Assembly (NCBI RefSeq): GCF_020181355.1
Contig: NZ_CP084004.1
Span: 62,001 to 126,000, forward strand
Direction of reading: 5' to 3'
Length of the DNA stretch: 64,000 bases
DNA from: Collinsella aerofaciens
GTDB taxonomy: Bacteria; Actinomycetota; Coriobacteriia; Coriobacteriales; Coriobacteriaceae
Position numbers and translations under genes: made by a program. Of the stretch, positions 1 to 64,000 are shown one piece after another. The notes under the pieces are model-generated. The model was not told the DNA's origin and searched no databases. It saw only the letters and a program-made list of their open reading frames with translations. Numbering within the stretch: position 1 is the first letter of the stretch; each line of letters begins with the position of its first letter.

Positions 1-61
1 CGGTGAAATAAGGCGTAACATGCTTAGCTAAACCGCTATTTAGTCCGTATTCCACCGCAAC
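1..61. repeat. 65-bp palindrome family, copy cut by window edge
   Basis: The window opens inside a palindrome whose right arm ends TTCCACCGCAAC at 61. The same family recurs at 358-422, 17210-17274 and 32796-32860, each exactly 65 bp. Projecting that length back from 61 puts the missing four bases just left of the window. It lies immediately upstream of the HMA-domain gene. Confidence 0.8.
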
Positions 62-90
62 TTTAGGTACTCAACGAAAAGGAGATAATC

Positions 91-312
91 ATGAACTACA
101 TCGTTAAAACGTCTGGCCTTATGTGCGGCCACTGCGACGCTACTGTCGAGACCGCGCTGCTCAACGTAGCCGGCGTGACCGATGCCGATGCCGATCACGA
201 GACCCAGACCGTCCAGGTGGAGTGCGCCGACACCGTGACCGCCGAGCAGCTCGCCGCTGCCGTCGAGGGCGCCGGCGAGAAGTTCCACGCCCTGTCCGTG
301 ACCGCCGCGTAG
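91..312 (+). CDS. copZ: Heavy-metal-associated (HMA) domain protein, CopZ-like copper chaperone
   Basis: This 73-residue protein is a single HMA fold. The metal-binding loop is MCGHC at residues 11-15 (Cys12, Cys15), followed by the usual helix (DATVETALLNVAGV) and beta-strand order. Family members carry Cu(I) in the cytosol and hand it to a CopA-type ATPase or a CsoR-type sensor. The ATG has a strong site, AAGGAGATAATC, directly upstream. A CsoR-family repressor gene follows 153 bp downstream on the same strand, which supports a role in copper homeostasis. No P-type ATPase gene is visible here; one may lie left of the window. The metal is inferred from family and neighbour, and the gene symbol is by analogy. 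Confidence 0.85.
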   Translation: MNYIVKTSGLMCGHCDATVETALLNVAGVTDADADHETQTVQVECADTVTAEQLAAAVEGAGEKFHALSVTAA

Positions 313-357
313 CAGCTGCGCACCAACAGACACCGCTGCCCAACCAGCCCCTCAGAA

Positions 358-422
358 GTTGCGGTGAAATAGTTCCGGTTTAAACGCTTTAAGCCTTCAA
401 TCAGGAACTATTTCACCGCAAC
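358..422. repeat. 65-bp palindrome family, copy 2
   Basis: The arms GTTGCGGTGAAATAGTTCC and GGAACTATTTCACCGCAAC are perfect 19-bp inverted repeats around a 27-bp centre. The copy sits between the HMA gene and csoR. The arms are far longer than a typical operator and recur elsewhere in the window, so it is a dispersed element rather than a site specific to csoR. Confidence 0.85.
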
Positions 423-465
423 TGACGGGGGCATTTGAAGGATTGACCAGAAACGAGGACTCGCC

Positions 466-738
466 ATGATGGCAGACCACAAATCGGTGACCCGCATGCT
501 CAAGACGGCACGCGGCCAGATCGACGGCATCTTGCGGATGGTCGAGGAGGACCGTTACTGCGTCGATATTTCCACGCAGCTTATGGCCACGCAGGCGCTC
601 ATCGCCCGCATCAACGCCGATGTGCTGAAGGCACACATCGAGGGCTGCGTCGCCTCGGCCATCGAATCGGGCGACGAGGAGCTCAAAGCCGCCAAGCTCG
701 CCGAGATAGAGCGCGTCGTCGATAAGCTCGCCAAGTAA
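466..738 (+). CDS. csoR: CsoR/FrmR-family metal-sensing transcriptional repressor
   Basis: This 90-residue all-helical protein belongs to the CsoR/RcnR/FrmR (DUF156) family. The Cu(I) ligand triad is in place: Cys32 (in DRYCVD), His57 and Cys61 (in KAHIEGC). The 25- and 4-residue spacings are those of copper-sensing CsoR proteins. The family works as a tetramer that leaves DNA when Cu(I) binds. The N-terminal segment HKSVTRMLKTARGQIDGI is the family's conserved first helix. The start could be the first or second of two adjacent ATG codons (466 or 469). It follows the CopZ-like gene, and the two are likely co-regulated. Copper is the favoured ligand because the His is present; formaldehyde sensors differ in this region. 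Confidence 0.88.
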   Translation: MMADHKSVTRMLKTARGQIDGILRMVEEDRYCVDISTQLMATQALIARINADVLKAHIEGCVASAIESGDEELKAAKLAEIERVVDKLAK

Positions 739-839
739 TTGGTGCATTGGGGACAGGCTTCTTTGCACCGTCTTGGTGTTCCGGGGACAGGTACGTTTGC
801 ACCACCTTGGTGCAGATTAACCTGTCCCCAATGCACCAA
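739..839. repeat. 101-bp element with perfect 19-bp terminal inverted repeats
   Basis: The element starts one base after the csoR stop codon. Its outer arms, 739-757 (TTGGTGCATTGGGGACAGG) and 821-839, are perfect reverse complements. Inside are further pieces of the same words (TTTGCACC, GGGGACAGGT). A relative with weaker arms is at 40141-40207. It looks like a dispersed stem-loop or MITE-like element; no T-run follows it. Confidence 0.7.
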
Positions 840-884
840 AAGGGGTATAAAGGCGTGCAGCATATCGAATGAAAGGCAGTGTGC

Positions 885-1358
885 ATGAATGACTTTATGA
901 AGGGTCGCAACGGCGCCGATGAACTCACCGTCGTGTTGGGCTTCGCAGGCATTATCATCGCGATGATCGGATCGATGGCCCGCATCCAGTGGCTCAGCTG
1001 GATCGCCATCGCCGTAATCGTACTCGGCGTGCTGCGCGGCCTGTCCAAAAACATCGACGCCCGCCGCAAGGAGAACGATGCTTTTGTCACGGCGACCGCA
1101 AACGTCCCCGGCCTAGGCAAGTTCGTCGCCAGCTTGGGCGGTGGAACAGCAGCGGCCAGCACCTCGCGCGCAGCTGGAACGAGCAAGGAAGACTTTGAGC
1201 GTGCCAAGCGTACGGCCAAGAAGATGTGGAAGGGCCGCAAGACCACGGCCTATCTCAAGTGCCCCAACTGCGGCCAGATGCTCTCCGTCCCCAAGGGCAA
1301 GGGCAAGATCCGCGTCACCTGCCCCAAGTGCCACGCCAAGATGGAGACGCGCTCCTAG
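885..1358 (+). CDS. Small membrane protein with C-terminal zinc ribbon, function unknown
   Basis: The predicted product is 157 residues. Residues 14 to about 50 form two closely spaced hydrophobic segments (VVLGFAGIIIAMIGSMA and WLSWIAIAVIVLGVL). A basic, Ala-rich linker follows, and the C terminus is a four-cysteine zinc ribbon (CPNCGQ, then CPKCHA about 20 residues later). This arrangement suggests a membrane-anchored protein with a cytoplasmic zinc-binding tail. I do not recognise a named family. The ATG at 885 is preferred over the GTG at 879 because GAAAGGCAG lies at normal spacing. The gene stands alone and ends in a strong hairpin terminator. Confidence 0.7.
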   Translation: MNDFMKGRNGADELTVVLGFAGIIIAMIGSMARIQWLSWIAIAVIVLGVLRGLSKNIDARRKENDAFVTATANVPGLGKFVASLGGGTAAASTSRAAGTSKEDFERAKRTAKKMWKGRKTTAYLKCPNCGQMLSVPKGKGKIRVTCPKCHAKMETRS

Positions 1359-1383
1359 CCGCCATACCATGGGACAAATAAAA

Positions 1384-1417
1384 GCCGAGGCCTCGCACTG
1401 AGACCTCGGCATTTTTG
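1384..1417. terminator. Bidirectional rho-independent terminator
   Basis: The stem is GCCGAGG(C)CTC and GAG(A)CCTCGGC, followed by TTTTT on the plus strand. On the minus strand it is followed by a T-rich tract. It separates the convergent zinc-ribbon gene and amidohydrolase gene. Confidence 0.85.
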
Positions 1418-1449
1418 ATTATGACAAAGGGATTGCCCCTTTGTCACAC

Positions 1450-2820
1450 CTATGCCACGCCGTCGCGGGCGAGCTCCTCGGCCAGTGCCTCGGACGGCAT
1501 GGCCATAATCGTGTCGAGCTCGGCGTCCACCTCGGGAATACGCTTCACCTTGAGTTTGCGCACCAGATCACCACGGCACATCACGTACGCCGGCTCACGC
1601 AGCGCGCACAGGTCATCGAGCGGGTTCTTGCGCGTCACCAGGATATCGGCGGCCTTGCCGCACTCGATTGTGCCGGTCTCGCCGCCCAGCCCCAGCAGCT
1701 CGGCATTGACCTGCGTGGCCGTATGCAGCGCGAAGGCGTTACTCACACCCACGTACTTGGCAAAATAGGCCACCTCACGCCACATGTCGTACTGCGTCAC
1801 GAACGGGCAGCTCGAGTCCGTGCCAAGGCCCACCTTAACGCCAGCTTCCAGTGCGGCACGGGCGCTCTCGATGATGCCCGAGCACACGATGTCGCCGTTC
1901 TTCTTTTGTGTATCGGTCGAATGGGTCTTTTCCGGGTCGAGCAATACAAACGGCAGCGCCGGGCTGATAGTGCAGGTAACGCAGGGCGCACGCCCCTCGA
2001 GCTGCGTGCCCGCGGCGCCACGGTACAGCTCCAGAATCTCGGACGTCAACGGAGCGCCGTGCTCAATCGTGTCAACGCCGGCCTCAAGCGCAACCTTCAC
2101 ACCCTCGGTACTCTCGACATGGGCCATGACCGGAAGGCCCATATCGTGCGCCGCCTTGCACGCCGCCGCGGCAACCTCCACCGGCATACGCAGCACGCCC
2201 GGCTCGCCCACCTCGGTCGCATCGAACACACCGCCCGTTACGAACAGCTTAATGACGTCGGCACCGCGCGCATACAGGTCGCGCACCTGTTCGGCTGCCT
2301 CGGCGGGACTGTTTGCCACCTGGGCGAACAAGCCCGCACCATGGCCGCCCGGCACCGTGACGCCCGTTCCCGGCGCCACCAGGCGAGGACCTTGATACTT
2401 GCCGGCGTCGATGGCATTACGAACGGCGATGTCGGCAAACAGTGGGTCGCCCGCGCCGCGCACCGTGGTCACGCCGCTTGCCAGTTGTTGTTGGGCGCTG
2501 CCCTTAAGAATATGGCGCACGATGGCGCGCCCCACGGGATTATCGAGCTTCTTCATCAGCGCGCCGGCATCGCCCGCCGAAACCGGCTTGCCCGAACCGC
2601 ACAGATGCACATGCATATTGATGAGACCGGGCATGAGATACGCACCTGCCAGGTCGATGACCTCGGCACCTGCAGGTGCCTGCGCCACAGCACTCGGCCC
2701 CATCCACGTGATGACACCGCGCTCAACAGTCACGGCCATATCGGGTTGCGGCTCCATATGCTCCGAACCATCCAGGACGGTCGCATTGATAAACAACGTG
2801 GAACGATCGGCAGACGCCAT
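1450..2820 (-). CDS. Metal-dependent amidohydrolase (imidazolonepropionase/prolidase-like)
   Basis: This 456-residue protein belongs to the amidohydrolase superfamily (TIM barrel with a flanking beta-sandwich). The first metal-binding motif is GLINMHVHL (HxH on strand 1). Later candidates are a VIKLFVTGG strand, MAHVES, DTIEHGAPL and GLGTDSSCP, the last fitting the catalytic Asp on strand 8. The C terminus has the usual IECGKAADILV turn that rebuilds the sandwich. Substrate cannot be named from sequence; relatives hydrolyse cyclic amides, dipeptides or nucleobase-like rings. The start at 2820 is chosen because GGGGAGGAG precedes it at good spacing. An upstream in-frame start would add 43 atypical residues. 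It is monocistronic, with repeat elements on its upstream side. Confidence 0.85.
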   Translation of the reverse strand: MASADRSTLFINATVLDGSEHMEPQPDMAVTVERGVITWMGPSAVAQAPAGAEVIDLAGAYLMPGLINMHVHLCGSGKPVSAGDAGALMKKLDNPVGRAIVRHILKGSAQQQLASGVTTVRGAGDPLFADIAVRNAIDAGKYQGPRLVAPGTGVTVPGGHGAGLFAQVANSPAEAAEQVRDLYARGADVIKLFVTGGVFDATEVGEPGVLRMPVEVAAAACKAAHDMGLPVMAHVESTEGVKVALEAGVDTIEHGAPLTSEILELYRGAAGTQLEGRAPCVTCTISPALPFVLLDPEKTHSTDTQKKNGDIVCSGIIESARAALEAGVKVGLGTDSSCPFVTQYDMWREVAYFAKYVGVSNAFALHTATQVNAELLGLGGETGTIECGKAADILVTRKNPLDDLCALREPAYVMCRGDLVRKLKVKRIPEVDAELDTIMAMPSEALAEELARDGVA

Positions 2821-2969
2821 ATCGAGCTCCTCCCCCTCAGAAAACTTGAACATCTGTCCATTATTATCCAGTGTAGCCCGATTGCCACAGACATATCGGT
2901 TAACGGAGGGAAGAGGGGATGTGGGGGACGGAATACGTTGCAGTCCCACCCCACCGACAACAGGGAAAT

Positions 2970-3026
2970 GTCTCGATCTGTAACAGGTACAGGGTTATTG
3001 GGCCCCCTGATGTTACAGATCGAGAC
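2970..3026. repeat. 57-bp palindrome family, copy 1 (single)
   Basis: The arms GTCTCGATCTGTAACA and TGTTACAGATCGAGAC are perfect 16-bp inverted repeats separated by 25 bp. The copy lies between the amidohydrolase promoter side and the 3' end of the frameshifted gene. It is the only one of the twelve copies that is not in an array. Confidence 0.95.
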
Positions 3027-3034
3027 AAAACCTC

Positions 3035-4106
3035 TCAGCGCCCATACCACTGACGTCTCCACTCCTCAGCCAAATCGGGCCGTCGCGGAATACCCGCCAA
3101 CCTCATCTTCTCAACCAGCTTCCCCGGATTCTTGAGCTCATCAAACGTAAACCGAAGCACCTTGTGCCCGAGCATTGTCAGATGGGACTCCCGTTGACGT
3201 TCTGCCACGAATGGGTCGACCGACCCCCGATCCCCACCATCCTGCAGGGTATACTTTCCCTTCCCGTCGAGCTCGCCGATGACACACGTCCCGTTCTCGA
3301 GCCGCCAAAAATAGTCGACGCGAAACACCTGGCTCGAATCGAGCGGGTCGCGAAACTCCACCTGCAGCTCCGGAACTGGAAAGCCGTACGCAATAAAGAA
3401 CGCTCGGAACCGAGACTTGCCGCCGTTTTCGGACAGCCCGTCCGCATACGACGCAATCACCTGTGCCCTGCGATACCCTCGCCTGCCCTCGCAATCGGCA
3501 CGGAGGCGCTCGCACAAATCCCAACGTGATACGCCTTTCGCCCGCAGTGCAGAATCGGCAATCGCCAACCCGTAGGAGAACGGCGCACGCAGTAAGCAAT
3601 CCTCCACCGTGCGCCAAAAACGACGTCACCCGCACGCCATCAACACGCTCGAGCGCGCCCGCCATCTGCGGACGCAACAACCTGCACCCGCCGCTCAACG
3701 TCACCGAACAACCCGTCTTAACAAGAAAGCGCGGCCCGAGCAGATCATTCGGCACCTCCAGACCCCACAAAAGCGCCGCGTCATAGCCCCAAAACGCCCA
3801 ATCGGGATGAAATTCCGCAAGCCCTTTGATAGTCCTCAGCGCTCGCTCCGCCGGCGTCAATGCATCCCAATCATGCTGAAAACAGAACAGGTACGGCTCG
3901 GGCTCCGCGATATCGTCGGTTCCAACATGGCGTCGCAGCCACATGAGCTCGGTATTGTCATGCGTTGCGAGCAGCGCACCTTGCTTGGCCGTCTCCGTGA
4001 GCCGCGCGAGCATTCTATTCCGCGCCAACGTGTTGCGAGTCGCATGTTTGTGTTTGAGAACGGTATTAGGCACTTTCATCACCGCCACGTCAGACAAATG
4101 GGCCAT
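3035..4106 (-). pseudogene. Frameshifted AbiEi-like / DUF559-type protein gene
   Basis: Two overlapping minus-strand frames together make one protein of about 355 residues. The upstream frame carries an N-terminal domain (MKVPNTVLKHKHATRNTLAR and an AFWGYDAALLWGL segment) resembling AbiEi-like proteins. The downstream frame carries a DUF559/PD-(D/E)XK-like end (FRVDYFWRLENGTCVIGELD, then LGHKVLRFTFDEL). The frames join if one base is removed from the A5 run at 3617-3621 on the plus strand: the sense then reads SFWRTVEDCLL across the junction. So this is a one-base insertion in a homopolymer, either a real inactivation or a sequencing error. The start is uncertain; ATG at 4106 or GTG at 4112 are the best options. 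Palindrome copies flank the gene on both sides. Confidence 0.65.
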
Positions 4107-4132
4107 CGTCACCGTTGCCTCCGCTGACAAAT

Positions 4133-4430
4133 GTCTTGATCTGTAACAGGAAGACAGTCTTTGAGCCTCTAGTTGTTACAGATTTAGATTGTTCGGCACC
4201 GCGTCCAGCCTTTGTCTCAATCTGTAACAGGCAGGTCGAATTTGGGCCTGTAGATGTTACAGATTGAGACATTCCCCCAACCAGGTGCCAAACGTCTCGG
4301 TCTGTAACAGTTAGACGTTCTCCAGACCCCCAAACGTTACAGATTTAGACAAACCAGCGGCGCCCAGGCGTTCGTCTCGATCTGCAACAGGTAGACCGGT
4401 TTTTTGTCCCTAGACGTTACAGACCGAGAC
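4133..4430. repeat. Array of four 57-bp palindromes, about 80-bp period
   Basis: Units are at 4133-4189, 4214-4270, 4294-4350 and 4374-4430. Each has a 16-base arm close to GTCTCAATCTGTAACA, a 25-base centre and the reverse-complement arm. Start-to-start distances are 81, 80 and 80 bp. The 23-24-bp spacers between units share no obvious sequence. The array lies between two minus-strand genes. Confidence 0.95.
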
Positions 4431-4471
4431 ATAACGGCAGAAGGCAAGGCAGGCGACGCCAGCCACACCCC

Positions 4472-5179
4472 CTACTCCCACTCCTGCTCGTAGATGTTGA
4501 GCGACTTCACGTACCGCCCCTGGGCGCCCATGATGTCGCGGACCAGGCGCAAAAAGAAGCTGATGCACGAGGTGTCAAAGCCATCCTGCAGGTCCTCCGG
4601 ATGCACCGCACCCGGCCCATCGACTGCCGTGTCACTCAGGCGCGCGATGTCGTACAGATAGAGCTGTCCCGCCGTCAGCCAGACATCGTCGACGCAAGCG
4701 AGGCGCACCGCAATCGCGCCGTCGCTCCAATGCTCCTTTTGCACGATATGCGGGTCGTAGACATCAAAGCGACGGTCGGTGCGCGTATCCTTCAGCGCAA
4801 CTATGCCGTTCGCAGGATCCTTGTCCAAAATGCCAAAGCGCGAGAAATACTGCGTGTCGCGTACCTGCTCGAGCCGCTTGAGCGAGGCAGGCGAAAGCGA
4901 TGCCGGCGGCTCGTCAACATACAGCTCGAGCAGCGTCTTGCCATGGCGATAGGAGCGCTCGAAGAGCAGCCAATCGGTAAACGCCATGTTGTAGGCCATG
5001 ATTTCGTTTTGCGAAGGCTCGGTGCAATAGCTGAGCCACGGGTCGACAATGATCTCGAACTGTTCGCGCGCCGGCTCCAAAAACTGGAACTTCCGCAGCA
5101 TCCAAAAATGGGCTATGTCGGCAATATCGTTGCCGACGGCTTCGGCTAGCTGCGCTCGGTCTAAAGCGTGGTCAGTCAT
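4472..5179 (-). CDS. Conserved hypothetical protein
   Basis: This 235-residue soluble protein has no signal peptide or membrane segment. An N-terminal helical part contains AFTDWLLFERSYRHGKTLLE. The second half is beta-rich (SRFGILDKDPANGIVALKD, RFDVYDPHIV, AVRLACVDDVWLTAGQLYLYD). That order recalls, from memory and with low certainty, domains found beside SEC-C metal-binding tails, but no Cys-rich tail is present here. The start ATG has GAGGAGG seven bases upstream. The gene stands alone between a palindrome array and the 350-bp spacer before gltD. No function is proposed. Confidence 0.6.
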   Translation of the reverse strand: MTDHALDRAQLAEAVGNDIADIAHFWMLRKFQFLEPAREQFEIIVDPWLSYCTEPSQNEIMAYNMAFTDWLLFERSYRHGKTLLELYVDEPPASLSPASLKRLEQVRDTQYFSRFGILDKDPANGIVALKDTRTDRRFDVYDPHIVQKEHWSDGAIAVRLACVDDVWLTAGQLYLYDIARLSDTAVDGPGAVHPEDLQDGFDTSCISFFLRLVRDIMGAQGRYVKSLNIYEQEWE

Positions 5180-5532
5180 GGCATCCTCCTCAAACTGATA
5201 GACCTCAATTTGAGCTTACGAGGAGGGTGGTCGGCCACGACCAGCGCGGGCAAAATAGGCCTCCGGCTGCAAACCAGATGCTGACCAAACACTTGACGAA
5301 AAGCTTGACCGAAAATGCGCACCGCAACAAAACCGCAGGTAAACATAGACGGCCAACCCGCCCTTTTGAGCCAGATACCCACAGCCACCACAGAAACAAC
5401 AGGTGACCACAGCCCAAGAAGTCGACAAATAAACACCCGTACGTCGACAAACGAGCAAATCGCTCGCAAAGAGTGTCCCCAACGACTAGACAAAAAATGA
5501 CTAGTCATTGGGAACGTTCTTAAATGACTACT
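5180..5532. other. Intergenic spacer with one inverted repeat
   Basis: I see no credible gene in this 353-bp stretch. Near its right side, 5475-5514 is an imperfect inverted repeat (GTCCCCAACGACTAG and CTAGTCATTGGGAAC). It is related in wording to 46360-46390 (GAACGTCCCCGATGACTAG). A run of six A residues in the centre gives a T-run on the minus strand, so it might also serve as a weak terminator after gltD. Confidence 0.5.
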
Positions 5533-7014
<1,482 letters not shown>

Positions 7015-7019
7015 GGCAC

Positions 7020-10000
7020 TTACGCCTCCTTCTTGGTCGAAGCAACAGAGCTGGCGGCGGCGGGCACAGCGCCAGCGACACCACCCGCCACATCAAAGCG
7101 AGCGACATCGGCGGCGTCGGCGCGACCGGTCACAATGTCAAACGCCAGCTCCTCGGCCTGCTCATGCGTCTTGCCGACGGCCTCGGCGGCGGCGACAATC
7201 GCCAGCACGCGCTCGTACTCGGTCGGAATGACCTTCACAAAGTGCTTGCTCATCGTCTCAAAGCTGTAGAGCAGCTTAATGCCGCGCGGGCTCTGCGTCG
7301 CGTCCACGTGCTCCTGGACGAGCGCACGAATCTGCGCCAGCTCACCGGCCGTCGGGGCTTTAAGCTCAACGCTCTCGTGGTTCACACGGGCATCGAGCGT
7401 GCCGTACTGGTCAAAGACGTAAGCCACGCCGCCCGTCATGCCGGCGGCGAAGTTCTGCCCGACCTCGCCCAGGATGAGCGCCAGACCTCCCGTCATGTAC
7501 TCGCAGCCATGGTTGCCGCAGCCCTCGACCACCACCGTGGCACCGGAGTTGCGTACGCCAAAGCGCTGGCCGGCCAGGCCGTTAATGAAGCCGCGGCCAC
7601 TCGTAGCGCCAAAGAACGCAACGTTGCCCACGATGATGTTCTCGTCGAACTTGTAGGTCGCATGCGGGTTGGGGCGCACCGACACCTCGCCGCCCGAAAG
7701 GCCCTTGCCAAAGTAGTCGTTGGCGTCGCCGCACACGTTGAGCGTAATGCCGCGCGGCAGGAAGGCGCCAAAGCTCTGACCGGCCGAACCATCGCAATCG
7801 ATGGTGATGGAGCCGGCGGGCAGGCCCTCGGGATGCGCCTTGGTCACCGCGTTGCCCAAGATGGTGCCCACGCAGCGGTTGACGTTGGCGATATCGGCGC
7901 GGAAGCGAATCGGACGCAGGTGCGCACGGGCATCGGCCGTATAGGGCACAAACAACGTGGAGTCGAGCGTCTTTTCGAGCTCGCTGTCCGCAGCCATCTG
8001 GGGCAGGAAGTGACGGCCGTCGGCACCCGGGATATGGGCACCAAACTCACAGGTCGCGCTCGCCAGCACGGGCGACAGATCCAGCAGGTTAGCCTTGCGG
8101 TTGCCCGGGACCTCAATCTGGCGCAGGCACTCGGGATGGCCGACCATCTCGTCGACGGTGCGGAAGCCCAGGCTCGCCATGACCTCGCGCAGCTGCTCGG
8201 CAACAAAGAGCATAAAGTGCTCGACGTGCTCCGGCTTGCCGCGGAAGCCGCGACGCAGGCGACAGTTTTGCGTGGCGATGCCGGCCGGGCAGGTATCCTG
8301 CTGGCAGTCGCGCTGCATGAGGCAGCCCATGGAGATGAGCGGCATGGTCGCAAAGCCAAACTCCTCGGCACCCAGCAGGCAGGCGACGGCAACATCGGTG
8401 CCGTCCATGAGCTTGCCGTCGGCCTCGAGCACCACGCGCGAGCGCAGGCCGTTTTGCAGCAGCGTCTGCTGGGCCTCGGCAAGGCCAAGCTCCAGCGGCA
8501 GACCGGCGTGCCAGATCGAATCGCGAGCAGCGGCACCCGAGCCGCCGTTGTGGCCGCTGATCAAAATCTTGTCGGCAGCGCCCTTGGCAACACCAGTGGC
8601 GATGGTGCCGACACCGGCCTCGCTGACCAGCTTGACCGACACGCGCGCGCCGGGGTTGGCGTTCTTAAGGTCAAAGATCAGCTCTGCCAGGTCCTCGATG
8701 GAGTAGATGTCGTGGTGCGGCGGAGGCGAGATCAGGCCGATGCCGGGCGTGGACTGACGGACCTCGGCAATCCAGGGGTAGACCTTCTTGCCGGGCAGGT
8801 GACCGCCCTCGCCGGGCTTGGCGCCCTGGGCCATCTTGATCTGAATCTCGAAGGCGCTGCACAGGTAGCGGCTCGTCACGCCAAAGCGCGCGCTTGCCAC
8901 CTGCTTGATGGCGGAGTTCTTGGAGTCACCGTTAGCCAGCGGGGTCTCGCGACGCGGGTCCTCGCCGCCCTCGCCCGAGTTGGAACGGCCGTGCAGGCGG
9001 TTCATGGCGATGGCCATGCACTCGTGTGCTTCCTTGCTGATGGAGCCGTACGACATGGCGCCGGTGTTAAAACGGCGGACGATGTTGAGCGCGGGCTCCA
9101 CCTCGTCGAGTGCCACCGGGGTGCGACCGTTGGCATTAAAGTCCAGCAGGTCACGCAGGCGCACGGCACGGCCGGTGCGGTGCAGGCGGGCGCTGTACTC
9201 CTTAAAGGTGTCGTAGCTGTCCTCGCGGCAGGCGGTCTGCAGCAGGTAGACGGTCTGCGGGTCGATAAGGTGATCCTCGCCGCCGAGCGGGCGCCACTTG
9301 GTCAGACCCAGCGTGGGCAGCTGATCGGGAGCCGGGCTCTTAAGGATAGCGAGCGCGGCGTCGTAGCGCTCATTCTGCTCGCGCTCGACGTCCTCGACAC
9401 CCATACCGCCCACACGGCTCACCGTGCCGGCGAAGTACGCGTTGACGAACTCCGGAGTGAAGCCCACGGCCTCGAAGATCTGCGCGGAGTGGTAGCTCTG
9501 CACCGTGGAGATGCCCATCTTGGACATGATGGAAACGATGCCAGCGGTCGCAGCCTTGTTGTAGTTGGCGATGCCCTGCTCGGCTGTCACGTCCAGATCG
9601 CCGTGCGCCGCCAAGTCGCGAATGCACGCGTGCGCGTTGTACGGATAGATGCCGCTCGCGGAGTAGCCCACCAGTGCCGCAAAGTCGTGCGGGGACACGG
9701 CGTCGCCGCACTCCACCACGATGTCGGCAAAGGTACGCACGCCGGCGCGAATCAGGTGGTTGTGCACGCAGCCCACGGCGAGCAGCGACGGCACAGGGAC
9801 CTCGCCCGCCGCAGCACGGTCGCTCAGCACCACGATGTTCACGCCATCGCGAACCGCGGCCTCGACGTCTTCGGCAAGCTGCTTGAGCGCAGCCTGCAGC
9901 GCGCCCTCACCCGCGTCGCGGCGGTACACGGCACGGAAACGGCGGGTCTTAAAGCCCACGCGGTCGATGGCGCAGATACGCTCGAACTCCTCCTCGCTCA

Positions 10001-11717
10001 GCAGTGGGCGCTCCAAGCGCACCAGCTGACAGGCCGCACGAGAGTCCTCGAGCAGGTTGCCGTGGTTGCCCAGGTAGAGCGTGGTCGAGGTGACCATATG
10101 CTCGCGAAGGGCGTCGATGGGCGGGTTCGTGACCTGAGCGAACAGCTGATAGAAGTAGTCAAAGAACGAACGCGTCTTCTTGGACAGGCAGGCCAGCGGC
10201 GCATCGATGCCCATCGAGGCGAGCGGCGCCTTGCCCTGCTGGGCCATGGGACGCACGACCTCGTCAACATCATCCCAGTGATACCCGAGCTTAGCCATGC
10301 GCACGGCGGCAGGCACCTCGGCGTCCTCGGCGGGTGTTGCCGCAACGGGCTCATCGAGCGCGTCGACGGTCAGTGTCTCCTCGGCAATCCAATCACGGTA
10401 GGGCTTTTCCTTGGCATAGCGGGCGCGCAGCTCGTCGTTGTAGATCACGCGGCCGCGGGCAAAATCGACCTCGAGCATCTGGCCCGGTCCCAGACAGCCG
10501 CTCGTCAGGATGTTCTCGGGGCTCACCTCGATGGTGCCCACCTCACTCGCCAGCATAAAGAGGCCGTCACGCGTCACGTAGTAGCGAGCCGGACGCAGGC
10601 CGTTACGGTCGAGGGCGGCACCCAGGGTACGGCCGTCGGTAAAGGCGATAGCGGCAGGACCGTCCCACGGCTCCATGAGCATGGACTGGTAAGCGTCGTA
10701 GGCGCGGCGCTCCTCACTCAGGCTGTCGTTGTGATCCCACGGCTCGGGCAGCAACATGGACGCGGCACGCGTGAGCGGGCGACCGTTCATGACCAGGAAC
10801 TCAAGCACGTTGTCTAGAATCGCGGAGTCGGAACCCTCACGGTTGATGATGGGCATCACGCGCTCAAGATCGTGCTGCAGCACGGGGCTGTACAGGTTGG
10901 GCTCGCGGGCGCGAATCCAGTTGACATTGCCCTTGAGGGTGTTGATCTCGCCGTTGTGGATGATAAAGCGGTTGGGGTGCGCGCGCTCCCAGCTGGGCGT
11001 GGTGTTGGTGGAGTAGCGCGAGTGGACGAGCGCCACGGCCGTCTTGACGGCGGCGTCGTTGAGATCGATGAAGAAGCGGCGCATCTGCGTGGCGACCAGC
11101 ATACCCTTGTACACGATGGTGCGCGAGCTCATGGAGCACACGTAGAAGATCTTGTCGCGCAGGGCAAACTCAGCGTCGGCCTTCTTCTCGATGGTGCGGC
11201 GGCACACATACAGACGGCGCTCGAAGGCGTCGCCCGCCGGCGTGTCGTCCGGACGGCCCAGGAAGGCCTGCAGGATAGTGGGCATGCAGGCGCGGGCCGT
11301 CTCGCCCAGGTCGTGCGGGTCGACCGGCACCTCGCGCCAAAAGAGCAGCGGCACGCCGGCCTCGGCGCAGCCCTCCTCAAACACGCGGCGGGCATCCTCT
11401 ACGCCCTTGTCGTCCTGCGGGAAGAACAGCATGGCCACGCCATAGTCGCCCTCTGCCGGCAGAATCTGGCCGCACTTTTGAGCCTCTTTGCGGAAAAAGT
11501 GATGCGGAACCTGGAACAGGATGCCGGCGCCGTCGCCGGTGTTCTTCTCGAGTCCCGTACCGCCGCGGTGCTCCAAGTTGACCAGAATGGACAGTGCGTC
11601 GTCCAGAATCTGGTGATGGCGCTCGCCGTTGATATCGGCAAGCGCGCCGATGCCACATGCATCGTGGTCGAATTCGGGGCGATAAAGGCCCTGCTGCTGA
11701 GCGGAATCTGCCTGCAT
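7020..11717 (-). CDS. gltB: Glutamate synthase, large (alpha) subunit
   Basis: At 1565 residues this is a full-length ferredoxin/NADPH-type GOGAT large subunit. The class II glutamine amidotransferase nucleophile is expected to be Cys21 in HDACGIG, exposed by removal of the first 20 residues. Later landmarks are HNGEINTLKGN, the FMN-barrel motif ISGHNGGSGAAARDSI and the 3Fe-4S cluster CQQDTCPAGIATQNC. The C-terminal GXGXG beta-helix region (CGDANDYFGKGLSGGEV) is also present. The domain releases ammonia from glutamine and tunnels it to the FMN site. The ATG has GGGGAGGATC upstream. It is the first gene of the gltBD operon; no operator could be assigned in the 180-bp leader. Confidence 0.97.
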   Translation of the reverse strand: MQADSAQQQGLYRPEFDHDACGIGALADINGERHHQILDDALSILVNLEHRGGTGLEKNTGDGAGILFQVPHHFFRKEAQKCGQILPAEGDYGVAMLFFPQDDKGVEDARRVFEEGCAEAGVPLLFWREVPVDPHDLGETARACMPTILQAFLGRPDDTPAGDAFERRLYVCRRTIEKKADAEFALRDKIFYVCSMSSRTIVYKGMLVATQMRRFFIDLNDAAVKTAVALVHSRYSTNTTPSWERAHPNRFIIHNGEINTLKGNVNWIRAREPNLYSPVLQHDLERVMPIINREGSDSAILDNVLEFLVMNGRPLTRAASMLLPEPWDHNDSLSEERRAYDAYQSMLMEPWDGPAAIAFTDGRTLGAALDRNGLRPARYYVTRDGLFMLASEVGTIEVSPENILTSGCLGPGQMLEVDFARGRVIYNDELRARYAKEKPYRDWIAEETLTVDALDEPVAATPAEDAEVPAAVRMAKLGYHWDDVDEVVRPMAQQGKAPLASMGIDAPLACLSKKTRSFFDYFYQLFAQVTNPPIDALREHMVTSTTLYLGNHGNLLEDSRAACQLVRLERPLLSEEEFERICAIDRVGFKTRRFRAVYRRDAGEGALQAALKQLAEDVEAAVRDGVNIVVLSDRAAAGEVPVPSLLAVGCVHNHLIRAGVRTFADIVVECGDAVSPHDFAALVGYSASGIYPYNAHACIRDLAAHGDLDVTAEQGIANYNKAATAGIVSIMSKMGISTVQSYHSAQIFEAVGFTPEFVNAYFAGTVSRVGGMGVEDVEREQNERYDAALAILKSPAPDQLPTLGLTKWRPLGGEDHLIDPQTVYLLQTACREDSYDTFKEYSARLHRTGRAVRLRDLLDFNANGRTPVALDEVEPALNIVRRFNTGAMSYGSISKEAHECMAIAMNRLHGRSNSGEGGEDPRRETPLANGDSKNSAIKQVASARFGVTSRYLCSAFEIQIKMAQGAKPGEGGHLPGKKVYPWIAEVRQSTPGIGLISPPPHHDIYSIEDLAELIFDLKNANPGARVSVKLVSEAGVGTIATGVAKGAADKILISGHNGGSGAAARDSIWHAGLPLELGLAEAQQTLLQNGLRSRVVLEADGKLMDGTDVAVACLLGAEEFGFATMPLISMGCLMQRDCQQDTCPAGIATQNCRLRRGFRGKPEHVEHFMLFVAEQLREVMASLGFRTVDEMVGHPECLRQIEVPGNRKANLLDLSPVLASATCEFGAHIPGADGRHFLPQMAADSELEKTLDSTLFVPYTADARAHLRPIRFRADIANVNRCVGTILGNAVTKAHPEGLPAGSITIDCDGSAGQSFGAFLPRGITLNVCGDANDYFGKGLSGGEVSVRPNPHATYKFDENIIVGNVAFFGATSGRGFINGLAGQRFGVRNSGATVVVEGCGNHGCEYMTGGLALILGEVGQNFAAGMTGGVAYVFDQYGTLDARVNHESVELKAPTAGELAQIRALVQEHVDATQSPRGIKLLYSFETMSKHFVKVIPTEYERVLAIVAAAEAVGKTHEQAEELAFDIVTGRADAADVARFDVAGGVAGAVPAAASSVASTKKEA

Positions 11718-11900
11718 CGCGATCCTCCCCTAAATATTAGACAGTCAGTTGAATAGGCATACTAGGAGCATCGCCGGCCCGTTGTGTTTCCCGCCCGTTT
11801 CGAAACAATCGCGTAACGCACGCCCTACGAGTGGACACCGCCGACCTCAAGGACGGCAACAAGGGCCCCAAGTTCGGCCCGTATGCTCACCGCTTCAAAC
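11718..11900. other. gltB upstream region with a possible gene remnant
   Basis: This 183-bp spacer holds the gltB leader and presumably its promoter. On the plus strand, from about 11832, one frame reads VDTADLKDGNKGPKFGPYAH and ends at a TAA supplied by the first palindrome of the next array. The amino-acid texture is protein-like, and this could be the decayed 3' end of a gene. No start codon or ribosome-binding site accompanies it. Confidence 0.3.
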
Positions 11901-12117
11901 ATCTCAATCTGTAACAGGAAGACCAAATTTCGACGACTAACTGTTACAGATTGAGACGTTTTTGAGAGACGGCTCCGAATGTCTCAATCTGTAACACGGA
12001 GGGTCGGTTTTGGCGGCCAGCTGTTACAGATCGAGATATTCCATAGGACCATTTCTTCCTGTCTTGATCTGTAACACCTAAACCCAATTTCCATCCCTAG
12101 TTGTTACAGATCAAGAC
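11901..12117. repeat. Array of three 57-bp palindromes, exactly 80-bp period
   Basis: Units are 11901-11957, 11981-12037 and 12061-12117. All are 57 bp, with 80 bp between starts and 23-bp spacers. Arms match GTCTCAATCTGTAACA with one or two changes that are mostly compensated in the partner arm. The array ends 123 bp before the mntH start. Confidence 0.95.
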
Positions 12118-12240
12118 ATTTCGGCAACCCCCTTTTCACCATCTTATTCAAATACAACTATTTTGTTAGTCTTGGTTAACTTTTTGGCCTAAAACGGGTA
12201 TCCTTTGCGGCGTCAAACAAACGGCACGCAGGAGCTCACC

Positions 12241-13497
12241 ATGCCCAACCATCTCAAACATCATTTTGGCTCCCGACGCACCGGCGGTCACGGAGGCCTA
12301 GACATTGCGCGGCACATCGGCCCCGGGCTACTCGTGACCGTCGGCTTTATCGACCCGGGCAACTGGGCCTCCAATATGGCCGCGGGCTCGCAGTTTGGCT
12401 ACGCGCTGCTGTGGATCGTCACACTGTCCACGATTATGCTCATTGTGCTGCAGCACAATGCGGCGCACCTGGGTATCGCCACGGGCACCTGTCTTGCCGA
12501 GGCCACGACACGCTACCTCCCCCGCTTCGTTGGACGCACGGTGCTCGCCAGCGCCTATCTCGCGACCATCGCCACCGCCATGGCAGAGGTCCTGGGCGGC
12601 GCGATTGCCCTTCAAATGCTCTTTGGGCTGCCCGTGCGTGCGGGCTGCGTCATCATAGCGGCAGTATCGATGGCGATGCTCATGACGAACTCCTACAAGC
12701 GTGCCGAACGCTGGATCATCGCCTTCGTCGGCGTGGTAGGCCTCTCGTTTTTGGCCGAGCTTGCACTAGTCAAGGTCGACTGGCCGCAGGCCGCCGCAAG
12801 CTGGATCACACCCAGTATGCCCACCGGCTCGGCCGCGATTATCGTAAGTGTCCTAGGCGCGGTCGTTATGCCACATAACCTTTTTCTGCACTCCGAGGTC
12901 ATCCAATCCATGCACTTCGAAGGCCAAGGCGAGCAAGTTATCGAAGAGCGTCTGCACTACGAGCTCTTCGACACGCTCTTTTCGATGGGCGTGGGCTGGG
13001 CAATCAACTCGGCCATGGTCATCCTGGCCGCAACGACCTTCTTTGCGCATGGCATAGTCGTAGACGACCTCGCCGTCGCAGCGGACACGCTCTCCCCCAT
13101 TCTGGGCCCGGCAAGCTCGACCATCTTTGCGGTGGCACTGCTGTTTGCGGGCATATCGAGTAGTGTGACGGCAGGCATGGCGGCAGGCACCATCACCGCG
13201 GGCATGTTCGACGAGGAATACGACATCCACGACCGACATTCCTCGATCGGGGTAGCGGCCTGTTTCGCCGGCGCAGTGGCGGCGTGTCTGGTCGTCCCAA
13301 ATCCTTTTGAAGGTCTCATCTGGAGTCAGGCACTGCTGTCGCTTCAGCTGCCGATTACGGTCTTTGTGCTCATACGGCTCACCAGCTCAGCCCGCGTCAT
13401 GGGCAAATACGCCAACTCGCGCCCGCTCAACGCGTTGCTCGTAGGGATCGGTGCCATCGTGACGATTCTCGATGTCGTGTTGTTGACAGGGATGTAA
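12241..13497 (+). CDS. mntH: NRAMP-family divalent metal (Mn2+/Fe2+) transporter
   Basis: This 418-residue polytopic membrane protein couples proton entry to uptake of Mn2+ or Fe2+. The TM1 metal-binding motif DPGNWASNM and the TM6 motif MPHNLFLHSEV are both intact. The first supplies Asp and Asn ligands and the second supplies Met and His. About eleven hydrophobic segments can be counted, as usual for the family. The ATG at 12241 is chosen because CAGGAGCTCACC sits directly before it. The leader has a weak inverted repeat (GTTAGTCTTGGTTAAC, about 12164-12179) that could be a DtxR/MntR-type operator, but the symmetry is only partial. No yybP-type riboswitch is visible. Palindrome arrays flank the gene on both sides. 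Confidence 0.92.
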   Translation: MPNHLKHHFGSRRTGGHGGLDIARHIGPGLLVTVGFIDPGNWASNMAAGSQFGYALLWIVTLSTIMLIVLQHNAAHLGIATGTCLAEATTRYLPRFVGRTVLASAYLATIATAMAEVLGGAIALQMLFGLPVRAGCVIIAAVSMAMLMTNSYKRAERWIIAFVGVVGLSFLAELALVKVDWPQAAASWITPSMPTGSAAIIVSVLGAVVMPHNLFLHSEVIQSMHFEGQGEQVIEERLHYELFDTLFSMGVGWAINSAMVILAATTFFAHGIVVDDLAVAADTLSPILGPASSTIFAVALLFAGISSSVTAGMAAGTITAGMFDEEYDIHDRHSSIGVAACFAGAVAACLVVPNPFEGLIWSQALLSLQLPITVFVLIRLTSSARVMGKYANSRPLNALLVGIGAIVTILDVVLLTGM

Positions 13498-13524
13498 TGG
13501 GGCGGGGCACCTACCCAGGCAAAC

Positions 13525-13775
13525 GTCTCGATCTGTAACAGATAGACACGCTTTTGATGTCTAGATGTTACAGATCGAGATCATTCCGAGGGACAGCTCC
13601 GTTTGTCTCAATCTGTAACACGTAGACCCCGTTTTCACTGCCAGATGTTACAGATTGAGATCTTCTGCCGGACGGTTTTGGTTTGTCTCGACCTATAACA
13701 AGTGGACCCAATTTCCGCTTCTAGATGTTACAGATTGAGACATTTCTTCAGCTCCAACCTTTTGTCTCAATCTGT
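13525..13775. repeat. Array of 57-bp palindromes: three whole units and the left part of a fourth
   Basis: Whole units are 13525-13581, 13605-13661 and 13685-13741. The fourth starts at 13764 and is interrupted after GTCTCAATCTGT at 13775 by the IS21-family element. Start spacings are 80, 80 and 79 bp. The remaining part of unit four lies at 16152-16200. Confidence 0.95.
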
Positions 13776-13912
13776 TGTTAGCGCCGGGCGATTTTAGCCG
13801 CTAATAGTCAAACTATTTTGACCAATCCCGGTCACCGAATAATGGCCACCGTGCCTCCCCGCCGCCACTACGCTGGTGGTGCCAACACGCCGGCGTTAGG
13901 AGGACCATTGAG

Positions 13913-15220
13913 GTGAACGAGAGACACGATGACCTACAGGAGATTATAGACGCGGCGCTCCGGGAGATGGCCGCGGAGGAGGGCGACGGGTTCGACCCGC
14001 AGGCATGCAACCTCGCGGAGTTCTGCAGGAGGACGGGGCTCACCCGCTCCCGCGCGAGGACGGTCAGGGCACACGGGTTCAGGGCCCTGCCCCACGGGAA
14101 CAGCGGGAGGAGGGCCGCGCCGGGCGTGCTCGCCGGCCACACCGGCCTGGTGGACGACCTCCTGCGGAAGGGCGTCACCAACTCGCAGGTGATATTCGAG
14201 CGGCTGCTCGGCCAGGGCTACGCCGGCGGCCTCACCACGGTGAAGACCTATATCGCCGCGCACCGGGACCTCGTGCCCGCGAAGAGGCGGCAGGCGGCCC
14301 CGCAGGGCTGCCGCGGCCAGCGCTTCAGGACGGCGCCCGGAGAGGCCTACCAGATGGACTGGGGCTTCGTCGCGGTCGAGCGCCCTGGCGGGGAGCGGGC
14401 GCGGATCGCCTGCTTCGCCATGGTCTGCCACCATTGCGGGGGCGCCCACGTCGAGTTCTTCCCGAACGCGCGCCAGGAGAACCTCCTCATCGGGATGCTG
14501 CACGCGTTCTCGGCGCTGGGCGTGCCCGCGACCGTGCTCACCGACAACATGAAGAGCGTGGTCGTCCGCCGCGATGCCGACGGCCGGCCCGTCTGGCAGG
14601 CCGACTACGCCGAGTTCATGGGCGTCGTCGGCTTCCGCACCAGGTTGTGCAGGCCGCGCCACCCCTATACGAAGGGCAAGGTGGAGAGGCTCGTCCGCTT
14701 CGTGAAGGGGAACTTCCTCGCGGGAAGGTCCTTTACCGACCTTGACGCCCTCAACCGGGAGGCCGCCCTCTGGTGCGCCGAGCAGGGAGGCCGCTGGCGG
14801 CGCGCGGCGGCATGCGTCCCGATGCGCGAGCACGAGGCGGCGTGCTCGGCGAACACCAGGCCGCTCGAGGTCACGGCCGAGGTCGAGCGGTACCTGTGCC
14901 CGCGCCGGAAGATCTCCTTCGACGGCTTCGTGAGCTTCGAGGGGCACCGCTACGGCGTGCCCTACTGGTACGTCCGCCGCGAGTGCAGGGTGAACCGGGA
15001 GGGGCGCGTGGTGCACATATACAGCGACGACCTCTCCCGCGAGCTCGTCGCCCACGCCGTCGGCACCGGCGCCGACAGCTGGTGCGAGGGGCAGTGGGAG
15101 ACATCGCCGGCGCAGCCCGAGGAGCTGCCGACCCAGCCGGTGGGGACCGTGGTCGAGCAAATCGCCCCGCCCAGGACGAAACCCGGTTTCGAGAGGTTCG
15201 ACTTCGGGAGGGCCGAATGA
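13913..15220 (+). CDS. istA: IS21-family transposase IstA
   Basis: This 435-residue protein has an N-terminal helix-turn-helix region (about 33-60, AEFCRRTGLTRSRART) and an rve-type DDE integrase core. The catalytic residues read as Asp149 (YQMDWGF), Asp211 (VLTDNMKSVV) and Glu258 (KGKVERLVRFVKG). A C-terminal DNA-binding region follows (CPRRKISFDGFVSFEGHRYG). The GTG start is supported by TAGGAGGACC nine bases upstream. The stop codon overlaps the istB start as ATGA, so the two are translationally coupled. All catalytic positions are intact and the element could be active. Confidence 0.95.
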   Translation: MNERHDDLQEIIDAALREMAAEEGDGFDPQACNLAEFCRRTGLTRSRARTVRAHGFRALPHGNSGRRAAPGVLAGHTGLVDDLLRKGVTNSQVIFERLLGQGYAGGLTTVKTYIAAHRDLVPAKRRQAAPQGCRGQRFRTAPGEAYQMDWGFVAVERPGGERARIACFAMVCHHCGGAHVEFFPNARQENLLIGMLHAFSALGVPATVLTDNMKSVVVRRDADGRPVWQADYAEFMGVVGFRTRLCRPRHPYTKGKVERLVRFVKGNFLAGRSFTDLDALNREAALWCAEQGGRWRRAAACVPMREHEAACSANTRPLEVTAEVERYLCPRRKISFDGFVSFEGHRYGVPYWYVRRECRVNREGRVVHIYSDDLSRELVAHAVGTGADSWCEGQWETSPAQPEELPTQPVGTVVEQIAPPRTKPGFERFDFGRAE

Positions 15221-16044
15221 TGGCGGGCGCGGGGGCGAGCCCCTACGAGCTCGCGAGCGACGCCGCGTCGAGGCTCGGGATCGCCGTCGGGGCGGAGGAG
15301 CTCGCGACCCTCGCCTCGGACCTCGACCTCGGCGACGGGGAGATGGCCGCCGTGGCAGCCACCTTCTCCTACCTTGCGGAGAAGAGGAGGCTCGCCTCCA
15401 TCGAGACGCTGCTGAGGCTGAGCAGGCTGCCCAGGCGCGAGCCCAAGACCTTCGAGGGCTTCGACTTCTCCAGGATCCAGGGCCGGGACGCGGCCGCGCT
15501 GGGCAAGCTCCCGTCGCTGGCCGACCTCTACGCGCACCGCAACGTCGCCTTCGTCGGGCCCGGCGGCATAGGGAAGACGCACCTCGCGCAGGCCTACGGG
15601 CGCGAGTGCTGCATGCGGGGGCTCAAGACCTACTACATAAAGGCGACCGAGCTCAGGGACAGGTTCCAGAAGGCCGTCCAGCGGGGAAACACCTCGCGGG
15701 TCGTCTCCTCGCTCGTCAAGCCGTCGTGCCTCATCGTTGACGAGGTGGGGAGATGCGTCTACGACAGGCCGTGCACCGACCTGTTCTTCGATGTCGTCGA
15801 CAGGCGCTACGAGAAGGAGGGGCCGAACGCGATGGTCCTCACGAGCAACATCGCCCCGAGCGGGTGGGATGAGTTCTTCACGGGCGACGACACGCTCCTC
15901 TGCGCCCTCGACAGGCTGTTCGACAAGGCGTCGGTGTTCGTGATGCGGGGCCCGAGCTACCGCGGCAGGGAGCTTGACACCTACTCGGTGGAGGCCGTCC
16001 CCCAGGCGGTGAAGGTGAGGGGGATCCAGCCCGAGGGGATGTAG
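15217..16044 (+). CDS. istB: IS21-family ATP-binding helper protein IstB
   Basis: This 275-residue AAA+ ATPase is the target-selection and transposase-stimulating partner of IstA. Walker A is GPGGIGKTH (residues 114-122) and Walker B is CLIVDEVGRC. Sensor-like residues lie in MVLTSNIAPSGW. Length fits the family (about 250-270). The start is either of two consecutive ATG codons at 15217 and 15220, overlapping the istA stop. The gene ends about 107 bp before the right end of the element. Confidence 0.95.
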   Translation: MMAGAGASPYELASDAASRLGIAVGAEELATLASDLDLGDGEMAAVAATFSYLAEKRRLASIETLLRLSRLPRREPKTFEGFDFSRIQGRDAAALGKLPSLADLYAHRNVAFVGPGGIGKTHLAQAYGRECCMRGLKTYYIKATELRDRFQKAVQRGNTSRVVSSLVKPSCLIVDEVGRCVYDRPCTDLFFDVVDRRYEKEGPNAMVLTSNIAPSGWDEFFTGDDTLLCALDRLFDKASVFVMRGPSYRGRELDTYSVEAVPQAVKVRGIQPEGM

Positions 16045-16151
16045 GAATGCGATAGGAAAGTCATAGATGCGGGCGTGTTGGCTAAAATGGGTCGGCCGGG
16101 ATTGGTCAATCTCGGCCGACTATATTTGGCTAAATTATTCCGGCGCTAACA

Positions 16152-16200
16152 CTGTAACAGATAGACCCGTTTTGAGCCGCCACATGTTACAGATTGAGAC
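16152..16200. repeat. Right part of the 57-bp palindrome split by the IS21 element
   Basis: It begins with the duplicated CTGT and ends with the complete right arm TGTTACAGATTGAGAC. The left 12 bases (13764-13775) plus these 49 bases, minus the 4-bp duplication, equal 57 bp. Confidence 0.95.
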
Positions 16201-16268
16201 AAACAGTCGGCCGGACTCACAACAGACAGGAGCGGCTAACAGCAGCCGTGATCCCTTGGGGACGGAGG

Positions 16269-16305
16269 AAAAGGGCCCCGGCCGGGATGACCGACCGGGG
16301 CCCTT
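16269..16305 (-). terminator. Terminator after the rubredoxin-like gene
   Basis: A GC-rich stem (GGGCCCCGG and CCGGGGCCC arms) is followed on the minus strand by TTTTCC. It lies 40 bp downstream of the rubredoxin-like stop codon. Confidence 0.75.
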
Positions 16306-16344
16306 GGACAGAGCTATGTTCGGCTTTCGCCGCGTGCCTGCGAG

Positions 16345-16488
16345 CTACTCCTCAACGAGCTCAAACTGATCGGGACCGACGCCGCACACCGGGCACACGT
16401 AGTCCTCGGGCAGCTCGGGCGTGTCGACCTCAACCTCGTAACCGCAAACGACGCACACAAACTTATACGTCTTCTTCTCCTCAGCCAT
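16345..16488 (-). CDS. Rubredoxin-like protein
   Basis: A 47-residue protein with two iron-binding knuckles: [11 protein letters not shown] near the N terminus and [14 protein letters not shown] near the C terminus. Together they give the four Cys ligands of a rubredoxin Fe(S-Cys)4 centre. The spacer LPEDY before the second knuckle is typical of rubredoxins. GAGGAGAACATC precedes the ATG. It follows a flavin reductase-domain gene by 89 bp on the same strand. In many anaerobes these two domains are fused as high-molecular-weight rubredoxin, which feeds electrons to oxygen- or NO-reducing flavodiiron proteins. A separate-subunit version of that system is a reasonable inference. Confidence 0.85.
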
Positions 16489-16577
16489 GATGTTCTCCTC
16501 TCGAACGCGACTGGTGATGTACTTCGCTTATTAGTATATGTTCTCAATAATATAATGCAAGTATTTTTAGAACATTT

Positions 16578-17081
16578 CTAGCCTTGATACGATGAAGCCT
16601 TGGGCGGCGTCTTGCCCTTCAGCACCTTGTGGTAGTAGTCATAGGTCAACGGAGTCTCGCCACTCAGACGCTCGGCATCCTCAACCTCGCCAATAAAGAG
16701 CAGATGCGTGCCCACGTCCACGGTGTCAATCAGACGGCAACTAAACAGCGCTGCCGCGTGCTCGGGCACATAGGGCATGCCCAGCGTGGTCTCGCGCGTC
16801 TCGTACTTGGCAAACTTGTCATAGTCACTGCTGGTGCGGAACCCAAAGTTGCCAATGTAGAGCATATCGGCCGTCTGGTCGATCACGGTCAGCGCGAAGG
16901 CCTTGGCAGACGAGATAACACCAGACGTGACATTGTCCTTATTCACGGCAATCGAGATGCGCGGCGGGGCGGATGTCACCTGCACCGCTGTGTTGATAAC
17001 GCAGCCGGCACGCAGCCCGTCCGCCGCGGCGCTCACCACGTACAGGCCACTCGGCATGGTAAAGAACGCAGTTTTGTCCAT
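16578..17081 (-). CDS. Flavin reductase-like domain protein (FMN-binding)
   Basis: This 167-residue protein has the split-barrel FMN-binding fold of the flavin reductase family. Landmarks are MPSGLYVVSA at the N terminus, NTAVQVTSAPPRISIAVNKD, FALTVID and the GTHLLFIGEVEDAE strand near the end. The start at 17081 is preferred because GGGGAGTGATCGTT precedes it and the fold begins there. A longer in-frame version would add 54 unrelated residues. The downstream rubredoxin-like gene suggests an NAD(P)H-to-rubredoxin electron path in oxygen or nitric oxide defence. A terminator for smpB lies just upstream, so the pair has its own promoter. Confidence 0.85.
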   Translation of the reverse strand: MDKTAFFTMPSGLYVVSAAADGLRAGCVINTAVQVTSAPPRISIAVNKDNVTSGVISSAKAFALTVIDQTADMLYIGNFGFRTSSDYDKFAKYETRETTLGMPYVPEHAAALFSCRLIDTVDVGTHLLFIGEVEDAERLSGETPLTYDYYHKVLKGKTPPKASSYQG

Positions 17082-17132
17082 AACGATCACTCCCCTAGCT
17101 CGGGTTGGAACCTCATGGATGTATGTACCCAC

Positions 17133-17166
17133 AAAAAAGGCGACGCCCATAACGGACGCCGCCTTT
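17133..17166 (-). terminator. Terminator downstream of smpB
   Basis: The arms AAAGGCGACG and CGCCGCCTTT pair at nine of ten positions. On the minus strand the stem is followed by a run of T residues. It ends the TPR-smpB transcription unit. Confidence 0.75.
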
Positions 17167-17209
17167 GAGACATATGTGTCAGAACAGTAAGAAAGATGAG
17201 ACGCCCGCA

Positions 17210-17274
17210 GTTGCGGTGAAATAGGGACTGAATAGTCCCTCAATCAGGCAAAACAGTCCGTATTCCACCGCAAC
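17210..17274. repeat. 65-bp palindrome family, copy 3
   Basis: The arms begin GTTGCGGTGAAATAGGGACTG and end with CAGTCCGTATTCCACCGCAAC, with two mismatches. Length is exactly 65 bp. It lies between the smpB stop and its terminator. Confidence 0.85.
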
Positions 17275-17287
17275 TTATGAAGGGTGG

Positions 17288-17758
17288 TCAGCGATTGCGC
17301 TCTTTGAGGGCGCGGTCGATCTCGCGTTGAACATCACGCTTGGCCATGTCCTCGCGCTTGTCGTAGAGCTTCTTGCCGCGACCCAGACCCAGCAGCAGCT
17401 TTACGCGGCCGTCGGTATTAAAGTAGAGCTCCAACGGAACCAGCGCATAACCACGGTTGCGAAGTTTGCCGTCAAGAAAGTCGATCTCCTTGCGGTGCAG
17501 CAGCAGACGACGCCGACGGTCGGGATCGCGATTCCACACGCCACCATGGCTATAGGGGTGGATATGCAGGCCGACGAGCCAGCACTCCCCGCCGCGGATC
17601 AGCGCGAAGGTATCGGTGATCTGGCAGGCGCGCTCGCGAATCGACTTGACCTCGGTGCCGCTCAGTTCAATGCCACACTCAAATGTCTCATCGATAAAGT
17701 ACTCGTGATGCGCCGAGCGATTCTTGGAAATGAGCTTGCGCTCGCGCTTACTGGGCAT
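17288..17758 (-). CDS. smpB: SsrA-binding protein SmpB
   Basis: This 156-residue protein binds tmRNA and brings it to stalled ribosomes for trans-translation. Family landmarks are KNRSAHHEYFIDETFECGIE, GTEVKSIR, the LHIHPYSHG strand and the basic C-terminal tail GKKLYDKREDMAKRDVQR. That tail fills the mRNA channel. The ATG at 17758 has AAGGAGG upstream and overlaps the end of the TPR-protein gene by 11 bp. The tmRNA gene itself (ssrA) is not in this stretch. In many bacteria smpB neighbours rnr; here rnr is about 9 kb away. Confidence 0.96.
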   Translation of the reverse strand: MPSKRERKLISKNRSAHHEYFIDETFECGIELSGTEVKSIRERACQITDTFALIRGGECWLVGLHIHPYSHGGVWNRDPDRRRRLLLHRKEIDFLDGKLRNRGYALVPLELYFNTDGRVKLLLGLGRGKKLYDKREDMAKRDVQREIDRALKERNR

Positions 17759-18665
17759 CGCCGGCCTCCTTGGCTCCATCGGCGTTTGAGCCCGCAGTCT
17801 CGCGCTTTGCCTCGCGCTCGGCATTGAGCTCGGCATCGCTCTCGCGCACCAGTTTGATAATCGCCGCGCAGGCCTCCTCGCCCACCAAGTCGCGAGCACG
17901 TACCGTCAGGCGCGTCGCCTCCTGCTTGTCGCCGTCGCTTGCGGCATCGGTCGCGCACATAATCAGGCAGATGGCAATCTCGGCCGAAGGCGAGGTCGGA
18001 ACGCCTTGCAGGGCCAGTTCACCCATCACGTGCTCGTCGCTCTCATCGGCGGCATCCGGATAGGTGGTATGGATCTTGTTGAGCAGGCGCGTCGTATGCG
18101 CATCGTTGGGCGCCAGGCGCAGCGCCAGACGCGCGCAGCCCACGGCAGCCGAAACGTTCTCGGTCTCGGGCTCCAAGAAGTACTGACCTAGATTGGCGTA
18201 AGCACGGGCGGCGCACTTGCCATCACTTGCACGCTCCAGCACCGAGAACGAGAGCGATGCCCATTCCTGCTTGTCCTCGAGTGCGCGGAACAGCTCGGCC
18301 AAATCCAAGCGATAGTTGCAGTTCATGGGGTCCCAACGCACAGCCTGCATCAGGGCATTACGAGCGCTCACATAATCCTGCTGGCGAATGTAGGCAAACG
18401 CCATATCAGAGTACAGGCGGTCAAACGGCACCTCGACCTGCACGAGCTCGCGCGGATCCTTCTCCACGCGGCGATAGGCCAAGCGCTCAAACTTGCTATC
18501 GAAGCTAAAGAATTGGCGCTTCTCCTCCGTCTTGCACTCAGCGTCGATATACTCCTCGGCGAGCTCCACCAGACGCTCCAGCAGCGGCGTCGCCGTAGCC
18601 AGGTCGCCCTGCGCCAGATAGTTCTCGGCATACGTGATGTCTTGCAAGCTGATGGGCAGATCCAT
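17748..18665 (-). CDS. Tetratricopeptide-repeat protein, function unknown
   Basis: This 305-residue soluble helical protein has TPR-like helices. Examples are AENYLAQGDLATATPLLERL, SDMAFAYIRQQDYVSARNAL, WDPMNCNYRLDLAELFRAL and AAVGCARLALRLAPNDAHTT. The C terminus is Glu/Ala-rich and probably disordered. TPR arrays mediate protein contacts; no enzymatic motif is visible. The ATG at 18665 is chosen with CGAGGAGTAGCC upstream. Translation is coupled to smpB through an 11-bp overlap. Confidence 0.75.
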   Translation of the reverse strand: MDLPISLQDITYAENYLAQGDLATATPLLERLVELAEEYIDAECKTEEKRQFFSFDSKFERLAYRRVEKDPRELVQVEVPFDRLYSDMAFAYIRQQDYVSARNALMQAVRWDPMNCNYRLDLAELFRALEDKQEWASLSFSVLERASDGKCAARAYANLGQYFLEPETENVSAAVGCARLALRLAPNDAHTTRLLNKIHTTYPDAADESDEHVMGELALQGVPTSPSAEIAICLIMCATDAASDGDKQEATRLTVRARDLVGEEACAAIIKLVRESDAELNAEREAKRETAGSNADGAKEAGDAQ

Positions 18666-18721
18666 GGCTACTCCTCGATCTGAGCGAAACACGGCAGGCG
18701 CCGTATATACGATCAATACAC

Positions 18722-18749
18722 AAAACCCGGGTCTCTTACGAGGCCCGGG
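18722..18749 (-). terminator. Terminator of the tRNA-Gln/tRNA-Glu unit
   Basis: A CCCGGG...CCCGGG stem with partial inner pairing is followed on the minus strand by TTTTG, 10 bp after the tRNA-Glu 3' end. Confidence 0.7.
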
Positions 18750-18759
18750 CGTTCAATTT

Positions 18760-18836
18760 TGGTAGCCCGTACCAGATTCGAACTGGTGATCTCCGCCTTG
18801 AGAGGGCGGCGTCCTAAACCGCTAGACGAACGGGCC
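18760..18836 (-). tRNA. tRNA-Glu (anticodon CTC)
   Basis: The reverse complement folds as a complete 77-nt cloverleaf with encoded CCA. The acceptor GGCCCGT pairs with ACGGGCT. The T arm is ACCAG-TTCGAAT-CTGGT. The anticodon loop contains CTC, reading GAG (Glu). Confidence 0.95.
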
Positions 18837-18853
18837 ATATGTAGCAAATGCAA

Positions 18854-18927
18854 TGGCTGGGATGGAGGGAGTCGAACCCCCATTGACGGAACCAGAATCC
18901 GCTGTCCTGCCATTAGACGACATCCCA
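18854..18927 (-). tRNA. tRNA-Gln (anticodon CTG)
   Basis: A 74-nt cloverleaf with encoded CCA. The acceptor is TGGGATG with CATCCCA, the anticodon stem GCGGA-TTCTGGT-TCCGT and the T loop GTTCGAC. The anticodon CTG reads CAG (Gln). It lies 17 bp upstream of tRNA-Glu and is probably co-transcribed with it. Confidence 0.95.
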
Positions 18928-19203
18928 ATGACTGCATCGCTGCGCTCGGCTGTGCCTTTGCGCAAGAAAGAAATATACGGGAAGTCTCGCCGTGACGCAA
19001 GCCCCAATTTTGACTTTTTTGAAATTCAGTCAAATTGGCCTGATTTCGCCCAACCCGTGAAGGACCTGTGAAGCCGACCGCTGCACACGAAGGGCAAAAC
19101 GCCGCGAGCGGTAGCCGTCAACCGTTGGCAGATTCTACCGCGAAAACAATAGCACCAGGCAACACAATCGAAGTATCAATGATCGCGTAGATATCGAGGC
19201 GCC

Positions 19204-19614
19204 ATGGACGAAGAGCTTGATTACCTATGGGAGACCCTGGGCCTCGAGATCACTGCTGACCTTTGGCCCGAACGGGACAAAATCCATCCCACACTGCGCC
19301 CCGCCATCACGGTGATGCAGGCAAAATACCGCCGTGCATCCTTTTTGATCATGCGGGTGTCATGGCACGCGGGACTCCCCGACCTTAAGCGAATCCAGGC
19401 AAGCCTCGTCGAGCTGTCCGGTATGCCGACCGTCATATCCGAGGCGCACCTGGAGCAGCGCCAGCGCGAGCGACTGCAACAGCAGCGGATTCCCTTTATC
19501 TGCCCCGGCGTTCAGGCATATCTGCCCTTTATGGACGAGGAGTACTGGAGCGGCAAGCCCAACAAGCACGTAAAGGTCTACGATCCGCACGAATGGGCAC
19601 AGCTGGCGGACTGA
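19204..19614 (+). CDS. Small conserved hypothetical protein
   Basis: This 136-residue soluble protein has no Cys-rich, signal or membrane segment. The most characteristic stretch is LQQQRIPFICPGVQAYLPFM. From memory this recalls a group of winged-helix, MarR-like bacterial proteins carrying a PFI-PGKQLYLPF motif, but the match is not strong enough to name a function. The ATG follows GATATCGAGG at short spacing. The gene stands alone between the tRNA pair and a palindrome array, on the opposite strand to its neighbours. Confidence 0.55.
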   Translation: MDEELDYLWETLGLEITADLWPERDKIHPTLRPAITVMQAKYRRASFLIMRVSWHAGLPDLKRIQASLVELSGMPTVISEAHLEQRQRERLQQQRIPFICPGVQAYLPFMDEEYWSGKPNKHVKVYDPHEWAQLAD

Positions 19615-19659
19615 CTGAGGCAGGCCCGCCAACCGGGATAGTGCGCATGCCCGCCAACC

Positions 19660-19829
19660 GGAAAGCTCATCCCGGAATTTACGTCCAGAACGGGACGCGC
19701 TTTCCCCTAGAGGCCCCAAGCGGAAACTGCGTCCCAGATTTCGCGCTCAAACTGGGATACGGTTTCCGCTAGCCCCTTCAACCGGAAACTGCGTCCCGGA
19801 ATCCGAGCTCAAAACGGGACGCACTTTCC
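19660..19829. repeat. Array of three 46-bp palindromes, 62-bp period
   Basis: Units are 19660-19705, 19722-19767 and 19784-19829. Each runs from GGAAA(C/G)TGCGTCCC to the matching GGGACGC-CTTTCC arm and is 46 bp long, with 62 bp between starts. A partial extra unit (CCCGCCAACCGGGAT) precedes the first. Repeat family and period both differ from the 57-bp arrays. Confidence 0.85.
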
Positions 19830-19836
19830 GAAGCCA

Positions 19837-20196
19837 CTACAACAGTACCTCGGTCCAGGCCGCTTCCCTAAAGCCGGGAATCGCAAAGTCGTCGCCCACC
19901 AGCAGCGGACGCTTGACCAGCATGCCGTCGGTCGCCAGCAGCTCGTAGCACTCCCGATCCGTCATGCCCGCATCCAGACGCGCCTTCAGGCCCAGCTCTC
20001 GATATTTCATGCCCGACGAATTAAAGAAACGCCGCACCGGCAGCCCCGAACGAGCAACCCAGGTCGCAAGCTCATCAGCCGTGGGATTGTCCAAAACGAT
20101 ATCGCGATCGATATACTCTACCCCATGTTCGTCCAGCCATGCCTTGGCCTTCTTACAGGTCGAGCACTTGGGATATTCAACAAACAGTACGGTCAT
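19837..20196 (-). CDS. ArsC/Spx-family thioredoxin-fold protein
   Basis: This 119-residue protein has the ArsC/Spx fold. The N-terminal active-site strand reads VEYPKCSTCKKAKAWLDEHG, with the CxxC pair typical of Spx-like and YffB-like members. LVKRPLLVGDDFAIPGF carries the conserved KRP segment. Glutaredoxin-linked arsenate reductases have a single Cys here, so a role as a thiol oxidoreductase or Spx-like regulator is equally possible. No ars operon genes are nearby. The ATG at 20196 has CGGAGG upstream. Confidence 0.8.
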   Translation of the reverse strand: MTVLFVEYPKCSTCKKAKAWLDEHGVEYIDRDIVLDNPTADELATWVARSGLPVRRFFNSSGMKYRELGLKARLDAGMTDRECYELLATDGMLVKRPLLVGDDFAIPGFREAAWTEVLL

Positions 20197-20288
20197 GGGA
20201 ATCCTCCGAATATAGATCGGCCAACGCGGGCACACGCCACACGAGGCGCCTTCGTATGATGGGCCAATTGTAGCCCACGGGTCACACG

Positions 20289-21341
20289 CTAAACGAACCG
20301 TACCCCGAATCCGCGTTTGATGAACGGCAGTAGCTCCATTGCCTCGGGCGTGATATGGCCCGCAACGTTCATGCGCTCGTCACCGGGAAGATCGACCCGC
20401 GCAATCTCAAGCTCGCCTTCGTAGCGCCCATATCCGCTATTGCTCACAGCGATCGACCCCGCCTTTCGCGGCAGGCCGGCTCCGGCATCCGTCGGCACGG
20501 AATCCGGCTTAAGCGTCGTACGTGACTCCTGAGACCTAAAGATGAGGACACTCGAGTCGGGCCGGTCGTGATGAATCTGCCCGCGCACATAGGCATAACC
20601 GGGCTCAAGCTCGCATTGCAGGTCCACGTATCCGGCGGAAACTTGAGCAAACTGCGCCCAGCCCGCATCGGATAGATCGGGGTCGCCGACCAACACAATG
20701 TCGCAATCGGCGCCATGTGCAAGCTCAAGCATATTGAGGGCAACCTTTGACGCGCGACCGCGCTGTGCCTCGACCGTCGGCAGTCCCTCGAATACCGGCC
20801 CGCGAACGTTAGCATCACCCGGCACAAAAGCCATGATTTCGAATCCAAGCGCCGCAAGACGAAGATTCACCCGAGCAATGTCCTCCAGAGCTAAACCGGT
20901 ATAAGGCTTGGGGTAAAAATTGTGGCAGGCGGCAAAACGAGTCACATCGGCACCGGCCTCACGCCACGATGCGATTTCATCAGAACTCACTGTCGATGCA
21001 TTGACCACAATGCGAAATACACCGGACAGCTCCGCGACCCGCTGGGCGCTAAAGCCATAGTCCAAACGAAGGTATTCCAACCCCAGATCGCGCAGGTCCT
21101 CGATGCGCTCAAGCCCGAGCAAATCGCACGTGCGAGGCCCCACATCGGCAATGAGCGCAATGCCGCGGGCGGAAAGCAGCGACAGCACATGACGGACCTT
21201 ATCGGCATACGCCGCTCCCCCATCCTCGGGAATATGCAGCGAGGTGAACGCATAGCGCGCACTCGCCGCGGCACCACGCTCAATCGTCCGCTCAATATCC
21301 TGCAAAGGGCTGGAAAGATAAATCGAAATACCCGTTTTCAC
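20289..21341 (-). CDS. mupG: MupG-like 6-phospho-N-acetylmuramidase (DUF871)
   Basis: This 350-residue protein matches the DUF871 outer-surface-protein family: an N-terminal TIM barrel and a small C-terminal beta domain. Landmarks are GISIYLSSPL, FTSLHIPED, LRLDYGFS, RFAACHNFYPKPYTGL and the C-terminal YGRYEGELEIARVDLPGD. In Staphylococcus the family member MupG cleaves MurNAc-6-phosphate-GlcNAc. The gene follows murP on the same strand, with a terminator-like hairpin between them, which fits that role. The start is GTG with AAAGGAG ten bases upstream. Function is inferred from family and operon. Confidence 0.85.
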   Translation of the reverse strand: MKTGISIYLSSPLQDIERTIERGAAASARYAFTSLHIPEDGGAAYADKVRHVLSLLSARGIALIADVGPRTCDLLGLERIEDLRDLGLEYLRLDYGFSAQRVAELSGVFRIVVNASTVSSDEIASWREAGADVTRFAACHNFYPKPYTGLALEDIARVNLRLAALGFEIMAFVPGDANVRGPVFEGLPTVEAQRGRASKVALNMLELAHGADCDIVLVGDPDLSDAGWAQFAQVSAGYVDLQCELEPGYAYVRGQIHHDRPDSSVLIFRSQESRTTLKPDSVPTDAGAGLPRKAGSIAVSNSGYGRYEGELEIARVDLPGDERMNVAGHITPEAMELLPFIKRGFGVRFV

Positions 21342-21357
21342 GCTTCAACGCTCCTTT

Positions 21358-21391
21358 AAAAAAGGCCGGCGGAGCAGCTAGCCCCGCCGGC
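21358..21391 (-). terminator. Terminator or attenuator between murP and mupG
   Basis: A perfect GCCGGCGG/CCGCCGGC stem is followed on the minus strand by TTTTTT. It lies between murP (upstream) and mupG (downstream), so it would lower mupG expression relative to murP. The mupG ribosome-binding site comes right after it. Confidence 0.8.
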
Positions 21392-21458
21392 ACAACCATA
21401 ACATCAAGAAATCTGCCGCGCGCCGCGAGCTCTGAGCAACACGGCTCGCGATATCAAA

Positions 21459-22889
21459 CTACTCGCCAAAGAACTCGTTGATCTTCTGCTCGTCGACGCC
21501 AAAGAACCACGTCAGGACAAAGCCGGCGGCATAGGCAAGCAGCATAGCGGCAACGTAGCCGAGCTGCTGGCCAGGAACGACGATCAGCAGGCCAAACAGA
21601 CCGGAAACGCCCTGAGAAACCGTGCCGATGTGAAGCAGCGCCGCGAGCGCGCCGCCAAATCCGGCACCCAGGCAGGCCGTCACAAACGGACGAACGAGCG
21701 GCAGCGTAACAGCATACATCAGAGGCTCGCCCACACCCAGGATTCCAACGGGGATGGACTCGGCGACGTACTTCTTGAGCTTGGCGTTCTTGGTCTTAAA
21801 GTACAGCGCCAAACCGGCACCGACCTGGCCGCCGCCAGCCATCATAAGGATGGGAAGCAGGTAATTGATACCCTTGGTAGCGCCGTCGGGATCGTTGAGC
21901 ATAGCGTGGATCGGCGTGAGCGCCTGATGCAGGCCGACGGACACCAGCGGCAAGAAGCCTGCCGACAGGATATAGCCGCCCAGGACGCCCAACTTCTCGA
22001 AGATAAAGGTCAAAACGCTAAAGATGGCAGTCGTCAGCCATGCGCCAACCGGCTGGATGACGAGCATCAGAGCAAAGGCGCCGATGATGAGCACCAGCAG
22101 CGGGGACAGGAACGTGTCGAGTGCGTTGGGCATAACCTTGCGAATCTGACGCTCCATCCAGGCAAAAAATGCACCAGCGATGAGAGCCGCGATCATGCCG
22201 CCCGCTGCGGGGTTGTACTGCGCATTGGTGAGCGGCAGCAGAATGGCAGTGGCAGGATCAGCCGCGCCAGGCGCAAGCAGGGGCATGGCACTGTTGGCGA
22301 TACACATCATGCCGGCGATGCCGCCCAGCGCAGCGGAGCCACCAAACTCACGTGCCGCGTTATAGCCCACCAAGATGGGCAGATAGGCAAACAGGGCCCA
22401 GCCCATGGAACGAATGCCCTGGTACCACCACTCGCCTGCAAGCGCGCCTGCCGTCGAGACGTTAATGACGTTGCAGATACCGTTGATGAGGCCAGCCGCA
22501 ATGATGCCGGGAAGCAGGGCGACGAAGACATTGGAAATCTTCTTGAGGAAGGCCTGAACCGGCTTGGACTCGTACTTGGCCTTCTGCGCGGCCTTGTTCG
22601 TGGCCGCAGCGTCAACCACGCTCTCGTCAGCAACGCCTTTCGCAAGGCCGGTGAGCTTGGAGAACTCCTCGAGCACCTTATTCACCTTGCCCGGACCCAA
22701 CACAATCTGCATCGTGTCGTCCTCGACCAGGCCCATCACGCCGTCGAGTGCCTTAATGCCCTCCGTGTCGACGTTGCCCGTGTCTTTGACGGTCACGCGC
22801 AGGCGCGTCATGCACGCCGCGTTTGCGAGCACGTTGTCTTTACCGCCCAAAAGGTCCAGCAGCTTTTGAGCCAGCTCTTTGTTCGTCAT
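21459..22889 (-). CDS. murP: PTS N-acetylmuramic acid transporter, EIIBC
   Basis: This 476-residue protein has an EIIB domain followed by a ten-helix EIIC domain. The phosphorylated cysteine is Cys26 in ANAACMTRLRV. A linker of about 30 residues leads to the membrane domain, which includes the GLHQALTPIHAML segment and the conserved IPVGILGVGEPLMYAV loop. It imports MurNAc as the 6-phosphate; EIIA must be supplied from elsewhere. The neighbours murQ and murR give the specificity, since sequence alone would not separate it from sucrose or trehalose porters. The ATG has AAGGAGG upstream, 57 bp after murQ. Confidence 0.88.
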   Translation of the reverse strand: MTNKELAQKLLDLLGGKDNVLANAACMTRLRVTVKDTGNVDTEGIKALDGVMGLVEDDTMQIVLGPGKVNKVLEEFSKLTGLAKGVADESVVDAAATNKAAQKAKYESKPVQAFLKKISNVFVALLPGIIAAGLINGICNVINVSTAGALAGEWWYQGIRSMGWALFAYLPILVGYNAAREFGGSAALGGIAGMMCIANSAMPLLAPGAADPATAILLPLTNAQYNPAAGGMIAALIAGAFFAWMERQIRKVMPNALDTFLSPLLVLIIGAFALMLVIQPVGAWLTTAIFSVLTFIFEKLGVLGGYILSAGFLPLVSVGLHQALTPIHAMLNDPDGATKGINYLLPILMMAGGGQVGAGLALYFKTKNAKLKKYVAESIPVGILGVGEPLMYAVTLPLVRPFVTACLGAGFGGALAALLHIGTVSQGVSGLFGLLIVVPGQQLGYVAAMLLAYAAGFVLTWFFGVDEQKINEFFGE

Positions 22890-22946
22890 AACTCCTCCTT
22901 GTATTGGGTATCTCGTCTGGATGTCATATCAGCTCACGCCGCGCAC

Positions 22947-23870
<924 letters not shown>

Positions 23871-23880
23871 TTCATTCACC

Positions 23881-24732
23881 TCATCTTTCCTGTTTCTCGA
23901 TGTAGTTTTGCTTAATGACATGCGTCGCCCGTTCGTAGTCGCTGGCAACGTAAGCAGCGTACAGGGCATCGACAACCATAAGCTGGGCCATACGCGAAGC
24001 CATGGCACCGCTGCGGACCAAGGGTTCACTCGCAGCGACGCCGAGCACGGCATCGGCCATGGTGGCAAGCTTGGATGATCCATCTACTTTGGTAACGGCC
24101 ACAACGGGACAGTTGTGACGTTGAGCCTCGGCGGTGCAGTCCAGCACCTCTTGCGTCAAGCCCGAGTAGCTAAAGGCGATTGCCATATCGCCCTCATGCA
24201 TGTTCTTGGCACATAAGAGCTGATCATGCCAGTCGTCGTACAGATGGCACTCTTTGTCGACACGCATGAGCTTTTGCGCTAGGTCGTGCGCGACCAAACG
24301 AGAGGCACCAATACCGAACAGATTGACCGCGCGTGCCCGCTTAAGACGGGCCGCGCATCGCTCCAAGACGGTGTAATCGAGCGTTCGCGCCGTCGCCTCA
24401 ATCGTGCGCACGTTGCTTTTCATCACCTTCCCCACGATACGTTCGACGCTGTCATCCATGGAGATGTCCTCGAGGGCTACGTCTTTCTTGTCACCTAAGA
24501 GCGCCAGCTCGGCAATCAGTTCGCGCTGGAACTCCTTGTAGCCCGCAAAACCCAAACGCTTGCAAAAGCGCAAAATGCTCGAGGGCGAGGAGAACGTGAC
24601 ATCGGCAAGACCGCGGACGGACAGCCCGACCACCTCGTGCGGATGAGCGCTTACATATGCGATGACATTGCGTTCCGCCGGGCTCGCGCTGAGCTCACGC
24701 TCGCGAAGCCGCAAAAGCAATCCGTTTGCCAT
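23881..24732 (-). CDS. murR: RpiR/MurR-family transcriptional regulator
   Basis: This 283-residue protein has an N-terminal RpiR helix-turn-helix (about 18-75; LADVTFSSPSSILRFCKRLG). The C-terminal SIS sugar-phosphate domain begins LFGIGASRLVAHDLAQK, with the AIAFSYSGLTQEVLDC motif. In E. coli MurR represses murQP and is released by MurNAc-6-P; the same ligand is likely here. As first gene of the cluster it probably controls its own operon. The ATG at 24732 is favoured because GGAGG lies eight bases upstream. Confidence 0.88.
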   Translation of the reverse strand: MANGLLLRLRERELSASPAERNVIAYVSAHPHEVVGLSVRGLADVTFSSPSSILRFCKRLGFAGYKEFQRELIAELALLGDKKDVALEDISMDDSVERIVGKVMKSNVRTIEATARTLDYTVLERCAARLKRARAVNLFGIGASRLVAHDLAQKLMRVDKECHLYDDWHDQLLCAKNMHEGDMAIAFSYSGLTQEVLDCTAEAQRHNCPVVAVTKVDGSSKLATMADAVLGVAASEPLVRSGAMASRMAQLMVVDALYAAYVASDYERATHVIKQNYIEKQER

Positions 24733-24828
24733 CTCAAACACCTCCGTTGAGAAGAATTAAAGACCAACGAACGATTCGTACCGGATACAAACAGCTTTTG
24801 CGGTACATTGTGCCGCATCGTGGCGCAC

Positions 24829-24857
24829 AAAGGGCGAGCGTTCTACCGCTCGCCCCT
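24829..24857 (-). terminator. Terminator after the VanZ-like gene
   Basis: A perfect nine-pair stem, GGGCGAGCG and CGCTCGCCC, has a short loop. On the minus strand it is followed by TTTG. It separates the VanZ-like gene from the mur operon. The 70 bp between it and the VanZ stop holds nothing else recognisable. Confidence 0.7.
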
Positions 24858-24936
24858 CAAATCCGACCGCTCGGAAATACGCGCGACACAAAATAATTCA
24901 ACGAGGTCGCATTATCAGAAACGGGTTTGCTACCGG

Positions 24937-25518
24937 CTAGCGCCTCGCATGGGCGCCGATCGGCCGAGTCACATGGCGCACCAACGCCGCTGCCAGCAAT
25001 ACCAACAGCATGGCGGTGACATAGCCCGCAGCATCGAATCCTAAATCGATAACGTCGAAATGCCTGCCGGGGACAAAGATCTTATGTACCTGATCGCCAA
25101 CGGAGCAGGCGGCGCAAAAGAGCAATACGGGCACGCAACGGGAGCATACGCTCCACGGACGCCTGGAAAAGCAAACCACGACCACCGAGGCGAACAATCC
25201 GACGAAGAAAAATTCTACGGTATGGGCAACGCGACGGACGTTTGTGCCCACCCACATGCGAACGGAAGCAAGTCGGCCAGACCGGACATTCGAGGCAGCC
25301 GAATCGGCGCCCCCGGTCATTCCGTTCTCCGTCTGAGCTTCACCCGTGGCATCGGCAGCCTGAACGCCCGTAGCCTGACCCTCCACCACACGCGCGGTGG
25401 ACTCGCTCAGCAACGACGTCTCTACCGCATTTTGCTCCGTCAGCACCCAGATGCCCGTCAGCGTTACAGCGAACAGAACGATCGCGGTCCATCCGATTAT
25501 TTGTTTTACGCGTGCCAA
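24937..25518 (-). CDS. VanZ-like membrane protein
   Basis: This 193-residue protein has an N-terminal membrane helix (IIGWTAIVLFAVTLTGIWVL) and a roughly 65-residue polar, Thr/Gly/Ala-rich extracytoplasmic loop. The VanZ-type core follows: VAHTVEFFFVGLFASV, SVGDQVHKIFVPGRHFDVID and the final helix GYVTAMLLVLLAAALV. VanZ homologues are small membrane proteins linked to glycopeptide tolerance in a few species; most have no known role. The start is probably TTG at 25518, because AAGGAGG lies seven bases upstream and no ATG or GTG fits. Confidence 0.75.
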   Translation of the reverse strand: MARVKQIIGWTAIVLFAVTLTGIWVLTEQNAVETSLLSESTARVVEGQATGVQAADATGEAQTENGMTGGADSAASNVRSGRLASVRMWVGTNVRRVAHTVEFFFVGLFASVVVVCFSRRPWSVCSRCVPVLLFCAACSVGDQVHKIFVPGRHFDVIDLGFDAAGYVTAMLLVLLAAALVRHVTRPIGAHARR

Positions 25519-25622
25519 GGGCCAACCTCCTTTTTTGAATATCAGCGAGTGTAGCCCCAAATGACATCGTCAACGTATCAAAATTTGAATCGCAACAGGA
25601 AGCGACAAAGCGACGCAAACCC

Positions 25623-26228
25623 CTACCCCGCCTCGCGCATCCAGCGATCGAACGTCCCCACGCACACACCCAAGCACTTTGCTGCCTGGCTGCGGGTAAT
25701 ATCGCCTGCCTCATAGCTATCGCGCACCAGCTCAAACTGAGGAGGGCACGGCTTGCGAGGTCGACCGAAACGGACCCCTCGCGCTCGCGCCGCTGCAATC
25801 CCCTCCGCCTGGCGCCGATGGATATTCTCGCGCTCCACCTGCGCCACGTAGCTCAGCAGTTGCAGCACAATATCGGCAATCAGGGTGTTGGTCACATCCG
25901 GCGCGCCGCTGGCCCTGACGCGCGTGTCAAGCAATGGCATGTCCAACACCACAATGGCAACCCCGAGCTCCTTGGTAATGCGTCGCCATTCCTCAAGAAT
26001 CTCGGAGTAATTACGGCCAAGTCGGTCGATAGAAAGCACCACCAGTACGTCCCCGTCTCCCAGGACGTGCAGCAGCTCGCGATAACGCGGTCGATCGAAG
26101 TCCTTGCCGCTCGCATGGTCGGCATAAATATTCGCCGAGCCCACGCCATAGGCGCCCAGCGCATCCAGCTGCCGATTAAGGTTCTGATCGCGCGAACTCA
26201 CCCGCGCATAACCGTACACCGTCGCCAT
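25623..26228 (-). CDS. Serine recombinase, resolvase/invertase family
   Basis: This 201-residue small serine recombinase has the catalytic Ser in YGYARVSSRDQN. Conserved DHASGKDFDRP, LSIDRLGRNY and the long E helix (QVERENIHRRQAEGI) follow. A C-terminal Hin-type helix-turn-helix closes it (DITRSQAAKCLGVCVGTFDRW). All active-site arginines expected for the family appear present. It may resolve a transposon or plasmid, or invert a DNA segment. No partner transposase or clear pair of crossover sites is next to it. The ATG at 26228 follows GGGGATGAG. A 39-bp hairpin lies 20 bp upstream. Confidence 0.88.
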   Translation of the reverse strand: MATVYGYARVSSRDQNLNRQLDALGAYGVGSANIYADHASGKDFDRPRYRELLHVLGDGDVLVVLSIDRLGRNYSEILEEWRRITKELGVAIVVLDMPLLDTRVRASGAPDVTNTLIADIVLQLLSYVAQVERENIHRRQAEGIAAARARGVRFGRPRKPCPPQFELVRDSYEAGDITRSQAAKCLGVCVGTFDRWMREAG

Positions 26229-26247
26229 CTCATCCCCGCTTTCTTGT

Positions 26248-26286
26248 AAACCTGCCAAAAAGGGACAGGTTTATTTTGGTAGGTTT
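26248..26286. repeat. 39-bp hairpin repeat, CCTGCCAAAA family
   Basis: The arms AAACCTGCCAAAA and TTTTGGTAGGTTT are nearly perfect inverted repeats. The centre (AGGGACAGGTTTA) is also shared with a second copy at 40075-40109. It lies in the promoter region of the serine recombinase. Confidence 0.7.
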
Positions 26287-26353
26287 TACCTCTCAAATAG
26301 CAGGTAAGCGGGCGGCCGAGCAGACGGCAAGGTAGCCACGATTCAAATGCGAA

Positions 26354-26375
26354 GGGCGGTCCCGAAAGGCCGCCC
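26354..26375. terminator. Hairpin downstream of rnr
   Basis: A GGGCGG(T)CC...GG(C)CGCCC stem lies 30 bp after the rnr stop. A clear T-run is missing, so terminator function is only likely. Confidence 0.4.
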
Positions 26376-26405
26376 TCCGCTCTCTCGCCACGAGTCGGGA
26401 TTTAG

Positions 26406-28541
26406 CTAATGGATAAGCTTAAAGTCCAAGTGCCCACGCGTGGTATTGACGCGCGAGACCTCGATAATCACGCGCTGCCCCAGCTCGTAACGGGTGCCCG
26501 TGTCGGCACCTGTGAGCGTTAGCGCGTCCTCGTCGAACTCGAACCACTCGTTGCCCAGGCTCTTAATTGAAACCAGGCCCTCGACCTGTGTTAGGTCCAA
26601 GCGCACAAAGAGGCCCATGCTGCTAACCCACGAGACGGTTCCGGCATAGCGCTCACCCAGACGGTCCTCATAGTACTGGGCAATCTTGATCTTTTGCGTC
26701 GCATGGCTGGCGGCATCTGCCGCGCGCTCGGCATCGCTACATGCGCGGCAGATCTGCGGCAGAATGCGCGGCAGCGACTCGCGCCCCTTACCGATCAGCC
26801 GCGGCGTACGGACCAAGGCGTCCTTGCCGCCGAGCTGCTCATAGGCCAACTGCAGTTTGAGCACGCGGTGCACCACCAGATCGGGGTAGCGACGGATGGG
26901 ACTCGTAAAGTGACAGTAGCACGGCGCGGCGAGCGCAAAGTGGCCCTCGTTGCGCGGCTTGTACAGCGCGCGCTGCATGCTGCGCAGAAGCAGCGTGTTG
27001 ACGAGCGGTGCGTTGGCCGTACCGGCGGCAGCATCAACTGCAGCCTGCAGCTCATCGGGGCTCCCCAGGGCAATACCGGCAGCACGGCGATCGTCGATGA
27101 TGCCTAGCTGCGCCAGCGCAACGGCAGCACCGTGCAGGCTATCGGGGCTCGGATCCTCATGCACACGATAGCAGGCCTCGATATCACGGTCTGCCAGCCA
27201 CTCTGCAACGCACTCGTTGGCGAGCAGCATGGCTTCCTCGATAAGCGACGTGGCACACGAACGCTCACGCGCCACAATCTGCACGGGCACTCCGTCCTCA
27301 TCCAATAGAGCACGAATCTCGGCTGTGTCAAAATCGACTGAGCCGCGGGCGCGACGAATACGACGGCGAAGTTCGGCGAGTTCGTTAGCGGCGACAAGGA
27401 AATCGCCGAGGTCGATGTTGTAGCCGCGGGCGGCCTCCTCGCACGCAAGACCGCGCTCAAGCGCTTCCTCGCGCGAGGTCTCGGCAGCCGCAACATCCTC
27501 GGCTGCACCCTCCAGCACCGAATACTCAACCGCGCCGGCACGCACCAGCAGCGCCTCGGCGCCGTCATAGTCCATACGCACACGCGAGCGAATCACGCTG
27601 GGATACGGATCGTAATGCCGCACGCGACCCTGCGCATCGAGCTCGATATCGACGGTAAACGCAAGACGGTCCTCGTCAGGGCGAAGCGAGCACAGGTCAC
27701 AGGACAGGCGTTCGGGCAGCATGGGAAGCACGCGATCGGCCAGATACACCGATGTCGTACGATGGCGAGCCTCAAGATCGATATGCCCGTCCCAAGCCAC
27801 ATAGTGTGAAACGTCGGCGATATGCACACCCAGCTTGTAGCCACCCTCGGGCGTGCGCTCCAACGAAATGGCGTCGTCAAAGTCGCGCGCGTCGACTGGG
27901 TCGATCGTGATGACAAAGCGGTCGCGCAGATCGCGGCGGAGCGGGTCCTTAAGCGCCGCGGACACATCGAGCGAAAGCCCCTCGGCCTCGTCCAGCGCGG
28001 CCTCGGGATAGCTATCGGTATAGCCGTAGCGCGCCATCACATATTGAACGCCCAAATCGGGCGCGTCATCTCCGCCAATGCGGCGTTCGATCGTCACAGC
28101 GCCCGATTCCAGGCGCGTCGGGTAGGTCAAAATGCGCGCGACAACAGCATCACCCGGGTGAACGCCCAGACGATCCGCCGAGGTATCCTCAGGCAGAATG
28201 AAGAAGTCAGCCTTCAGACGCGAATCGAGCGGCTCGATCACACCGAGCGGACCGGCGGTCTGGTACGTACCCACCACGCTTATGGCTGCGCGCTCAACCA
28301 CGCCTTCGATCACGGCGCGCCGCTCACCGTGCGGGCTGTTCTTAATGCTCACGGCAACGGTATCGCCATCCATAATCTCGCGCTTGCCACGGCCCATGAC
28401 CTTGTAGTCGCCATTCTCGGTTATGACATAGGCACTGTGCTCATGGAGCTGCACGCGCCCGGTCAGGCTCGGACGGCGTTCGCTGCGCACCGGCCCGCGC
28501 TTATTGCGAGCTCCACGCTTATGCTTGTTATTGCGCCCCAT
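26406..28541 (-). CDS. rnr: Ribonuclease R / RNase II-family exoribonuclease
   Basis: This 711-residue 3'-5' exoribonuclease has a basic N terminus, cold-shock/OB RNA-binding domains, a central RNB domain and a C-terminal S1 domain. The RNB active site is IDPVDARDFDDAISLE, with the metal-binding Asp residues. HIADVSHYV, YLADRVLPMLPERLS and HFTSPIRRYPDLVVHR are all typical. The S1 domain begins GTVSWVSSMGLFVRL. It degrades structured RNA processively and may act with SmpB/tmRNA in clearing faulty messages. The long basic tail seen in E. coli RNase R is absent here. The ATG has GGAGG upstream. Confidence 0.94.
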   Translation of the reverse strand: MGRNNKHKRGARNKRGPVRSERRPSLTGRVQLHEHSAYVITENGDYKVMGRGKREIMDGDTVAVSIKNSPHGERRAVIEGVVERAAISVVGTYQTAGPLGVIEPLDSRLKADFFILPEDTSADRLGVHPGDAVVARILTYPTRLESGAVTIERRIGGDDAPDLGVQYVMARYGYTDSYPEAALDEAEGLSLDVSAALKDPLRRDLRDRFVITIDPVDARDFDDAISLERTPEGGYKLGVHIADVSHYVAWDGHIDLEARHRTTSVYLADRVLPMLPERLSCDLCSLRPDEDRLAFTVDIELDAQGRVRHYDPYPSVIRSRVRMDYDGAEALLVRAGAVEYSVLEGAAEDVAAAETSREEALERGLACEEAARGYNIDLGDFLVAANELAELRRRIRRARGSVDFDTAEIRALLDEDGVPVQIVARERSCATSLIEEAMLLANECVAEWLADRDIEACYRVHEDPSPDSLHGAAVALAQLGIIDDRRAAGIALGSPDELQAAVDAAAGTANAPLVNTLLLRSMQRALYKPRNEGHFALAAPCYCHFTSPIRRYPDLVVHRVLKLQLAYEQLGGKDALVRTPRLIGKGRESLPRILPQICRACSDAERAADAASHATQKIKIAQYYEDRLGERYAGTVSWVSSMGLFVRLDLTQVEGLVSIKSLGNEWFEFDEDALTLTGADTGTRYELGQRVIIEVSRVNTTRGHLDFKLIH

Positions 28542-28618
28542 GGCGCCTCCTAACTATCGATTGCCGACTCCAAAGAGTCTACCCAAATGATTCGCCATCC
28601 TGCCGTCCCCTAGGGATC

Positions 28619-28652
28619 AAAAAACGGGCCGCCCCATAAGAGACGACCCGTT
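28619..28652 (-). terminator. Terminator of the ftsEX operon
   Basis: The arms ACGGGCCG and CGACCCGT form the stem. On the minus strand it is followed by a run of six T residues, 25 bp after the ftsX stop. Confidence 0.85.
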
Positions 28653-28676
28653 GGAAGGGATGAATTCCAGGCATGC

Positions 28677-29597
28677 CTACACGCGCAGGTAGCGGCGCAT
28701 GGCGATGGCAGAACCAAAGAGACCGATAATCACGCCGACCAGAATCAGCGCAGCATAGGTCACCAGGTAGTACTGCATCGGCAGGGCAAACGACATCCAG
28801 CCGATGCTCTCCTGCAGACGCGGAATCATCAGATTGCGCAGCAGCTCCAGAACGCCGATGGAAAGCAGCGAGCCCAAAATGGCCTGCAGCACGCCCTCGG
28901 TGATAAACGGGCCACGAATGAAGCCGTTGCTGGCGCCGACCAGACGCATAATCGCAATCTCACGACGACGCGCCGTGATGGACAGGCGAATCGTGTTGTT
29001 GATGAAGATGAATGCGATAAAGGTCAGAAGGCCAACGAGCACCACGGCGGCGATGCGGATGTAGTTGGTCACCTGGAACAGGCGGCTCACTTCCTCCTGG
29101 CCGTACAGCACGCTCGCGTTGACGTCGCCGTCATCCGCGATCTTCTGGAAATCGGCATCCTTCTTGAGCTTCTTGGCCGTGCTCTCGACCTGAGACGGAT
29201 CGTCCATCTCAATAGCGAAGGAAGCCGGCAGCGGGTTCTGGCCATCGAGCGCGCTCATGGTGGCGTCGGCGTTGCCCGACATCTTGCTCGTATACTCGGC
29301 CAGCGCGTCGTCCTTGTCCTTATAGGTCACGGACTTGACGTTATTCCACGTCTTAAGCTCGGCCTCAAAAGCCTGAACATCGGCCTGATCGGCGTCATCA
29401 CTAATGAACGCGTTGATGACAACCTGATCCTCGACGGTGCCGATCACGGAGTTCAGCATCGCAGAGCCCATGATGAACAGGCCGATGATAAACAGCGAAA
29501 GGAAGATCGTGATGACGGCGCCGAGCGAGGTAGTCCAGTTACGGAAGAAGTGGCTGATTGCCTCTTTGAAGGAGTAGCCCACGTTAGTTGGTGCCAT
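28677..29597 (-). CDS. ftsX: Cell-division permease FtsX
   Basis: This 306-residue protein has the four-helix FtsX topology. A first helix (ITIFLSLFIIGLFIMGSAML) leads to an extracytoplasmic domain of about 110 residues. Three helices follow (IAAVVLVGLLTFIAFIFI and two C-terminal segments). The NNTIRLSITARRREIAIMRL coupling region is typical of MacB/FtsX permeases. With FtsE it regulates peptidoglycan hydrolases at the division site. The start codon lies inside the 3' end of ftsE (14-bp overlap), so the two are coupled. Confidence 0.94.
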   Translation of the reverse strand: MAPTNVGYSFKEAISHFFRNWTTSLGAVITIFLSLFIIGLFIMGSAMLNSVIGTVEDQVVINAFISDDADQADVQAFEAELKTWNNVKSVTYKDKDDALAEYTSKMSGNADATMSALDGQNPLPASFAIEMDDPSQVESTAKKLKKDADFQKIADDGDVNASVLYGQEEVSRLFQVTNYIRIAAVVLVGLLTFIAFIFINNTIRLSITARRREIAIMRLVGASNGFIRGPFITEGVLQAILGSLLSIGVLELLRNLMIPRLQESIGWMSFALPMQYYLVTYAALILVGVIIGLFGSAIAMRRYLRV

Positions 29598-30804
29598 AGT
29601 TGCCGTAACCTCCCCTCTCCTGGTCGCGGATGACGTGGCCGCCCTCGAGGGCGATCACGCGACGGTGCATGCTATCGACCATCTCGCGGTCGTGCGTGGC
29701 GACGATCACGGTGGTGCCGGTGCGGTTAATACGCTCAAGCAGCTTCATGATGCCCAGCGAGATCGCCGGGTCGAGGTTGCCCGTGGGCTCGTCGCAGATC
29801 AGCAGCGGCGGACGGTTGACCATAGCACGGGCGACGGCAACGCGCTGCTGCTCGCCACCGGAAAGCTGGTCGGGCAGCGAGTCCATCTGATCGGCCAGAC
29901 CGACCAGACGCAGCACCTCGGGCACCTGGCTGCGAATGACGCCCTTGGGCTTGCCGATGCACTGCAGGGCAAACGCCACGTTTTCGTAGGCGGTCTTTTG
30001 CGGCAGAAGCTTAAAGTCCTGGAACACGGCGCCAATCTGGCGGCGCAGGAACGGAACCTTACGGTTCTTGATCTTCATGAGGTCCTGACCGGCAACCAGG
30101 ATGCGGCCGCTCGTCGGCTTGACGTCGCGGTTGAGCGTCGACAGCAGCGTGGTCTTACCCGAGCCGGAGTGACCGACCAGGAAGACGAACTCGCCCGGAT
30201 AGATCTCGATGTTGATGTCGTCGAGTGCAGGCTTGTTAGGCTGTGCCGGATAGATCTTGGTGACATGCTCCATAAGGATGACGGGCTCGACACCGGCCTG
30301 CTTGGCCATCTTCTTGCGGCTGGCCTGCGGATCGATGGGCGCAAACACCGACGTAAAATCGGGGTTGTTGAGCGCGTTATCGAGGCTTGCGACCTCGGCT
30401 GCCTGATCGCTCTCGACCACCGGGGCAGCAGGCTGCGTGGGGTCGGGAATAGCGGCAAAGAGACCGGACTGCGCAGGCTGAGGAGCCGGCGTCGCAGGGG
30501 CCAAGGGGTCGGGAATGCCGGCCATGGTAGGCTGCGGCGTGGCGGCACCAGCCTGAGGCTGCTCCACGCGAGCGGTCACGGCCTGAACGGGCTCAAAACC
30601 CGCCGTGCCGGAAAGCGCGACATCGCTGGTTGGATTGTAGGCAAAGGGATCGGATGCCGGCTGTGCCTGATCTGCCGGCTGAGCGGGGGCCTGAGCAACA
30701 GGCTGGCCCTCTGAATCCGGAGTGGCGAAACGACTGCCCTGGACGCCTGCCTGCGTCTTGGGGGCATCATCGCCCGCACCGGAGGTACGGAAGTGGTTAC
30801 CCAC
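29584..30804 (-). CDS. ftsE: Cell-division ATP-binding protein FtsE with long N-terminal extension
   Basis: The ABC ATPase core starts near residue 172. It shows Walker A GHSGSGKTTLL (211-221), QLSGGEQQRVAVARA (signature), LLICDEPTGNLD (Walker B) and the switch ATHDREM. The core is that of FtsE, which is usually 220-230 residues in all. Here about 170 residues precede it, rich in Pro, Ala and Gln, with two IPDP motifs (about 97 and 119) and no predicted fold. The GTG at 30804 has AAGGAG at good spacing. The internal ATG before MAKQAGVEPV lacks a good site, so the extension is probably translated. The IS30-family element begins 86 bp further upstream. Confidence 0.9.
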   Translation of the reverse strand: MGNHFRTSGAGDDAPKTQAGVQGSRFATPDSEGQPVAQAPAQPADQAQPASDPFAYNPTSDVALSGTAGFEPVQAVTARVEQPQAGAATPQPTMAGIPDPLAPATPAPQPAQSGLFAAIPDPTQPAAPVVESDQAAEVASLDNALNNPDFTSVFAPIDPQASRKKMAKQAGVEPVILMEHVTKIYPAQPNKPALDDINIEIYPGEFVFLVGHSGSGKTTLLSTLNRDVKPTSGRILVAGQDLMKIKNRKVPFLRRQIGAVFQDFKLLPQKTAYENVAFALQCIGKPKGVIRSQVPEVLRLVGLADQMDSLPDQLSGGEQQRVAVARAMVNRPPLLICDEPTGNLDPAISLGIMKLLERINRTGTTVIVATHDREMVDSMHRRVIALEGGHVIRDQERGGYGNYGTN

Positions 30805-30917
30805 TGGTGCTCCTTATCGTCGTGCGTTTAAACTACATGAGCGCTTTGTATTTTAGCAGCATTAGCTTTGCTGCACATAAGAAGCATGGCCCTTGATTCT
30901 CATTTTCATTGCAACAG

Positions 30918-30957
30918 CCTCAGGACTCAGCGCAACGCGTTGCGCTGAGTCCTGAGG
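30918..30957. repeat. Perfect 40-bp palindrome in the IS30 left end
   Basis: The left half CCTCAGGACTCAGCGCAACG is followed immediately by its exact reverse complement, with no loop. Half of it (GTTGCGCTGAGTCC) recurs near the right end at about 32320-32333. It is probably a transposase-binding region or the inside part of the terminal repeat. Confidence 0.85.
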
Positions 30958-31023
30958 CGCGAATCCGGGTAGGCAACCCCAGAGGGGCCGGAATCCCCCG
31001 GCCCGCGATGGAGGGAGGCCGGC

Positions 31024-32286
31024 ATGTCCAGACCCAAGCCGTCCGGAAGGTCGTACGGGAGGCTCACGAGGCACGAGAGGAACACGGTCGAGAGGATGCT
31101 CGACCGCAACCGCAGCGCCCGCGAGATCGCCGCGGAGCTCGGCAGGTCGCCGTCGACCGTGACCAGGGAGGTGGCGGCGCACCGCTACGTCACCGCGCCG
31201 CGCTCGCGCTACGGCGAGCCCGCGCCCGCGGACCTGTCGGGGGCCTGCCCCAGGCTCTCCGCGTGGCCGAGGTGCTGCAACGGCTGCTCGCACAGGAGGG
31301 GCTACGGCTGCTCGAGGAGGCCCAGGGTGTTCTACAGCGCCAGGAGGGCGCAGGAGGCGGCCGACGCCGAGCTCTCGGCGAGCAGGTCCGGGATCGACGA
31401 GACCGAGGAGGGCGCCGCCGCCAAGCTAGCGGCCATCAGGGACGGGCTCGCGCGCGGGCTCTCCCCGCAGCAGATAGCGGCGACGACCCCCGGGCTCAGC
31501 GCCTCCACCGTCTACAGGTGGGTGGACGCCGGCTACGACGGCATGACGAACATGGAGCTCAGGCGCAAGGTCGGCTACAGGCCGAGGTCGCGCCGGGCCC
31601 CGAAGAGGGCGACGTCCCACTCGGCGCGCAGGTCGCACGCGTCGTTCCTCGCGCTCGGCGAGGACGCCTGCGCCGCGGCCTGGGAGATGGACACCGTCGA
31701 GGGCCCCAGGGGCGACTCCGCCAGGCTCCTCACGCTCCTGCACCGCCCGAGCCGCTTCCAGCTGGCCCTGCCGCTGCCGGACGGCACGTGCGCCTCGGTC
31801 CTGGCGGCGCTCTCCTCCCTGCGCGGGGTCCTCGGCGAGGACGGCGCGAGGCGCGCCTTCGGCGCCGTGCTCACCGACAACGGGAGCGAGTTCGCCGACG
31901 AGGGCGCCATCGCGGCGCTGTTCGGCGAGCGGGACGGCGAGACCAGGCTCTTCTACTGCGACCCCCGGCAGAGCCAGCAGAAGGGCGCGTGCGAGAAGAA
32001 CCACGTGGAGATCAGGAAGCTGCTGCCCAAGGGCGCAGGGGCCAGGTTCGACCGGCTGACGGCGGCGGACTGCGCGCTGCTCATGTCGCAGGTGAACTCC
32101 GAGCCGAGGGGGGCGCTCGGGTTCCTGACGCCGGCGCGCGTGCTGCGGGCGGCCCTCGGGGAGGACGCCTCCGCCCTCATGGACGCGTTCGGGATAGAGG
32201 AGCTGGCGCCCGGCGAGCTCGACCTCACGCCCGGCTGCATCGACAGGGCCAGGGCCGCGAGGGGCGAGGGGCCGCTGGCGGGATAG
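31024..32286 (+). CDS. IS30-family transposase
   Basis: This 420-residue protein has an N-terminal helix-turn-helix (LTRHERNTVERMLDRNRSAR to RSPSTVTREV). A Cys-rich segment (CPRLSAWPRCCNGC) follows, then an rve-type DDE core. Catalytic residues are read as Asp223 (WEMDTVEG), Asp285 (VLTDNGSEF) and Glu324 (QKGACEKNHVEI). The expected LLPKG motif follows. No stop or frameshift is seen, so the enzyme may be active. AGG arginine codons are frequent, unlike the flanking host genes. Confidence 0.93.
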   Translation: MSRPKPSGRSYGRLTRHERNTVERMLDRNRSAREIAAELGRSPSTVTREVAAHRYVTAPRSRYGEPAPADLSGACPRLSAWPRCCNGCSHRRGYGCSRRPRVFYSARRAQEAADAELSASRSGIDETEEGAAAKLAAIRDGLARGLSPQQIAATTPGLSASTVYRWVDAGYDGMTNMELRRKVGYRPRSRRAPKRATSHSARRSHASFLALGEDACAAAWEMDTVEGPRGDSARLLTLLHRPSRFQLALPLPDGTCASVLAALSSLRGVLGEDGARRAFGAVLTDNGSEFADEGAIAALFGERDGETRLFYCDPRQSQQKGACEKNHVEIRKLLPKGAGARFDRLTAADCALLMSQVNSEPRGALGFLTPARVLRAALGEDASALMDAFGIEELAPGELDLTPGCIDRARAARGEGPLAG

Positions 32287-32542
32287 GCGGCGGGCCGGGA
32301 CATGGGCCGGAGGGCCCGTTGCGCTGAGTCCGGAACGGCTGCGCGGCGGGCTGGCGGAGCATGCGGCGGCGGCATGGGGGCACCGGCCTCCACAGCCTCT
32401 CCACCTGCGGAAACGAGGCGACGAGCAGGTGCCGGGGGCTATTTCCGCGTTGCGCTAGCTGCGGAAACGCGGGGCCCGTTCAGGCTGTTGCGTTGAGATT
32501 GAAAATCAACCTAAGAAGCATGGCGTGCTTAGGGATCCCGTC

Positions 32543-32665
32543 GGCCGTGCACAGGGTTACTCTCCAAATCGTCCTCGGACATGTCGGAGCCCCCGCTGCG
32601 CACTACGTGCGGCGGGGGCTCCTCCGTCCTGCGGAAAGATTTGGAGAGTAACCCTGTGTCCGGCC
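32543..32665. repeat. 123-bp element with 21-bp perfect inverted repeats, MITE-like or structured RNA
   Basis: The outer arms at 32550-32570 and 32638-32658 are perfect over 21 bp (CACAGGGTTACTCTCCAAATC and reverse complement). They extend to about 28 bp with two mismatches. Inside is a second hairpin, GGAGCCCCCGC...GCGGGGGCTCC (about 32586-32622). The nested fold spans the whole element and contains no coding frame. It could be a non-autonomous mobile element or a stable RNA. Confidence 0.65.
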
Positions 32666-32795
32666 TGCGATAACTAAGGGGTCGCTGCGTTTTACTTGGG
32701 GTGCTGCATATACAAAGTTGGAAGGGTCTGAATTGCGCTTTGTCGATATATGCCCTTTTCCCTGATGGGACCGTGCTTGAGGGGCGTCTTCATAA

Positions 32796-32860
32796 GTTGC
32801 GGTGAAATAGGGACTGTTTTACCAGTTAAAAGGTCTAATCAGTCCTTATTTCACCACAAC
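32796..32860. repeat. 65-bp palindrome family, copy 4
   Basis: It starts GTTGCGGTGAAATAGGGACTG and ends CAGTCCTTATTTCACCACAAC, with arms matching at 19 of 21 positions. The length of exactly 65 bp matches the other three copies. Confidence 0.85.
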
Positions 32861-32865
32861 TGAAA

Positions 32866-32894
32866 CAGGGGCGCTCTCCAAGAGAGCGCCCCTG
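32866..32894 (-). terminator. Terminator of the transketolase operon
   Basis: A perfect 13-bp stem, CAGGGGCGCTCTC and GAGAGCGCCCCTG, has a three-base loop. On the minus strand it is followed by TTTC, 48 bp past the stop codon. Confidence 0.8.
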
Positions 32895-32942
32895 CCGGGT
32901 TTCCATAGTTCTGGCGAAGCAGTCCTTGAGATCCGCCTTGCC

Positions 32943-33884
32943 TTATGCCAAGAACTCCTTGGTGGTCGCCACGATGTTGGCGGCGTCCAGGCCATACTTG
33001 TGCAAGAGCTCGGCACCCGGGCCGGACTCGCCAAAGGTGTCGTTGACGCCGATCTTCTTGAGGGGCGTCGGGCACTGCTCGCACAGGACGTCGGCAACGG
33101 CGCTGCCCAGGCCACCGATTACAGAATGCTCCTCGACGGTCACGACGTGGCCGGTCTTGGTGGCGCTCTTGACGATCAGGTCGGCATCGATGGGCTTGAT
33201 GGTGTGCATGTTGATGACCTCGGCGTCGATGCCCTCGGCAGCGAGCTGCTCGGCGGCCTCGAGAGCCTCGCCGACCATCAGGCCGCAGGCGATGATGGTG
33301 ACGTCGGCGCCCTCGCGCATGACAATGCCCTTACCCAACTCGAAGTTGTAGGTCTCGGGGTCGTTGATAACCGGCGAGGCCAAACGAGCGAAGCGCATGT
33401 ACACCGGACCGTCGCACTCGTAGGCGGCGCGCGTTACGGCGCGGGCCTCGACGTCGTCGGCAGGAACGATCACAGTCATGCCGGGGATGACGCGCATGAG
33501 GGCAATATCCTCGCAGCACTGGTGCGTGGCGCCATCCTCGCCCACCGAGATACCGGCATGCGTGGCACCGATCTTAACGTTGAGATGCGGGTAGCCGATG
33601 GAGTTACGGACCTGCTCAAAGGCGCGGCCGGCGGCAAACATGGCAAAGGTGCTCGCGAAGGCAACGCGGCCGGTGGTCGCGATACCGGCGGCGACGCCCA
33701 TCAGGTTGCTCTCGGCAATGCCCACATCGAAGAAACGATCGGGGCAGGCGGCCTTGAACTTGCCGGTCTGCGTGGCGGCGGCCAGGTCGGCGTCGAGGAC
33801 CACAAAGTCATCGTGCTCGTTGGCGAGCTCGACGAGGGCCTCGCCGTAGCTTACGCGCGTGGCGATTTTTTTGACGTCTGCCAT
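32943..33884 (-). CDS. Transketolase, C-terminal subunit
   Basis: This 313-residue protein contains the pyrimidine-binding and C-terminal domains of transketolase as a separate chain. Landmarks are VVLDADLAAATQTGKF, GIAESNLMGVAAGIATTGRV (with the conserved Glu contacting thiamine diphosphate), RNSIGYPHLNVKIGATHAGI and VVTVEEHSVIGGLGSAVADV. It pairs with the N-terminal subunit encoded just upstream, only 1 bp away. Split transketolases are common in actinobacteria and firmicutes. The ATG at 33884 has a GAGGAG site inside the upstream gene's end. The enzyme acts in the non-oxidative pentose phosphate pathway. Confidence 0.94.
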   Translation of the reverse strand: MADVKKIATRVSYGEALVELANEHDDFVVLDADLAAATQTGKFKAACPDRFFDVGIAESNLMGVAAGIATTGRVAFASTFAMFAAGRAFEQVRNSIGYPHLNVKIGATHAGISVGEDGATHQCCEDIALMRVIPGMTVIVPADDVEARAVTRAAYECDGPVYMRFARLASPVINDPETYNFELGKGIVMREGADVTIIACGLMVGEALEAAEQLAAEGIDAEVINMHTIKPIDADLIVKSATKTGHVVTVEEHSVIGGLGSAVADVLCEQCPTPLKKIGVNDTFGESGPGAELLHKYGLDAANIVATTKEFLA

Positions 33885-33885
33885 C

Positions 33886-34716
33886 CTAGAGCTCCTCTCC
33901 GGCGGCCGTGAGCTCTGCCATGGCCTGCTCAAACTGTTCATCGTTGGGGGCCTTGCCGTGCCAACCAACCTGGTTCTCCATAAAGGAAACGCCCTTGCCC
34001 TTCATGGTCTCGGCGATGATGGCGGTCGGCTGACCCTTGGTGGCGCGGGCCTCGGCAAAGGCGGCGCGGATCTGATCGAAATCGTTGCCGTCGGCAAGCT
34101 CCACCACGTGGAACTTAAAGGCGCGGAACTTGTCGGCGAGCGGCATGGGGTCGTTGACCTCCTCGACGGGGCCGTCGATCTGCAGGCCGTTGTGGTCGAC
34201 GATCACGCAGAGGTTATCGAGCTGATGGTTGCCGGCAAACATGGCTGCCTCCCAGACCTGGCCCTCCTCGCTCTCGCCATCACCCAGCAGGGCGTACGTG
34301 CGGTAAGTATCGCCCCAGTGCTTGGCGGCAACCGCCATGCCCACGGCGGCGGAGATGCCCTGGCCGAGCGAGCCGGTGGACATATCGACGCCCGGGGTGT
34401 CGTTCATGTTGGGATGACCTTGCAGGTGGCTGCCGATATGGCGCAGCGTCTCGAGATCCTCCTTGGGGAAGAACCCACGCTCGGCGAGCACGGCGTACAG
34501 GCCCGGAGCGCAATGGCCCTTGGAGAGCACAAAACGGTCGCGATCGGCCTTGCGGGGATCGGCCGGGTCGACGTTCATTTCCTCAAAGTACAGATAGGTC
34601 ATGATGTCGGCAGCGCCGAGCGAACCGCCCGGATGGCCGGACTTGGCAGCGTGCACGCCGGTGACGATGCCCTTCCTTACCTCGTTGGCAACCTTTTTGA
34701 GCTCTTCGTCGCTCAT
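33886..34716 (-). CDS. Transketolase, N-terminal (thiamine diphosphate-binding) subunit
   Basis: This 276-residue protein carries the ThDP and metal-binding domain. Conserved parts include AKSGHPGGSLGAADIMTYLY, LSKGHCAPGLYAVLAERG, STGSLGQGISAAVGMA and the ThDP motif LLGDGESEEGQVWEAA. NHQLDNLCVIVDHNGLQIDG follows. It needs the C-terminal chain from the next gene to form the active site at the subunit interface. The GAAAGGAAGGC site precedes the ATG. A 208-bp spacer lies upstream, where the operon promoter should be; no exact site was assigned. Confidence 0.95.
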   Translation of the reverse strand: MSDEELKKVANEVRKGIVTGVHAAKSGHPGGSLGAADIMTYLYFEEMNVDPADPRKADRDRFVLSKGHCAPGLYAVLAERGFFPKEDLETLRHIGSHLQGHPNMNDTPGVDMSTGSLGQGISAAVGMAVAAKHWGDTYRTYALLGDGESEEGQVWEAAMFAGNHQLDNLCVIVDHNGLQIDGPVEEVNDPMPLADKFRAFKFHVVELADGNDFDQIRAAFAEARATKGQPTAIIAETMKGKGVSFMENQVGWHGKAPNDEQFEQAMAELTAAGEEL

Positions 34717-34924
34717 TGTGCCTTCCTTTCATCCTCATTAGACAAAATGCGCACGGCACGGAAAGGTAATCCCAACACAGCCGCAATGCACGTACGTCAT
34801 TCATTATGCTGGAAACTGATGGCTTTACCAGAGTTTTTATCATTATTTGAACAATTTAGCAGGCAGAACCGCTGATGAAACGGTTTATCAATGTGAACGT
34901 CTTTTGGATGGAACGCGATCGACC

Positions 34925-35815
34925 CTACGCGCTAATGTCCTTGAATCCCTCGCCGAAGGCTTCCGTAACGTCGGCAACCGTCACGATGGCATGAGGATCG
35001 CGCTCGCGCACGATCGTCTTGAGGGTATTGAGCTCTCGACGGCTCACGATGACCATAATCACTGGCTTCTCGGCACCCGAATACATGCCAGTCGCCTTAA
35101 ACTTGGTACAACCACGACCCAGGCCATACATGATATCGGCAGCGATATCAGGGAACTTGTCCGAGATGATGAGTACCATACGGCGTTTGTTGCCACCATC
35201 GACCACGGCATCGATCACGTAGCCGCTAATGACCATCGAAAGGCCTGCATACAGTGCGTTTTCGATTGAAAAGACCGGAGCCGATAGCGCGCATACGGCA
35301 ACATCGATCGCCATGACGGTCGAGCCCACCGGCAGCGAGGTGTTACGCGAGATGATTTGGCCAATCGTGTCCGAACCGCCGGTGTTGGCGCCGGCGCGCA
35401 ACACCATGCCGTAACCGATGCCCGTAATAATGCCGCCCCACATGGCAGGGAGCATCAGGTCCGCATCCGCCAGAGGTGCTACAAACGGGGCGAACAGATC
35501 GGTAAAGAAGCCCAGCAGCACAAAGCCCGTCGCGGTCTGCACCACGTAGAACATGCCGCCCTCGCGCATAACGACCAACAACAGCAAGGCGTTCATCACG
35601 ATCGTCTGAATACCAACGGGAAGCGATAGGCCGCGCGCCGCGCCGACCGCCTGGATAATGGTGGCAAGGCCCGTAACGCCACCGGCGGCAAGACCGTTGG
35701 GAATCAAAAACAAGTCGGTCGCGATGGCGGCCAAGGCACACCCCAACATGATCTGGGGCAGGTCGTGAAAGAAGTTCATCGAAAGAATGCGCTTGATGTC
35801 CAGACGATATGCCAT
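34925..35815 (-). CDS. YitT-family membrane protein (DUF161/DUF2179)
   Basis: This 296-residue protein has five or six N-terminal membrane helices (for example IMLGCALAAIATDLFLIPNG and TIVMNALLLLVVM). A cytoplasmic DUF2179 domain of about 80 residues follows (RRMVLIISDKFPDIAADIMY, GRGCTKFKATGMYSGAEKPV, VIMVIVSRRELNTLKTIV). The membrane part carries the family motif GLAAGGVTGLATI and the later RAGANTGGSDTIGQII. Function is unknown; some homologues are linked to sporulation or transport. The ATG at 35815 has GAGGGAGGCAGC upstream. A prfB terminator lies between it and prfB. Confidence 0.85.
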   Translation of the reverse strand: MAYRLDIKRILSMNFFHDLPQIMLGCALAAIATDLFLIPNGLAAGGVTGLATIIQAVGAARGLSLPVGIQTIVMNALLLLVVMREGGMFYVVQTATGFVLLGFFTDLFAPFVAPLADADLMLPAMWGGIITGIGYGMVLRAGANTGGSDTIGQIISRNTSLPVGSTVMAIDVAVCALSAPVFSIENALYAGLSMVISGYVIDAVVDGGNKRRMVLIISDKFPDIAADIMYGLGRGCTKFKATGMYSGAEKPVIMVIVSRRELNTLKTIVRERDPHAIVTVADVTEAFGEGFKDISA

Positions 35816-35825
35816 GCTGCCTCCC

Positions 35826-35857
35826 TCAAAAAAGCGCACCCAAACGGATGCGCTTTG
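35826..35857 (-). terminator. Terminator of the secA-prfB operon
   Basis: A perfect AAAGCGCA/TGCGCTTT stem is followed on the minus strand by TTTTTTG. It lies 127 bp after the prfB stop, within the leader of the yitT-like gene; nothing else is seen between. Confidence 0.8.
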
Positions 35858-35983
35858 AACTTCTTCTTGTATTCGATTCTACCGATTCGCCGGACAAAAA
35901 CCACCCCTGCGCAGGGTTTGCTCTGGATACAAAACCACACCGCTCGGAGGTTTTTAATCCATTTCCACATAAACCCGGGCGGT

Positions 35984-37131
35984 TTAAGCAGACGGGGTCT
36001 CCGCGTCAGCGTTGCCGGTAGCCCAGCGATGGTAGCCAATAACAAACGGGTCCAGGTCGCCATCGTCAAGGACGGCCTCGACATTGCTGGTCTCCACGCC
36101 CGTGCGTAAGTCCTTGACCATCTGGTACGGGTAGAGCACGTAGCTGCGAATCTGGTTGCCAAAACCAATCGTGGTCTTGGGTCCGCGGATCTCATCGAGC
36201 GCCTCGGCGCGCTTCTCGAGCTCAATCTCGTACAGGCGAGCCTTGAGGATCTGCATGCACGCGGCCTTGTTCTGAATCTGGCTGCGCTCGTTTTGGCAGG
36301 TGACCACAATGCCGCTGGGAAAATGCGTCACGCGCACGGCGGAGTCGGTGGTGTTGACGCCCTGACCGCCCGGGCCGCTCGCGTGGTACACGTCCACGCG
36401 GATGTCATCGGGACTGATCTCGATGTCGATATCATCGGGTAGCACGGGGATGACCTCGACGCCGGCAAACGTGGTCTGGCGGCGCTTCTTGTCGTCGGTG
36501 GGGCTAATGCGAACCAAGCGGTGGACGCCGGCCTCGGCGCGCAGCATGCCAAATGCGTCCTTGCCCTCGACGGTAAAGGTCGCACGGTCAATGCCGATGA
36601 CCTCGGCCGCGGGACAGTCGTTGATGGTGACCTTCCAGCCGCGACGCTGGCAGTACTTCATGTACATCTTAAAGAGCATGAAGGTCCAGTCCTGGGCCTC
36701 CAGACCACCCTGTCCGGGCTTGATGGTCACAATGGCATCGCCGTGATCGAACTCACCGGTAAACCAGCTCGAAAGCTCAAGCTCATCGATGGCACGGGCC
36801 AGGCGCTCAGCCGTGGCTGCAGCCTCCTCGCGAAGGGCGGCGGCGTCGGGGTCATCCCCCATCTCCTCGGCAAGCTCCAGCGCGGCGCGGGCATCGGAAA
36901 GCTCGCCGCGCGCGGTGTCCACGGCAGCGATATCTTCCTTGGTACGCGCGATCTCCTCCATGGTGGCACGGGCGGCGTCGGCGTCATCCCAAAAGCCAGG
37001 GGCAACACTTTTGGCCTCGAGCTCGGTCACGCGCGTGCGCTTTTCGTCCAAATGGAGATACGACTCGACCTCGCCGAGCCGGTCCGCGAACGCGTCCAGC
37101 TCGGCGGGCGTTACCTCTAAAGCCTCAGCCA

Positions 37132-37132
<1 letters not shown>
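35984..37132 (-). CDS. prfB: Peptide chain release factor 2
   Basis: This 382-residue class I release factor has the catalytic GGQ at 255-257 in HASGPGGQGVNTTDSAV. It has RF2-type features, including IVTIKPGQGGLEAQDW, which place it in the RF2 rather than the RF1 subfamily. The stop-codon-reading tripeptide, normally Ser-Pro-Phe in RF2, reads Ser210-Pro211-Thr212 here (VRISPTDDKKRRQTTF). Thr at the third place is what RF1 has in its Pro-x-Thr motif. The gene is one continuous frame without an in-frame TGA, so the usual RF2 programmed frameshift is absent. It overlaps secA by one base (TAATG), indicating coupled translation. Confidence 0.95.
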
Positions 37133-39939
<2,807 letters not shown>

Positions 39940-40074
39940 GTGGTTTTCCTTTTTGGCCATCGCCCACGCCGTGCAGCTGCGGGCGAGTTAAACACAGATG
40001 ATTGTACTTTAGCCAAACAAGGCGCGGCCTATACGGTCGACCTCGACCGCCACGTAATAACTACGACCCGACCG

Positions 40075-40109
40075 ACCTGCCAAAAAGGGACTGGTTTATT
40101 TTGGCAGGT
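40075..40109. repeat. CCTGCCAAAA hairpin repeat, copy 2
   Basis: The arms ACCTGCCAAAA and TTTTGGCAGGT are perfect inverted repeats around AGGGACTGGTTTA. It matches the element at 26248-26286 almost base for base, including the loop. Confidence 0.7.
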
Positions 40110-40140
40110 TTTATCTGGGAAAACGCCGTCACTCTGCCAT

Positions 40141-40207
40141 TTGGTGCAAACCAACCCGTCCCCTTCGCACCAATCTGGTGCAATGGGAACGGGTTAGCCT
40201 GCACCAA
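40141..40207. repeat. Inverted repeat of the TTGGTGCA family
   Basis: The arms TTGGTGCAAACCAACCCGT and its partner at 40189-40207 match at 16 of 19 positions. Wording (GTGCA, CCGTCCCC, GCACCAA) is related to the element after csoR at 739-839. It lies between secA and the rpmE terminator. Confidence 0.6.
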
Positions 40208-40210
40208 TAA

Positions 40211-40249
40211 AAAGAAAAGGGCCGCGCACCCAAACGGATGCACGGCCCT
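40211..40249 (-). terminator. Terminator of rpmE
   Basis: The stem GGGCCG(C)GCA and TGC(A)CGGCCC is followed on the minus strand by TTTTCTTTTTATT. It lies 37 bp past the rpmE stop. Confidence 0.85.
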
Positions 40250-40285
40250 CATGCCATGAATGCGAGTGATTCCGCGGCGAGCTAT

Positions 40286-40711
40286 TTACTCAGCAGCCTC
40301 GGTGGTCTCGGCCTCGGCAGCGGCCTCCTCGACGGGAGCCTCTGCGGGAGCCTCGGCGGCCTGCTTGGCAGCCTCCTCGGCAAACTTAGCAGCACGCTTG
40401 GCCTTCTCGGCAGCCTTAGCCTCAGCGGCGGCCTTGCGAGCGGCCTCGGCCTCAGCAGCCTTGGCAGCCTTGGCAGCCTTGGCCTCCTCAGCCTTCTTGA
40501 GCTGGGCGGCAGCGGCGCCACCGAACTTGTCGGCGAAGCGCTGGACGCGTCCACCGGTGTCGACGAACTTCTGCTGGCCGGTGTAGAACGGGTGGCACTC
40601 GTTGCAAAGCTCGACCTTCATCTCAGACACGGTAGCGTGCGTCTTGAAGGTGTTGCCGCAGGAGCACGTCACCGTGCACTCGACATACTGGGGATGGATA
40701 CCCTGCTTCAT
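40286..40711 (-). CDS. rpmE: Ribosomal protein bL31 with Ala/Lys/Glu-rich tail
   Basis: Residues 1-68 are a zinc-type (C+) bL31: [20 protein letters not shown], then [13 protein letters not shown], give the CxC...CxxC ligands. The normal protein ends near VQRFADKFG. Here about 70 further residues follow, almost entirely Ala, Glu and Lys, first basic then acidic, probably a charged helix or disordered tail. The ATG has AAGGAG upstream. A perfect hairpin lies in the leader and might be involved in control. The zinc-binding form suggests zinc-replete expression; no paralogue without cysteines is visible here. Confidence 0.95.
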
Positions 40712-40761
40712 GGTAGGACTCCTTATTGGTCAGGCGCTGGTTACCGATCAGCGCATAAGGC

Positions 40762-40782
40762 GTCTTGGTTTCCGACCAAGAC
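40762..40782 (-). promoter_or_regulatory. Perfect hairpin in the rpmE leader
   Basis: GTCTTGGT and ACCAAGAC form an eight-pair stem with a five-base loop, 51 bp upstream of the rpmE ATG. There is no T-run. It may be a protein-binding site in the mRNA leader, or an operator. Confidence 0.35.
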
Positions 40783-41017
40783 AACAAACTTGGCTATGGT
40801 ACCACGGCGTCGCGCGTCCCACAAAAGGTTCACGGTCTTTGTGCAGGGCGGCGTGGCCAACCGCAGCGAGCACGCACCCCGACGAGCCTTCACCCATGTT
40901 GCAGACGTGTAACGCCGCAGTAAGCACACCCCTTTTGGCGCCAGACAGGTACAATGATGAACACTGTACCGTAGCGGAGCGCCCCGCGCGCGCCGCAATC
41001 ACGCGAAAGGGTTTCCC

Positions 41018-41305
41018 ATGGCCGAGATCTCGTCCTCCCGTATCGTCATCACCGTCCTTGGCAAGAACCGCCCCGGCATCGTCGCCGGCGTCACCCGCGT
41101 TCTGGGCGAGGCCAACGTCGACATCCGCGACATTACGCAGTCCATTATCGAGGACATCTTCACCATGACCATGCTGGCCGACACCGCCGAGTCCAAGCTC
41201 GACTTCGCCGAACTGCAGAAGGCACTGGCCGAGGCCGGCGAGCTTTCGGGCGTCAACGTGTCCATCCAACGCGAGGATGTTTTTAACTTTATGTACCGCC
41301 TGTAG
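41018..41305 (+). CDS. ACT-domain protein (UPF0237/GcvR-like)
   Basis: This 95-residue single ACT domain has the family core IVITVLGKNRPGIVAGVTRV and the following strand ANVDIRDITQSIIEDIFTMT. ACT domains bind amino acids or other small ligands and act as regulatory modules. This stand-alone group has no settled function. GAAAGG precedes the ATG. Citrate synthase starts 78 bp downstream on the same strand, so they may be co-transcribed. A conspicuous GTACAATGATGAACACTG stretch lies upstream, but I cannot assign a promoter with confidence. Confidence 0.85.
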   Translation: MAEISSSRIVITVLGKNRPGIVAGVTRVLGEANVDIRDITQSIIEDIFTMTMLADTAESKLDFAELQKALAEAGELSGVNVSIQREDVFNFMYRL

Positions 41306-41383
41306 CGAACAGGCTGCCCGGGGACAGGCTGGCGCGTCTGCGCCCAAGCGCGCCGTCCCGACGCAGCATAGAGAGGAGCGCGC

Positions 41384-42802
41384 ATGGCCTACGACGCCAA
41401 GAAAATCTATTACCGCTTTGACGATCACCTGAGCCGCCTGGTTCTGGACTATGAAGCGAGCCGCCAGATTTCGCCCGAAAGCGAAAATCTCTACTATGGC
41501 CTGCCGACCGACCCTTACGACGAGGATCTGTTCGTCGAGCATAACGTCAAGCGCGGTCTGCGCAATGCCGACGGCTCGGGCGTGGTCGCGGGCCTTACCC
41601 GCATCTCGGACGTGCACGGCTACAACAAGGTCGACGGCAAGGTCGTACCCGACCAGGGCAAGCTCACGCTGCGCGGCTATAGCATCGAGGACTTGGTCAA
41701 CAGCGCCCAGGCCGAGAATCGCTATGGCTACGAAGAGGTCGCCTACCTGCTCATCACGGGCTCGCTGCCCAACAAGGAGGAACTTGACGGCTTTTGCGGA
41801 CGCCTGGGCGCCTTTAGGCACCTGAGCGACGAGTACGTCAAAGAGTTCCCCATGACCACGGTGTCGTCGAGCATCATGAACGTGCTTCAGCGCGCCGTGT
41901 TGCTGCTCTACGCCTTCGACGCCGAGCCCGACGTGATTACGCCCGAGCACGAGATCGACGTCGCCATCTCCATGCTCGCCCGTCTCCCCCGCATCGCCGC
42001 ATTCGCGCATATGGCATCGGTCGCCAAGCGTCGCGGCTCCGAGGTGCACGTGCCGCACCCGACGCCCGGCCTTTCCACCGCCGAGACCATCCTGCAGGTC
42101 CTGCGCGGCGGCATGGCGTTCACTCGCGACGAGGCCATGCTGCTCGACGTGATGCTCATGCTGCACGCCGAACACGGCGGCGGTAACAACTCTACCTTCG
42201 CCTGCCGCGTGCTGTCCTCTTCGGCTACCGACCCGTACTCCGCCTACGCCGCGGCTATCGGTTCGCTTAAGGGCCCGCGCCACGGCGGCGCCAACGCCAA
42301 GGTCGTGTCCATGCACGAGGACATCCGCGCGCATGTTTCCAACTGGGAAAACGAGGACGAGGTCGCAGCCTATCTGGGCAAGATCCTCGACAAGCAGGCC
42401 TTCGACGGCACGGGCCTCATCTACGGCATGGGCCACGCTGTCTACACGCTGAGCGACCCGCGCGCCGAGGTCTGCCGTCATTACGCGCGCTCGCTGGCGA
42501 CCAAAAAGGACCTGGGCGAGGAGTTCGCGCTCATCGAGCGCATCGAGCGCCTGGCGCCGCAGGTGATGCGCGACCACGGCATGACCAAGCCCATCTGCGC
42601 CAACATCGACCTGTACACAGGTTTTATCTACAAGATGCTCGGCGTGCCCGAGACGCTCTTTACGCCACTGTTCGCCGTCGCCCGCATGGCCGGCTGGTCG
42701 GCACACCGAATGGAAGAGCTCTTCTGCGCGCACCGCATCATCCGCCCGGCATATCGCCCGGTAATCGAGCCGCTAGAGTACAAGCCGCTCGCCGACCGCT
42801 AG
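41384..42802 (+). CDS. gltA: Citrate synthase (citrate/2-methylcitrate synthase family)
   Basis: This 472-residue enzyme condenses oxaloacetate with acetyl-CoA. The catalytic regions are recognisable: LHAEHGGGNNSTFACRV (first His), GSLKGPRHGGANAKV (second His) and IYGMGHAVYTLSDPRAEV. The TPLFAVARMAGWSAHRMEE segment carries the C-terminal substrate Arg/His residues. The GYSIEDLV motif appears near residue 105. The protein is longer at the N terminus than most type II enzymes, by about 40 residues. GAGAGGAGCG precedes the ATG, and a terminator follows the gene. Methylcitrate synthase activity cannot be excluded. Confidence 0.92.
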   Translation: MAYDAKKIYYRFDDHLSRLVLDYEASRQISPESENLYYGLPTDPYDEDLFVEHNVKRGLRNADGSGVVAGLTRISDVHGYNKVDGKVVPDQGKLTLRGYSIEDLVNSAQAENRYGYEEVAYLLITGSLPNKEELDGFCGRLGAFRHLSDEYVKEFPMTTVSSSIMNVLQRAVLLLYAFDAEPDVITPEHEIDVAISMLARLPRIAAFAHMASVAKRRGSEVHVPHPTPGLSTAETILQVLRGGMAFTRDEAMLLDVMLMLHAEHGGGNNSTFACRVLSSSATDPYSAYAAAIGSLKGPRHGGANAKVVSMHEDIRAHVSNWENEDEVAAYLGKILDKQAFDGTGLIYGMGHAVYTLSDPRAEVCRHYARSLATKKDLGEEFALIERIERLAPQVMRDHGMTKPICANIDLYTGFIYKMLGVPETLFTPLFAVARMAGWSAHRMEELFCAHRIIRPAYRPVIEPLEYKPLADR

Positions 42803-42828
42803 GACGCGGACCGTTATAGATCCAGAGT

Positions 42829-42864
42829 GTGGCCAGGGCCCCAAGCCCTCGGCCACGCTTTTTA
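42829..42864 (+). terminator. Terminator of gltA
   Basis: The stem GTGGCC(A)GGGC and GCCC(TC)GGCCAC is followed by CTTTTT. It lies 27 bp after the citrate synthase stop and before the HAD gene. Confidence 0.8.
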
Positions 42865-42889
42865 TGTCTCTTGGAAAGGACCACATCAG

Positions 42890-43732
42890 ATGATCGTGTT
42901 TTCCGATATGGATGGAACGCTGCTGACGAGCGACAAGCAGATGAGCGACGCCACCTGGGCGATGCTCGATGAGCTCGCACGTCGCGGCATTGAGTTTGTG
43001 CCCTGCACGGGCCGTCCGCTGTCGGGCGTCTTTGAGCCCATCCTTGCCCACCCCGCCGTGCACTACGCGGTCTGCGCCAACGGCGCCAGCGTCTGGCAGC
43101 TCGACGAAGATGCGCCTACCGATGCCTCACGCGCCAAACGTATCTTGAGCCGACCGCTCGACCGTGGCATCGCCCATCGCATCCATCGCATCGCCGCCGG
43201 CCACGATGTGACCTTCGATATCTTCGCCGACGGCCAGTGCTTCCTCCCCCGCTCGCTCTACGAGCGCCTGGACGAGTTCTGCGGCGGCGACCCGCATATT
43301 GCCGGCTCGCTCAGGCGCACGCGCACGCCCATCGACGTGGACGTCGACAGCAAGATCGACGAGGTCGAGACGCTCGAGCGCATCGCCATGTACTGGCACG
43401 ACCCCGCCGACCGCGACGCCATCGCGGCGGCGCTCGGCACGCTCGACGGGATCGAGGTCACGCGTTCGTACGAAATGAATATCGAGGTCATGGGCGAGGG
43501 CGCCACCAAGGGAACGGCTCTGACATGGCTGTGCGAGCATCTGGGCGAGTCCCTTGCCGACGCTTGGGCCTTCGGCGACAACATCAACGATATCCCCATG
43601 CTGCAGGCAGCGGGTCACGGCATGGCCATGCTCAACGCCGAGCCCGAGGACCGCGAGGCCGCCGACGCCGTGACCGAGTACGACAATGACCACGACGGCG
43701 TAGCCCGCGCCATCATGGTCGCCCTCGCCTAG
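42890..43732 (+). CDS. Cof-type HAD-superfamily phosphatase
   Basis: This 280-residue HAD hydrolase has the class C2 cap. Motif I is VFSDMDGTLLTSD with the nucleophile Asp, motif II is the PCTGRPLSG threonine, motif III is the Lys of GATKGTALTWL, and motif IV is AFGDNINDIPML. Cof-like enzymes dephosphorylate sugar phosphates, FMN or PLP; the substrate is not predictable. The ATG at 42890 follows GGAAAGGACC. A second Cof-type HAD gene converges on it, and the IS110-family element sits in the space between them. Confidence 0.9.
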   Translation: MIVFSDMDGTLLTSDKQMSDATWAMLDELARRGIEFVPCTGRPLSGVFEPILAHPAVHYAVCANGASVWQLDEDAPTDASRAKRILSRPLDRGIAHRIHRIAAGHDVTFDIFADGQCFLPRSLYERLDEFCGGDPHIAGSLRRTRTPIDVDVDSKIDEVETLERIAMYWHDPADRDAIAAALGTLDGIEVTRSYEMNIEVMGEGATKGTALTWLCEHLGESLADAWAFGDNINDIPMLQAAGHGMAMLNAEPEDREAADAVTEYDNDHDGVARAIMVALA

Positions 43733-43747
43733 CAGCAGCAACCCAGC

Positions 43748-43769
43748 GGGGTAGCTAATTTGGGACGTG
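43748..43769. repeat. Left half of the IS110 target palindrome, with TG core
   Basis: GGGGTAGCTAATTTGGGACG (43748-43767) plus TG is one half of a palindromic repeat. Its other half is at 45301-45320. An intact copy of the same repeat is at 45327-45365. Confidence 0.85.
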
Positions 43770-43873
43770 TCTCTATAGTTTTGTCAACCGCGTGCTTCGC
43801 GCCATTTCGGCATGACGCATCCGGGCATCTGGCGCCCCCGCTTGGTTTCCTCTTCGGTTGATCCCGCCGCCCG

Positions 43874-45040
43874 CTAGGCCGCGTACGGGACGGCGTCGCG
43901 CATGATCGCGTAGATGACCTTGAGCCTCTTCCTCGCGACCGCCTTCAGCGCCTTGCTGTGCCTCATCCCCCTCGCCCTGCACTCCCCGTAGTACCTCCCG
44001 AACCTGTTGTCCGTGCCGATGAGGGAGTTGCAGCTGAATATGAGCAGGTTCTTGAGCCGCCTGTTCCCGCCGTGCTGAGGCGACGTCGACCTGATGCTGC
44101 TCCCGGAGCGCCTGTCTGACGGCGCCACGCCGCAATAGCTCGCGAGCTCGTCGTGCCCCCTGAACGCGGATATGTCGATCGACGTCACCAGCGCCGCGGC
44201 GGTCTTGGGGCCGATCCCGGGCACCGTGAGGAGGCACTCGTAGACCTCGTCGCCCGCCAGCGAGTCGGCCACGAGCGAGTCGAGTTCCTCGATGTCGGCG
44301 TCGAGGGAGGCTATCTCCCGGGCGAGTATCCGGACCGCGACGTCCTCGCCGGCCGGGAGCCGCCTTCCCGAGCGCGACGAGGCCAGCAGCGCCTCCCAGA
44401 GCCTCCTGGCCCCCGCCGCGGGGGCGCCCGCGCGCCTGGCGGCGTTCGAGAACCTGCGCCAGCCGGCGGCCGAGCACCCGGCGGCCCCGCCGAACTCGGC
44501 CAGCATCGACACCTGCCAGCGGCTCGACGGGTCGACCGCGCCCTCGAGCGCGGGGTCGGCCTCGAGCAGGGTCGCGCGCAGCCTGTTCTTCGCGCGGGTC
44601 CTGGCGGACGACGCAAACTCGCGCTGCGACGACAGGATCCGCAGCGAGGCGGTCCCCTCGGGCTCCTCGGGCGCCGGCCTGAGGGCGCGGGGCACGCCGA
44701 GCGCGGTGCGCGCGATCACCTCGGCGTCGATGGCGTCGGTCTTCGCGATGCCGGGGAACATCCCGCGGGCCTGCTTCTCGGCATATCCGGGCAGGTAGGC
44801 GCAGGGGTTCCCGTGCGCATGGGCGCGCGCGAGGACCAGTGCGCCGATGTTTCGCTTCTGGTCGACGACGACCAGCGCGCCGGAGCCGGCCCGCTCGAGC
44901 AGCCGGTCGATGTCGTCGGGCCTGTTTGCCAGCTCGGCCCTGAAGGCGACGCCCCCTCCCGCATCGAGCGCGCACGCGCTGTGCGAGCTCTTCCCGACGT
45001 CGATCCCCAGGTAGGCCACGGGCGTCTCTGCTGCAGGCAT
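43874..45040 (-). CDS. IS110-family DEDD transposase (recombinase)
   Basis: This 388-residue protein has the RuvC-like DEDD_Tnp_IS110 domain at the N terminus (YLGIDVGKSS, Asp14; Asp102 and Asp105 in KTDAIDAEVIA). The C-terminal Transposase_20 domain carries the Ser-containing segment SDRRSGSSIRSTSPQHGG. The second acidic position, usually Glu, is Asp60 in VVVDQKRN, as I recall from other actinobacterial members. IVxVPGIGPKTAAAL-type HhH residues (LTVPGIGPKTAAALV) are present. No inactivating change is seen. The ATG is preceded by AAGGGAGAGG. The family moves by an RNA-guided reaction using an RNA from the element's own non-coding end. Confidence 0.93.
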   Translation of the reverse strand: MPAAETPVAYLGIDVGKSSHSACALDAGGGVAFRAELANRPDDIDRLLERAGSGALVVVDQKRNIGALVLARAHAHGNPCAYLPGYAEKQARGMFPGIAKTDAIDAEVIARTALGVPRALRPAPEEPEGTASLRILSSQREFASSARTRAKNRLRATLLEADPALEGAVDPSSRWQVSMLAEFGGAAGCSAAGWRRFSNAARRAGAPAAGARRLWEALLASSRSGRRLPAGEDVAVRILAREIASLDADIEELDSLVADSLAGDEVYECLLTVPGIGPKTAAALVTSIDISAFRGHDELASYCGVAPSDRRSGSSIRSTSPQHGGNRRLKNLLIFSCNSLIGTDNRFGRYYGECRARGMRHSKALKAVARKRLKVIYAIMRDAVPYAA

Positions 45041-45060
45041 GGTGTATCCTCTCCCTTGAG

Positions 45061-45240
45061 CCGGCCGTTAGCCGCGGAAGCGACACCCACATTACCCCGC
45101 CGTGGCCCGGTCCGGGCCCGGCACATCTCTATCAGTCGTTCCCCGCGGCCCCTCCCGCCCCGGCGGCAACACGTCCCGGGCCCTCTACGGGGCAGGGGCT
45201 GACGGCCGTCCGGGGCGGTCGGCCAGCGACCACCGGTACG
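45061..45240 (-). ncRNA. Candidate bridge RNA of the IS110 element
   Basis: Read on the minus strand, this region folds into a small 5' hairpin (GGTCG/CGACC) and two larger stem-loops. Loop one is closed by CCGCCCCGG (45218-45210) and CCGGGGCGG (45163-45155). It carries AGCCCC (45200-45195) on one side and GGGACGTGT (45177-45169) on the other. The second segment is complementary to the right target plus CA core; the first equals the left target end. Loop two is closed by GCCGCGG (45149-45143) and CCGCGGC (45077-45071). It carries ATAGAGA (45132-45126), equal to the element's right end, and GTAATG (45095-45090), complementary to core plus left end. The order target loop, then donor loop, is that of IS621 bridge RNA. 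Confidence 0.6.
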
Positions 45241-45264
45241 GCTCAATCGTATAACCGTGCAACG

Positions 45265-45291
45265 GAAAAGAGCCGCCCTTTCGGACGGCTC
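45265..45291 (-). terminator. Terminator-like hairpin at the IS110 left end
   Basis: A GAGCCG(T)CC...GG(G)CGGCTC stem is followed on the minus strand by TTTTCC. It is just inside the element. It would stop transcripts entering from the neighbouring HAD gene, or could form the start of the bridge RNA transcript. Confidence 0.55.
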
Positions 45292-45300
45292 AAACTGTAA

Positions 45301-45365
45301 TGGGGCTATTTTAGCTACCCGCTAGTGGGGTAGCTAAAATAGCCCCGTCCCAAATTAGCTACCCC
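45301..45365. repeat. Right half of the split target palindrome plus an intact 39-bp copy
   Basis: 45301-45320 is core TG plus GGGCTATTTTAGCTACCC, the right half of the disrupted copy. After GCTAGT, an intact copy in opposite orientation follows at 45327-45365 (from GGGGTAGCTAAAATAGCCCC to CAAATTAGCTACCCC). The two copies formed a large inverted pair before insertion. Confidence 0.85.
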
Positions 45366-45398
45366 GAAAAACCGCAAGGAGTGTCCCTAACTGCAGGA

Positions 45399-46193
45399 TT
45401 AGGCGAGGCTCTCCAGCACGTGGCGAAGTTCTTGCTGGACGGCATGGTCGCGGTTGCAGCCCACGATGCGGTCGGCAACCGCCTTGAGCGCAGGACGCGC
45501 GTTTTGCATGGCGCAGCCCGTGCCGACAAAGCGAATGATCTCGTAGTCGTTCATCGAATCGCCAAACGCCATGACCTCGTCGCGACCAATGCCGTAATGC
45601 TCCGCGAGCTGCGCGATACCCGAGGCCTTCGACACACCAGGCTGCATGGCATCGATCCACGCGTTGCCCGAAGGCGCAAAAGTAAAGAGCTGACCAAGTT
45701 CGCGCTGTAGCACGTACGCACTGTCCATAACCGCACTGTCGTCGCAAAAGATACTCGCTTTGATGATATTTACGCTGGGATCGGGCAGCTCCCAAATACG
45801 CTCGGCATTGGGAAGGTCCTTATCGACCTCACGCACGAACTTGCACTCGTCATCGAGCAGGAAGGACTTGGTTCGGTCAAAGAGCGCAAGATGCAGATTG
45901 GGGAACGTCCTGACGGCTTGGGCGAGCCTTCGAATCGCCAGGTGGGAATACACCTCACGGTCTACCATCTTACCGTCGGCGTAGACCTGGGCGCCGTTAG
46001 CGGCGACAAAGTCCATCTTGTCGCGAACGGGCGCAAAGAACTCGCACAGGCGATCGTAGCGACGACCTGACGATGCGGCGAAATGCACGCCATGCTCGTG
46101 TAGCGCCAGAATCAGTTCGTAGGTCTCGGGAGGCACCTGGCCGTTTTCGTCAAGCAGTGTGCCGTCCATATCGGATGCAATCAGTTTAAACAT
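45399..46193 (-). CDS. Cof-type HAD-superfamily phosphatase
   Basis: This 264-residue protein has motif I IASDMDGTLLDENG, motif II AASSGRRYDRL, the Lys of SKASGIAQL and motif IV MAFGDSMNDYEII. It is of the same class as the gene at 42890 but only distantly similar. The substrate is unknown. Its ribosome-binding site AAGGGAG lies inside the 3' arm of a 13-pair hairpin, so translation or transcription may be controlled there. The upstream gene on this strand is adenine deaminase, 198 bp away. Confidence 0.9.
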   Translation of the reverse strand: MFKLIASDMDGTLLDENGQVPPETYELILALHEHGVHFAASSGRRYDRLCEFFAPVRDKMDFVAANGAQVYADGKMVDREVYSHLAIRRLAQAVRTFPNLHLALFDRTKSFLLDDECKFVREVDKDLPNAERIWELPDPSVNIIKASIFCDDSAVMDSAYVLQRELGQLFTFAPSGNAWIDAMQPGVSKASGIAQLAEHYGIGRDEVMAFGDSMNDYEIIRFVGTGCAMQNARPALKAVADRIVGCNRDHAVQQELRHVLESLA

Positions 46194-46198
46194 AGAAA

Positions 46199-46260
46199 AG
46201 CTCCCTTCGGGCTTGATGGAATCGGACGTATATCCAAAATCACCGTACCCAAAGGGAGCT
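46199..46260 (-). promoter_or_regulatory. Leader hairpin covering the ribosome-binding site of the HAD gene
   Basis: The arms AGCTCCCTTTGGG (minus strand, 46260-46248) and CCCGAAGGGAGCT (46211-46199) pair at 12 or 13 positions across a 36-base loop. The 3' arm contains the Shine-Dalgarno sequence AAGGGAG and is followed by TTTTCT and then ATG. It could act as terminator, attenuator or translational switch. Confidence 0.6.
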
Positions 46261-46391
46261 CAAATAAGACTCCGCGGGCGTAAACGTTACAAGGACCTGG
46301 CAAATAGCTCACACATGCCAGAGGTCCTACGGTCGCGGCGCCAGGCGACACGTCACCCCAACGACCAGTCGTTTAAGAACGTCCCCGATGA

Positions 46392-48212
46392 CTAGTCCGC
46401 GTAGGTGAAGGTCGTGACGTCGAACATGCCCTCGGGGCGGATGCGGAGCGTCGGGATGACCGGCAGGGGCAGGAAGATGATGCCCATGATGGGATCGAGC
46501 GGCGGCTCAATACCCATGGCACGTGCCTTGACCATAAAGTCGTCGTGCTGCGCGGCAACGTCCTCGGCCGTGCCTTCGCTCATCAGGCCACCGAGCGCCA
46601 GCGGAATGCGCGCCACGACCTCGCCGTTGCGCACTAGCACGTGACCACCCTGGCCCACGGCCTCAACAGCGGCCATCATATCGGCGGCGTTGTCGCCCAC
46701 CACGCACACGTTGTGCGAGTCGTGGCCGATCGTGGAGGCAATGGCGCCGCCCGTGATAGTGAAACCGCGCACCCAGCCTCGACCGATGTGCTTGCCGACC
46801 AGGCTCAGGCCAGCGGGGCCATCGCCATCGACGCCCTCGGCCTGCAGCGACACGCCGCGGCCATGGCGCTCAATCAGCATAATGCGACGCAAGTCCTCGT
46901 CAGTCTCGGGACGGACCATACCCGTGATGGCCTTACCCGGCACCACGTCAATCACAGCCTCGCCCGGCTTAAAGGCATAGTCGAACACGTCGAGCGATAG
47001 CTTCGGCAGCTTAACGGAAGCGCGCAGCTCGTCGGCAAGGGCCGCGACCTCGGCCATCTCGGGTGCGATCTCGCCCACAAAGGTGCCGTCCTGCGCCACC
47101 AGAGCACCGGCGGCATATACGCGATGCGGAGCCGTGGCAAACGTCAGGTCATTGAGCACCAGCAGGTCGGCACGCTTGCCCGGGGCGATGGCGCCACGCA
47201 GTTCGTGCGGGTCGCGGCAACCGTGGTCCAGGCCAAACGCCTCGGCCGTGGAGAGGGACGCCATGGAGATAGCGACCACGGGGTCGATACCGGCCTCAAT
47301 CGCCACGCGGCAGGCGTTGTCGATCATACCGGTCGAAAGCGCATCGGAGGGAGCGCGGTCGTCGGTCGCAAAGCAGCAGCGGCGGGCACGGGAAGGATTC
47401 TCCAACAGCATCGGAGACAGGTTGGCCAGGTCGTGGCTGCACGTGCCCTCACGCAGCATCACATACATGCCGCGGGACAGCTTGTCGAGCGCCTCCTCGG
47501 GAATCGTCGACTCGTGGTCGGCGATAATGCCCGCTGCGGCATAGGCGTTGAGGTCCTTACCGGCAACGAGCGGCGCATGGCCGTCGACCTGCTTGGACGG
47601 CGTCTGGTTGGCAGCATCGATGCGAGCACAGGTCTCGGAGTCAGCCATAAAGACGCCCGGCAGGTTCATCATTTCGCCCAGGCCAAAGACATCGCCCGGA
47701 TGCTCGGCAAAAAACTCCTGCATATCGGCGGCGGTAATCACGGCACCGGCCTGCTCGTCGGGCAGCGCGGGCACGCACGAAGGCATCATGTACTTGATGG
47801 AGATGGGCGCGCGGCGGCCATCCTCGATCATAAAGCGCAAGCCGTCGAGACCGGCAACATTGGCAATCTCGTGGCTATCGGCTATAGCGGTGGTGGTGCC
47901 GCGCGTGGCGGCCATACGCGCGTACTCGGCGGGACGGATGTTCGAAGACTCAATGTGCAGATGTCCGTCGATAAAGCCCGGGGCGATGTAGCGACCCTGG
48001 CAGTCGATGGCCTCGGCAGCCTCGTAGGTGCCAGCGGCATCGTCGCGCCCGTCATACAAAACGCCGACGATCACGCCGTCCTTAACGGCAACGCTGCCGG
48101 GTGCCACACGCTGACCATATACGTCGACGATCTGCGCATTGGTAAACAGCGTGTCGACGGGCACGCGGCCCTCGGCGGCCTCGATCACAGACCTCATGAC
48201 CTCAACGGACAT
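46392..48212 (-). CDS. ade: Adenine deaminase
   Basis: This 606-residue amidohydrolase-superfamily enzyme converts adenine to hypoxanthine and ammonia in purine salvage. The metal site begins PGFIDGHLHIESSNI (HxH) and continues with ADSHEIANVAG, GLGEMMNLPG and VDGHAPLV. A conserved CFATDDRAPSD supplies the catalytic Asp. The C-terminal part (IGHDSHNVCVVGDN) is typical of this type of adenine deaminase. The ATG at 48212 has AAAGGAG upstream. A hairpin of about 12 pairs at 46292-46328 lies after the stop but has no T-run. Confidence 0.94.
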   Translation of the reverse strand: MSVEVMRSVIEAAEGRVPVDTLFTNAQIVDVYGQRVAPGSVAVKDGVIVGVLYDGRDDAAGTYEAAEAIDCQGRYIAPGFIDGHLHIESSNIRPAEYARMAATRGTTTAIADSHEIANVAGLDGLRFMIEDGRRAPISIKYMMPSCVPALPDEQAGAVITAADMQEFFAEHPGDVFGLGEMMNLPGVFMADSETCARIDAANQTPSKQVDGHAPLVAGKDLNAYAAAGIIADHESTIPEEALDKLSRGMYVMLREGTCSHDLANLSPMLLENPSRARRCCFATDDRAPSDALSTGMIDNACRVAIEAGIDPVVAISMASLSTAEAFGLDHGCRDPHELRGAIAPGKRADLLVLNDLTFATAPHRVYAAGALVAQDGTFVGEIAPEMAEVAALADELRASVKLPKLSLDVFDYAFKPGEAVIDVVPGKAITGMVRPETDEDLRRIMLIERHGRGVSLQAEGVDGDGPAGLSLVGKHIGRGWVRGFTITGGAIASTIGHDSHNVCVVGDNAADMMAAVEAVGQGGHVLVRNGEVVARIPLALGGLMSEGTAEDVAAQHDDFMVKARAMGIEPPLDPIMGIIFLPLPVIPTLRIRPEGMFDVTTFTYAD

Positions 48213-48597
48213 ACATACTCCTTTAACCGTAGAAAAAAGCTGCGGAGCGGACAGACCTTCACCGCAGCAAGCCAATAGCCATTGTATGCCCAAACGATGG
48301 GTCAACAATACGCCTCTCCGCTTAACGGCACACGCCGCTTGGCGCAATGGGGGCAGGTTACTTTGCACCAATGACAAGGAGTGTCCCAAAGTGCCGGCAC
48401 AAAAGGAACGTCCCCAAGTGCCAACCACGGAAGCGCCGATGTTTTGGCATCGCCAGCGAGCGGGTCGCATTTGAGACAAGGTGACGTGAAACGAAAGGGC
48501 GCTGACCTTCTGGTCGCGCCCTTGAAGTTGAACGTCAGATTGTCCAAATGCGGCCCGCGCAGCGTCGGCCGGTCCGCCGTTCGGTAGAACGGCGGAA
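48213..48597. other. Gene-free spacer upstream of ade
   Basis: No convincing gene is seen in 385 bp. It holds dispersed-repeat words (GGGGGCAGGTTACTTTGCACC at about 48351, GAACGTCCCCAAGTGCC at about 48408). There is a hairpin AAGGGCGC...GCGCCCTT (about 48495-48524) that may end the tyrS message, and a CCGCCGTTC/GAACGGCGG stem next to the tyrS stop. The ade promoter should lie near its left end. Confidence 0.45.
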
Positions 48598-49809
48598 CTA
48601 AATCAACTTGAAGCCCTTGCGCTTACCCACAGAAAGGGTGTCGCCCAGCTTGAGGGCGCTGGGATCGATGTTGTAGCTCTTGGGAGCCACGGCCTTGCCG
48701 TTGATCTTGACGCCACCGCCGTCGATATCGCGACGAGCCTGGCCGGCGCTCGCCGAAAGGCCCAAGTTCTTGAGCAGGCCGGCGAGGTAGATCTGGCCCT
48801 CGTCGTTGACGGTCAGCTCGACATGCTTCTCGGGGAAGTCGGCAAGCTGGCCCTCCTTGAACACGCGGTCGAACTCGGCCTGAGCCTCGTCTCCGGCGCC
48901 GGCGCCGTGGTAGGTGTCGCACAGGTCGCGGCCCAGAGCGCGCTTGAGCTCGTAGGGGTCGGCAGAACCATCGGCCAGGGCGGCGTCGATCTTGTCGACC
49001 TCGGCCGGGGTGAGCGAGCTGGCCAGACGATAGTACTTGCCGATCATCTCGTCGGGGATGGACATGGTCTTGCCGAACATATCCTTGGGAGCGTCGGTCA
49101 GGCCGATGTAGTTGCCATAGGACTTGGACATCTTGCGCACGCCATCGGTGCCCTCGAGCAGCGGCATGGTGAGCGCGATCTGCGGCTCCATGCCCATCTT
49201 CTCCATGAGCTCACGGCCAGCGAGCAGGTTGAAGAGCTGATCGGTGCCGCCCATCTCGACGTCGGCCTTGATCTGCACGGAGTCGAAAGCCTGCATCACG
49301 GGATACAGGAACTCATGCAGGGCGATCGGCGTCTGAGACTGGTAGCGCTTGGTAAAGTCGTCGCGCTCGAGGATGCGGGCGACGGTGAACTTGGAGCACA
49401 CCTGCAGCAGACCGGCCAGATCCATCGAAAGGATCCAGTCACCGTTGTGCACGATGGTGGTCTTCTCGGGATCCAGGATCTTCATGGCCTGGCTCACGTA
49501 GGTCTCGGCATTGGCCTCGATCTGCTCCTGCGAAAGCTGCGGACGGGTGGAATTCTTGCCCGAAGGGTCGCCAATCAACGCGGTACCGTTGCCGATGATG
49601 AGGGTGACGTTGTGGCCCAGGTCCTGGAACTGACGCATCTTGCGCAGCGGCACGGCGTGGCCCAGGTGCAGGTCGGGGCTGGTGGGGTCGACGCCGAGCT
49701 TGATGTTGAGGGGCTCGCCCTTCTCAAGCTTCTTGCGAAGGTCGGCCTCGGGAACGATCTGCGCGGCGCCCGAGGTGATGATACGCATTTGCTCGTCAAC
49801 AGACAGCAT
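48598..49809 (-). CDS. tyrS: Tyrosyl-tRNA synthetase
   Basis: This 403-residue class I synthetase has the HIGH-type motif DLHLGHAVPLRKM and the KMSKS motif KMSKSYGNYIGL. The C-terminal S4-type RNA-binding domain reads GLSASAGQARRDIDGGGVKI. The substrate segment around VEMGGTDQLFNLLAGRELME is the TyrRS/TrpRS core. It is of the longer, TyrRS-TyrZ-like group (about 400 residues with KMSKS near 230). The ATG follows AAAGGAGGATACCC. The 96-bp leader has one short hairpin but is too short for a T-box. Confidence 0.95.
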   Translation of the reverse strand: MLSVDEQMRIITSGAAQIVPEADLRKKLEKGEPLNIKLGVDPTSPDLHLGHAVPLRKMRQFQDLGHNVTLIIGNGTALIGDPSGKNSTRPQLSQEQIEANAETYVSQAMKILDPEKTTIVHNGDWILSMDLAGLLQVCSKFTVARILERDDFTKRYQSQTPIALHEFLYPVMQAFDSVQIKADVEMGGTDQLFNLLAGRELMEKMGMEPQIALTMPLLEGTDGVRKMSKSYGNYIGLTDAPKDMFGKTMSIPDEMIGKYYRLASSLTPAEVDKIDAALADGSADPYELKRALGRDLCDTYHGAGAGDEAQAEFDRVFKEGQLADFPEKHVELTVNDEGQIYLAGLLKNLGLSASAGQARRDIDGGGVKINGKAVAPKSYNIDPSALKLGDTLSVGKRKGFKLI

Positions 49810-49905
49810 TGGGTATCCTCCTTTTGCTATAGCACCCTCGCCGAAAACGGCGGTGCTGGAAGTCCATAAACTCTCTTATGATAACAAACTGACGCGACGC
49901 GGCAC

Positions 49906-51864
49906 CTACGACAGGAAAATCCTCGTCCTGCCGCATGCGTCAATGGCAACTGGCAGACGTGTACCGTCACGCTCAACCAGATAGCGCACCTGCCGACGAC
50001 GCAAGCAGTCGCGGCAACGGACCTGTCCCGTCGCATCGGTGGCGCAGACGCCCTCGGCGGTCAGCAGGCAGTGCTCGCACACCATAAGCTCGGGACGGTC
50101 GGCGTCGACCGGACCAAAGACGCCGGGTTCAGCAGCCAGTTCGGCAATACGCTCCGCATCATTGCCGAGCAACTCGGCCGGCAAGTACACCCGCCCCGCA
50201 CCGAGTCCGCGCAGCCAGGTAAGCGTGGCCCGATTCGCGCAGAACACCGGCGCCGCCACGTCAAATGTCACGCCCAGCTCGCGAGCGATCACCACCTGTC
50301 CCAGGTTGCGGCAGACGACGCACCCGGCACGCTGCATCAGTGAGCGGGTCCGGTCAGCGTCACCCGTGCGGCACACCTCGTCAAGCACCACAACGGCGTC
50401 GGACAAATCGAGTTCTCCGCGCGGGTCGGCATCCATCAGCTGCCAAGCAAAAACCATGCGAGCGGGAACCGCGCACTCCACCAACTCCGTCGACGCACCA
50501 CCATCCACCGCAACGCCCTCAAAGGGCAGCACCTCAACGGCACGCGCAACGGGCGCAATCGCATCCGCCTCGGCCCGCATGCGCTCCAACACCGCCGCCG
50601 TCTGATCCAACACGCCGGCGCTGCGAATCAGGTATACCTCGCAGCCCGCGTCCACCTTACGCTTGCAATGCACGACGACGCGCTTCCCCGCTGCGGCATC
50701 CACCGGGCAGGGCACCTGCGGCCAGCGCTTGGGCACATCGGGACGCGTGTCGACACCCGGATAGAACCGAATCTCGAGCGTGTCACCCGCCGCCACAGCG
50801 GCGTCGAGCTCAACGGTCACCTCTTCGTGGCCCACAGCGACCAAGCGCCCCACGCGCACGCCCTGGTTAATTGCGCGCTCAAAGCTCATCAGCCCGGCAC
50901 CCGAACGCCCTCGCAGGTACGCATCGGTAAACCCACGGTTAAACGACCTTCCCAGCTCGCGCTCAAGCTCTTCCACGGCACCGGAGTCCCACGCGCCGTC
51001 GCGCAGCATATCGAGCGCCCGGCGCCACACCCGTACCACGTTGAATACGTAATCGGGGTTCTTCATGCGCCCCTCGATCTTGAGCGACGCCACGCCGGCA
51101 TCTACAAGCTCAGGCAGATGTGCAATACCCAGATAGTCGCGCGGGCACAGCAGGCGATCTCCCTCGACGGCAACAACGCTCTGTCCCGCCTCGTCCACTA
51201 GGTCGTACGCCAGACGGCACGGCTGCGTGCAGTCGCCGCGCATCGCCGAGCGCCCACGCCGCAGGGCCGAGAACTCGCACGCCCCCGAATAGCCGATGCA
51301 AATCGCACCGTGGCAGAATACCTCGATGGGCACGCCCGTGGCACATAGCGCCGCAATCTCGTCGACCGTCAGCTCGCGTGCCGTCGTCACGCGCTCGACC
51401 CCCAGCTCATCGGCGGCAAGCCGCACGGCGCCTTCGCTATGAGCGCCCGCCTGCGTGGACAGGTGAATCTCGACCCCGGGAATCGCCGCGCGCAGCGCGC
51501 AGGCCAACCCGGCATCGGCGACAATCAGAGCATCGGCGCCCAACTCCAGTGCATGAGCTCCCAACGCCACCGCGTCGGACAACTCATCGTCAAACACGAA
51601 CACGTTGAGCGTCACGTACACGCGCACGCCATGGGCATGCGCCACGGCGCAGCCGCGCGCAAACTCGTCATCCGTAAAGCCATGCGCGCTCACGCGGGCG
51701 TTAAAGCCGCCCAACCCCGCATAGATGGCATCGGCACCCGCGGCGATGGCCGCAAGCATCTGGTCGAGCCCGCCCGCCGGCGCCAGCAGCTCGGGCAGCG
51801 CCACACCGGCAGCATCCAATCCAGTCTCGTATTGTCCGCTCGGCCCCATCGCCCGAATCGCCAT
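49906..51864 (-). CDS. U32-family protein, RlhA-like (23S rRNA hydroxylation)
   Basis: This 652-residue protein has an N-terminal U32 TIM-barrel domain (ELLAPAGGLDQMLAAIAAGA, GADAIYAGLGGFNARV, EVFCHGAICIGYSGACEFS). The Cys-containing GDCTQPCRLAY is followed by LKIEGRMKNPDYV and a long C-terminal DUF3656 part. Length and arrangement agree with E. coli RlhA (YdcP), which hydroxylates C2501 of 23S rRNA using prephenate. Older annotation as a collagenase-like peptidase is misleading for this group. The ATG at 51864 has AAGGAG upstream. It precedes tyrS on the same strand by 96 bp. Confidence 0.85.
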   Translation of the reverse strand: MAIRAMGPSGQYETGLDAAGVALPELLAPAGGLDQMLAAIAAGADAIYAGLGGFNARVSAHGFTDDEFARGCAVAHAHGVRVYVTLNVFVFDDELSDAVALGAHALELGADALIVADAGLACALRAAIPGVEIHLSTQAGAHSEGAVRLAADELGVERVTTARELTVDEIAALCATGVPIEVFCHGAICIGYSGACEFSALRRGRSAMRGDCTQPCRLAYDLVDEAGQSVVAVEGDRLLCPRDYLGIAHLPELVDAGVASLKIEGRMKNPDYVFNVVRVWRRALDMLRDGAWDSGAVEELERELGRSFNRGFTDAYLRGRSGAGLMSFERAINQGVRVGRLVAVGHEEVTVELDAAVAAGDTLEIRFYPGVDTRPDVPKRWPQVPCPVDAAAGKRVVVHCKRKVDAGCEVYLIRSAGVLDQTAAVLERMRAEADAIAPVARAVEVLPFEGVAVDGGASTELVECAVPARMVFAWQLMDADPRGELDLSDAVVVLDEVCRTGDADRTRSLMQRAGCVVCRNLGQVVIARELGVTFDVAAPVFCANRATLTWLRGLGAGRVYLPAELLGNDAERIAELAAEPGVFGPVDADRPELMVCEHCLLTAEGVCATDATGQVRCRDCLRRRQVRYLVERDGTRLPVAIDACGRTRIFLS

Positions 51865-52026
51865 CGGCAAACTCCTTACCAAGGTATGCATTCACTCTGA
51901 AAAATGCCGTCTTCCAGCATACACGAGGCCTCGCGCGCCCCGTTTGGTTTATCGTGTAATAACTTATGTCCATCCTGCCCCGACGGCACATCCGCCGTCC
52001 GGCACGACATACCTGGAGGTCAATAT

Positions 52027-54222
52027 ATGGGTCCTCGCCAACGACAGGGACGCAGCCGTTCAAAGACGCATGCCCTGCCCATAATCCTGCTCTCGTTTTT
52101 GGGCTTTTTGCTTATCGCGGGCGTGGCGTTTGGCATCGGCATGGTCGGCAACGTCAACCGCTGGCTGTCCGATCTGCCCGACTACACCGACGCCAACGCG
52201 TATCTGGTGAGCGAGCCCACCGAGATCGTCGACTGCAACGGCAACAAGATCGCAAGCTTCTACACGCAAAACCGCAAGTCCATCACCAAGGACGAGGTCT
52301 CCCCCTACGTGCTGCAGGGCACCGTTGACGTCGAGGACGAGCGCTTCTACGAGCACGGCGGTATCGACCTGTGGGGTATCGCGCGTGCTGCGGTGGCAAC
52401 CCTCGGCGGCGGGCACGAAGGCGCCTCGACTATCACCCAGCAGCTGGTGCGCAACACCATCCTGCAGGAGGAGCAGTTCGACTCGACCATCGAGCGTAAG
52501 GTGCGCGAGGCCTACATCGCCGTAAAGATGGAGGACATGTACTCCAAAGACGAGATCCTCATGATGTACCTCAACACCATCTATTACGGCCACGGCGCCT
52601 ACGGTATCGAGGCCGCCGCCGAGACCTACCTATCCAAGAGCGCCGCCGACCTCACCCTGAGCGAAGCCGCGCTGCTCATCGGCCTTCCCAACTCGCCTTC
52701 GCAGTACGACCCCACGGTCAATCCCGACCTGGCACTGTCTCGCCGCAACAAGGTCCTCGACAACATGCTGCGCCTGGGCCACATCACCCAGGAGGAGCAC
52801 GATGCCGCACAGGCCGAGCCCATCACCCTCAACGTGACCGAGATTTCGGGCAGCGGCGTCGACGTATACTCGCAGCCCTACTTTGTCGCCTATGTTAAGC
52901 AGCTGCTGGAGCAGGAGTTCTCGACCGACGTGCTCTTTAAGGGCGGCCTGACCGTCAAGACCACCATCGACCCCACGATGCAGCAGGTGGCAGAGAATGC
53001 CGTCCGCGAGCAGCTCGACACGCTCTCACTCGACGGCCTGGACATGGGCATGGTCGTCGTCGACCCCAAGACCGGCTACATCAAGTGCATGGTGGGCGGC
53101 TACGACTACAACGCCGACGAGAACCACGTAAACCATGCCACGGCCAAGCGTCCCGTCGGCTCCACCTTCAAGGCCTTTACACTGGCAACTGCCATCCAAA
53201 ACGGCATGAACCCCAACGTCACCCTCAACTGCAACTCGCCGCTCAAGGCCAAGGGCACCACGACCGAGGTCCAAAACTACGCCAACCATAGCTATGGCAA
53301 CATCACGCTTAAGCAGGCGACGGCATACTCCTCCAACACCGGCTACATCCAGGTGGCGGAAGCCGTCGGCAACAGCAAGATCATCTCGCTCGTCAAAAAG
53401 CTCGGCATCGATCCCGCCAAGGACAACATCGAGGACGTTCCCGTCATGACGCTCGGCACCGGCTCGATCTCGCCGCTCGAGATGGCCGCCGCCTACGCGA
53501 CGTTTGCCAACGGCGGCTACTATCGCCAGCCGATCGCCATCACCGAGATTGACTCTCGTACCGGTTCGGTGCTGTACCAGCACACCGACAATCCCTCACA
53601 GGTGCTTACCGAGGGCGAGGCCGCCGCGGTCACCGATGTTCTGTCCGGCGTCATGCAGGGCGGCGGTACGGGTGCTGCCGGTGCCCTGAGCGTCAACCAG
53701 CCCTATGCCGGCAAGACGGGCACCACCGACAACACCACCAACCTGTGGTTCTGCGGCTATACCCCGCAGCTGGCGTGCGCTCTGTGGACCGGCTATTCCG
53801 CGGGCGAGATCCCTATCCAAAAATACGGCACAGACCTGCTGGGCGACAGCACCAACCTGCCTGTCTTTAAGCGGTTTATGAACACCGTTCTGACCGGTAC
53901 CGAGCGCGAGGAGTTTGCGACCGGAACGGCGCCCACCTACAAGAACAACAGCGTCTGGAAGTTCTACGGCACCAACAACACCAAGAAGACGGAGAACGAC
54001 GACAAGGACGAGAACGAGGACGAAGAGGAAACCACAACGACGACAACGACGACCACGACCACCGAGACCACAGGCGGCGACACCACCGGCGGCACCGGTA
54101 CGACCGGTGGCTCGACGGGCGGCTCCACTGGTGGTTCGACCGGCGGCGATGGCGGCACGCCTACGCCTACGCCTACACCCACTCCCGACCCCTCGCCCAC
54201 GCCTGACGATACGGTTGGCTAG
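52027..54222 (+). CDS. Class A penicillin-binding protein (PBP1A-type)
   Basis: This 731-residue bifunctional peptidoglycan synthase has a basic cytoplasmic tail, one membrane anchor (LPIILLSFLGFLLIAGVAFG), a GT51 domain and a transpeptidase domain. GT51 is marked by EDERFYEHGGID, GASTITQQLVRN and KDEILMMYLNTIYYG. The transpeptidase motifs are SxxK in RPVGSTFKAF, SxN in YSSNTGYIQVA and KTG in AGKTGTTDNT. The last 70 residues are low complexity: a Thr run, Gly-Ser-Thr repeats, then Pro-Thr repeats, probably extending into the wall. The ATG at 52027 follows TGGAGGTC. Transcription diverges from the U32 gene. Confidence 0.94.
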   Translation: MGPRQRQGRSRSKTHALPIILLSFLGFLLIAGVAFGIGMVGNVNRWLSDLPDYTDANAYLVSEPTEIVDCNGNKIASFYTQNRKSITKDEVSPYVLQGTVDVEDERFYEHGGIDLWGIARAAVATLGGGHEGASTITQQLVRNTILQEEQFDSTIERKVREAYIAVKMEDMYSKDEILMMYLNTIYYGHGAYGIEAAAETYLSKSAADLTLSEAALLIGLPNSPSQYDPTVNPDLALSRRNKVLDNMLRLGHITQEEHDAAQAEPITLNVTEISGSGVDVYSQPYFVAYVKQLLEQEFSTDVLFKGGLTVKTTIDPTMQQVAENAVREQLDTLSLDGLDMGMVVVDPKTGYIKCMVGGYDYNADENHVNHATAKRPVGSTFKAFTLATAIQNGMNPNVTLNCNSPLKAKGTTTEVQNYANHSYGNITLKQATAYSSNTGYIQVAEAVGNSKIISLVKKLGIDPAKDNIEDVPVMTLGTGSISPLEMAAAYATFANGGYYRQPIAITEIDSRTGSVLYQHTDNPSQVLTEGEAAAVTDVLSGVMQGGGTGAAGALSVNQPYAGKTGTTDNTTNLWFCGYTPQLACALWTGYSAGEIPIQKYGTDLLGDSTNLPVFKRFMNTVLTGTEREEFATGTAPTYKNNSVWKFYGTNNTKKTENDDKDENEDEEETTTTTTTTTTTETTGGDTTGGTGTTGGSTGGSTGGSTGGDGGTPTPTPTPTPDPSPTPDDTVG

Positions 54223-54247
54223 AAATTCATCCGGCCATTAGCAACAA

Positions 54248-54287
54248 GGCCCCCGAGCAGCTTATTAAAGTGCTCGGGGGCCTTTTA
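54248..54287 (+). terminator. Terminator of the PBP gene
   Basis: A strong GGCCCCCGAGCA/TGCTCGGGGGCC stem is followed by TTTT, 25 bp after the stop codon. Confidence 0.95.
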
Positions 54288-54411
54288 GTTTAAAGCGACC
54301 TGGTGGACGGCCTTTATACCGGCAAACAATATAGGGGGTACCGACCAACGTCGATACCCCCTTACAAGCCACCATGTCACGCACACAGTGCCGAGCGCAC
54401 GACCCGCACGC

Positions 54412-54849
54412 CTACTTGCGAGAATTGCTCAGCTTATTGATCAGCGCCTCGAGACGCTCGCCGTCCTCGGCCGTCTGGGCAATAACCAAAATCGTATCGT
54501 TGCCGGCAAGCGAGCCAAGCACATCGGGCAACTCTGCCGCATCAACGGCGGCGGCGATGCCGGAAGCCGTACCAGGCTGAGCCTTGATCATAACCAGATT
54601 ATCGGTGCGCAGAACGCCCGTTACGAGCTCGGAAACCATACGCTGCAGGTGCAGGTCCTCTGCCAGAACATAGATACCCTCGGGGAGCTTACGCAGCCCC
54701 ATATCGGCAATATCGCGAGAGACAGTCGCCTGCGTGCAATCAAAGCCCATAGCGCGGAGCTCATCGACCAGCACGCGCTGCGTGCGGACGTCCTTATTGC
54801 GCACAATATCTCTAATGGCATCCTGGCGCCCATTGCGTTTTTTAGCCAT
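54412..54849 (-). CDS. argR: Arginine repressor
   Basis: This 145-residue protein has an N-terminal winged helix-turn-helix (RQDAIRDIVRNKDVRTQRVL, CTQATVSRDIADMGLRKL). The C-terminal hexamerisation and arginine-binding domain carries the family motif GTASGIAAAVDAAELPDVLG. The following GNDTILVIAQTAEDG is also typical. It represses arginine biosynthesis and activates catabolism when arginine is bound. The ATG at 54849 lies after GGAGAGAGGG. No arg genes are in the window, so it acts on distant targets. A 38-bp palindrome lies 89 bp upstream. Confidence 0.95.
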   Translation of the reverse strand: MAKKRNGRQDAIRDIVRNKDVRTQRVLVDELRAMGFDCTQATVSRDIADMGLRKLPEGIYVLAEDLHLQRMVSELVTGVLRTDNLVMIKAQPGTASGIAAAVDAAELPDVLGSLAGNDTILVIAQTAEDGERLEALINKLSNSRK

Positions 54850-54937
54850 ACAAACCCTCTCTCCAAAAGATGGCGGAGACAATCAATCAGTGACTGAATA
54901 GTTTAACGCTATTTGAAGGCTTTTGTGTATAAGAACG

Positions 54938-54975
54938 CATTTCGAAACAATTCTATGCAAATTTGTTTCGAAATG
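54938..54975. promoter_or_regulatory. 38-bp palindrome with 13-bp arms upstream of argR
   Basis: CATTTCGAAACAA (54938-54950) and TTGTTTCGAAATG (54963-54975) are perfect inverted repeats 12 bp apart. The arms are AT-rich and each contains TTCGAA. The site is between the glycosyltransferase stop (54982) and argR. It may be an operator for argR or a non-classical terminator. Confidence 0.45.
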
Positions 54976-54981
54976 AGCCGT

Positions 54982-56022
54982 TTAGGCGGTTTTTGCGCCC
55001 GTCCGGTTAAGAAAAGCTGCCAGATGCGTACACATCACGCAGCGCGCGGGCTTGGCGCTGGCGATCGGCCCAAACAACAAACCGAGTCCCCGATGGTTAT
55101 CCTTGAGCGCGGCGACCATCTGACGGGTTCGAGGCGCATCGAGCATATCACGCATGCGGGCGGAACGCTCGATTGACGACACCCCATGCGGGCTCAGACA
55201 CAAATTCTCGATGCAGGCGACCAGTCCGGCAAAGTAGAACTTTTGGCTTGCCAGCTTGAGCCGACCACCGCTGTCTGCTTCCGAGAGTGAGTCCGCAAGC
55301 TCGTCGAGCGCTCGAGTGTCATCGGATACCTTGGCATACATGGTGGGATCAAAGGCATCTGTAAGTTTAGGTGCCGCCGTGTGGAAACAAGCATCGCCGC
55401 AGCCGGACACGCATCGTGTCTGCGAAAGCGCGCATGCCATAAACCCAACTGTGCGAAACACCTTGTCGCACAAAAGGCATGCCTCAAACAGCGAGCGGCT
55501 GTACATCACACCAGAGGTCTGAACGACTAGGCCGCCTAAAATCAACTGAGGCAGCCCGGCCACCATCGAAGATTTGCTATCAATGGAAATATGAGCAGCA
55601 TCCAAGACGCGCGAATGGCGCTCTCGATGTGCATCATAGCGGTCGAGCGACACCGTGGGGAGCACTATGTCTGCCGTAGAATCGCACGCGATATTGACCA
55701 TCTTGGAAAGGGACTGCGGAGCAAACCACTCATCGGCGTTCATAGCGATGATTTGAGAGCCGCGCGAGGCAGCAAAACCGGCACGAAGACAAGCGCCGCG
55801 CTTCGCGTCCTCGACGTCAATCAAATCAATATGAATGTCCCTGTCGGCAGCAACTTGAAGCGAATGGCGCACACCGGGCGCAGCATCGCGACAGACAACG
55901 ACAATCTGCAAATCGTAGAGGTCTTGGTTCTGGATACTCTCGAGCGCACGCATCGCATAGCTGAGCGAACCTTCTACCACAAGGATCACCGAAAGTCGCG
56001 GATGCGAGCCACGTCGAACCAA
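54982..56022 (-). CDS. Family 2-like glycosyltransferase
   Basis: This 346-residue protein begins with a GT-A-type fold: RLSVILVVEGSLSYAMRALE, DLYDLQIVVVCRD and a region KRGACLRAGFAASRGSQIIA, where the nucleotide-sugar site would be. The usual DxD reads MNADEWF, an imperfect match, so activity or metal use may differ. The C-terminal half is Cys-rich (CVSGCGDACFHT and others) and not recognised. The start is probably TTG at 56022, since the first beta-strand must be included and no ATG or GTG is available upstream. A GAGAGGACGG stretch may be its ribosome-binding site. Confidence 0.65.
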   Translation of the reverse strand: MVRRGSHPRLSVILVVEGSLSYAMRALESIQNQDLYDLQIVVVCRDAAPGVRHSLQVAADRDIHIDLIDVEDAKRGACLRAGFAASRGSQIIAMNADEWFAPQSLSKMVNIACDSTADIVLPTVSLDRYDAHRERHSRVLDAAHISIDSKSSMVAGLPQLILGGLVVQTSGVMYSRSLFEACLLCDKVFRTVGFMACALSQTRCVSGCGDACFHTAAPKLTDAFDPTMYAKVSDDTRALDELADSLSEADSGGRLKLASQKFYFAGLVACIENLCLSPHGVSSIERSARMRDMLDAPRTRQMVAALKDNHRGLGLLFGPIASAKPARCVMCTHLAAFLNRTGAKTA

Positions 56023-56183
56023 GTTATCCGTCCTCTCGACAGCAGTGAATCAAACTGTCGTTCATGGTACACCCCGGCAATAAAAGCAATGAGACACCGG
56101 TTGTATTGCACGCCAAGAACAGATGTTGCACACGCGCAGCCCACAGATGACAGGTGCCGACGCACGACGCGCCGAGCCCTCCC

Positions 56184-57008
56184 CTAGTCGAGCACGACAA
56201 GCTCGGCGGGATCGTAATCCACGCCCATAAACGTAAGGCCGCAGGCAGGAGCCGTGGGGCCCGCAGCGGTACGGTCGCAAGCATCGATGACCTCGCGCAT
56301 CCACTCGGGTTCACGGCGATGCATGCCAATCGCGACAAGCGTGCCAACGATCGTACGGACCATCGAATGCAGAAACGCATTGCCCTCGATGGTAAACGTC
56401 AGGATGTCCTCGCCAAACGCAACCTCATGGCCAAACTCGGCGCGCATTACGCAGCGGTGCGTAGGTTTGCCCACGGCAGAAGCAACCTTGCAAAAGCTTT
56501 TAAAGTCCTGCTCGCCCAGCAGCGCGGGGCAGGCAGCAGACATAGCCTCAACATCCAAGGGATAGCGATGCCACCACACCGCACCGCGGGACAGCACGGG
56601 GCGCGCATCTCGATCGGCAATACGGTACGTATACGTACGGGAACGCGCGTCAAAACGTGCAGAAAAGCCTTTACGGGCCTTGTAGACCTCGTTGATGGCG
56701 ATATCTTTGGGCAGCAGGGCATCCATAGCCCGCAGCCACCTACGGCGCGTTAGGGCGAGCTCAGCGTCCGTTACGGGCACGCTGATGTACTGAGCCACGG
56801 CATGCACGCCGGCATCGGTGCGACCCGCGCACGTCAGATCGATCGGACGGCGAAGCAGCGTCTCGATGGCTCGACGCAGCTCACCCGCAACCGTCGTCTG
56901 TCCCGGCTGCTCGGCAAAGCCGCTATAGGACGAGCCATCGTATGCCACGCGGAAAACGAGCGTGGCATCGAGCTCTGGAATCGAATTGAAATCAGACGGC
57001 GCGGTCAT
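56184..57008 (-). CDS. truA: tRNA pseudouridine(38-40) synthase
   Basis: This 274-residue enzyme isomerises uridines 38-40 in the anticodon arm. The catalytic Asp is in CAGRTDAGVHAVAQ. Other conserved parts are FRVAYDGSSYSGFAEQPGQT, FDARSRTYTYRI and EGNAFLHSMVRTIVGTLV. The ATG at 57008 follows GGGAGCGCCC. It is the last gene of the ribosomal-protein block, separated from rplQ by a strong terminator and therefore probably read partly from its own promoter. Confidence 0.95.
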   Translation of the reverse strand: MTAPSDFNSIPELDATLVFRVAYDGSSYSGFAEQPGQTTVAGELRRAIETLLRRPIDLTCAGRTDAGVHAVAQYISVPVTDAELALTRRRWLRAMDALLPKDIAINEVYKARKGFSARFDARSRTYTYRIADRDARPVLSRGAVWWHRYPLDVEAMSAACPALLGEQDFKSFCKVASAVGKPTHRCVMRAEFGHEVAFGEDILTFTIEGNAFLHSMVRTIVGTLVAIGMHRREPEWMREVIDACDRTAAGPTAPACGLTFMGVDYDPAELVVLD

Positions 57009-57042
57009 GGGCGCTCCCAACAAACAGGCAATGGCATTTCGA

Positions 57043-57074
57043 CAAAAAAAGAGGGGTACGCGAACGTACCCCTC
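57043..57074 (-). terminator. Terminator after rplQ
   Basis: A perfect ten-pair stem, GAGGGGTACG and CGTACCCCTC, with a four-base loop is followed on the minus strand by TTTTTTT. It ends the ribosomal-protein operon. Confidence 0.95.
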
Positions 57075-57100
57075 GAATATAGCCTATGCAGACGGATTGT

Positions 57101-57568
57101 CTACTCAGCGGTCTCCTCAGCAGGAGCCTCCTCGGCAGCCTCGACCTTCTTGGGAGCAGCGGCCTTCTTGGGGGCCGGAGCAGCCTTCTTGGCCTTAGGC
57201 GTGCAAGGCTCGGTGACGAGCTCCATGATAACGATGGGAGCGTTGTCGCCCTTGCGGTGCCCGAGCTTCATGATGCGGGTATAACCGCCGTTGCGATCCT
57301 GCCACATACCCTGGGCAGCCTTGTCGAAGATCTCGGCAACGAGCTGCTTATCGCCGAGCTTGGCGATAGCCAGACGACGAGAGTGCAGGTCGCCCTTCTT
57401 GGCCCAAGTGATGATCGGATCGACGACCGAACGCAGCGCCTTAGCGCGGGTCTCGGTGGTCTTGATGCGGTCGTTCTCGAAGAGGGCCTTAGCAAGGCTC
57501 TTCTTCATGGCCTTGGTGTGGCTCGCATCGGTGCCGAGCTTCAGGCCCTTCTTAACGTTGTGACGCAT
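57101..57568 (-). CDS. rplQ: Ribosomal protein bL17 with C-terminal extension
   Basis: Residues 1-120 are standard bL17 (GLKLGTDASHTKAMKKSLAK, TTETRAKALRSVVDPIITWA, GGYTRIMKLGHRKGDNA). About 35 further residues rich in Ala, Pro, Lys and Glu (KKAAPAPKKAAAPKK) extend the C terminus. The last gene of the alpha-type operon, it follows rpoA by 30 bp. Together with the bL31 tail this shows a tendency to charged low-complexity ends in this genome. Confidence 0.97.
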   Translation of the reverse strand: MRHNVKKGLKLGTDASHTKAMKKSLAKALFENDRIKTTETRAKALRSVVDPIITWAKKGDLHSRRLAIAKLGDKQLVAEIFDKAAQGMWQDRNGGYTRIMKLGHRKGDNAPIVIMELVTEPCTPKAKKAAPAPKKAAAPKKVEAAEEAPAEETAE

Positions 57569-57598
57569 GGTCTAGTTTCTCCTCAAATATGCGAAGCA

Positions 57599-58540
57599 TT
57601 AAGCCTTCAGGCTCAGGCCCATGGACTCAAGCTTGTCCTTCACTTCCTCGATCGACTTAACACCGAAGTTACGGATGTTGAGCAGATCGTTCTCCGAGAA
57701 CTCAACGAGCTGACGGACCGAGTGAATGCTGGCGCGCTTAAGGCAGTTGTAGGAACGGACGGAAAGGTCCAGATCCTCGATCTGCTTGTCCAGCTCGGCG
57801 TTGTCGTTGGTGACCTCGGGAGCGAAGATCGAAGCCTCCTCCTCGACCTCGGGGGTCTCGGCAAGGTTCATAAAGGCGGCCATATGCTGGTTGATGATAT
57901 TGGCAGCCTGGACCACGGCGTCGCGCGGGGCGATGGAGCCGTTGGTCTCGATCTCGAGGACAAGGCGGTCGTAGTCGGTGTGCTGACCGACACGGCAAGC
58001 CTCAACGAGCTTGGCGCAACGGGAAACCGGCGAGTACAGCGAGTCGACGTGGATCACACCGATGGGATCGTTGTCGCGCTTGTTGGCCTCGCCAGAAACA
58101 TAGCCGCGGCCATAGCCGATGCGCATGCTCATGGTGAGATGGCCACCCTCGGTGAGCGTAGCAATGTGCTGCTCGGGGTTGACCAGCTCAAACTCGGACG
58201 GAATAAAGAAGTCCGCACCGGTGACCTCGCAGGGGCCGTCAACCGAGATGGTGGCGGTCGCCTCGTCGGTCGTGCCGAGAGCCCTGAAGACAAGACCCTT
58301 GACATTCAGGACGATGTCGGTGACATCCTCGACCATGTTAGGGATGGTCATGAACTCGTGCTGCGCACCATCGATCTGAATAGCCTCGACGGCGGCACCC
58401 TCGAGCGAGGACAGAAGAACGCGACGAAGGGAGTTACCCAGCGTATCGCCGTAACCACGCTCGAGCGGCTCGACGGAGACACGAGCAGACGTCTCGTTGA
58501 TCTCTTCGACCTGAACCTGAGGCCTAATGAATTCTGACAT
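57599..58540 (-). CDS. rpoA: RNA polymerase alpha subunit
   Basis: This 313-residue protein has the N-terminal assembly domain (SVEPLERGYGDTLGNSLRRV, SSLEGAAVEAIQIDGAQHEF). A linker and the C-terminal HhH domain that contacts UP elements and activators follow (LDLSVRSYNCLKRASIHSV, FGVKSIEEVKDKLESMGLSL). The start is the ATG at 58540. It lies between rpsD and rplQ in the conserved order. Confidence 0.98.
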   Translation of the reverse strand: MSEFIRPQVQVEEINETSARVSVEPLERGYGDTLGNSLRRVLLSSLEGAAVEAIQIDGAQHEFMTIPNMVEDVTDIVLNVKGLVFRALGTTDEATATISVDGPCEVTGADFFIPSEFELVNPEQHIATLTEGGHLTMSMRIGYGRGYVSGEANKRDNDPIGVIHVDSLYSPVSRCAKLVEACRVGQHTDYDRLVLEIETNGSIAPRDAVVQAANIINQHMAAFMNLAETPEVEEEASIFAPEVTNDNAELDKQIEDLDLSVRSYNCLKRASIHSVRQLVEFSENDLLNIRNFGVKSIEEVKDKLESMGLSLKA

Positions 58541-58572
58541 GTATTACCTCCAGCCTCAGCAGCCCGGATGGA

Positions 58573-59169
58573 CTACTTAGAGTAGAGCTCGACGATGAGC
58601 TGCTCGTTGATATCACCGCTGATCTGCTCACGCGTCGGCAGAGCGAGCACGTTACCAGACAGCTTCTCGATATCGACCTCGAGCCAGCCAGGGACCTCAA
58701 AGCGCTCGGAGGAAATCAGGGCCTCCTTGATGGGGAGGAGGTCACGGAACTTCTCGCCGACAGCGACGACGTCGCCGGCCTTGACGCGGTAGGACGGGAT
58801 GTCCACGCGCTTGCCGTTCACGGTGAAGTGACCGTGACGGACGGACTGACGAGCCTCTTTGCGGGTGCGGGCGAAGCCAAGACGGAAGACGACGTTGTCG
58901 AGGCGAGACTCAAGAATGATCATGAGGTTCTCACCGGTGACGCCGTTCATCTTACGGGCCTTGTTGAAGTAGCCGTGGAACTGCTTCTCCAGAACGCCAT
59001 AGATGAACTTGACCTTCTGCTTCTCGCGCAGCTGCATGCCGTACTCAGATTCCTTGCGACGGCGCTTGGGCTGACGGATAGATTCCTTCTTGCTGCTGTA
59101 ACCGAGCTCAGCGGGATCGATCCCGAGCTGACGGCAGCGCTTAAGAACAGGAGTCCTGTCGATTGCCAT
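58573..59169 (-). CDS. rpsD: Ribosomal protein uS4
   Basis: This 198-residue primary 16S-binding protein has the S4 domain at SRLDNVVFRLGFARTRKEAR and RQSVRHGHFTVNGKRV. Only one Cys is present near the N terminus (KRCRQLG), so it is the zinc-free type. The start is ATG at 59169. It sits between rpsK and rpoA. In E. coli S4 represses its own operon; no matching leader was recognised here. Confidence 0.98.
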   Translation of the reverse strand: MAIDRTPVLKRCRQLGIDPAELGYSSKKESIRQPKRRRKESEYGMQLREKQKVKFIYGVLEKQFHGYFNKARKMNGVTGENLMIILESRLDNVVFRLGFARTRKEARQSVRHGHFTVNGKRVDIPSYRVKAGDVVAVGEKFRDLLPIKEALISSERFEVPGWLEVDIEKLSGNVLALPTREQISGDINEQLIVELYSK

Positions 59170-59188
59170 ATTGATACGATCCTTTCAG

Positions 59189-59593
59189 TTACACGCGGCG
59201 ACGCTTCTTGGGGCGGCAGCCGTTGTGCGGAATGGGGGTCTTGTCCTGGATGCTCGAGACCTCGAGGCCAGCAGCCTGGAGGGAGCGGATGGCGGTCTCA
59301 CGACCGGAGCCGGGGCCCTTGACGAAGACGGAAACCTTCTTCATACCGTGCTCCATGGCCTGCTTGGCAGCAGCCTCGGCAGCCATCTGGGCAGCGAACG
59401 GCGTGGACTTACGGGAGCCCTTGAAGCCCACCTGGCCAGCCGACTTCCAGGAAATGACGTTGCCCTGGGGATCGGTGATCGAAACGATCGTGTTGTTGAA
59501 CGTAGAACGAATGTGAGCCTGGCCCACGGAAATGTTCTTACGGTCCGCGCGCTTCAGACGGGCAGCGCGAACGTTCTTCTTAGCAGTAGCCAT
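59189..59593 (-). CDS. rpsK: Ribosomal protein uS11
   Basis: This 134-residue protein has the typical core [20 protein letters not shown] and [20 protein letters not shown], and the C-terminal [12 protein letters not shown]. It forms part of the 30S platform with uS7 and bS18. ATG at 59593, 14 bp after rpsM. Confidence 0.98.
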
Positions 59594-59607
59594 CTATCTA
59601 GCGCTCC

Positions 59608-59982
59608 TTATTTCTTCTTCTTAGCACCGATCTGACGCTTCGGGCCCTTGCGGGTACGAGCGTTAGTGTGGGTGCGCTGGCCGCGGACCGGGAGGCCCTT
59701 GCGGTGACGAAGGCCGCGGTTGCAGCCGATGTCCATAAGGCGCTTGACGTTCTGGTTGCGCTCACGGCGGAGGTCGCCCTCAACCATGATCTGGTTCTTA
59801 TCGATATAATCGCGGATGGCGTTAACCTCATCCTCGGTGAGGTCCTTAACGCGCGTATCCACGTTAACGTTGCACTCGACGCAAATCTTCGTCGCAGTGG
59901 TGCGGCCGATGCCGTAAATGTAGGTCAGACCGATCTCAACGCGCTTCTCACGCGGGAGGTCGACACCATTAATACGGGCCAA
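59608..59982 (-). CDS. rpsM: Ribosomal protein uS13
   Basis: This 124-residue head protein contacts the 50S subunit and tRNA. Landmarks are [34 protein letters not shown] and the C-terminal [18 protein letters not shown]. The start is TTG at 59982 with GAGAGGAGACTACG upstream; no ATG or GTG fits the conserved N terminus. It follows rpmJ by 14 bp. Confidence 0.97.
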
Positions 59983-59996
59983 CGTAGTCTCCTCTC

Positions 59997-60110
59997 TTAA
60001 CCCTGACGCTGCTTATGACGGGGGTTCTCGCAAATGACGAGGACCTTGCCATGGCGCCTAATGATTTTGCACTTATCGCACATCTTCTTGACCGAAGGAC
60101 GTACCTTCAT
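59997..60110 (-). CDS. rpmJ: Ribosomal protein bL36
   Basis: This is a 37-residue zinc-type protein. The order is [19 protein letters not shown], then [13 protein letters not shown], giving the Cys11, Cys14, Cys27, His32 zinc site. It is between infA and rpsM as in most bacteria. The ATG at 60110 follows AGGAAG. Being this short it is easily missed. Confidence 0.97.
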
Positions 60111-60203
60111 CGTTCTTCCTTTCGGTAGCGCTCAAACTACTTCCCTACTATCTACTCGCCCAGCCGCAGGCGTTTAAAACTATGGCTGGTCTTCACACAC
60201 AAT

Positions 60204-60235
60204 CCGACCGTAGGTTGAGCTAAGCCTGCAGTCGG
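60204..60235. promoter_or_regulatory. Hairpin between infA and rpmJ
   Basis: CCGACCGTAGG and CCTGCAGTCGG pair at nine of eleven positions across a ten-base loop in the 150-bp spacer. There is no T-run. It may be a processing or autoregulatory site in the ribosomal-protein message. Confidence 0.35.
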
Positions 60236-60260
60236 AAATGGAGTGCGTGTATGCGTGCCG

Positions 60261-60479
60261 CTATTTGTAGCGATAGGTGATGCGGCCGCGGGTCAGGTCG
60301 TACGGGGAAAGCTCCACGACAACCCTGTCACCGGGGAGAATACGGATGTAATTCATTCGGATCTTGCCAGAAATGTTGCACAGAACCGAATGACCGTTCT
60401 CGAGCTCGACCTTAAACATGGCGTTGGGCAACGGTTCCTTTACCGTACCCTCGAGCTCAATTGCGTCTTCCTTCTTCAC
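60261..60479 (-). CDS. infA: Translation initiation factor IF-1
   Basis: This 72-residue OB-fold protein binds the 30S A site during initiation. Landmarks are [40 protein letters not shown] and [18 protein letters not shown]. The GTG at 60479 gives the family's standard 72 residues and aligns with other IF-1 N termini. An in-frame TTG two codons upstream is possible but less likely. It lies between map and rpmJ. Confidence 0.96.
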
Positions 60480-60583
60480 AAGCAATCATCTTTCTCTAGA
60501 AAACGACAGCGATTGAGTATTCTACAACACGTATGCACGCATCGTAATAACTTCGTAATGGCTCCACAACTAAATGGAACTTG

Positions 60584-61372
60584 TTACATTTCTCCGCCTT
60601 GGAGGGAGCACCAAGCACCTTGGGCATCCGTGGTGAGAATCACCGGACCGTCATTGGTAATGGTGACGGTGTTCTCGTAGTGCGCGGCGGGCAGGTGATC
60701 GTTGGTCGTAACAATCCAACCGTCGGAGCCCGTGCTCACATGGTTGGAACCCATCGTAACCATCGGCTCGATAGCAATGACCATGCCGGCCTGGAGGCGA
60801 ACGCCCCTCCCCTTCTTTCCATAGTTAGGAACGTTGGGGTCCTCGTGCATCACGCGGCCAATGCCATGGCCTACATAATCACGAAGCACACCGTAACCGT
60901 GAGACTCGGCGAGGGACTGAACGGCATAACCGACGTCCCCGATATGGTTACCGGGAACAGCCTGCTCGATGGCAGCCTTAAGGCAATCGCGCGTGACCTC
61001 GCACAAAGCCTTGGCTTCGGGCGTGGGGGTGCCGACGAAAAACGTCCAAGCATTATCGCCGACCCAACCGTCGACAACGGCTCCCGTATCGATGGAGATG
61101 ATATCGCCATCGCGCAGGATCATGTCGGGGTTGGGAATACCGTGGACCACGGCATCGTTGATCGATGCGCAAATGGTCCCCGGGAACCCGCCGTAACCCT
61201 TAAAGGCCGGGGTGCCGCCATGCATGCGGATAATCTGCTCCGCGAGCTGATCGAGCTCAAAGGTGGAAACGCCGGGGCGCACCATGGCTCCAACGTGGCG
61301 GAGCGCCATCTTAGATAGCGCTCCTGCCTTCTTCATCTGCTCGATTTGCGTTGCAGACTTAATCTTGATCAT
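60584..61372 (-). CDS. map: Methionine aminopeptidase, type I
   Basis: This 262-residue enzyme removes N-terminal Met from nascent proteins. The pita-bread metal ligands lie in ISIDTGAVVDGWVGDNAWTF (two Asp), VGHGIGRVMHEDPNVPNYG (His) and VIAIEPMV (Glu), with a last Glu expected near the C terminus. Early conserved residues are GTICASINDAVVHGIP. No N-terminal zinc finger is present. The ATG overlaps the adk stop as ATGA, so the two are coupled. Confidence 0.96.
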   Translation of the reverse strand: MIKIKSATQIEQMKKAGALSKMALRHVGAMVRPGVSTFELDQLAEQIIRMHGGTPAFKGYGGFPGTICASINDAVVHGIPNPDMILRDGDIISIDTGAVVDGWVGDNAWTFFVGTPTPEAKALCEVTRDCLKAAIEQAVPGNHIGDVGYAVQSLAESHGYGVLRDYVGHGIGRVMHEDPNVPNYGKKGRGVRLQAGMVIAIEPMVTMGSNHVSTGSDGWIVTTNDHLPAAHYENTVTITNDGPVILTTDAQGAWCSLQGGEM

Positions 61373-61995
61373 AGACCGAGAGCCTCTTTGACATCCCCGT
61401 ACACGGTCTCGCGAGCCTGGTCACCGTTGACCGACTTGAGCAGACCCTGGCCACGATAGTAGTCGACGAGCGGGCTCGTGGACTTCTCGTAGACGTCGAG
61501 ACGGTTCTTGATGGTCTCGGGCTTGTCGTCGTCGCGCTGATACATCTCGCCGCCACACTTGGGGCAGGTAGCATCGGCAGCGGTGCCGGTGTAACCGCAT
61601 GCGCGGCAGGTGCGACGCGAAGACAGACGATCGATAATGACCTCGGGGGCCACATCGACCAGAAGGGCGCAGTCGATCTCGCGACCCATGGCGGAGAGCT
61701 CGGAATCGAGCGTCACAGCCTGGGCGGTGTTGCGCGGGAAGCCGTCGAGGATGAAGCCCTGCTGGGCGTCATCGGCGGCAAGGCGCTCCTTGACAAGGTC
61801 GATCACGAGCTGGTCGGGAACGAGCTCGCCAGCGTCCATGTACTTCTTAGCCTGAATACCAAGCTCGGTGCCACCCTTGACGGCAGCACGCAGCAGGTCG
61901 CCCGTGGAAATGTGGGCGACGCCAAACTCGGCGACGAGCTCCTGTGCGACGGTGCCCTTACCGGCACCCGGAGCTCCGAGCAATACGAGGTTCAT
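61369..61995 (-). CDS. adk: Adenylate kinase
   Basis: This 208-residue enzyme interconverts ATP plus AMP and two ADP. The P-loop is LLGAPGAGKGTVAQ. The AMP site has HISTGDLLRAAV and GFILDGFPRNTAQA. The lid carries four Cys (CRACGYTGTAADATCPKCGG), so it is the zinc-binding long form. The ATG at 61995 has AGGAGG seven bases upstream. It follows secY and overlaps map. Confidence 0.97.
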   Translation of the reverse strand: MNLVLLGAPGAGKGTVAQELVAEFGVAHISTGDLLRAAVKGGTELGIQAKKYMDAGELVPDQLVIDLVKERLAADDAQQGFILDGFPRNTAQAVTLDSELSAMGREIDCALLVDVAPEVIIDRLSSRRTCRACGYTGTAADATCPKCGGEMYQRDDDKPETIKNRLDVYEKSTSPLVDYYRGQGLLKSVNGDQARETVYGDVKEALGL

Positions 61996-62013
61996 GAGCA
62001 ATCCTCCTCTAGC

Positions 62014-63300
62014 CTATTTAAAGAATCCATCGTAATCATACATCTTGATCTGGCCTTCGAGCTTATCGACCGTGTCGAGCACGACGCCGACCATGATGAG
62101 GATGGACGTGCCGCCAAATGCCTGGATCAGATGGTTACCCGTGAAGGAGAAGATGATCGAAGGCACGATGGCGATGAGCGCCAAAAAGACAGCGCTGGGA
62201 AGCGTGATCTTGTTGAGCGCGTTCTTGATGTAGGCCGCGGTAGCCCTACCCGGACGCACGCCCGGAATAAAGCCGCCCTGCTTCTTAAGGTTATCGGCCG
62301 TGTCATCGGGGTTGAACACCATGGAGGTGTAGAAGTACGCGAAGAACACGATGAGGACAACGTTAAGCACCCAGTTGAGCCAACCGGTCGAAAGCGCGGA
62401 GGCAACTGCCTGAATCCAGCCGATGCCGGGGAAGAACACGGCAATCTGAGCCGGGAAGTACAGCAGCGCCGAAGCGAAGATGATCGGCACGACACCCGCG
62501 GTGTTGACCTTGATGGGCAGGTAGGTGGTCTGGCCACCCATCATGCGACGGCCCACGACGCGCTTAGCGTAGGAGACCGGGATGCGGCGCTGGCCGCGCT
62601 CAAGGAAAACAATCAGCGGGATAACCAGCAAAATGATGGCGCAGATGATCACCATGGTGATGATGCCACCGGCATTGCCCTCGGTGCTGGAGAAGATAGC
62701 CTGCGGCAGGCCGGCCATGATGTTCGCAAAGATGATCAGCGACATGCCATTGCCGATACCGCGCTGGGTGATGAGCTCACCAATCCACATGATCAGCATG
62801 GCGCCCGCAGTGAGCGTGCCGACGATCATGAGGTCGAAGATGATCTCGGGAGCGCCGGCGCCATTGAAGCTGATGCCGAAGCTCTTAAAGAGGAAGAGGT
62901 AACCCACGGAGTTGAGGATTGCCAGAGCCAGGGTGAGGTAACGCGAATACTGCGTGATCTTGGTCTGACCGACCTCGCCCTCGCGGGCAAGCTCATGCAG
63001 GGAAGGCACAACGGCCTGGAGCATCTGGAGGATGATCGAGCTGGTGATGTAAGGCATGATGCCCAGCGAAAACACCGACACATAGCTCAACGCGCCGCCA
63101 GAGAAAAGATTCAGGAGGGCCATAGCACCTGCGGCGACCGAATTGTTATCGGTCGAGAAAAGGCCCAGCATCCCCTGGAAGGGAATGCCGGGCACAGGAA
63201 CGTGCGCACCAATGCGGTACACGACGAGCATAGCTATGGTAAAAAGAATCTTTTCGCGCAATTCTTTGATGCGGAAAGCATTCTTAAGACCATTTAGCAC
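62014..63300 (-). CDS. secY: Preprotein translocase channel SecY
   Basis: This 428-residue ten-helix membrane protein forms the SecYEG channel. It begins [20 protein letters not shown]. The plug and TM2 region ([20 protein letters not shown]), [14 protein letters not shown] and the cytoplasmic loop [20 protein letters not shown] are typical. The start is GTG at 63300, overlapping the rplO stop by 7 bp, which indicates coupled synthesis. SecA is encoded at 37.1-39.9 kb. Confidence 0.97.
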
Positions 63301-63743
63301 GGCAGCTCGACCTTTCCGCCGGCGGCCTCGATCTTGGCCTGCGCAGAAGCGCTGACCTTGTCGACCTTGACCGTGAACTTCTTGGTGAGCTCACCATTGC
63401 CGAGCACCTTGACGGGCTCGAACTCGCTCTTGGTGATGCGAGCGGCCTTAAGAGCGGCACCGTCGATCACAGCGCCGTCCTCGAACTTACGCTCGAGACG
63501 CTCAACGTTAACGGCGGTGTACTCGATACGACGGGGGTTGCGGAAGCCCGGAAGCTTGGGCAGGCGCATAGCCAGCGGAGTCTGGCCACCCTCGAAGCCG
63601 GCACCCTTGGTGCCGCCAGAGCGGGAACCCTGGCCCTTCTGGCCGCGGCCAGAAGTGGTGCCGTGACCCGAAGAATTGCCACGGCCGACGCGCTTACGGT
63701 TCTTGGTGGAACCGGGCGCGGGAGTAAGATCGTGAAGCTGCAT
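63294..63743 (-). CDS. rplO: Ribosomal protein uL15
   Basis: This 149-residue protein begins [20 protein letters not shown] and has the Gly/Arg-rich [20 protein letters not shown]. The [20 protein letters not shown] segment is also conserved. It binds 23S rRNA during 50S assembly. The stop overlaps the secY GTG. Confidence 0.97.
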
Positions 63744-63746
63744 TTG

Positions 63747-63929
63747 CTACTCCTCTACAATCTCGACAAGGTGCTTGACCTTGAAGATCATGCCGCGGAC
63801 GGACTCGTTGTCAGCAATCTCGCGAACCTCGCGGATCCTGTGGAGACCGAGGGCACGGACAGTACGGACCTGGTCCTGCTTGCAACCATTGGTGCTGCGG
63901 ACCTGCTTGATCTTGATGGTGTCAGCCAT
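63747..63929 (-). CDS. rpmD: Ribosomal protein uL30
   Basis: This 60-residue protein reads MADTIKIKQVRSTNGCKQDQ, then VRTVRALGLHRIREVREIAD. It has the usual short uL30 length, and lies 3 bp upstream of rplO and directly after rpsE. Confidence 0.96.
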   Translation of the reverse strand: MADTIKIKQVRSTNGCKQDQVRTVRALGLHRIREVREIADNESVRGMIFKVKHLVEIVEE

Positions 63930-63931
63930 GC

Positions 63932-64000
63932 TTAGTTCTCCTTACCGACGAACATCTCGGAGACCGTCAGGCCACGGCGAGCCGCGACGTCCTCAGGGCT
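63932..64000 (-). CDS. rpsE: Ribosomal protein uS5, C-terminal fragment at window edge
   Basis: Only the last 22 codons are inside the window: SPEDVAARRGLTVSEMFVGK then EN and TAA. They match the end of uS5, and the position before rpmD fits the spc operon. The rest lies right of the window. Confidence 0.9.
   Translation of the reverse strand, partial: SPEDVAARRGLTVSEMFVGKEN

What the first reader, a model, noticed from the sequence alone, without database searches (positions are those of the whole stretch)
43768..45302. IS110-family element with a candidate bridge RNA whose four guide segments can be placed
Established: IS110 recombinases such as IS621 use a bridge RNA from the non-coding end upstream of the gene, with a target loop followed by a donor loop. 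Seen here: the 260-bp region upstream of the transposase folds into two stem-loops in that order. Target loop: AGCCCC equals the left target end; GGGACGTG is complementary to core CA plus right target CGTCCC (9 bases including the next). Donor loop: ATAGAGA equals the element's right end; GTAATG is complementary to core CA plus left end TTAC. All four lie on the expected side of their loops. The right end also carries TTGACA, which on circle closure would sit 15 bp from TACAGT at the left end, a possible junction promoter of the kind known for this family. Weak points: the second core base does not match in the AGCCCC and ATAGAGA segments, and spacing of the promoter is short.
Basis: partly seen in the sequence, partly recalled or inferred. 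Interest (0 to 1): 0.85.

Follow-up and report, generated by a model that had tools for sequence, protein, structure and literature searches.

The report
RNA-guided jumping element in Collinsella repeats
This is a small gut-bacterial jumping gene that carries its own guide RNA telling it where to land, and its relatives show that when the guide sequence changed, the landing site changed with it.

Summary
Confirmed, with two corrections. Window 43768-45302 (minus) is a 1,535-bp IS110-group element, three identical copies in this Collinsella genome. Its left end encodes a two-loop bridge RNA; 20 of 38 pairs show compensatory changes over 24 sequences. The proposed refutation was tested and failed: right target guide GGGACG goes with CGTCCC (8 of 8 sites), GTTGGG with CCCAAC/T (14 of 14, wobble allowed), poly-G with C tracts (38 of 42, wobble allowed). 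The first two arose in different clades of the protein tree. The left donor guide equals the right end in 63 of 64. Corrections: (1) none of 32 empty counterparts of REP sites has the extra CA, so both terminal CAs belong to the element, and donor and target share only one C at the junction. (2) The abutted ends then read GAGACA-CATTACAG, putting TTGACA and TACAGT 17 bp apart, a normal promoter spacing, not 15. The window copy interrupts a REP palindrome of the kind that flanks a RAYT-like gene in the same genome. It is a member of the IS110 family and works like IS621; the unshared core and the dominant right guide are differences worth testing. No RNA or circle data.

The parts
43768..45302 (-). 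IS110-group element, 1,535 bp, CATTACAG...ATAGAGACA, inserted flush without target duplication
   Evidence: three identical copies; empty counterparts
43874..45040 (-). recombinase, 388 aa: RuvC-like part with D14/D60/D102/D105 and Transposase_20 part with S312
   Evidence: Pfam PF01548 and PF02371 over cut-off, NCBIfam NF033542 209 bits vs cut-off 140, IS621/ISCro4 PDB hits, residue positions
45054..45291 (-). bridge RNA region (5' hairpin, closing stem, target loop, donor loop); transcript ends are inferred
   Evidence: fold, covariation
45266..45291 (-). 5' hairpin GAGCCGTCCGAAAGGGCGGCTC-TTTT, terminator-like
   Evidence: sequence varies in relatives
45156..45217 (-). target-binding loop with its stem (45205-45217 with 45156-45167)
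   Evidence: helix 3: 97.0% of cells paired, 2 of 7 pairs with changes on both sides
45195..45202 (-). left target guide TCAGCCCC (AGCCCC matches the left target plus the shared C)
45172..45177 (-). right target guide GGGACG, complement of CGTCCC
   Evidence: 8 of 8 group A sites with a right flank
45168..45171 (-). TGTT after the right target guide; complementary (one G-U) to the donor bases GACA before the junction; handshake-guide position, inferred
   Evidence: sequence; handshake guides in PMC11208158
45071..45149 (-). donor-binding loop with its stem
   Evidence: helices 5-7
45126..45132 (-). left donor guide ATAGAGA, identical to the right-end heptamer
   Evidence: 63 of 64 identical over three variants
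45088..45095 (-). right donor guide GTAATGTG, complement of CA.CATTAC across the abutted ends
   Evidence: this motif was also used to find the relatives
45240..45246 (-). 5' arm TTGAGCC of a stem closing both loops in the window sequence
   Evidence: centroid fold and complementarity; a closing stem covaries in relatives (helix 2)
45056..45062 (-). 3' arm GGCTCAA of that stem, next to the ribosome-binding site
43782..43787 (-). -35-like TTGACA in the right end
   Evidence: 63 of 64 right ends
45294..45299 (-). -10-like TACAGT in the left end; 17 bp from TTGACA when the ends abut
   Evidence: 76 of 77 left ends, spacing
43770..43776 (-). left donor ATAGAGA (last heptamer before CA)
45303..45320 (-). 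left half of the interrupted REP, GGGTAGCTAAAATAGCCC
43749..43767 (-). right half of the interrupted REP, CGTCCCAAATTAGCTACCC
   Evidence: uninterrupted copy with the same right flank in G021
45328..45364 (-). neighbouring intact REP in the opposite orientation, without CA between its halves

Best explanation
An IS110-group element that moves by bridge-RNA-guided recombination. Shown by sequence: the left end encodes a structured RNA whose target loop carries guides matching the two sides of the insertion site and whose donor loop carries guides matching the element's own ends; insertion is flush and in one orientation relative to the guides. Inferred: after excision the ends abut as GAGACA.CATTACAG, which makes a TTGACA-17-TACAGT promoter and expresses the RNA. 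The recombinase-RNA complex binds the circle (ATAGAGA / CACATTAC) and a REP palindrome (AGCCC / CGTCCC); top strands are cut just before or just after the shared C; exchange pairs the guide's TG(TT) with the incoming donor CA, which the target itself lacks. This clade reads its target mainly with the right guide (6 nt); the left guide contributes about 2-3 bases in C-tract elements and 5-9 in REP elements.
For: Family. Structure: (94.9% of 901 cells paired, 20 of 38 pairs with changes on both sides, 103 such cells against a shuffled mean of 36.9). Guide-target switching. Separate placement of the two REP-targeting guides: (A and C each one side of a branch, 100/99 and 100/100, on opposite sides of a 100/100 split). 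Donor guide: 63 of 64. Flush insertion: 12 group A and 20 group C empty counterparts, none with the two extra bases CA, and no printed intact REP with them (lists cut by the tool). Promoter boxes 63/64 and 76/77.
Against: L013 (G016), nearest relative of group A, has a G-run right guide but right flank CGTTACG. L022 (a broken copy), L061 and L087 (guides with five Gs) also miss full six-base pairing. With G-U allowed the poly-G guide also pairs 5 of 6 with CGTCCC, so groups A and B are less distinct by that count. L069 breaks the donor-guide identity. L068, not counted because its left end is cut off by the contig end, has right end GGAACC instead of ..CA. One diverged empty counterpart of a group B site (L226) reads GCACCCCCC, so CA in the target is not excluded for every C-tract site. 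The sites are not independent, and end and donor-guide motifs were used to find them, so their conservation is partly by selection. No RNA, circle or transposition data; no circle junction was found.
Confidence: 0.9

Rival explanations
1. The CA is a true shared core as in IS621: each targeted site originally held CA and one copy stayed in the target, so the circle has a single CA and a 15-bp spacer.
For: CA stands at both ends of the inserted element (64 of 64 right ends; 77 of 77 left ends start CATTAC); IS621 has CT in donor and target; one diverged group B empty site has CA before the C run.
Against: 32 empty counterparts at 7 REP sites lack the extra CA (two of them, at L002, have CATCCC for CGTCCC, a substitution without extra bases); printed intact REPs lack it; it would leave a 15-bp spacer.
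Confidence: 0.08
2. Target choice is by protein recognition of REP or C-run DNA; the guide matches are shared ancestry.
For: REPs are palindromes that a protein could bind; sites within one class are not independent; only two right-guide switches are seen.
Against: The two switches lie in different clades and each right guide is the complement of the new site in the same register; the left donor guide also follows the right end over three variants; two repeat contexts used by group C share the guide-complementary core.
Confidence: 0.05
3. The left-end RNA acts mainly as a leader controlling recombinase expression (terminator-like 5' hairpin, stem beside the ribosome-binding site) and guidance is secondary.
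For: Terminator-like hairpin (1 found, 0.4 expected); closing stem ends just before the ribosome-binding site.
Against: Loop sequences track targets and ends. Both roles can coexist.
Confidence: 0.05

Closest known systems
IS621 bridge RNA system (E. coli; PMC11208160: abstract, passages, sections 5, 12, 19; PMC11208158: abstract and passages)
   Same: Left-end RNA with target loop then donor loop, guide order and strands, left donor guide over the last seven bases of the right end, circle-junction promoter (predicted here), RuvC-like plus catalytic-serine recombinase, REP targets.
   Different: IS621 has a CT core in donor and target, a 9-nt left target guide and a 4-nt right guide (7 nt when extended); its left donor guide also covers the first core base. 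Here donor and target share one C, the right guide (6 nt) carries most of the specificity in C-tract elements, and the second catalytic acidic residue appears to be D instead of E.
ISEc21 seekRNA (IS110 family; PMC11187229: section 12 and passages)
   Same: Upstream non-coding RNA, ends directly abutted in the circle, insertion without duplication, bottom-strand match before top-strand match.
   Different: Target is a conserved stretch of IS3-family transposase genes. The paper describes one natural redirection in an ISEc21 relative (ISMch6); here two right-guide switches are seen in one clade.
REP-targeting IS elements such as ISPpu9, ISPpu10, ISPa11 (PMC1525189: abstract and outline only)
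   Same: Specific insertion into REP sequences.
   Different: Different hosts; here the REPs are Collinsella repeats, one kind of which flanks a RAYT-like gene.
TIGR-Tas (PMC12045711: search listing only)
   Same: Weak similarity (NF052498 49.9 bits, below its cut-off of 100; TasH chain).
   Different: No TIGR array was looked for; the element has both IS110 domains and IS110-type ends.

Membership tests
IS110 family (IS110 group) | RuvC-like DEDD domain PF01548 plus Transposase_20 PF02371 | tested here: met
   112.5 and 68.5 bits against cut-offs 29 and 21.3; NF033542 over cut-off. The second acidic residue is D60 by a weak alignment to ISCro4, so the motif reads D-D-D-D.
IS110 family (IS110 group) | catalytic serine in the C-terminal domain | tested here: met
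   S312 of SGSS aligns with the SGSS of IS621; that this is S241 of IS621 rests on an inferred two-residue offset in chain numbering. Invariant in 7 of 7 proteins.
IS110 family (IS110 group) | longer non-coding end upstream of the gene, not downstream as in IS1111 | tested here: met
   262 bp upstream against 106 bp downstream.
bridge RNA systems | conserved two-loop RNA, target loop then donor loop | tested here: met
bridge RNA systems | guides in the target loop covary with the target | tested here: met
   right guide strongly; left guide in groups A and C; left guide weak in group B.
bridge RNA systems | guides in the donor loop match the element's own ends | tested here: met
   left donor guide 63 of 64 over three variants. 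The right donor guide does not vary and was used in finding the relatives, so it is no test.
IS621-type core | same dinucleotide core in donor and target | tested here: not met
   target CC or TC, donor CA; only the next C is shared, in 63 of 64 right flanks (L017 has T).
IS110 family (IS110 group) | circular intermediate with a junction promoter | not testable with these tools
   promoter boxes and 17-bp spacing predicted; no junction found in 396 genomes or in viral contigs.
bridge RNA systems | RNA expressed and bound by the recombinase | not testable with these tools
   none.

The most novel reading that the evidence does not exclude
A clade of bridge-RNA elements in Coriobacteriia that recombines without a shared core dinucleotide: the right target guide is written for the hybrid formed after strand exchange (target flank plus donor CA), not for the target alone, so the guide itself favours the forward reaction. 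The constant mismatch beside the shared C also marks strand inheritance: every counted junction keeps the target bases on the left and the donor CA on the right, as if only the top-strand outcome survives.
Probability: 0.5. Interest if true: 0.7.

Novelty: new variant of a known kind. Interest (0 to 1): 0.5.

Why it matters
It gives a natural, replicated experiment in guide reprogramming: one recombinase clade, three right-guide classes, three target classes, two separate switches onto REPs. It suggests that donor and target need not share a core dinucleotide, which would loosen a constraint of bridge editing, and it shows how calling the core from repeated ends can misplace the boundary by two bases.

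Tried and rejected
Rfam at gathering scores listed no family over the element. Circle junctions or dimers: in 396 genomes of the class one match, a tandem pair separated by Cs; none in viral contigs for the CACA form; the 41 viral matches to the single-CA form look like chance, as none of the 41 has TTGACA at the right place. Group B empty sites do not fix the junction, because C tracts vary between strains (5-10 C in the closest comparisons at 7 sites searched). RNAalifold pairs of the left guide with the right guide (columns 136-139) were left out of the structure count because they are the guides themselves; the AU/UG pairs of columns 208-210 were left out too (45 pairs, 38). One measure, further pair types, was not above shuffles (152 of 500 as high).

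Rows dropped: of 80 records, two reverse-strand hits in L014 and L066 that gave no loop match and one internal left-end-like hit in L128 were dropped before the counts; elements cut off by contig ends, or without a left end or right-donor-guide motif, never entered. Of 26 representatives chosen, 24 were aligned (L022, a broken copy, and L072 were left out). L013 is misaligned in the target loop there. In one search only matches of at least 84% identity reaching 60 bases on both sides were kept; L175 and L259 are the same place in G004 and count once; L141 matches fell on the same loci as L019 and were not counted. Protein structure prediction was not run. Left-end-only remnants were looked at and not explained.

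Full report
What is there. On the minus strand, window 45302 to 43768 is a 1,535-bp element starting CATTACAG and ending ATAGAGACA. It encodes a 388-aa recombinase (43874-45040) with both IS110 domains above cut-off, the NCBIfam 'IS110 family RNA-guided transposase' model at 209 bits against 140, and ISCro4 and IS621 as the best solved relatives by sequence. The own genome holds three identical copies and three copies of a relative about 65% identical in DNA. Record titles place the closest relatives in Collinsella aerofaciens. The element lies between two convergent open frames, 42827-43732 plus and 45399-46193 minus.

The RNA. The left end folds at -134.6 kcal/mol (z -2.9, 2 of 200 shuffles as good). 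Over 24 sequences (the window copy and 23 relatives from Coriobacteriaceae, Atopobiaceae and Eggerthellaceae), 38 pairs in 7 helices are formed in 94.9% of 901 cells; 20 pairs have changes on both sides; 103 such cells against a shuffled mean of 36.9, with none of 500 shuffles as high; slid versions reach 12-27. One measure, further pair types, was not above shuffles (152 of 500). The helices are a hairpin, a stem closing both loops, the target loop with inner hairpin, and the donor loop with inner hairpin. The order is target loop then donor loop, as in IS621.

Guides against targets. I collected 77 distinct insertion sites with a readable left end, 64 with a right flank (three of 80 records dropped). 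They were found by end and right-donor-guide motifs with mismatches allowed, and many are copies of the same element, so they are not independent. Right target guide GGGACG (group A, the window type): 8 of 8 flanks CGTCCC. GTTGGG (group C): flanks CCCAAC or CCCAAT, 4 of 14 fully Watson-Crick and 14 of 14 with G-U. Poly-G (group B): 33 of 42 fully, 38 of 42 with G-U; the misses are L013, L022, L061, L087. Guides of the wrong class reach 1.3-4.0 of 6 (Watson-Crick), or 2.0-5.0 with G-U, against 5.3-6.0 and 5.9-6.0 for the right class. On the left, group A has G at -4 in 8 of 11 sites and group C has GAACGTC in 16 of 17 and GAATGTC in one. The element at that one site (L128) has guide AATGTCCC, but three other copies with this guide (L019, L144, L145) sit at AACGTC, so that single case proves little. 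In group B the left side is only VCC (no T at -3 in 47), so the left guide contributes little there. The left donor guide equals the right-end heptamer in 63 of 64 cases over ATAGAGA, ATAGGAA and ATGGGAA; L069 is the exception.

Evolution of the guides. In a tree of 42 recombinases (6 A, 26 B, 10 C), A and C are each one side of a branch (100/99, 100/100), on opposite sides of a 100/100 split. A is sister to L013, a B row (100/99); C is sister to ten B rows at 93/91, short of the program's star. The labels need two changes, the least possible, against a shuffled mean of 14.7. The simplest reading, inferred because the root is not fixed, is an ancestral C-tract targeter that was twice redirected to REPs. 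In group A the difference from L013 is small: GGGGGG against GGGACG on the right guide and TCTGCCCC against TCAGCCCC on the left.

The target. Most group A and C sites lie in palindromic repeats; intact copies were matched in 23 (A) and 22 (C) of 43 genomes of the genus (the tool printed only part of the matches). No printed intact copy has the two extra bases CA between its halves; a few have single substitutions or one base more or less, one of them C to A. Group A also sits outside such repeats, for example at L008 and L011. In the own genome a Y1-transposase (RAYT-like) gene has two A-type repeats on either side, matched with up to two mismatches, so these are REP/RAYT repeats in all likelihood. 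Group C also uses a second repeat context that shares the guide-complementary core.

The core. Empty counterparts decide the boundary. For group A: 1 at L001 (one C longer than the occupied copy), 6 at L002, 4 at L009, and one for the window copy in G021, which shares the right flank and the REP but not the DNA left of the REP. For group C: 14 at L019, 1 at L020, 5 at L064, two of these with deletions at the junction. None of these 32 has the two extra bases CA; two at L002 read CATCCC in place of CGTCCC, a substitution. Hence both CAs belong to the element, insertion is flush, and donor and target share only a C at the crossover: CA.C in the donor, CC.C or TC.C in the target (that C in 63 of 64 right flanks; L017 has T). 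The exact cut, before or after that C, cannot be fixed from sequence. The abutted ends give TTGACA-17-TACAGT; the boxes are kept in 63 of 64 and 76 of 77. For group B the tracts vary in length and one diverged site (L226) has CA before a C run, so the point is not settled there.

Mechanism. In IS621 the top strands are cut after the core, exchanged, and the incoming donor bases pair with the other loop at the handshake positions; bottom strands are cut four bases away (my reading of the position numbers), and the authors say that mismatches may be repaired. Here the bases after the right guide, TG(TT), pair with the donor end CA (AACA in groups B and C; GACA with one G-U in group A) only after exchange; in group C and some others the third base is C and does not pair. 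Every counted junction keeps target bases left and donor CA right (64 right ends, 77 left ends); one other right end, L068, ends in CC and could not be judged because its left end is missing. That one-sidedness is what top-strand inheritance would give; this is inference.

What is in print. Flush insertion and abutted ends were described for ISEc21 (PMC11187229, section 12), and REP-targeting IS elements are long known (PMC1525189, abstract). The bridge RNA paper notes longer right guides in some orthologues and defined cores as repeated sequences near the ends. My search 'Collinsella' with 'IS110' gave one paper, whose listing shows one mention of each word; 'IS110' with 'Coriobacteriia' and 'insertion sequence' gave none. 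I found no report of unshared cores in the passages read, but I made no search for that point alone and the library lacks most subscription papers, so I do not claim that none exists.

Noticed in passing
L244 (G000:C1 about 2060764-2061096): RAYT-like Y1 transposase of the own genome with two A-type REPs on either side, a likely source of the repeats the element uses.
   Followed up: partly
L193, L196, L192, L211, L240 and other empty group B sites: Group B elements sit in poly-C tracts whose length differs between strains (5-10 C in the closest comparisons); possible phase-variable tracts.
   Followed up: partly
L030, L031, L154, L157, L158, L160, L162, L163: Left-end-only remnants without gene or right end nearby; several end near the left target guide followed by a C run.
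   Followed up: partly
L013 / L040 (G016): Nearest relative of group A; its G-run right guide does not match its right flank CGTTACG.
   Followed up: no
window 45266-45291: Terminator-like hairpin at the very start of the predicted bridge RNA, not conserved in sequence across the clade.
   Followed up: partly
L041, L062, L277: L041 and L062 each show two elements in tandem separated only by a few Cs (L277 is probably the same place as L041).
   Followed up: no
window 40719-40754: L31-Coriobacteria ribosomal protein leader, 35.1 bits against gathering score 33, minus strand.
   Followed up: no
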